From: a virus
Direction: 5' to 3' (one strand)
DNA: 21,778 nt
Virus record (IMG/VR): IMGVR_UViG_3300021963_000742
Coordinates: 1 to 21,778 of that record
Part shown: piece by piece, positions 1 to 21,778 of the stretch
How the letters are laid out: every line of letters begins with the position of its first letter
How positions within the stretch are numbered: the first letter of the stretch is position 1
Translations under genes and position numbers: made by a program
The notes under the pieces: generated by a model
Database searches by the model: none
The model's input: the letters and a program-made list of their open reading frames with translations, nothing else
Told to the model about the DNA's origin: nothing

Positions 1-1905
1 CTGAATGTCCTCAGCGCGCGGTGGCTTCTGGGTTTCGTTGGCCCAGTCTTGTAGCGCGTCCTGGAGAGAGCCGACGAATTGGAAGTAGGTCTCTTTGTTG
101 AACTCCCGCCCAATCCGTGCGGCCTGGAGTTGTGGCCCAAGGACTTGCAGGGCCTTGGTTACCCGCGGGTCCCCTTCGGCCTTAGCTTTAAGCTTGATCT
201 GAAGGTTCGCGAGTTCCTTCCGGGCGGTCAGCGGTAGGTTCTCATTCACCACGTCCGTATCCAAGAACTCCGCCGGGTCCGCCTGTGCCAGCCCTTTCAA
301 GGTTTGATACCGCCGAAGCGCCGCGTCGTTCCAGGCGGTGTCGCCCTTCGCGTTCTTGACCAACACGCCCATGTAGCTACGCTGAACCTGTGGGTCCAGG
401 GCGTTCCAGGCAGCCTCGGCCTCGGGGGTCGCGCGAAGTTCCTCAAGGGTCGTGGGAAGTTTCCCATCCGGCCCACCCATCAGCGCGGATTCGATCACCT
501 GCTTATTGTTGTAGGTATCGTTGCGTTTGATCGCGAGTTGTTGGCCGTAGTCGGTGGTTACCCGGTTCGCCACGTAGTCTTGGAAGAGCGGGTCCTCAGG
601 GGAGAGGGCTGAGGCAACCTGCTTTCCGCGTTCGACGCGTTCGGCCAGCGGCGCGTTTTGAGCAAGGTACACATTGGTGCCTTGGAGGTACTGTCCAACG
701 GTCTTGAACTTATCGTTCGCCCCAGCGGCAGTAGCCTCTGCAACCGAGCGCCCGGTGAACCACCGACTCGCAGCCTCGTTGAAGCTGCCGTACTTCTGCA
801 TGTAGCCGCCAAAGATCACATCGAAGACTTGATCCTGGGCCTTGGGGGACTTAAGGAACTCCTCGGGCGTCATCGACGGCAGCCCAGCTTCCTTTAGCCA
901 CGGCGCGAGATTCTCCGGCATCACTTGATACTTGCCCAAGGCCCGGCCGCGGTCAACACCACTCCTGGAAGTGACCTGCGGACCCCGCGCCTCGTAGTTC
1001 TCCCCGCTCTCGAACTTGCCGATTGCCTGCCGGGCCTGAGGAAGATCGACGGGTTTTGATCCAGGGACAAGGTCAGCGCCGGAGGAGACATCGTGGGAGA
1101 CTTGCCGCGCGCCGACGGTGTACATCTGCTGTCGGACGGTGTTGGTTATCTTCGCGACAGATTCCCCGCGAATGTCCCCGCGCTTCACGGCCTCGTCGAG
1201 GATTTTCTGTGCTTGGAACGGCGCGGACTTGCTTAGCCCTTCGATCCGTTTGGTCCACAGCGCAGAAGTCTGCTCAGCGGTTGCTTGCTGTACCTGCTCG
1301 GGGGACCAGCCCAGCAACTCGCCCTGCTGGGAGACTTCATCGCGGGTCTGAACGAGGGAGGACTGGAACGCAACATCGTCCTTCGGCTGCAACAGTGCTT
1401 GATCGCCAAGCCCGGTGATCCGTGCGTTGCTGGCGCCAAGGGCGTACTTCTTGTTCTCGGTCGCTGCGTGTCCTGCGCCATTGAAGATCGTTCGGCCCAT
1501 AGTGGAAAGGGAAGAACCGTCGTACATCTTCCGCGCGGCGTCGTTGGACATCCCTTCGCGGATTTGTTTCCTCGTCGCATCGAGGTCTTTCATATACTGC
1601 GGATAGCCGTCCACGGCGGCCCGGCCCTGAAGCGAACTATACCCCGCGTGCAATTCTCCCGCAGCCATCATATACTTCGCATCTGCTTCCTTCGCCTCCG
1701 ATTCAGAATGAATCGTCTGCATAGCGATCGCGCGGGTGTAGAGTTCGTTGCCGATCCCTTCCTGAACCTTGCCAAGGCCCTGCAACGCTTGGGCGGTGGC
1801 CCCGCCAAAGGCTTCGACCGGCGCGTTGGTCGATAGCGACGGGGTGCGGGAATCCTGCGCGGTTTCGGTGGGTACCGACTTGTAGCTGGGGACCTGGAGG
1901 GCCAT
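1..1905 (-). CDS. Large internal virion (ejection) protein with embedded lytic transglycosylase domain, 3' end outside window
   Basis: Open frame of 635 codons with no stop before the window edge, so the C-terminus is missing. It starts at ATG 1905-1903, overlapping the TAA of the upstream gene (TAATG). The N-terminal part is Ala/Gln/Glu-rich and probably helical. Residues about 288-390 look like a lysozyme-like transglycosylase fold: KFESGENY with E299 as candidate catalytic glutamate, then GRALGKYQVMPENLAPW and a conserved tail (AQDQVFDVIFGGYMQKYGS, then AASRWFTG). In T7-like phages an ejected core protein (gp16) carries such a domain and opens the peptidoglycan during DNA entry. Position after gp13- and gp14-like genes supports the same job. 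The domain is internal here, whereas in T7 gp16 it is N-terminal. Domain call is strong; exact T7 equivalence (gp15, gp16 or a fusion) is open. Confidence 0.85.
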   Translation of the reverse strand, partial: MALQVPSYKSVPTETAQDSRTPSLSTNAPVEAFGGATAQALQGLGKVQEGIGNELYTRAIAMQTIHSESEAKEADAKYMMAAGELHAGYSSLQGRAAVDGYPQYMKDLDATRKQIREGMSNDAARKMYDGSSLSTMGRTIFNGAGHAATENKKYALGASNARITGLGDQALLQPKDDVAFQSSLVQTRDEVSQQGELLGWSPEQVQQATAEQTSALWTKRIEGLSKSAPFQAQKILDEAVKRGDIRGESVAKITNTVRQQMYTVGARQVSHDVSSGADLVPGSKPVDLPQARQAIGKFESGENYEARGPQVTSRSGVDRGRALGKYQVMPENLAPWLKEAGLPSMTPEEFLKSPKAQDQVFDVIFGGYMQKYGSFNEAASRWFTGRSVAEATAAGANDKFKTVGQYLQGTNVYLAQNAPLAERVERGKQVASALSPEDPLFQDYVANRVTTDYGQQLAIKRNDTYNNKQVIESALMGGPDGKLPTTLEELRATPEAEAAWNALDPQVQRSYMGVLVKNAKGDTAWNDAALRRYQTLKGLAQADPAEFLDTDVVNENLPLTARKELANLQIKLKAKAEGDPRVTKALQVLGPQLQAARIGREFNKETYFQFVGSLQDALQDWANETQKPPRAEDIQ

Positions 1906-2501
1906 TACGCACCTTCCATATGGCTGATATCACTGCCGCCAAGGCCTTTGGCGGGGCTACCGAACACCCCAGCGTTCTTGAACCCCAACCACTTCGTGGA
2001 GACAGAGCTTATGGTGCCGAGGATCGACGAGGTAGCATCGATCTCTCCCGCACGCTTGGCGTTGACCCCGGCCATGAGGTCGAGGTTGCCCTGGGCATCA
2101 AGGTTCGTGGCCTCAACCTTGTAGTTATACGCCTTCTTCGAGGCATTGGAACGGATGATCGCTTGTTCAAAGCCGCCTACGTCCTGTACGCTCTGCGTAA
2201 CCGCCGCCTTGGAGCCTTTGTTCACATCCAGCCCCGAGGCTCCACCCTGCACCCGCGAGGAACCTACCGCCGCCCGGGTCTTCATCCCTGATTGCTGAGC
2301 CTGAACCTCCCCGACCTTAAAGGCGTAGTCGGCGTTCTGTTCCGCGATCTGCTTGTTGACCTGCGCCACCGCGGCCTTGTAGTTGTACATGTCCTGGCCG
2401 GCTTGGCCTTTGGCGCGAGCGCCCTCAGCGGAGTTGATCCCGCCAGCTACCGAGGAACCGATTGAGACGGCCATTAGACCTAGTGTAACCGGGTCCGCCA
2501 T
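1905..2501 (-). CDS. Internal virion protein, T7 gp14-like
   Basis: 198 residues. The N-terminus has a hydrophobic Gly/Ser/Ala stretch (residues about 6-24, LGLMAVSIGSSVAGG) followed by an Ala/Gln/Lys-rich region predicted to be helical (about 30-150). That pattern, the size and the place after tail nozzle and gp13-like genes match the gp14 family of ejection proteins, which leave the virion and form a channel across the outer membrane. The start ATG at 2501 overlaps the upstream stop (TAATG), and its own stop overlaps the start of the transglycosylase-bearing protein, so the three ejection genes are probably translationally coupled. Family assignment is by composition and context rather than a catalytic motif. 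Confidence 0.8.
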   Translation of the reverse strand: MADPVTLGLMAVSIGSSVAGGINSAEGARAKGQAGQDMYNYKAAVAQVNKQIAEQNADYAFKVGEVQAQQSGMKTRAAVGSSRVQGGASGLDVNKGSKAAVTQSVQDVGGFEQAIIRSNASKKAYNYKVEATNLDAQGNLDLMAGVNAKRAGEIDATSSILGTISSVSTKWLGFKNAGVFGSPAKGLGGSDISHMEGA

Positions 2502-2920
2502 TATTGTTTCCTAATCTGAAAGGGGAGGTGCTTGCCGTCGGGTTCGTCGAAGGTAGCACCGAGCCAACGAAGCCAGCGGATGCCAGGGTCGTTGCCAAGC
2601 AAGGCGTGGCCATAGATTTCGTTATAGGTCTGGAGGACCCGCCGTACCCAAATCTGTGAATGACGAATGAACAAGAACTTGTTCTGTTCGACAAGATTGG
2701 TGTGGAGCATCCAGAGGTAGGCGCGGTCAGAGAGGACGGTAGGAGCAATCAAGCCAAAGATACAAGCAACTTGATCGTCTGCGAAGCCGGTGAAGACATC
2801 GATGCTAGACTCAAGGTAGTTATCCATGATCTCGTTAGCACCAGGGATGTCCCCTACAGGGCTGCGGCGGAGCGCGTCCCCTACATCAACGGAGTGTCCG
2901 CGGATGATCTGGACCTTCAC
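2501..2920 (-). CDS. T7 gp13-like protein, GNAT-related fold
   Basis: 139 residues, close to the 138 of T7 gp13. It begins at GTG 2920-2918, which overlaps the nozzle gene stop (GTGA). Recognisable segments are a central hydrophobic strand region (DQVACIFGLI, residues about 48-57), LSDRAYLWMLHTNLVEQNK (about 63-81), and a C-terminal WLRWLGATFDEP (about 117-127). These resemble the phage gp13/acetyltransferase-like family, whose members generally lack evidence of acetyl transfer and are linked to virion morphogenesis or the internal core. No acetyl-CoA loop of the usual RxxGxG/A type is visible, so a structural or assembly role is more likely than enzymatic activity. Confidence 0.75.
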   Translation of the reverse strand: MKVQIIRGHSVDVGDALRRSPVGDIPGANEIMDNYLESSIDVFTGFADDQVACIFGLIAPTVLSDRAYLWMLHTNLVEQNKFLFIRHSQIWVRRVLQTYNEIYGHALLGNDPGIRWLRWLGATFDEPDGKHLPFQIRKQ

Positions 2921-5535
2921 TTGTCCCCCACTACGATCTCGGGGATGACGCCAAGGACGGTTGCGGGGAGTGGATCGTCTTGTTGAAGGCAGATTTGTCC
3001 AACGTCGTCCCAGAGCGCGTCCATCACCACCCGTTCATCGCCGGTCACGAGAGGGATCGCGTAGTTAATCGGCACGTAAGGGTTGAATTCCTTGATCGGC
3101 ACAAGGGTAGCGAAGGTCCGCCCTGCGGAGAGTCCACGCGTGTTGTCGGCACGGACGGTCAGCGCTGTGACCCGCTTGCGCTTGCCTTGGACAGTCTCCC
3201 CGGAGCCGATGTCCAGGTACATCGTTTGCAGCTGAGCTTGATACTTGAGCCCTACGGTAACAAGCGTCGCCGGGGAGGAGAGGGTGATCGAGCCGTTGGT
3301 AACCACCTGCGGAGTGACCACCGAGCCGTCCGCGAGGATTGAGACGGTCTGCCCTTCGAGGTAGTCGAGGCCGTAGAAGGTTGTGAACGGCGTGGTGAGA
3401 GACCAATCGCCGGACTCAGCGGGCAGCGGGGTGTTCGCTGGATCGTTGGAGAGGACTGCCGATGGTGAAACGTTCCAGGTCCCTTCGAGGATCGTCGGAG
3501 AGACAAAGGTAGCGATGGTAGCGATCCCACCGCCCATGCGCAGGACTGAGTCCACATCGTCAGCCGAGAACACCGCAGCACTGGCGGTAAATCGCACTGC
3601 GCCATAGCTTGTATCCGCCGTAAGCTCGGCCGCGGGCTCAGGCAGCGTGGATTGCACTCCACAGTCCACACACCACGCGCTCTCAGCGTTGCCGCGGATG
3701 CAGGGGATCGGTAGGTTGACCAAGTTCTGTGGATTCGCGTTGGAGTAGGTAAACATCCGATCGTCGAATCGTTCGATCATCTGCACCCACTGGCCGCCGA
3801 TGTAACGCTTGACGCCGACGTAGACTGCGTCAACCTGCCCTTCGGTGATTGACGAGACGGATTTGAACTGGCCCAAGGTGTCGTGCCGAGCCCAGCCGTA
3901 GATTTCCTGTTCCTTCACGAAGGTCAGCGAGAGGAGGATGCCATCAGAGCGCACTGCCCAGATGACCTTGAATGGCTCTTCGGCATAGGCCCACTCGCGG
4001 ATTTGGTAGTTTAGGAACAGGTGATTGGAGAGGATGGAGATATCCGCACCGGTGTAGATGTTGGTCTGGATGTTGTACGCGAGGTCACGTACCGAGGAGC
4101 CTTTCGCTTGAACGTAGACGATGTCGTAGTTGACGACGATTGGTTGGATGTCACTCGCGCCGTTGTAGGCCTGCGGGGTAGCGGTCGCATCCTGCGGGGT
4201 GATTGGTGCGTTGGAGCTAGCACCGCCGGAGGAGCCGGAGATTTGCCACGCGCCCTTGGAGGTAAGGGTCACCAGCCCGCCGGGCATCGGGATCATCGCG
4301 GAGATTTCGTTCACTTGCAGGGAGACAATCGTTCCGGAGATCGCGTCGTCGTCCTGGGTGGGGTGGGAAACGTTGAAGTTGTTAAACGATCCCGGCTGCG
4401 ACATCCAGAAGTCGGTCGGCTGGGAGAGGCTGCCGCCGTAGGTGGCTCGCTGTTGGAAGTAGCAGAAGGTAATCGGGTTGTTCGAGGTGAAGGGATTCTG
4501 TGCGATCGGTGGCGAGGTGGTGTAGTCGGGCACGATGTTGGAGTCGACAAAGGATACCCCGGTGGCCGAGCCCACGAAGCCGAAGGAGGCACCAACAGGA
4601 ACCGCACCGGTGAAGGAGATTCCGGCCTTGTAGACATTATAGCTAGCCGCGCCTGAGGCAGCGGCCCAGGAGACGGTAATTGTGCCAGCGGTCGCACCGA
4701 CGTTCACCGCCGCGGCGACATTGGCGACTGCGGAGGGAACGGACTGTTGCCCGGTGGAGTCGATGGAGGTGACAACATAGGCGTAGTTCGTTGTGCCCGC
4801 GCTGGAAGGGGAGCCGGCAACGCTGGTGGGCGGGAGAACGGTGGTCCCGAAGACAATTTGGGTGAAGGTCCAGGCGGTTGGTGCGGTGGCGGTCAGCGCG
4901 TAGGGCGGGTAGTCTGGGTGGGTAAGCGTCATCACACTCGCGGACTGAGCGAGCTTAAGCCCGGCTAGGTCCTCAGCCGCATAGGGCGAGGCGATCTTGT
5001 AGACGCGGGAGACGGTGCCGCCAGAGAGGTAGGTGGAGTAGGCTAGGGAGTCGATCGGCACGCCGTTTACGTCAGCGAGGGTGAAGGTGTTCCCGGCGAC
5101 TAGGACTTTATAGAAGCGATTGTTGAACTGCACCGCGCCAACTGCGCCGGTGATGTAGACCCAATCGCCGACGATGAAGTTATTCCCCGCGGCGGTAGCA
5201 GCGGCGGGTAGGGCCTTGGTCAGGTTGGTGATAGCGAAGCCGTCCTCAAGCACCGCGCCGCCGTCAACGATGAATCGACAGTAGAAGTCACCGAACTCGA
5301 TCTCAAAGGATACTTCGGTGGAGAGTTGATAGGGAATTAGCCGAACCGGCCCCGGGCCGAGGGCTTGGATCACAAACATGGTACCAGGGCGCGTGCTAGC
5401 GCCCGAGCGGTAGTCGACGAAGAAGTTTCGCATCACTGCCGCGCCGGACTTGTACTTGGTCAGGTCGGTATGCGCGGTTAGGCTGGGGGCGAGTTCCCCG
5501 GCGGCGAAGCTGGTTTGGATCAGGTTAGTAGACAT
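2917..5535 (-). CDS. Tail nozzle protein, tail tubular protein B (T7 gp12-like)
   Basis: 872 residues. The N-terminus has the signature of podovirus nozzle proteins: TSFAAGELAPSL, then YKSGAAVMRNFFVDYRSGAS and RPGTMFV. Residues about 118-180 form a small beta domain (VGDWVYITG, FYKVLVAGNTFTLADVNG). Residues about 236-335 form an Ig/fibronectin-III-like insertion (TNYAYVVTSIDSTGQQS, TITVSWAAASGAASYNVYK). The conserved body resumes at FCYFQQRATYGGSLSQPTDFW. Six copies of such proteins normally form the distal tail tube below the gp11-like adaptor. The start overlaps the adaptor gene by 11 bases, and the stop overlaps the GTG start of the gp13-like gene. The Ig-like domain probably faces outward and may aid weak surface binding (inference). 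Confidence 0.92.
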   Translation of the reverse strand: MSTNLIQTSFAAGELAPSLTAHTDLTKYKSGAAVMRNFFVDYRSGASTRPGTMFVIQALGPGPVRLIPYQLSTEVSFEIEFGDFYCRFIVDGGAVLEDGFAITNLTKALPAAATAAGNNFIVGDWVYITGAVGAVQFNNRFYKVLVAGNTFTLADVNGVPIDSLAYSTYLSGGTVSRVYKIASPYAAEDLAGLKLAQSASVMTLTHPDYPPYALTATAPTAWTFTQIVFGTTVLPPTSVAGSPSSAGTTNYAYVVTSIDSTGQQSVPSAVANVAAAVNVGATAGTITVSWAAASGAASYNVYKAGISFTGAVPVGASFGFVGSATGVSFVDSNIVPDYTTSPPIAQNPFTSNNPITFCYFQQRATYGGSLSQPTDFWMSQPGSFNNFNVSHPTQDDDAISGTIVSLQVNEISAMIPMPGGLVTLTSKGAWQISGSSGGASSNAPITPQDATATPQAYNGASDIQPIVVNYDIVYVQAKGSSVRDLAYNIQTNIYTGADISILSNHLFLNYQIREWAYAEEPFKVIWAVRSDGILLSLTFVKEQEIYGWARHDTLGQFKSVSSITEGQVDAVYVGVKRYIGGQWVQMIERFDDRMFTYSNANPQNLVNLPIPCIRGNAESAWCVDCGVQSTLPEPAAELTADTSYGAVRFTASAAVFSADDVDSVLRMGGGIATIATFVSPTILEGTWNVSPSAVLSNDPANTPLPAESGDWSLTTPFTTFYGLDYLEGQTVSILADGSVVTPQVVTNGSITLSSPATLVTVGLKYQAQLQTMYLDIGSGETVQGKRKRVTALTVRADNTRGLSAGRTFATLVPIKEFNPYVPINYAIPLVTGDERVVMDALWDDVGQICLQQDDPLPATVLGVIPEIVVGDK

Positions 5536-6337
5536 TCAGCATGCCGCCCCAATCGTATTGGGCGTTGGGTCCCCATTGGTTGAACCCGGCGGTGAACTCG
5601 ATCCCACGGATTCGTATCCAGTCAGGGGTGACGTCGTTGATGGTTAGGCCTTCGTTACCGTCGCCTGCACGGGCGATTTGAATGAAGCTGTTGGCTTCCT
5701 CAATCTTCTGCTTCGCGAGGGCTTTGTCCCCGGTGAGAGGGATTGCAAGTCGGCCGCCCAGCGCTGCGACCCACGCCTGCACGAACTGCGGGTCCATTAC
5801 ATCGGGGTCAGTGACCCGCTTGAGATAGCAAAGGATCGCCTGTTCTTGGTTGGTGAGGATCACGCGGGTGTCTGCGCCGCCTACGGCCGGGACACCGTTG
5901 GTGATCTGATCGATCGCGACCTTAAACCGTACCGGCGGTCCATTCCAGAACTGCGGCGCGCCGCCGGTGACCGCGGTGGTGATAGGCACCCCGCCCGAGA
6001 AGCCGGTGGAGAACTGGGGGACTATCCAGAGAGGGCGCAGGCAATCCGCCGGATAGGCGTACTCATAGGCCCACGGCGGCGGCGGGATGCCTTTGGTCCA
6101 GACAGTCTGGCCTACTCCGGCGTTCTCAGGAGTACCGGGCGCGGCGCAGACTACCGCGAGGGAGTTGTAGTTCGTCGCACAGTTCCAAGGAGCCATGCGG
6201 AGGAGTTCGTCACGAATCGGCTCCAAGAGAAGGTTACACTGAATGGCCTCGTTGGAAATCTCGGTCAACGAAGCGATCGTTGACCGAGTCCCAATTGCGG
6301 ACAAGGCACGGTTGGCGATGTCCACATTTGCGGTCAT
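5525..6337 (-). CDS. Tail adaptor protein, tail tubular protein A (T7 gp11-like)
   Basis: 270 residues. The N-terminus (VDIANRALSAIGTRSTIASL, then EPIRDELLRMAPWNCA) and the motif PPPPWAYEYAYPADCLRPLWI are typical of the phage adaptor family that forms a ring between portal and nozzle. The Ala-rich C-terminal part (VAALGGRLAIPLTGDKALAKQKIEEANSF, about residues 187-215, given here in pieces) is the usual helical region. It is longer than T7 gp11 (196 residues) but normal for this broader group. Start ATG overlaps the preceding stop (ATGA). Its immediate partner, the nozzle gene, follows with an 11-base overlap. Confidence 0.9.
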   Translation of the reverse strand: MTANVDIANRALSAIGTRSTIASLTEISNEAIQCNLLLEPIRDELLRMAPWNCATNYNSLAVVCAAPGTPENAGVGQTVWTKGIPPPPWAYEYAYPADCLRPLWIVPQFSTGFSGGVPITTAVTGGAPQFWNGPPVRFKVAIDQITNGVPAVGGADTRVILTNQEQAILCYLKRVTDPDVMDPQFVQAWVAALGGRLAIPLTGDKALAKQKIEEANSFIQIARAGDGNEGLTINDVTPDWIRIRGIEFTAGFNQWGPNAQYDWGGMLNVY

Positions 6338-6531
6338 CGGCGGCCCTGGCTCCCGCAGTTCTCGTGGTTCGTGCCGTGGATTCCAGGCGAGTTACCGTCG
6401 TTGATCGACTTCGGGCCTACCGGCGCCGAGTAGGGGAGTTCCTTCGGGGTCTGCTGGCCGCCGTTGGTGGCGACGGGGCGCTGAGTGGAGGGAGAGTCAG
6501 GGCCGAACTCAGAGAGGATGTCTCGTGACAT
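6334..6531 (-). CDS. Small conserved phage protein with GTNHENCGSQG C-terminus
   Basis: 65 residues, hydrophilic, Pro/Gly/Asn-rich, no membrane segment. The C-terminal motif IHGTNHENCGSQGRR and the upstream FGPDSP segment resemble short proteins I recall from related podoviruses just before the adaptor gene, function unknown. The start ATG overlaps the upstream stop (TAATG), and its stop overlaps the adaptor start (ATGA). Tight coupling suggests a virion or tail-assembly role, but that is inference only. Confidence 0.7.
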   Translation of the reverse strand: MSRDILSEFGPDSPSTQRPVATNGGQQTPKELPYSAPVGPKSINDGNSPGIHGTNHENCGSQGRR

Positions 6532-6746
6532 TACACGCGCCTTTCGATTTCGGTGGTCTGGGCTGGGATCGCGCGCGGCTCAGGCCGCGGCCTCTGTTCC
6601 AGCTTTGACTCCTTCAACGCATCGTTGATCTCCTGCAACTGCGCCATTGCTTCGTCGTGGATCGCGCGCAGATTCGGGTAGCTTGTCGGTTTGCAGAGGT
6701 CCACAATGTGGAGTAGTGTGCAAACTTCGTCTTGGTCCATGCTCAT
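6531..6746 (-). CDS. Small hypothetical protein, probably helical
   Basis: 71 residues, with an acidic/helical middle (LRAIHDEAMAQLQEINDALK, about residues 26-45) and a Pro/Arg-rich tail (RPRPEPRAIPAQ). Not recognised as a named family. The first ATG (6746) is close to a second in-frame ATG two codons on. The start overlaps the stop of the preceding small gene (ATGA), and the stop overlaps the next start (TAATG). The gene belongs to a run of four tiny genes between tail fibre and adaptor; a chaperone-like or minor virion role is possible but unproven. Confidence 0.65.
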   Translation of the reverse strand: MSMDQDEVCTLLHIVDLCKPTSYPNLRAIHDEAMAQLQEINDALKESKLEQRPRPEPRAIPAQTTEIERRV

Positions 6747-6949
6747 TTGTGCTTTCCTTGACTGCCGTTGTGGTGGGTTGTCTCACTGGCCATTGGGGCC
6801 TTGAGCCCCCGGCCCTCGTACATCGGTTCCACCGCTCTGGCCGTCCCGACGTGATTCCCAAGCTGCGCTGCGTAGCCGGGGTTCACTCCCCGCGAGATCG
6901 GCTCCTGCTTTGTCGCGCTGACTGTCGTTGTCCCGCTTCCTTGCTTCAT
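6743..6949 (-). CDS. Small conserved phage protein (TVSATKQEP / GSQGKH type)
   Basis: 68 residues starting at ATG 6949, chosen because a strong ribosome binding site GGAGAAGG lies just upstream and because conserved sequence begins there. Motifs are TTTVSATKQEPISRGVNPG, MYEGRGLKAPM and TTHHNGSQGKH, which I recall from small proteins near the tail genes of Burkholderia- and Bordetella-type podoviruses. Function unknown. Most of it lies in a second reading frame within the 3' part of the gene at 6783-7097. The frame could be extended upstream without a stop, but the extra residues look unrelated. Confidence 0.75.
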   Translation of the reverse strand: MKQGSGTTTVSATKQEPISRGVNPGYAAQLGNHVGTARAVEPMYEGRGLKAPMASETTHHNGSQGKHK

Positions 6950-7097
6950 CGTCCTTCTCCAGTTGTTGTACGAATTCTTCGTGCATGGCTTGGAATTCCG
7001 CCACGACGAAAGGGTTCTTGGTGGTATCGAGTCGATCATGGAAATCCATGATGAAGGTAAGGTTGGCCAAGTGCGCGGCCATTTCTTGGGTGTTCAT
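6783..7097 (-). CDS. Hypothetical protein overlapping the next gene by 167 bases
   Basis: 104 residues. The first 55 look like a genuine small helical protein (LTFIMDFHDRLDTTKNPFVV, residues about 13-32, then FQAMHEEFVQQLEKDDEARK). The remainder is low-complexity Arg/Asp/Gly/Ser sequence, coincides with the other reading frame and looks like read-through rather than selected sequence. The ATG at 7097 is 12 bases after the tail fibre stop, with only a weak GAG-like binding site. My view is that the N-terminal half is the functional protein and the long tail is either tolerated or reflects loss of an earlier stop codon. Confidence 0.6.
   Translation of the reverse strand: MNTQEMAAHLANLTFIMDFHDRLDTTKNPFVVAEFQAMHEEFVQQLEKDDEARKRDNDSQRDKAGADLAGSEPRLRSAAWESRRDGQSGGTDVRGPGAQGPNGQ
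6953..6960 (-). promoter_or_regulatory. Ribosome binding site deciding the start at 6949
   Basis: GGAGAAGG on the minus strand ends four bases before ATG 6949, inside the coding frame of the overlapping upstream gene. It supports the internal start of the 68-residue protein over an upstream extension. Confidence 0.7.
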
Positions 7098-7109
7098 GCT
7101 GAGAGTTAC

Positions 7110-8837
7110 TTAATTTGTCTTTCCGTCGATCCAGCCAGTGCAACGGAGTTCTTGTCCACCAGCCGCTGATGAATACGAGACTGTTGTTCCTTGAAGGAGA
7201 ATGCTACTGTGATGTCTAATAGTCTCCCCTGAGACATTGTTTGCTGAAAACATATTGTTAGCATTGGTATCTATCGTTGGCCCAACAGTTCCCTGTTGGC
7301 CGGTGATTACTAACAAATAAAGCCAAATCTCAATTGCTGTTGCTGGCACTACGGGCGTTATAGAAACTGCCGTAGCCACACCTCCAGTAGTGCCAGAGGT
7401 GATTGAAGGCCAATCAGTGGTATTAGCCCCAGCTGTAACTACATACTGAACGCGATTGTTGTATTGCCAAGTCCGAAGCAGATTTCCTAAACTATCTACG
7501 CGAACCGCGCCAAGGTAAGCTGAGTAAGGATAGTTCGTTGGCAACGTTGGACTCAATCCGTTCCCAGATTCAAGAGACGCAAGGCCAGCAATGGCATCGC
7601 CATTGTCGATTGCGAAGAGATAAAGCCAAGCGGAAGTGCCGCGGGCTTCCCCATCCATACCACCGGCCGCCGAGGTGGCAGTGCCCGTGGTAAGATCAAT
7701 GTCAAAGGACACAGAGGTTCGAAGGACAGAGAGACCGTTAGAGCCGGTTAGGACCATCCGATCAGCGGTCACTGTAATCGAAGTGTTCTCTGTTCCTGAC
7801 TTATTGACGATCTTCAACCCGCGGGTGCCAGAGAGGGCTACCCCCATTGGTTGGAGATAGCCAAGAGAGGACGGACGGGCGAGTTGTGAGACGCGCGCCC
7901 ACCACGAACCGCTAGCTTGTGCGTCGGTGATGAAGGTCACAGCGCACCCTGCGGGGACGGTGAGGGACACCCCTGAGGCCAGCCCGTAGATGGTGTCGGC
8001 TGCGTCAATCGCAAAGACGCAAGTGCCAGAGAGAACGTTGACCGAGAAGCCAAAGCCAGAGAATAGATCACTGGCTTTATCCAGAGTAAAGAGCAGGGCG
8101 CCCACCGCTTCGTATTGCTTAAGGTGATCAGTGATAAGGACCGATTGGTTGGTCGAGACGGTAGAGCTACCGAAGTTCACACGGACAGCACCTGCACCAT
8201 CGTCTTGGAGTCCTACACCAATATCGAGGATGGCGAGATCGCCAAGACCAAGCGCGGTACGGGCTAAGGCCAAGCTAGCCGCAGCTACCACCGGCTGCAT
8301 GGCTGAGGAGATCGGAACCCCACCAGAGGGTGCATCAGCCGCGATCATGTTACCGTCAGAGTCGAAGGCAGCCCAAAGGTCGGCGCGCTCCGCGACGGGA
8401 GGGAGTGGTTCCGGATTCGGGTCCGATACAGCAACGGTGATCTGGCGGCCGAGAGTCTCTTGAATCTGCTGCGTGATCATGGTCACATAGTCAAGCGCTG
8501 CCTCGATTACCTTTGGGAGAAGCGTTCCTTGGTTCGCGAGGGAGGTCGATTGGGTCTCGGGTAGTACACGAATGATCGTGAGGGAGGTACCCAGCGCGAT
8601 CGGGGAGCCTGAGAGTGGGTAGGTAATCAAGCCCCCAACGCCGGTCGGATTCGCGCCAACCGGGGCGTTGAGGATCACGGTGTAGGCGCTGGGGGATAAG
8701 AGCGTTTCTACCCCGGCCGCGCTGAGGAAGTAGACTTCAAGGTCGTCCTCGTCCACGCCCGGGAAGGAGAACGACCAAACGGTTGTGGAAGCGTTCCCGT
8801 CGTAGGTGATCTTATTGGAGGTGGTAGAGACGGTCAT
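7110..8837 (-). CDS. Tail fibre protein with T7-type N-terminal attachment domain
   Basis: 575 residues. Residues about 1-130 match the T7 gp17-like virion-attachment domain (KITYDGNASTTVWSFSFP, LEVYFLSAAGVETLLS, TSLTIIRVLPETQ, ALDYVTMITQQIQETLGR). A linker follows (PVVAAASLALARTALGLGDL, about 182-201), then a beta-rich shaft or head from about 205 to the end. No polysaccharide lyase, peptidase or DGR variable domain is recognised. The 3' third (about 7110-7600) is clearly AT-richer than the rest, as expected if the receptor-binding tip was exchanged. The start overlaps the preceding stop (ATGA). The gene sits upstream of gp11- and gp12-like genes, unlike T7 where the fibre follows the core proteins. 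Confidence 0.85.
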   Translation of the reverse strand: MTVSTTSNKITYDGNASTTVWSFSFPGVDEDDLEVYFLSAAGVETLLSPSAYTVILNAPVGANPTGVGGLITYPLSGSPIALGTSLTIIRVLPETQSTSLANQGTLLPKVIEAALDYVTMITQQIQETLGRQITVAVSDPNPEPLPPVAERADLWAAFDSDGNMIAADAPSGGVPISSAMQPVVAAASLALARTALGLGDLAILDIGVGLQDDGAGAVRVNFGSSTVSTNQSVLITDHLKQYEAVGALLFTLDKASDLFSGFGFSVNVLSGTCVFAIDAADTIYGLASGVSLTVPAGCAVTFITDAQASGSWWARVSQLARPSSLGYLQPMGVALSGTRGLKIVNKSGTENTSITVTADRMVLTGSNGLSVLRTSVSFDIDLTTGTATSAAGGMDGEARGTSAWLYLFAIDNGDAIAGLASLESGNGLSPTLPTNYPYSAYLGAVRVDSLGNLLRTWQYNNRVQYVVTAGANTTDWPSITSGTTGGVATAVSITPVVPATAIEIWLYLLVITGQQGTVGPTIDTNANNMFSANNVSGETIRHHSSILLQGTTVSYSSAAGGQELRCTGWIDGKTN

Positions 8838-9250
8838 TCGATCCCCGCGACGGTTGTCCAGCTGAGCCGATCTGGGTTAGGGGTGATCTCAAGGGAACCG
8901 CGGGCGATGGTAATGGTGCTCGGGCCAACGATTGAATCGCCAGAGTAGGGCTGGAGGGTGATGGTGGAAGAACCCGCCACACCCGCATAGTCTTTGATGA
9001 TTAACTCGGTACCGCCGTAGATGTTGTCCAGCCAAGTCGAGACCTTTGGGAGAAGGATCGAAATCGGCGCGGAGAGGAGTTGGTTCACAAGAATGATCGT
9101 GTCCCAAGGCTGGACGGTGTAGTTCCCCGCCGCGGTGACGTACTTGCTGATCGACACCGGAACTCGCGTCCAGCCAATCGTCGGGCCCATGTAGATGTTG
9201 ACCATTCGATAGGAGTCTTGCTTATCGAGGTCGCGGTATTCTGCGGTCAT
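8834..9250 (-). CDS. Small beta-rich virion protein, probably tail fibre associated
   Basis: 138 residues, soluble. The second half is regular beta sequence of the kind seen in phage appendage proteins (NYTVQPWDTIILVN, about 43-56; ELIIKDYAGVAGSSTITLQP, about 81-100; IVGPSTITIARGSLEI). No named family recognised. It overlaps both neighbours by four bases (ATGA at each end), between an adhesin-like protein and the tail fibre, so it may be a fibre adaptor or minor fibre component (inference). Confidence 0.65.
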   Translation of the reverse strand: MTAEYRDLDKQDSYRMVNIYMGPTIGWTRVPVSISKYVTAAGNYTVQPWDTIILVNQLLSAPISILLPKVSTWLDNIYGGTELIIKDYAGVAGSSTITLQPYSGDSIVGPSTITIARGSLEITPNPDRLSWTTVAGIE

Positions 9251-10524
9251 CGACCGATGCTCCTAGGCCATCTGAGAATGGCAATTGGGGGTTGGTCTGT
9301 AGTCGCTGGAAGCTGGCCGGGGGTGAAGGCGATGTCGTAGCCAGCGAGGCCGGGGCCAGGGTAGCGAACGCGGGTGAGGAGTTCGGGATTGTTGGGCCAG
9401 CCGAAGATCGGAGCCGCGGGAATCGGCGGCGCGAGCGCGCGCGAGGCGTCACTCTGCGGGAGCGGGGTGAGCTTCGCTACGACCCGAACGTCTTGCTGTG
9501 GGAACGCGCCGTAGGTAGCTTTTGGTGGGACCGGAACGGAGCGGTAGGTGTTGTCCGGTAAGGGGCGTAGCTGCTGGACCGGCGTGATGACGTGATCCGG
9601 GAACATGCCGACGATGTTCACAGGCGCGCGGGGGATAAGGCGCAGGGTATCGCTCTGCGGGAGTGGTCGCTGGTAGTTGGTAGTTAGCTGTGGCGTGTCG
9701 TAGGCAGTAGCGATCAGCCTACCGGGCGGCGCTGGGGGAACGGCATAGACGGATGGATCGGGGATTACCTTCCGATCGATTCGCCGGAATACATCATCAG
9801 GGGTTGGGACAAGGGTACGGATCACCGGCCGCGGGATGGCGTAGGCGAATTCGTCGGTGCGGCGTTTGGTCTGGACCCGGGTGATAGAGCCCGGGTCGTA
9901 AGGCGCTTGTGTAACAACGGCGGTACCAGTTGATGGAAGATTTACTGCCAGAACGGCAGTATCATTTCCCGTACCGCCGCCGCGGGTCCAACTCATAGTA
10001 ACAGACGCTGCCCCAGCTTGATGCGAGCCAGCACCTGTGAAGTTTACTAGAACATTGTTCCAGTCCGAGGTATTAGTTGAAGTCCATGGCTGACCGCCGT
10101 TTGTTGAGAGACCAGCAACTACCATGTCTCCTGTAGCGGAAGCGATGGTAGCCGACGCAGCGTCAGTTCCGGTTCCTACAACTCCATTGCTAACTGTGCC
10201 GTTGCTGCCTGCTAGACCAATTCCGCCCGCGCTGATACGGCTGGAGCTAGTTGTCCAGTTAAACACTATTGAGTTGCTGCCGGATGATGGACTTGCTAGA
10301 TAGAAGCCCCATACCTTTGTGTTACTGCTACCGTCGGCAGGAGAGTTTGTAATAGCAGTCATAGACACGCCATTGTAAGCGGCGGTCATACCAGTCAGAG
10401 CAAAGGCCGTACTGCCAAGAAATGCCACTAGCATGTCACAGCCAGTGCAATCAATGGTCACAGAAATTGTCGTGACGCCAGCCGTCGTACTATTTTGTCC
10501 GGTGCTGACGAAGGAGACGGCCAA
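9247..10524 (-). CDS. Chimeric adhesin-like virion protein with C-terminal Pro/Arg repeats
   Basis: 425 residues. An in-frame TAA lies just upstream, so the earliest start is TTG 10524, preceded by AGAGGA at about 10 bases. Residues 1-200 form a Ser/Thr/Gly-rich beta-sandwich-like domain (MLVAFLGSTAFALTGMTAAY, VWGFYLASPSSGSNSIVFNW, ATGDMVVAGLS), similar to adhesive domains I recall from phage and bacterial surface proteins. Residues about 205-425 are basic and Pro-rich, with degenerate units of 33-35 residues at about 251-285, 286-319, 320-352 and 353-386 (RPLPQSDTLRLIP, RPLPDNTYRSVP, TPLPQSDASRALAP). The part coding for residues 1-200 is visibly AT-richer than the rest, consistent with domain acquisition. 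Probably a surface-exposed tail or head appendage; function is inferred. Confidence 0.7.
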   Translation of the reverse strand: MAVSFVSTGQNSTTAGVTTISVTIDCTGCDMLVAFLGSTAFALTGMTAAYNGVSMTAITNSPADGSSNTKVWGFYLASPSSGSNSIVFNWTTSSSRISAGGIGLAGSNGTVSNGVVGTGTDAASATIASATGDMVVAGLSTNGGQPWTSTNTSDWNNVLVNFTGAGSHQAGAASVTMSWTRGGGTGNDTAVLAVNLPSTGTAVVTQAPYDPGSITRVQTKRRTDEFAYAIPRPVIRTLVPTPDDVFRRIDRKVIPDPSVYAVPPAPPGRLIATAYDTPQLTTNYQRPLPQSDTLRLIPRAPVNIVGMFPDHVITPVQQLRPLPDNTYRSVPVPPKATYGAFPQQDVRVVAKLTPLPQSDASRALAPPIPAAPIFGWPNNPELLTRVRYPGPGLAGYDIAFTPGQLPATTDQPPIAILRWPRSIGR

Positions 10525-10530
10525 GGAAGG

Positions 10531-10737
10531 TTAGTCCTCTTCCTTCGAAGCGCGCACGATCTCGCCAAGCTTGAGCAAGAGCGCCTTGCTTTGTTCTTCG
10601 TTAAGCTCAACGACGATGTCACGACATGAGCCCGCGCTTGCCGGTCCATTAGGGTAGCTCACCCCAGTGATCCCGGTCACGCAGGCCTTGTTGGCGATCG
10701 CGAGATCGACCGCCTCTAGCAGGCTTCCGCTATCCAT
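10531..10737 (-). CDS. Small hypothetical protein
   Basis: 68 residues from ATG 10737, chosen because AGGAGAAG lies five bases upstream; an upstream in-frame extension to 10797 has no comparable site and lies inside the previous gene. The protein has a short helical N-terminus (SGSLLEAVDLAIANKACV), a Gly/Ser/Pro-rich middle with two Cys residues, and a helical C-terminus (VVELNEEQSKALLLKLGEIV). Not recognised. It overlaps the Cys-rich gene by 22 bases and is followed after six bases by the adhesin-like gene. Confidence 0.7.
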   Translation of the reverse strand: MDSGSLLEAVDLAIANKACVTGITGVSYPNGPASAGSCRDIVVELNEEQSKALLLKLGEIVRASKEED

Positions 10738-10973
10738 CGTCGCTTCTCCTGTTGGTCGAGCCAGCGTTGGATTGGGGTACAGCCCTTCCCAACGCAATCA
10801 AGGCACATCGCGGCGTCGCAGCAAGTGCACCACGCGCCGATACGGCCGTCTGTGGCTGCGACCCGCGGGGGTTTATCGACGATCTGCTGACAGTGGCAGC
10901 AGGTGAATGTATCCACCTCCTGCACACCGGCAATCGGATCGGTGATGATGGTAACCCCGCGTGCGTGGTTCAT
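10716..10973 (-). CDS. Small Cys-rich, putative zinc-binding protein
   Basis: 85 residues with paired cysteines: C25-x2-C28, C49-x2-C52, C57-x2-C60 and C65, with H27 nearby. This spacing suggests one or two zinc sites (knuckle or ribbon type). The segment AMCLDCVGKGCTPIQRWLDQ is well defined. The start ATG overlaps the upstream stop (ATGA). It lies among virion genes, so it may be a structural protein stabilised by metal rather than a regulator, though DNA or RNA binding is possible. No named family recognised. Confidence 0.75.
   Translation of the reverse strand: MNHARGVTIITDPIAGVQEVDTFTCCHCQQIVDKPPRVAATDGRIGAWCTCCDAAMCLDCVGKGCTPIQRWLDQQEKRRWIAEAC
10743..10750 (-). promoter_or_regulatory. 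Ribosome binding site deciding the start at 10737
   Basis: AGGAGAAG on the minus strand, five bases before ATG 10737, within the 3' end of the upstream Cys-rich gene. Confidence 0.7.
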
Positions 10974-11443
10974 AGATCGTCGTACTCAATTCCTCCGAGC
11001 GCCGGTGCGGCGTAAGTCGGAGAGAGGGCGAGGAGCGCAAGGCCGGAAAGGTTGGTTGCAGGCCAGAGAAGCATAGCGTCGGTGTCTTGTGCCGCCCACT
11101 GCATTGACGCGCGCTGGTTAAGGACTCGGGACCAGATCGGGAGGGTGTAGGTACCTTCGGCGGTGTAGTTGACCTTTGAGGTCTGCCGCGAGGCCACATC
11201 ACCGGGGACTAGCGGGTTGGGGGTGGCAGAAGTTGCGGTTCCATCAGCGGTCTGCCGCTGAACGGCATAGACGATTTGGCAGTCTGAGGCGTTCGGTGCA
11301 CCATCGGCACCGACCTGTAGGGCCACAGCGCGGCCGCGGCAGAGGGTAGCGGTAACCGCCCAGATCGCCGTGAGGGTCTTATAGGTCGTGGTCAGGTTCT
11401 GCTGTGTGCCAGCCTGACGATTGTCAACGTGGTAACGGGCCAT
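10970..11443 (-). CDS. Conserved phage virion protein, function unknown
   Basis: 157 residues, Ala/Thr-rich, no signal or membrane segment. Conserved-looking parts are CRGRAVALQVGADGAPNASD (about 35-54), QRQTADGTATSATPNPLVPGD (about 62-82, given as landmarks), LNQRASMQWAA and WPATNLSGLALLALSPTYA. I recall this pattern from small proteins in structural modules of many tailed phages, where it behaves as a virion component of unknown place. The ATG follows the previous stop by six bases with a nearby AAGGACC-like binding site; the stop overlaps the next start (ATGA). Confidence 0.7.
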   Translation of the reverse strand: MARYHVDNRQAGTQQNLTTTYKTLTAIWAVTATLCRGRAVALQVGADGAPNASDCQIVYAVQRQTADGTATSATPNPLVPGDVASRQTSKVNYTAEGTYTLPIWSRVLNQRASMQWAAQDTDAMLLWPATNLSGLALLALSPTYAAPALGGIEYDDL

Positions 11444-11449
11444 GGTAGG

Positions 11450-11953
11450 TTAGGTCCTTCTGATGGAGGGAGGAGGAGCGGCGGCAAGTTGCTGAGTGAG
11501 GGCCTCGACCTGCCGCTTAAGTTCGGCAACGTCATCGGCCGAGGCGCCCTTCGCAGAGACGGGGTTGGCATCCTTGGCCTTGAGCATTTCGGCCTCGAAG
11601 AGCTTCACCAGCGAAGCGGAGTAGTCGCCTTGGCCGGGGAGGGATTCGATCGGGTGGACCCACTTGTGCTTGATGGAGTCGGTGATCGCCTGCGCCGCGT
11701 CGTCGAGGGGCTCCATATCGGGGGTCGGTTGGCCGGAGAACTGGTAGTCCTTCGGGTCGGTGCGGGAAGGGGCGTCACAGACAATCACTTCGCCGGGGTA
11801 GTTCTGATCGTTGGGATCGTTGGGGTCCAGAAGCCGAGGGACGACGAATAGCTTCCGGCCCTGACGGCCAGAGGTGCGATCGGTTTCCTTGTACTCCCAT
11901 TCGGTATCTGGCACATTTAAGTAATGTGCAGCATTCAATCTCCATCTAGCCAT
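11450..11953 (-). CDS. Conserved phage virion-module protein with rebuilt 5' end
   Basis: 167 residues. The N-terminus reads MARWRLNAAHYLNV, followed by TEWEYKETDRTSGRQGRK and FVVPRLLDPNDPND. The C-terminus has a short coiled-coil-like helix (ADDVAELKRQVEALTQQLAA, about 139-158). Similar proteins sit in structural modules of related phages; function unknown. The start ATG 11953 overlaps the end of the HNH gene, whose TAG lies at codon 2-3 of this gene. The first 12 codons are AT-rich (AGA, AGA, TTG, TTA) unlike the rest of the gene, and duplicate at protein level the 12 codons left upstream of the HNH gene at 12453-12418. The original start was therefore at 12453; the present start came with the insertion. 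Confidence 0.8.
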   Translation of the reverse strand: MARWRLNAAHYLNVPDTEWEYKETDRTSGRQGRKLFVVPRLLDPNDPNDQNYPGEVIVCDAPSRTDPKDYQFSGQPTPDMEPLDDAAQAITDSIKHKWVHPIESLPGQGDYSASLVKLFEAEMLKAKDANPVSAKGASADDVAELKRQVEALTQQLAAAPPPSIRRT

Positions 11954-12417
11954 TTGTGTTCTCCAAAAGATGTTTCCAAGTTTCGTTGCGACGTATACGT
12001 CCTATTGTAGGACAACTGACGTTATATTCTCTTGCCATATCGCTCTCAGACAGTGAACTAGCTCGAATCTCTAATACCTGTTTTTCGGTTAAGCGAGCTT
12101 GGCCATGACTCTCTCCGTATGCTTGACGGCCTCTAGCAACTTTATCTGCAATATTATCAGCATGAGTGCCTCCAACCAAATGTAGATGATTCCAGCAAAG
12201 GGTATTGTCGCATGTATGACGCACAACCTCAGGCTCTTCGCCTGTAAAAATCTTAAAGGCTAATCTGTGAACATCTCTGTTCTTACCTTTCCACCAAATA
12301 CGCCCATAGCGACTTTGCCCACCAAGCCAAATTAAACAGCCTTGAGGAGAACAATAACTCCTCAATAGCATAATGCCTAATAGCTGTTCGTATTCAGCTG
12401 AGTACATTAATGTTCTC
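11918..12417 (-). mobile_element. Inserted HNH element carrying a recoded copy of its target gene's start
   Basis: About 500 bases of AT-rich DNA between the interrupted gene's original 12 codons (12453-12418) and its GC-rich remainder (from about 11917). It contains the HNH gene and, at its 3' end, codons 1-12 of the target written in synonymous codons (11953-11918). The two 36-base copies match at 22 of 36 bases but encode 11 of 12 identical residues. The exact right boundary could lie a few codons further into the target, because the base-composition switch is gradual over about 20 bases. Confidence 0.8.
11946..12407 (-). CDS. HNH homing-type endonuclease with C-terminal helix-turn-helix
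   Basis: 153 residues from ATG 12407. A zinc/HNH core of the HNH_3 type is clear: DVHRLAFKIFTGEEP (about 45-59), H64 with C66 and C71, N73 and H76 in VVRHTCDNTLCWNHLHLVGG, then THADNIADKVARGR. Residues about 104-148 form a DNA-binding region (ARLTEKQVLEIRASSLSESD, NVSCPTIGRIRRNETWKHL). Such free-standing enzymes cut a target site and spread by recombination. The gene is strikingly AT-rich compared with its neighbours, a sign of transfer. A longer frame reaching 12791 is only a fortuitous opening inside the upstream membrane-protein gene. It is inserted after codon 12 of the gene now starting at 11953. Confidence 0.93.
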   Translation of the reverse strand: MYSAEYEQLLGIMLLRSYCSPQGCLIWLGGQSRYGRIWWKGKNRDVHRLAFKIFTGEEPEVVRHTCDNTLCWNHLHLVGGTHADNIADKVARGRQAYGESHGQARLTEKQVLEIRASSLSESDMAREYNVSCPTIGRIRRNETWKHLLENTNG

Positions 12418-12453
12418 AAGGTAGTGAGGTGCGTTAAGCCGCCAGCGGGCCAT
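12397..12453 (-). pseudogene. Orphaned 5' end of the HNH-interrupted gene
   Basis: ATG 12453 opens an 18-codon frame: MARWRLNAPHYL from the original gene, then six codons from the insertion and TGA at 12399-12397. It has a good binding site (AGGAAAG) and overlaps the membrane-protein stop by 20 bases, as expected for the original operon junction. The HNH start at 12407 lies within it, eight bases before its stop, so ribosomes finishing this leader could restart on the HNH gene. Confidence 0.75.
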
Positions 12454-13330
12454 AGGCTTTCCTTTCGAAGGGCGCGATTGACCCAAGTGTCAACGCGAAC
12501 AGATGTCCCACGGTCGGGACGTGGAGGGGGAAGTAGGTGAGCGAGAGAACGCCGAAGGCGAGGAGGATCAGCTTCGGCCGGTGGTCCTCGGACTCGAACG
12601 CCAGGACCAGTGCGATCCAAAGGGGGATAGTTCCCACCCCGAGTTCGTAGAGGAGTTCCAGCACATCGTTGTACGCGTGGGGCGCGCGGGTGCCGATGAA
12701 GTTCGTTCGCACCTCCCACGTCCAGTAGTCCGCGAAGAACCCGCCCCAACCGGCGCCGAATACACTCAGGTGGTTCACCGTATCCTGCCATACTCCAAGG
12801 CGATCGGCGATCGAGCCTGTGCGTTCGGTAGATAAACTAGCCACGATCAGCGCGGTAGCGAAGATCGCACTCAAGGCAGCAAGGCGATTCCAGCGCCAGA
12901 GTGCAGCCACTCCCACGGCCCCGGCTGCGGCAAGCGCGCCTCGGGATTGGGAAAGGAAGAGGCCTAAGAGGGCGATGGGGATGAACCACCAGATCGCGTA
13001 GGCCACTGCGCCCGCTAAGCCAAGGGCCAAAGCCGCACCGAGGAAGTTCGGATTTCCGTAGAGGCCGAAGGGAATCTCCCACACACTCCCGAAAGCCTGG
13101 GATACCCCAGCGATAGCCACGTTGAACGCAAGGGCCACCGCCACGATCGACCACAACCAACGGGGATCGTGAAGGAAGGTTCCGCAGATATAAGCCACGA
13201 CCAACGTGGCGAGATAAGCCTGCGAGTAAAAGCCCGCAGAGGACCATTGCAGGGAGGCGCCCGCGTAAGCTACGAAGGCACCTCCCCACCAATGGATGGA
13301 GGTCGGTATTCGGTGAACCGCCCCCACCAT
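12434..13330 (-). CDS. Polytopic membrane protein resembling O-antigen ligase/polymerase (Wzy/WaaL-like)
   Basis: 298 residues with roughly seven to nine hydrophobic segments (for example about 36-53, 58-78, 96-125, 132-165, 230-246, 252-284). Motifs of the O-antigen ligase/polymerase superfamily are visible: GNPNFLG (92-98), LSQSRGA (126-132), RLGVWQDT (177-184), GAGWGGF (192-198) and PHAYNDVLELLYELGVG (217-233), the periplasmic-loop region with the conserved His. It is shorter than typical ligases of about 400 residues. It starts three bases after the preceding stop, with GAGGAAA about ten bases upstream, and base composition matches its neighbours. Expected role: altering host surface polysaccharide, or a phage-specific derived function; placement among virion genes implies late expression. 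Confidence 0.75.
   Translation of the reverse strand: MVGAVHRIPTSIHWWGGAFVAYAGASLQWSSAGFYSQAYLATLVVAYICGTFLHDPRWLWSIVAVALAFNVAIAGVSQAFGSVWEIPFGLYGNPNFLGAALALGLAGAVAYAIWWFIPIALLGLFLSQSRGALAAAGAVGVAALWRWNRLAALSAIFATALIVASLSTERTGSIADRLGVWQDTVNHLSVFGAGWGGFFADYWTWEVRTNFIGTRAPHAYNDVLELLYELGVGTIPLWIALVLAFESEDHRPKLILLAFGVLSLTYFPLHVPTVGHLFALTLGSIAPFERKAYGPLAA
12457..12463 (-). promoter_or_regulatory. Original ribosome binding site of the interrupted gene
   Basis: AGGAAAG on the minus strand, three bases before ATG 12453, inside the last codons of the membrane-protein gene. After the insertion it serves the 18-codon leader and probably, by coupling, the HNH gene. Confidence 0.6.
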
Positions 13331-13333
13331 AGG

Positions 13334-13975
13334 TTAGGTTTCCTCAGTCCATTCGAAGGTGCAGGAGATTGTGGTTCCTGCGATCGATTGGCCGCTCATG
13401 TTGACCGCTACACTCTGAGCAACACCTCGGAGGACCACCGGCGATCCGAGTTGGCCGAAGATGAACGGATAGGGACCGCCACCAACGCCGGTGGTATAGT
13501 TGCTAAACGTAAGATAGGGATCAGCAAGAACGCCAACGGCTGTGCCAACGGTTGGGTTGGCGATGTAGCCAACGGCAACTGCGGTTCCTGTGTTGGTCGC
13601 TGCGCCAGTCAGAGAGAACTGACTATCGTAGGGAACAACCGCTGGGGTAACTACCGTACCGCCAGAGTTGGCGGTAGAGCGCTTGATGATCGCTACCGGA
13701 TCAGACTGCACAGCGGTAGAGGCAGCAGAGACAATGATCCGCCTGACCTTGACGGTTCGAGTTGCTGAGCCCCGAAGCTGGCAGACATCGGTAGCAGAGG
13801 AGGCCATCGTAGTCGTCGTGCTGGACGAATACGTCGGCTTCATCGTCGAGTTGTCGTAGACGAGATTGAACACAGACTGGAGGGACGAGTTGACCCCAGG
13901 GACCTGTGCCTGACCGGCTAGGACACCGGTCAGTAGGATCGCCGAAGCGATCAGGAGTGCAGGGCGAAGTTTCAT
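13334..13975 (-). CDS. Sec-signal-bearing beta-rich protein in the structural operon
   Basis: 213 residues from ATG 13975, chosen because AGGGAG lies eight bases upstream and a textbook signal peptide begins there: MKLRP, then a hydrophobic core ALLIASAILLTGVLAG and a likely cleavage site after A23 (GQA|Q). The mature part is Ser/Thr/Gly/Val-rich beta sequence (STTTTMASSATDVCQLRGSA, VRRIIVSAASTAVQ, VAIIKRSTANSGGT, LRGVAQSVAVNMSGQ). It resembles hypothetical proteins I recall from other phages and prophages; no enzyme motif. Export suggests a periplasmic or surface role in the infected cell, unlike its cytoplasmic virion neighbours. An upstream frame extension to 14107 lies inside the cement gene and is not credible. 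Confidence 0.75.
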   Translation of the reverse strand: MKLRPALLIASAILLTGVLAGQAQVPGVNSSLQSVFNLVYDNSTMKPTYSSSTTTTMASSATDVCQLRGSATRTVKVRRIIVSAASTAVQSDPVAIIKRSTANSGGTVVTPAVVPYDSQFSLTGAATNTGTAVAVGYIANPTVGTAVGVLADPYLTFSNYTTGVGGGPYPFIFGQLGSPVVLRGVAQSVAVNMSGQSIAGTTISCTFEWTEET

Positions 13976-13983
13976 GCTGTGCA

Positions 13984-13989
13984 CTCCCT
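13984..13989 (-). promoter_or_regulatory. Ribosome binding site deciding the start at 13975
   Basis: AGGGAG on the minus strand, eight bases before ATG 13975 and touching the cement gene stop. Confidence 0.6.
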
Positions 13990-14546
13990 TAGTTGGCGAC
14001 GTTGATTCCGGCCTGATAGCCGGAGAGAGCGCCGCCTGTGCCTTGGATTTGGTCCATGCGGTCGAGGACGATGACGCCAGTGACTGCACCCGCGGTGTGG
14101 GTACCAACGGTGATAAAGGACAACCGAAGGAAGCGCGGGAGCGGTTGATCGGGGATCACGCGGGGGACAGTGATGTTGGCAAGTTGTGCGCCGACATCAA
14201 GGCTGTCCAAGACGACAGCAGGACTGGTCCACATGGTCGTGTAGGAGCCTTGGCCGCCGGAGCCATCGTCGGGGGCACCGGCGAGGGAGACCTGGAGGGA
14301 GGTACCGCCGACGAAGGCGGTTGCGACCTGTACCAAGAGTTCCAGCGCCGGGTTATCCCCGATGCCGATGTCTCGAGCGCCGCCGCCGTTAGCTGACGAA
14401 GGGATACCGTCGTCGATTCCCAAGTCAACGATGTTGGAGGCAACCTGAGTGCCGGTCGTAGGAGCATCCGTGTTGGCGCCGGAGGTGATGCCACCCGAGG
14501 CTCCGTTGGACGTCCCGGTGAAGAGGAGTAGTGCGTCGAGGATCAT
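13989..14546 (-). CDS. Capsid cement protein, Bbp16-like
   Basis: 185 residues directly downstream of the capsid gene (two-base gap). The N-terminal Gly/Ser/Thr-rich strand region is followed by DLGIDDGIPSSANGGGARDI, then LELLVQVATAFVGGTSLQVS, and a C-terminal region with RFLRLSFITVGTHTAGAVTG. This resembles the Bordetella phage BPP-1 Bbp16 family of cement proteins that bind the outside of the expanded capsid and stabilise it. Position next to the capsid gene matches BPP-1. Assignment is from remembered family features, so moderate to good confidence. Confidence 0.8.
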   Translation of the reverse strand: MILDALLLFTGTSNGASGGITSGANTDAPTTGTQVASNIVDLGIDDGIPSSANGGGARDIGIGDNPALELLVQVATAFVGGTSLQVSLAGAPDDGSGGQGSYTTMWTSPAVVLDSLDVGAQLANITVPRVIPDQPLPRFLRLSFITVGTHTAGAVTGVIVLDRMDQIQGTGGALSGYQAGINVAN

Positions 14547-14548
14547 GG

Positions 14549-15592
14549 TTACACCACCGTCGCTTCGTTGTTGAGGATGGCATCACAAGTGCGAACAGGG
14601 ATACCGCGGAAGGTCGTGACCGGCTTGCCATCGAACTCCTCGATGCGAAGCAAGACGTTGGTCTTGTTCATTGCTTGGAGGTCGAGGTAGGTACGGATCA
14701 CGCGGTTGCAGTAGATCACCGTCTGACCCATATTCGCCCGGATTTCCGGGGTGTCTGAGGTCTGGATGGTGGTCGCAGAGGTCGGCGCGGTGGGTAGGCG
14801 GTAGAGCGCGCGAACGATCAGGTTGATCAGGTTCGCGGCCGACACGCCGGTGAGTTGGGTCACGTCGATGTTTGCGATGCGCGCGACGTAGCGCCAGTCG
14901 CGGAGGACGTAGCCGATCTCCCACTTGAAGTGGTCGCGGTAGGCCTGATAGGTGTTACCAGCGGAGTCCTGCACGGGCCACTCGCCCATGTCGCGGTGCT
15001 GGAGGCCGGTGATCTTCCCCTTCGGGAACGTCGCATGCGCGGTGTCTGAGCCCCACACGTGAATCCAGATCGAGGTATTGGTGTTCGCGGAACCGCCGGC
15101 GTTGAGGACGTTGTTGGCGGTCTGGGAAACGGTCGTGTCGAGGGTGGAGTAGCGGGGCGCAAAGCCGGTGAACCGTTCCGGGTTCACGAACTGGTTGCCG
15201 TAGATCAGGGTTGAGGCGACCTGCTGCGACATCCCTTCGAGGAACGCGCGGACTTCGGAGAGCCGGAACTCCGCGGTGTTACCGTTGAGATCGGCGATGT
15301 CTTTGTCGATCACTGCGTAGGTTTCGAGGTTACCGCAGGTATCGGTAATCTGCGCGGTGGTCGACTTCGCGTTCGGGACGCCTTGGTTCAGCAGGCGCCA
15401 TGTGGCCTGGGGAAGGCCGGTTCGGACGGTGGTCTTGTGGCCGGTAGGGAGGTTGCCTTCGACGACAAGCATGTCTTCGAGGATTTCGTTGGTCTGGGAG
15501 AGAAGTTCGATGATCATGGCTACGTGGTAGCCATCATCCATTCGTTTGGCCCAGTCAGCGTATGTTAGGGCCGTGGAGGTGAGAACAGCCAT
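14549..15592 (-). CDS. Major capsid protein, HK97-fold, Bbp17-like
   Basis: 347 residues. Family-like segments: LTYADWAKRMDDGYHVAMII (about 9-28), LPTGHKTTVRTGLPQATWRL, IDKDIADLNGNTAEFRLSEV (about 95-114), VASTLIYGNQFVNPERFTGF, and DHFKWEIGYVLRDWRYVARI (about 220-239). These match the capsid family of BPP-1-like podoviruses, which has an HK97-type fold. No protease gene or cleavable delta domain is seen, in line with a scaffold-dependent pathway. It follows the scaffold by nine bases, with AAGGA (15599-15603) as binding site overlapping the scaffold stop. Downstream is the cement gene. Confidence 0.9.
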   Translation of the reverse strand: MAVLTSTALTYADWAKRMDDGYHVAMIIELLSQTNEILEDMLVVEGNLPTGHKTTVRTGLPQATWRLLNQGVPNAKSTTAQITDTCGNLETYAVIDKDIADLNGNTAEFRLSEVRAFLEGMSQQVASTLIYGNQFVNPERFTGFAPRYSTLDTTVSQTANNVLNAGGSANTNTSIWIHVWGSDTAHATFPKGKITGLQHRDMGEWPVQDSAGNTYQAYRDHFKWEIGYVLRDWRYVARIANIDVTQLTGVSAANLINLIVRALYRLPTAPTSATTIQTSDTPEIRANMGQTVIYCNRVIRTYLDLQAMNKTNVLLRIEEFDGKPVTTFRGIPVRTCDAILNNEATVV

Positions 15593-15601
15593 GGGGAATC
15601 C

Positions 15602-16270
15602 TTATGGCAGGTTTGGATACATGGCCTTGGCCGCGGACGGCGGTTGGCCGGTGGGGTTCTTCACTTCGACGGGTCCCTTGCCAGCTACATGGGACCCTTC
15701 GGTGACTTTCTGCGCAAGCTTGTAGAACGCCCGAACGAACGCGGGATTGTTCCCGGCGCCGGTGTAATCCATAGCTTGGCGGAAGTCAGAAGCAAGCTTA
15801 GCATCGCCAAGGCTGTCGATGGCACGGCCAACGGTTAGCTTGACTTGATCCAGCTTCCCACCGATCTCGGGGTCGGCCTTGATCTCACTCGTCCACTTAT
15901 CTTGCGTTTCCCGCCATAGCTTGTGTGGAGCATCTACAGCGGATTGGAGTTTGGCGGCGTAGAAGTCAACGAGCTTCTGCGCGCCCTCTTGAGGGAGGTT
16001 TAGTCCCTTGAAGAGTTCGGACGCTTCCTTAGTGACTTCGCCATTGAGGGTGAAGCCTTCGGGAAGCTTGAATTCGGTGTAGGCCTCGGGGGCACCGTCC
16101 TTCGGCGGATCGCCGTTCAGGAGGGTCGGGGACTTAGCGGGGTTGACAGGAGAATCGCCAGCCTTCGACGGATCGACAGGCGGCTCAGTCCCCAGCGCTG
16201 TCGGCGGCTTGATCTCCCCCGTCTCCGTCCTGGCTTCCGGGCTGTTGGGCAGCGGTGCTTGATCGCTCAT
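15602..16270 (-). CDS. Capsid scaffolding protein
   Basis: 222 residues, acidic and Pro-rich at the N-terminus (about 1-65), then YTEFKLPEGFTLNGEV (about 64-79), a helical middle (about 80-185) and a basic C-terminal tail with KNPTGQPPSAAKAMYPNLP. The FKLPEGF-type motif before a helical body is typical of phage scaffolds, and location directly before the capsid gene fits. Scaffold guides procapsid assembly and is then released. The start lies inside the upstream Bbp19-like gene, overlapping it by 86 bases. Confidence 0.85.
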   Translation of the reverse strand: MSDQAPLPNSPEARTETGEIKPPTALGTEPPVDPSKAGDSPVNPAKSPTLLNGDPPKDGAPEAYTEFKLPEGFTLNGEVTKEASELFKGLNLPQEGAQKLVDFYAAKLQSAVDAPHKLWRETQDKWTSEIKADPEIGGKLDQVKLTVGRAIDSLGDAKLASDFRQAMDYTGAGNNPAFVRAFYKLAQKVTEGSHVAGKGPVEVKNPTGQPPSAAKAMYPNLP

Positions 16271-16559
16271 TGTACTCTCGCATCATCAGAACGTATTGAT
16301 CGGGGCATGTAGCCATGATGTCGTTCAGGTCCATCAGGCCAATGTTGCGTTCGCCTTCTGCGAAAGCGGTGTTCAACGCGTCGCTTGTGTGGGAGGATTG
16401 GAAGATGTGACAGCGAAGCAGGCGTTCGTGCATCCACGCGCGCCCGGCGATGGTGGACATCAGGCCGGTGATGACTTCCTGGCGCTGGACCTCGGCGATC
16501 CTTGCGGCCTTGGAAGCGGCCTTAACATCGCTACGCTCGGCTGCGTTGTAGTCGTTCAT
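16185..16559 (-). CDS. Bbp19-like head-region protein
   Basis: 124 residues. The central part is conserved-looking (QEVITGLMSTIAGRAWMHER, LLRCHIFQSSHTSDALNTAF, AEGERNIGLMDLNDIMATCP) and matches short proteins found between portal and scaffold in BPP-1-type phages (Bbp19 group); function unknown. The last 29 or so residues are Gln/Gly/Asp-rich and overlap the scaffold gene in another frame. The start ATG overlaps the stop of the preceding 58-residue gene (ATGA). Confidence 0.75.
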   Translation of the reverse strand: MNDYNAAERSDVKAASKAARIAEVQRQEVITGLMSTIAGRAWMHERLLRCHIFQSSHTSDALNTAFAEGERNIGLMDLNDIMATCPDQYVLMMREYNERSSTAAQQPGSQDGDGGDQAADSAGD

Positions 16560-16732
16560 TGGGCCCTGTGGATCAAGCGGCCGTTGATCATGGTGGAAGC
16601 GAACTCGGTTTCGGAGAACTTGATCACGCAGGCAATGGCGGCGTCAAGGGCGAGGGTTTCTTCGCCGTATTTATCGAACAGCGTGGTTACCTCGAAGATT
16701 TCGCCGTCGGCTGTTTCGATCAGGAAGGTCAC
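16556..16732 (-). CDS. 58-residue hypothetical protein with GTG start
   Basis: Short gene filling the otherwise empty space between portal and the Bbp19-like gene. It begins at GTG 16732-16730 overlapping the portal stop (GTGA) and ends at TGA 16558-16556 overlapping the next ATG (ATGA). The protein starts VTFLIETADGEIFEVTTLFD (first residue read as Met), continues with YGEETLALDAAIACVIKF, and ends INGRLIHRAQ. Not recognised. Overlaps at both ends and gene-like composition support it as real; similar tiny proteins occur between portal and scaffold in related phages. Confidence 0.8.
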   Translation of the reverse strand: MTFLIETADGEIFEVTTLFDKYGEETLALDAAIACVIKFSETEFASTMINGRLIHRAQ

Positions 16733-18486
16733 GGTGTGATACCTGTCATCTGTGCAAGAGCATTCTGGCCCCCGCCAACATCGGTCTCCGACAGAACCTT
16801 CGCGGACTGCGCAAGCTTTTCAGCCTGTTCCGCGCGCTGTTGCTGCATCTGCTGTTGTTGTCGGGCACCGCGGATTGCCTGTAGTTGATCCGGACTTCTG
16901 ATCAATCTCGGATCATTATTCAGGAGTTCTGACATTTTGTCAAGGCCGAAGTCCAGGTCAACGTTGTCAACAATCGCGGGGTCGATACCTGCGAGGTTAC
17001 CGGCGACTGCGAAGATACGTTCGATCCCGGCGGTCTGCGCTGCGGCTTGGGCGGTCGCGAGCATTGAGATGTACTCAATGGTGATCGGTTTGTCTTGAAT
17101 TTCCTCAGGGGCGGGAGGGAAGATTCCTGCGCGCGAGGCCATGCCGAACACCCGGGTGATCACGCGGTCGTGAAGTTCGGTGTGCACGCGGCCGAGTACC
17201 GGCCCGAGCATGACCATGGATTCGGCCTTACGCGCGTCGATCTCAGTGGCCGAGACGTTGGAGCGGGTTTCGAACTGAGAGATCGTCTGGAACAGCGGGT
17301 TGAAGAAGATGTCCTTGATGCGCTGACGGACTTCGTTCAGGTCCTCCATGATCTCTTTGACGGGTGGGTTCACGGTGTATACCGGCGCGAAGCCGGGCTT
17401 AGACTGCGACATCATGCCGGAGACGTAGGTCACCCCACCGGGGAGGAGGGAGGCGGGCTGGTTCTTGAGTTGGATGTCCGCGACCATCGGCGGGTTGACG
17501 AGCTTGTCGATCGCTTGGGCCTTGCGCCGGACCTCGAGTTGGAGTTGCTTGATGTCGGGTAGTCCGTCCATCCCGGGCGATCGGCCGTAAGCGTCGTTGG
17601 CGACCGTGTCCCAACGGACCGGGATGTGTGGGGCCTCGAAGTAGCCCTTCTTGCGGAGGAAGCCTTGAGCGAAGCTGGAGCCGCCCTGGGGCGAGGCGCT
17701 ACCACCCCATTGCCAGTACATTTCGCGGTATTTGAAGTCTTTGGAGAACCCGTACTTCCCATCGGGGTTTGGTTCGATCAAGTGCGCGATTACGATCTCG
17801 CGGGAGAGGGCGGATGAATCCCCGCCGGTGTAGGCCGCTTGGACATCGTTGGAACAGTTCTCCAGCCCGAACTCTTGGACCGTTTGCTCAACGGTGTAGG
17901 TGAACTCCCGCGCGAACACGGCGGGGTTGTTCTTGTCATCGTTCGCGAGGTAGAACTCACCGAGGCAAGGATTGACACAGTGGACCACGTTCTCGTAGTC
18001 TTCGTAGATCAGCATTGAGGCGGTGCCGAAGACCACGAGGTCGAAGTAGAGGACGGCCACAGAGTTGTAGAAGTTCGACTCGTGGAAGATGAGCATCAAG
18101 AGGCGCTCGCACTCCGCGAGCCAGAGGGAGGTGGGGGTCGTTTTGGAGGAATCGTTCCGGCCGACCTTGAGCTTGAACCAAGGCTTGGCGGGATCGGTTA
18201 CCCCGTGCATCATGCCAGAGGCGAGGTTGCGGGCGGCGAGGGTGCCGGTGGAATCGAGGATGTGGCCGTTGAGGGGGGACCCGCGGGATTGCATATTCGG
18301 GGTGATGAGCCAGCGATAACGGCGGGGGAGGATGTAGTCCGCAAGTTCGCGCCAGTGCGTCCACCAGGAATAGCGGTTGGTGCGCATTCCGAGGACGCGG
18401 CCGTCACAGCGCTTGCGCAGGGTTTGGTCCTCTTCGGGAACCGCGCGGGGGAAGGGAACGTAGCCTCTGGCGCGGGTGCGGGCCAT
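16729..18486 (-). CDS. Portal protein (head-to-tail connector, T7/BPP-1 type)
   Basis: 585 residues from ATG 18486, which overlaps the upstream stop (TGATG) and has GAGGGAAG just upstream; a TTG one codon earlier is possible. Conserved landmarks of podovirus connector proteins: WTHWRELADYILPRRYRWL (about 41-59), GHILDSTGTLAARNLASGMM (about 73-92), YFDLVVFGTASMLIYED, PVRWDTVANDAYGRSPGMD, LEVRRKAQAIDKLVNPPMVA, ATEIDARKAESMVMLGPVLG. The C-terminus is Gln-rich (QQQQMQQQ), as is usual for the barrel region. Twelve copies form the DNA channel at one capsid vertex, bind terminase during packaging and the gp11-like adaptor afterwards. Confidence 0.94.
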   Translation of the reverse strand: MARTRARGYVPFPRAVPEEDQTLRKRCDGRVLGMRTNRYSWWTHWRELADYILPRRYRWLITPNMQSRGSPLNGHILDSTGTLAARNLASGMMHGVTDPAKPWFKLKVGRNDSSKTTPTSLWLAECERLLMLIFHESNFYNSVAVLYFDLVVFGTASMLIYEDYENVVHCVNPCLGEFYLANDDKNNPAVFAREFTYTVEQTVQEFGLENCSNDVQAAYTGGDSSALSREIVIAHLIEPNPDGKYGFSKDFKYREMYWQWGGSASPQGGSSFAQGFLRKKGYFEAPHIPVRWDTVANDAYGRSPGMDGLPDIKQLQLEVRRKAQAIDKLVNPPMVADIQLKNQPASLLPGGVTYVSGMMSQSKPGFAPVYTVNPPVKEIMEDLNEVRQRIKDIFFNPLFQTISQFETRSNVSATEIDARKAESMVMLGPVLGRVHTELHDRVITRVFGMASRAGIFPPAPEEIQDKPITIEYISMLATAQAAAQTAGIERIFAVAGNLAGIDPAIVDNVDLDFGLDKMSELLNNDPRLIRSPDQLQAIRGARQQQQMQQQRAEQAEKLAQSAKVLSETDVGGGQNALAQMTGITP

Positions 18487-18860
18487 CAATCTTCCCTCGT
18501 ATCGACACCGTCGATGAAGCGGTTGGGGTGATTATCACCCTTGTACTTGGATGGCCAATGCAAGCGAGCCTTACCTAGCTTTTCTGAGAAATCACTGCTG
18601 TCACGTACGTTCGGTCGCGCACCCTCTTCCCACGCCTTGCGGTAGTCGTAGTCCTTGGTTTCAAGAGCAGGTTCTTCGCCGTGATCCTGGACGTATTCTT
18701 TGTACCAGTCCGTTTCTCGAATACCGCTTTGAAAGGCCTGCTCCTCAGTGAGTCTACCTTCGCTGTGAATGGTTGAAAGGGCCATCAACACATTGGCCTC
18801 GCTGGGCTGGGGGCCTGCTTCGACCGCGCGCGGTGCTTGGCCTTTGGGAACACTGAGCAT
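18486..18860 (-). CDS. Small conserved phage protein upstream of portal
   Basis: 124 residues, hydrophilic. The C-terminal half carries a recognisable pattern, YDYRKAWEEGARPN, then HWPSKYKGDNHPNRFIDGVD (about 101-120), which I recall from small proteins near portal genes in related podoviruses. Function unknown. It begins two bases after the preceding stop and overlaps the portal start. A role in connector assembly is plausible from context only. Confidence 0.75.
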   Translation of the reverse strand: MLSVPKGQAPRAVEAGPQPSEANVLMALSTIHSEGRLTEEQAFQSGIRETDWYKEYVQDHGEEPALETKDYDYRKAWEEGARPNVRDSSDFSEKLGKARLHWPSKYKGDNHPNRFIDGVDTRED

Positions 18861-18862
18861 CG

Positions 18863-19087
18863 CTAGGCCCCTAGCAGGGTCTTGTTGGAAGTGTTCACAT
18901 CCCCACCGAGGCCACCGAGGATGGTACCGCCGTAACCTTGCGCGGATTGAATCTTTCGCTGGGTCTGCCCCGAGCCCTTGGCGTCAACGCCGAACATCGG
19001 CGGGTTCGGCGGCGGGAGAGGAGCCACCGGAGCTGGAGGGAGCATTTGTGTTTGTGAACCACCACCGCCGACACCACCGCCAAACAT
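18863..19087 (-). CDS. Small Gly/Pro-rich conserved phage protein
   Basis: 74 residues: a Gly-rich start (FGGGVGGGG), a Pro-rich segment (LPPAPVAPLPPPNPP) and a conserved-looking C-terminus (GYGGTILGGLGGDVN, then KTLLGA). Probably disordered. Similar short proteins ending in a KTLLG motif lie between terminase and portal genes in many podoviruses and may interact with the portal or terminase (inference). ATG 19087 directly abuts the terminase stop (TAAATG). Confidence 0.7.
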   Translation of the reverse strand: MFGGGVGGGGSQTQMLPPAPVAPLPPPNPPMFGVDAKGSGQTQRKIQSAQGYGGTILGGLGGDVNTSNKTLLGA

Positions 19088-20587
19088 TTAGGCCACCATT
19101 CTTTCATTGCTGAACGGATCATATTCTGACTCGACGAGCGGGGCTTTGGGATGATCGCCACCGGCGCCTGCATGCGCGGCGAGGGGGTAGGCGAAGGTGA
19201 GCGCCAGGGCATCCACGTCATCGATCAGGATGTTGGGGTTCTCGTCGAGGATGTCTTCCTTCGAGACGAGAAGGATTTCGTCCTTCTTGAAGGTGTAACG
19301 AATCGCGAGGAGGGCGGACTTTAGCTCAGGGTCGGGTGGGATCGCGCCGGTCTTGAGCCAGCCGCGGAGCGCGCCGAACATGGCCGCGCGCTTGTTGGCG
19401 TAGCGCTCACTGGCGATGCCCCAGACAGTGCCGCCTACGTCGTCCTTCCCGCCGAACTGGACCTCGTGGATGTGGAGGTGCATGTTGCGGAGGATGTCTA
19501 CCACGCCACCGCCGACACCACCGCCATCGACGAGGATACCGTCGGCCCGGAGTTGTTGGTTGGTTTCGAACACCTTGGCGGATAGGGCTACGGTGGAAAG
19601 GCCGTTGAAGGACTGGCGCGGGATCGTGCGCGCGTCTCGGCCCTTGCGGGGGAAGATGACCGAGTTGTTGGCGCCGAACCGGGCCACGTCCACGCCAAGG
19701 GCGAGGGGGTCGTGGAGAGAGGAGGTGACCTCGCGAGTCATTGCTTCGTCGATATCGGCCGCGGAGAAGAACTCCATCAGGCCCTGGCGAGGGAACTCGC
19801 CCTTGACGCGGATGCGGACGAAGTCGCTGTCCTCCCCGTAGATCGAGACCCATTGGTCGATCTTGCGGCGATTGGTGATGGTCGGGACCGATCGGGAGTC
19901 GAGTTGCTTCGACCACCAGACGGATTCGAACCGGCCGCCAGGGAAGGCCTCGCGGAATCGGCCGGTGTTGCGGGTGGGGTTCCCGAACATCAGCCAGATG
20001 ATCTCGGTGTCGGAGTCGGTCAGCGCGCCCTCGGCGACTTCGTGGATGCCGTCGGGGATCGCGGAGGCTTCGTCCATTATGAGGAGTAGGCGCTTGCCTT
20101 TGTTGTGCAGGCCCGCGAAGGCCTCGGTGTTCTTCTCCGACCAAGGCACCATGTCAATGCGCCAAGTTCGTTCGCGGTTGGGGTCCTTGGAGAGGAGAGC
20201 GGTGGCGGTTAGGGAGAAGGAGTCCCGAGCAATGAAGAGGTTGAACCACTTCCCGAGTTCTGACCAAGTCTTTGTCTTGAGCTGGGTTTCTGTGTTGGCG
20301 GTCACAACGCCCCGGGTATCGGGGGCGGTGGAAAAGGCCCAGAGGATGATGAAGGCGACGAGGGCAGACTTGCCTACACCGTGGCCGGTAGCGACCGCGA
20401 TCTGAATCGCTTGCTCAGCGGTGATGATTCCATCCCGGATTAGGGAAAGGACCTCAACCTGCCAGTCGGTGGGTCCGTCGAACTTCTCGAGCACGGTCCC
20501 AGGCTCCGACCAAGGGAAGGCCCCAGCGACAAAGGCGAGAGGGTCCTTGGTGCAGGAGGCGAGCCATTGGAGCAGGGCTTCATCCAT
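19088..20587 (-). CDS. Terminase large subunit (packaging ATPase and nuclease)
   Basis: 499 residues. The ATPase domain has Walker A GHGVGKS (68-74) and Walker B LLLIMDE (167-173, D172 and E173), plus GNPTRNTGRF (202-211). The RNase H-like nuclease domain shows GVDVARFG with D300, ILVDGGGVGGG with D354, and an acidic pair in IDDVDALALTFAYP (D457, D459). The N-terminus (LLQWLASCTKDPLAFVAGAF) is the usual region preceding the ATPase fold. It cuts concatemers and pumps DNA through the portal. ATG 20587 has no normal ribosome binding site; a strong hairpin ends five bases upstream. Intact active-site residues suggest a functional enzyme. Confidence 0.96.
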   Translation of the reverse strand: MDEALLQWLASCTKDPLAFVAGAFPWSEPGTVLEKFDGPTDWQVEVLSLIRDGIITAEQAIQIAVATGHGVGKSALVAFIILWAFSTAPDTRGVVTANTETQLKTKTWSELGKWFNLFIARDSFSLTATALLSKDPNRERTWRIDMVPWSEKNTEAFAGLHNKGKRLLLIMDEASAIPDGIHEVAEGALTDSDTEIIWLMFGNPTRNTGRFREAFPGGRFESVWWSKQLDSRSVPTITNRRKIDQWVSIYGEDSDFVRIRVKGEFPRQGLMEFFSAADIDEAMTREVTSSLHDPLALGVDVARFGANNSVIFPRKGRDARTIPRQSFNGLSTVALSAKVFETNQQLRADGILVDGGGVGGGVVDILRNMHLHIHEVQFGGKDDVGGTVWGIASERYANKRAAMFGALRGWLKTGAIPPDPELKSALLAIRYTFKKDEILLVSKEDILDENPNILIDDVDALALTFAYPLAAHAGAGGDHPKAPLVESEYDPFSNERMVA

Positions 20588-20592
20588 GAGAA

Positions 20593-20651
20593 ACGGCCCC
20601 CGGAGTCGCTACCACAGCCAAGCAACTGTGGCGGTCTGCAACGGGGGCCGT
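20593..20651 (-). ncRNA. Long imperfect hairpin between terminase genes
   Basis: A perfect 10-base inverted repeat, ACGGCCCCCG at one end and CGGGGGCCGT at the other (20642-20651 and 20593-20602 on the minus strand), encloses a second short pairing (TTGC with GCGA, one G-U) and an inner hairpin CCACAG/CTGTGG (20626-20631 and 20612-20617) with an eight-base loop. It fills most of the 78-base gap, the largest in the window. It could be an RNA element controlling large-terminase translation, a DNA packaging signal, or a weak terminator; only TTTC follows, so termination is the least convincing. Confidence 0.6.
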
Positions 20652-20665
20652 CCCAACGGAGTGCT

Positions 20666-21328
20666 TCACGCGCGCCTCCGAAGTGAGTGGGGCTGGGCTT
20701 CGTCGGGGAGGAGGGGCGGCGAAGTGGACCCAGCCCCCGAGTGTTCCAGGAGTGGTGGCGCCTGGGCACCCGTTTGGGTGAGAACCTTGCCGGAGCGAGC
20801 GATTGCCTTCTCTAGCATCGCGGCAAAGTCCACGTTCACGTTTGTTTGCTTCGAGTGCTTCCCGTAGCCCAGGCGATCCGCGGCGTCGCGGGAGATCGCG
20901 ATCAGGTCGCGGGTGGGGAGGAATTCCTCTTGTTCTTCGGCCGCTTCGAGCTTCTCGGCGAGTTGCCGTTCGGCCTTGAGCATGTTGGAGTGGGCGAGTT
21001 CAAAGAAGGTATCAACGTTCTCGCGCCACGCTTCGGTGGCCTGACCGCGGTAGGTGGCAACGAGGTTCTTGAAGGTCGGATCGGCCATGAGTTGGCAGAC
21101 GCGGTTGTAGGAGTACCCTGCACGGGCACCGGCGTCTACTTGGGTCAGGCCAGAGGCGATCAACCGCGCGAGTAGGTGGTGGGGATCGCGCAGGCGCTTG
21201 ATCAGCGGAGCGGCGGTGTCACGCTTTACCAGCAGGCGCGAGAGGTCGGCGCGCGTGAGGTCACGGACCCCAATCACCTTGAAGGATGAAGGAGGCTGAC
21301 CTGCGTTACGGCCGCGCCGAAGGGTCAT
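20666..21328 (-). CDS. Terminase small subunit
   Basis: 220 residues. Residues about 45-95 form a helix-turn-helix region (LLARLIASGLTQVDAGARAG, then YSYNRVCQLMADPTF), followed by a long helical oligomerisation segment (about 100-145, rich in Glu/Ala/Lys) and a Pro/Ser-rich C-terminus. This layout and position upstream of the large subunit are typical of small terminases that recognise phage DNA to begin packaging. The start ATG overlaps the GIY-YIG stop (ATGA). The segment RDAADRLGYGKHSKQTNVNV (about 146-165) is also commonly seen in these proteins. Confidence 0.85.
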   Translation of the reverse strand: MTLRRGRNAGQPPSSFKVIGVRDLTRADLSRLLVKRDTAAPLIKRLRDPHHLLARLIASGLTQVDAGARAGYSYNRVCQLMADPTFKNLVATYRGQATEAWRENVDTFFELAHSNMLKAERQLAEKLEAAEEQEEFLPTRDLIAISRDAADRLGYGKHSKQTNVNVDFAAMLEKAIARSGKVLTQTGAQAPPLLEHSGAGSTSPPLLPDEAQPHSLRRRA

Positions 21329-21729
21329 ATCCGCCGTTCCAATCTTGGGGCCGGGGGCGGGGGCGCATTGAGTACTACCACAGCGCCGCCGATCTGAAGG
21401 GTCATAGGCGCGCGGATCGGCAGCCCTTGGCGCTTCAACTGGGCGTTGTACCGCGGCCGGTAGAGATCGATCATCTGCGCTTCAATCCGATCTAGGTCGG
21501 CGGGGAGACAAGGCTGGACGTGGACCTCGTCGTAGATCAGCCCGGGGATCGGCAGCCATTCAGGGAGCTTCTGGCCCTTCCGCTTCTTGCCCCAGAGATC
21601 GCGGTGGGCGTAGACCCGCCCAAGCATCATCTTTGATTTCCCGACATAGATCACCACGCCCCGGCTCACGAGGATGTAAACCCCCGATCGGAGCGCGGCA
21701 GAAACATCCGTGAATCCCTCGAACCTCAA
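21325..21729 (-). CDS. GIY-YIG family nuclease
   Basis: 134 residues. The family motifs are intact: SGVYIL (G16, Y18), IYVGKS (Y28, G30), RVYAHR with R38, EAQMIDLYRPRYN with E83 and N95. It is a single compact catalytic domain with a Pro-rich tail and no obvious DNA-recognition module, so not clearly a homing enzyme. Start TTG 21729 is taken because an in-frame stop lies two codons upstream and no ATG/GTG precedes the GVY strand. It forms a TTGA overlap with a possible upstream gene. Position directly before the terminase genes suggests a role in packaging or DNA processing (inference). Confidence 0.85.
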   Translation of the reverse strand: MRFEGFTDVSAALRSGVYILVSRGVVIYVGKSKMMLGRVYAHRDLWGKKRKGQKLPEWLPIPGLIYDEVHVQPCLPADLDRIEAQMIDLYRPRYNAQLKRQGLPIRAPMTLQIGGAVVVLNAPPPPAPRLERRI

Positions 21730-21776
21730 GCGCAGTTACCCCATTCTCCCGCGTAGCATGACACACCTTCCCTCAA
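21726..21776 (-). CDS. Possible 3' end of an upstream gene
   Basis: An open frame enters from the window edge, ends CYAGEWGNCA and stops at TGA 21728-21726, overlapping the TTG start of the nuclease (TTGA). The overlap pattern matches other junctions in this operon, but only 16 residues are visible and the frame could be accidental. Confidence 0.3.
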   Translation of the reverse strand: MREGVSCYAGEWGNCA

Positions 21777-21778
21777 AA

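What the first reader, a model, noticed from the sequence alone, without database searches (positions are those of the whole stretch)
11918..12453. HNH endonuclease inserted in a gene start and supplying a recoded replacement start
Upstream of the HNH gene, ATG 12453 with its own binding site begins MARWRLNAPHYL. Downstream, overlapping the HNH stop, ATG 11953 begins MARWRLNAAHYL and runs into the full 167-residue protein. The two 12-codon stretches give 11 identical residues but share only 22 of 36 bases. Eight of the nine identical residues whose codons can vary are recoded (Ala GCC/GCT, Arg CGC/AGA and CGG/AGA, Leu CTT/TTG and CTT/TTA, Asn AAC/AAT, Ala GCA/GCT, His CAC/CAT; Tyr unchanged). 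The element thus interrupts the gene yet restores it, and the recoding would hide the new copy from an enzyme targeting the original sequence. Self-immunity by recoding is inference; arrival of flanking DNA from an AT-rich relative is the alternative.
Basis: partly seen in the sequence, partly recalled or inferred. Interest (0 to 1): 0.88.

Follow-up and report, generated by a model that had tools for sequence, protein, structure and literature searches.

The report
Nuclease gene replacing its target's start
A small phage DNA-cutting gene has landed twelve codons into another phage gene and carries its own differently spelled copy of the lost beginning, so the gene still works; the same layout turns up in front of DNA polymerase and helicase genes of other phages, which suggests a widespread selfish element that cuts a gene and repairs it with an altered copy.

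Summary
MARWRLNAPHYL (12453) lies upstream of the HNH gene (12407-11946) and MARWRLNAAHYL (11953) downstream: 11/12 residues, 22/36 bases, 8/9 variable codons changed. Contigs L043 and L050 have the same neighbours with no HNH, and the Wzy-like stop runs into one MARWRL start. None of 118 HNH-free relatives has a second start. The upstream piece is therefore the displaced native 5' end, and the HNH element supplies a replacement.

The layout recurs. Klebsiella phage Putnam has a displaced DNA-polymerase start, a recoded replacement, and six phages with the uninterrupted site. VLC4 and VLCpiA1r, a helicase gene (L376) and two further polymerase genes (L340, L346) look alike; L446, L453 and L457 are weaker. 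Over eight loci 45/53 identical-residue codons are changed, against 26.9 expected from local codon usage or 35.7 under uniform usage (P=0.0025; without the window 37/44, P=0.0065).

Best explanation: a free-standing HNH homing element that replaces the 5' end of its target with a resistant allele, the mirror image of yeast WHO elements, which replace the 3' end of FBA1. Cleavage and resistance are untested, and the altered start may be only a donor allele. It is a new variant of a known kind.

The parts
12434..13330 (-). Wzy_C-like (O-antigen ligase/polymerase-like) gene upstream; its stop lies 20 nt inside the displaced start
   Evidence: Pfam Wzy_C E 1.2e-5, below the curated cut-off; the same gene precedes an uninterrupted target gene in L043 and L050
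12458..12465 (-). ribosome-binding site AAAGGAAA of the displaced native start
   Evidence: sequence
12418..12453 (-). displaced native 5' end of the target gene, codons 1-12 (MARWRLNAPHYL)
   Evidence: corresponds to the only start in HNH-free L043 and L050
12394..12453 (-). remnant reading frame (19 codons and a stop) overlapping the HNH start, so HNH translation could be coupled to it (inference)
   Evidence: sequence
11946..12407 (-). HNH endonuclease gene (153 aa), HNH_3/phrog_59 type, 43% G+C in about 63% surroundings
   Evidence: Pfam HNH_3 E 2e-7; phrog_59 E 1.9e-27; HNH residues conserved in alignment A2; the A2 profile matches I-HmuI 1u3e E 6.6e-4
11946..11953 (-). ATGGCTAG: HNH stop overlapping the start codon of the restored gene
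   Evidence: 69 of 91 surveyed HNH genes with a next start within 60 nt overlap that start
11961..11964 (-). GGAG ribosome-binding site of the restored gene, inside the HNH C-terminal codons
   Evidence: sequence
11918..11953 (-). replacement (recoded) 5' end, codons 1-12 (MARWRLNAAHYL)
11903..11917 (-). approximate region where the sequence returns to native, G+C-rich character (codons 13-17)
   Evidence: third-position G+C and comparison with L043; boundary not sharply fixed
11450..11953 (-). restored target gene, 167 aa, function unknown, present in 28 of 32 relatives with enough downstream sequence
   Evidence: no Pfam or PHROG match; the modelled N-terminal strands 3-6 and 10-13 belong to the confident core

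Best explanation
A free-standing HNH homing element inserted after codon 12 of a conserved phage gene. It carries at its 3' end a replacement for the part of the gene it displaced: ribosome-binding site, start codon and about 12-16 codons, synonymously different from the native ones. Proposed cycle: the HNH protein cuts an HNH-less allele near codon 12 (inferred). Break repair copies the element from the donor, using the upstream region and native codons 1-12 as left homology and the gene body as right homology (inferred). The native 5' end is left stranded upstream (shown); the gene is expressed from the replacement start (shown as an intact frame, expression inferred); and the new allele resists recutting because its codons differ (inferred, with statistical support). 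The same design is used by related HNH elements in front of DNA polymerase and helicase genes in other phages (shown by sequence).
For: Window anatomy. Empty sites in the same gene order, L043 and L050; no second start in 118 HNH-free relatives. HNH family with conserved catalytic residues and a profile match to I-HmuI. Phage Putnam: the remnant is 31/33 identical to HNH-free SKP1, the downstream copy only 22/33, and the gene body 114-120 per 120. Six phages match a joined empty-site query over 98-100% in one piece at 90-93%; JKT6 was read directly. VLC4 and VLCpiA1r: the same polymerase remnant ends at the same codon, fused in frame to a different HNH protein, with a polymerase start from a more diverged donor. 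L376 (helicase): 13/13 residues, 9/10 codons changed; L340: 7/7 codons changed; L346: 4/4. Anchored survey of 176 HNH genes: 5 share at least 5 of 7 residues after the start, against about 0.14 expected from swapped pairs. Codon changes 45/53, expected 26.9 (local usage, P<1e-5) or 35.7 (uniform usage, P=0.0025); without the window 37/44, P=0.0065. No known intron RNA.
Against: No cleavage, homing or resistance data. No second locus with an HNH gene in front of this particular target was found, so the donor is unknown. In Putnam the recoding is not above chance (6/10 codons), and an HNH-free phage (VLCpiA1l) carries a polymerase start about 94% like Putnam's replacement, so the altered start can exist without the nuclease. 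Most surveyed HNH genes show no displaced 5' end. In the window the replacement is also AT-rich, so composition explains part of the divergence: under independent codon draws at 43% G+C, P(at most 22/36) is 0.011, but P(at least 8/9 codons differ) is 0.25.
Confidence: 0.8

Rival explanations
1. Passive co-conversion: the HNH gene homed from a diverged, more AT-rich relative in which it sat in front of the same gene. The different start is just donor sequence that came along, with no selection for recoding; the left junction was an illegitimate join inside the native start.
For: G+C drop and AT-ending codons over the whole insert. ATGGCTAGATGG(AGA) is the commonest spelling of this start in the family. 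VLC4 received a clearly foreign polymerase start. A start like Putnam's replacement exists in an HNH-free phage.
Against: Pooled codon changes exceed both independent-draw nulls, also without the window. L376 and L340 show 16/17 codons changed with no clear G+C shift. The window copies share the rare residues NA at positions 7-8 (1 of 75 family members) despite saturated codons.
Confidence: 0.35
2. Survivorship: duplicated 5' ends that are similar in sequence are lost by recombination between the repeats, so only diverged pairs are seen; the recoding protects against deletion of the element rather than against cutting.
For: Predicts the same excess of codon changes. L335 and L338 have a closely related HNH at the polymerase start with no remnant at all.
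Against: Repeats of about 30-40 bp are short. The differences in the Putnam, VR401 and FBKp18 alleles concentrate in the same codons, HIDLE, which fits a recognition site better; this was not tested statistically.
Confidence: 0.2
3. Tandem duplication of the target gene, or a chimeric metagenome assembly, with the HNH gene between two copies.
For: The window is a single metagenomic virus record.
Against: No relative has two starts. The same layout occurs in sequenced phage isolates. The replacement joins the gene body in frame and the overlaps are exact.
Confidence: 0.03
4. The insert is a group I intron or intein that is spliced out, joining codon 12 to codon 13.
For: HNH endonucleases of this kind, such as I-HmuI, are often intron-encoded (profile match).
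Against: Of the 464 nt between the two 5' copies, the HNH frame covers all but 10, leaving no room for a ribozyme. Rfam finds no intron. The HNH frame has its own stop and does not continue into the target gene, which excludes an intein.
Confidence: 0.02

Closest known systems
WHO elements of Torulaspora and Lachancea yeasts (Coughlan et al. 2020, PMC7282813)
   Same: Homing nuclease gene next to a replacement end of its target gene, displaced native fragment on the far side, chimeric target gene; their element is defined as the nuclease plus a resistance-conferring gene end
   Different: WHO replaces the 3' end of FBA1, is derived from an intein with a zinc finger and forms clusters; here the 5' end with start codon and ribosome-binding site is replaced, the nuclease is HNH and the host is a phage
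Fungal mitochondrial mobile ORFs with foreign C-termini (Allomyces atp6; Glomus atp6, atp9, cox2, nad3; PMC3630166)
   Same: Endonuclease ORF inserted in a gene and carrying a replacement gene end that differs in DNA far more than in protein
   Different: 3' ends, LAGLIDADG or GIY-YIG enzymes, mitochondria; interpreted there as horizontal transfer
Free-standing homing endonucleases of T-even phages (Seg/Mob; PMC2988022)
   Same: Free-standing, promoter-less or coupled gene next to its target, with coconversion of flanks; some overlap neighbouring ORFs
   Different: No displaced gene end with a replacement start is described in the passages read
I-HmuI-type HNH homing endonucleases (PDB 1u3e)
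   Same: HNH core, profile E 6.6e-4
   Different: I-HmuI is encoded in a group I intron (own knowledge); no intron here
PhiPA3 gp210 against PhiKZ gp178 (PMC11620839)
   Same: 17 silent mutations near the target site were designed to prevent recognition, and a recoded gene restored phage viability, which shows that recoding can confer resistance
   Different: Intron-encoded enzyme; the recoding was made in the laboratory
Synthetic Cleave-and-Rescue / home-and-rescue gene drives
   Same: Cut an essential gene and carry a recoded rescue copy (own knowledge; examples listed)
   Different: Engineered, CRISPR-based, in animals

Membership tests
Free-standing HNH homing endonuclease | HNH catalytic motif intact | tested here: met
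   HNH_3 above its cut-off; H, N and H positions conserved in A2
Free-standing HNH homing endonuclease | DNA-binding C-terminal module | tested here: inconclusive
   Profile positions 82-141 weakly match HTH-like chains 2lvs and 1s7o
Free-standing HNH homing endonuclease | Uninterrupted alleles exist in relatives | tested here: met
   L043 and L050; six phages for the Putnam case
Free-standing HNH homing endonuclease | Cuts the HNH-less allele and is copied into it | not testable with these tools
   needs enzyme and phage crosses
WHO-type end-replacing homing element | Element carries a replacement end of its target gene | tested here: met
   window, Putnam, VLC4, L376, L340, L346, but the 5' end
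WHO-type end-replacing homing element | Displaced native gene fragment on the other side of the nuclease gene | tested here: met
WHO-type end-replacing homing element | Replacement end confers resistance to the element's own nuclease | not testable with these tools
   only indirect: excess of codon changes
WHO-type end-replacing homing element | Intein-derived endonuclease with zinc finger, targeting FBA1 3' end | tested here: not met
   the enzyme is HNH; so it works like WHO but is not a member
Group I intron with HNH ORF | Intron RNA around the ORF | tested here: not met
   Rfam negative; only 10 nt between the 5' copies lie outside the HNH frame
Intein | In-frame insertion with protein-splicing blocks | tested here: not met
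   HNH frame is closed by its own stop and the target restarts at a new ATG

The most novel reading that the evidence does not exclude
Phages harbour a widespread class of natural cut-and-rescue elements: small HNH homing genes that insert within the first 2-13 codons of conserved genes, often take over the native start codon for themselves, and bring a replacement 5' end whose codons are selected to differ from the target so that the element's own enzyme cannot recut it. Repeated invasions would make the first codons of the target genes a mosaic.
Probability: 0.55. Interest if true: 0.85.

Novelty: new variant of a known kind. Interest (0 to 1): 0.76.

Why it matters
It would explain how a selfish nuclease gene can sit inside an important gene without an intron or intein: the element restores the gene instead of being spliced out. 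[quoted passage not shown] It gives a natural counterpart of engineered cleave-and-rescue drives that can be tested with small proteins and short DNA substrates, and it explains why the first codons of some phage genes, such as the Drulisvirus DNA polymerase, are mosaic. It also warns annotators: the displaced start can be annotated as part of the HNH gene, as in VLC4.

Tried and rejected
Searches for a donor or sister locus (an HNH gene in front of this target gene): tblastn in phages found no homologue of the target at all; DNA-pattern scans of viral contigs gave unrelated matches or HNH-free loci; one genome locus has the target (L110) but no related HNH gene was found beside it. First remnant scan of 36 HNH relatives with a loose window gave only noise. 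The T7-like gp16, gp8, ligase and endonuclease I sites have HNH genes overlapping the next start but no displaced 5' end. L029 was a false hit, the HNH gene matching itself. L420, L016 and L450 scored above or near background but are not start-anchored and are not counted. L441 and L017 are possible but weak. 24 further HNH places in the same phages gave no strong new case, only two very short candidates, L504 and L510. The target protein's model matched no known fold. Tandem duplication, assembly chimera, intron and intein were considered and rejected (see rivals). A file of the genome was not requested because the record is the window itself.

Full report
What is there. On the minus strand of the window, a Wzy_C-like gene (13330-12434) is followed by ATG 12453 with AAAGGAAA upstream and the codons MARWRLNAPHYL, then ENINVLS*. 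Inside that short frame, at 12407, starts a 153-residue HNH gene, which ends at 11946. Its stop codon overlaps ATG 11953 of a 167-residue gene beginning MARWRLNAAHYL. The two 36-base stretches share 22 bases but 11 of 12 residues, and 8 of 9 variable codons differ. The next best match to this 12-mer in the window has 5 of 12 residues. G+C falls from about 63% to about 43% over the HNH gene and the first dozen codons of the restored gene.

The empty site. The target gene has no Pfam or PHROG family but is common in related soil phage contigs and is present in 28 of 32 loci that have a close major capsid relative and at least 7 kb beyond it. L043 and L050 have the window's gene order with no HNH. 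In L043 the Wzy-like gene ends ..RYG* on TAT GGC TAG, overlapping the ATG of the target gene; the window's Wzy-like gene runs through the displaced ATG in the same frame..KAYGPLAA*. Among 118 HNH-free loci none has a second start. So the upstream stretch is the native start and the HNH element provides the second one. The first 12 residues include two confident beta strands of the modelled protein, so their loss would probably matter (inference).

Is the replacement a recoding or just foreign DNA? In 75 distinct natural N-termini, pairs with at least 11 of 12 residues identical share 23 or more bases (137 pairs), so the window pair (22) is just outside the natural range. Under independent codon draws the probability of 22 or fewer matches is 0.011 at 43% G+C and 0.03 at 35%, but the count of changed codons alone is not unusual. 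One locus therefore cannot decide.

The layout recurs. A scan of phage records gave 1,086 records with relatives of this HNH protein. Across the loci read, 69 of 91 HNH genes whose next gene starts within 60 nt overlap that start. A start-anchored survey of 176 HNH genes found five with at least 5 of 7 residues after the start repeated upstream of the HNH gene, against about 0.14 expected from swapped pairs, and ten rows (nine loci) with at least 4 of 7 against about 0.8. One of those rows (L321) has a stop within the remnant and is not counted further. Clear cases: L376 (helicase gene: MMKMLEAPLAYGA twice, 9 of 10 codons changed), L340 (DNA polymerase: 7 of 7 changed) and L326 = Klebsiella phage Putnam (DNA polymerase: 6 of 10 changed). 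L346 (DNA polymerase, IMHID, 4 of 4) is short but in the same position. L446 (glycosyltransferase gene), L453 and L457 are weaker.

Putnam is the clearest comparison. Its stranded start is 31/33 identical to HNH-free SKP1, its replacement start 22/33, and its gene body 114-120 per 120 bases. A query made by joining its upstream gene to the uninterrupted polymerase matches six phages over 98-100% in one piece at 90-93% identity. JKT6 was read and shows ..TTTGGATA ATGACAACTAGCATAATGCATATTGACCTGGAG ACG.. with no HNH. VLC4 and VLCpiA1r carry the same stranded start ending at the same codon, fused in frame to a different HNH protein (MTTSIMHIDLE-MGGCVDHG..), while their polymerase starts with a sequence from a more diverged donor. 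P929 and RothJ have the HNH gene joined right after ATGACA. The first codons of this polymerase have thus been replaced more than once.

Codon changes overall. Over eight loci, 45 of 53 identical variable residues have different codons. Expected: 26.9 by drawing from each locus's own usage (no simulated set of 200,000 reached 45) and 35.7 under uniform synonymous choice (P=0.0025). Leaving out the window, which was chosen because of its recoding, 37 of 44 (P=0.0065 uniform). L376 and L340, where G+C hardly changes, give 16 of 17 (P=0.0096). The loci were found by residue similarity, not by DNA difference. This supports selection for difference but does not say against what; protection from recutting and protection from repeat-mediated loss both fit. 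L453 and L457 rest on short matches. Against a special role for the altered codons, HNH-free VLCpiA1l has a polymerase start about 94% like Putnam's replacement, so such alleles circulate without the nuclease.

Mechanism. Shown: insertion point, stranded native start, replacement start, intact HNH frame with conserved catalytic residues, empty sites in relatives. Inferred: cutting near the insertion point, repair from the donor using the native 5' piece and the gene body as homology, resistance of the new allele, and coupled translation of remnant, HNH and target. An intron is excluded by lack of space and by Rfam; an intein by the reading frames.

Comparison. Yeast WHO elements replace the 3' end of FBA1, leave displaced 3' fragments, and are defined as nuclease plus resistance-conferring gene end. 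Fungal mitochondrial mobile ORFs carry foreign C-termini with largely synonymous differences. In PhiKZ, a laboratory-recoded gp178 restored viability against gp210. The present elements work like WHO elements but at the 5' end, with HNH enzymes and in phages, so they are not members of that family. Seven literature searches found no description of this layout in phages; only open-licence papers were searched, so this is weak evidence of novelty.

Noticed in passing
window 21325-21729 (-): A GIY-YIG-like ORF (Pfam GIY-YIG E 0.0017, below the cut-off) whose stop overlaps the ATG of the next gene (20666-21328), which sits just before the terminase large subunit gene: possibly a second nuclease at a gene start. 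No displaced start was looked for there.
   Followed up: partly
window 12434-13330 (-): A Wzy_C-like O-antigen ligase/polymerase-like gene lies among virion genes and is shared with L043, L050 and other contigs; it might alter the host surface. Not pursued.
   Followed up: no
L190, L192, L194, L320-L334 and others: HNH genes of this family very often overlap the start codon of the next gene (gp16, gp8, ligase, DNA polymerase, endonuclease I, phosphoesterase); 69 of 91 in the survey, suggesting start codons are a preferred insertion place or that the HNH C-terminus is shaped by the target start.
   Followed up: partly
L073:3499-3927: A related HNH gene lies downstream of the target gene in another relative and overlaps the next gene by ATGA, with no displaced start.
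   Followed up: partly
L337 (Klebsiella phage vB_VIPKPNTPH08) 397-2043: A different HNH type at the polymerase start ends GGATATTTAGAGGTTTAG, resembling polymerase codons GTGGATTTAGAGGTCGAG just downstream: perhaps a duplicated target piece at the 3' side.
   Followed up: no
phage records W01, W05, W08 and G008: Several related phages carry 4-6 HNH_3 genes each, so several such elements may coexist in one genome.
   Followed up: partly
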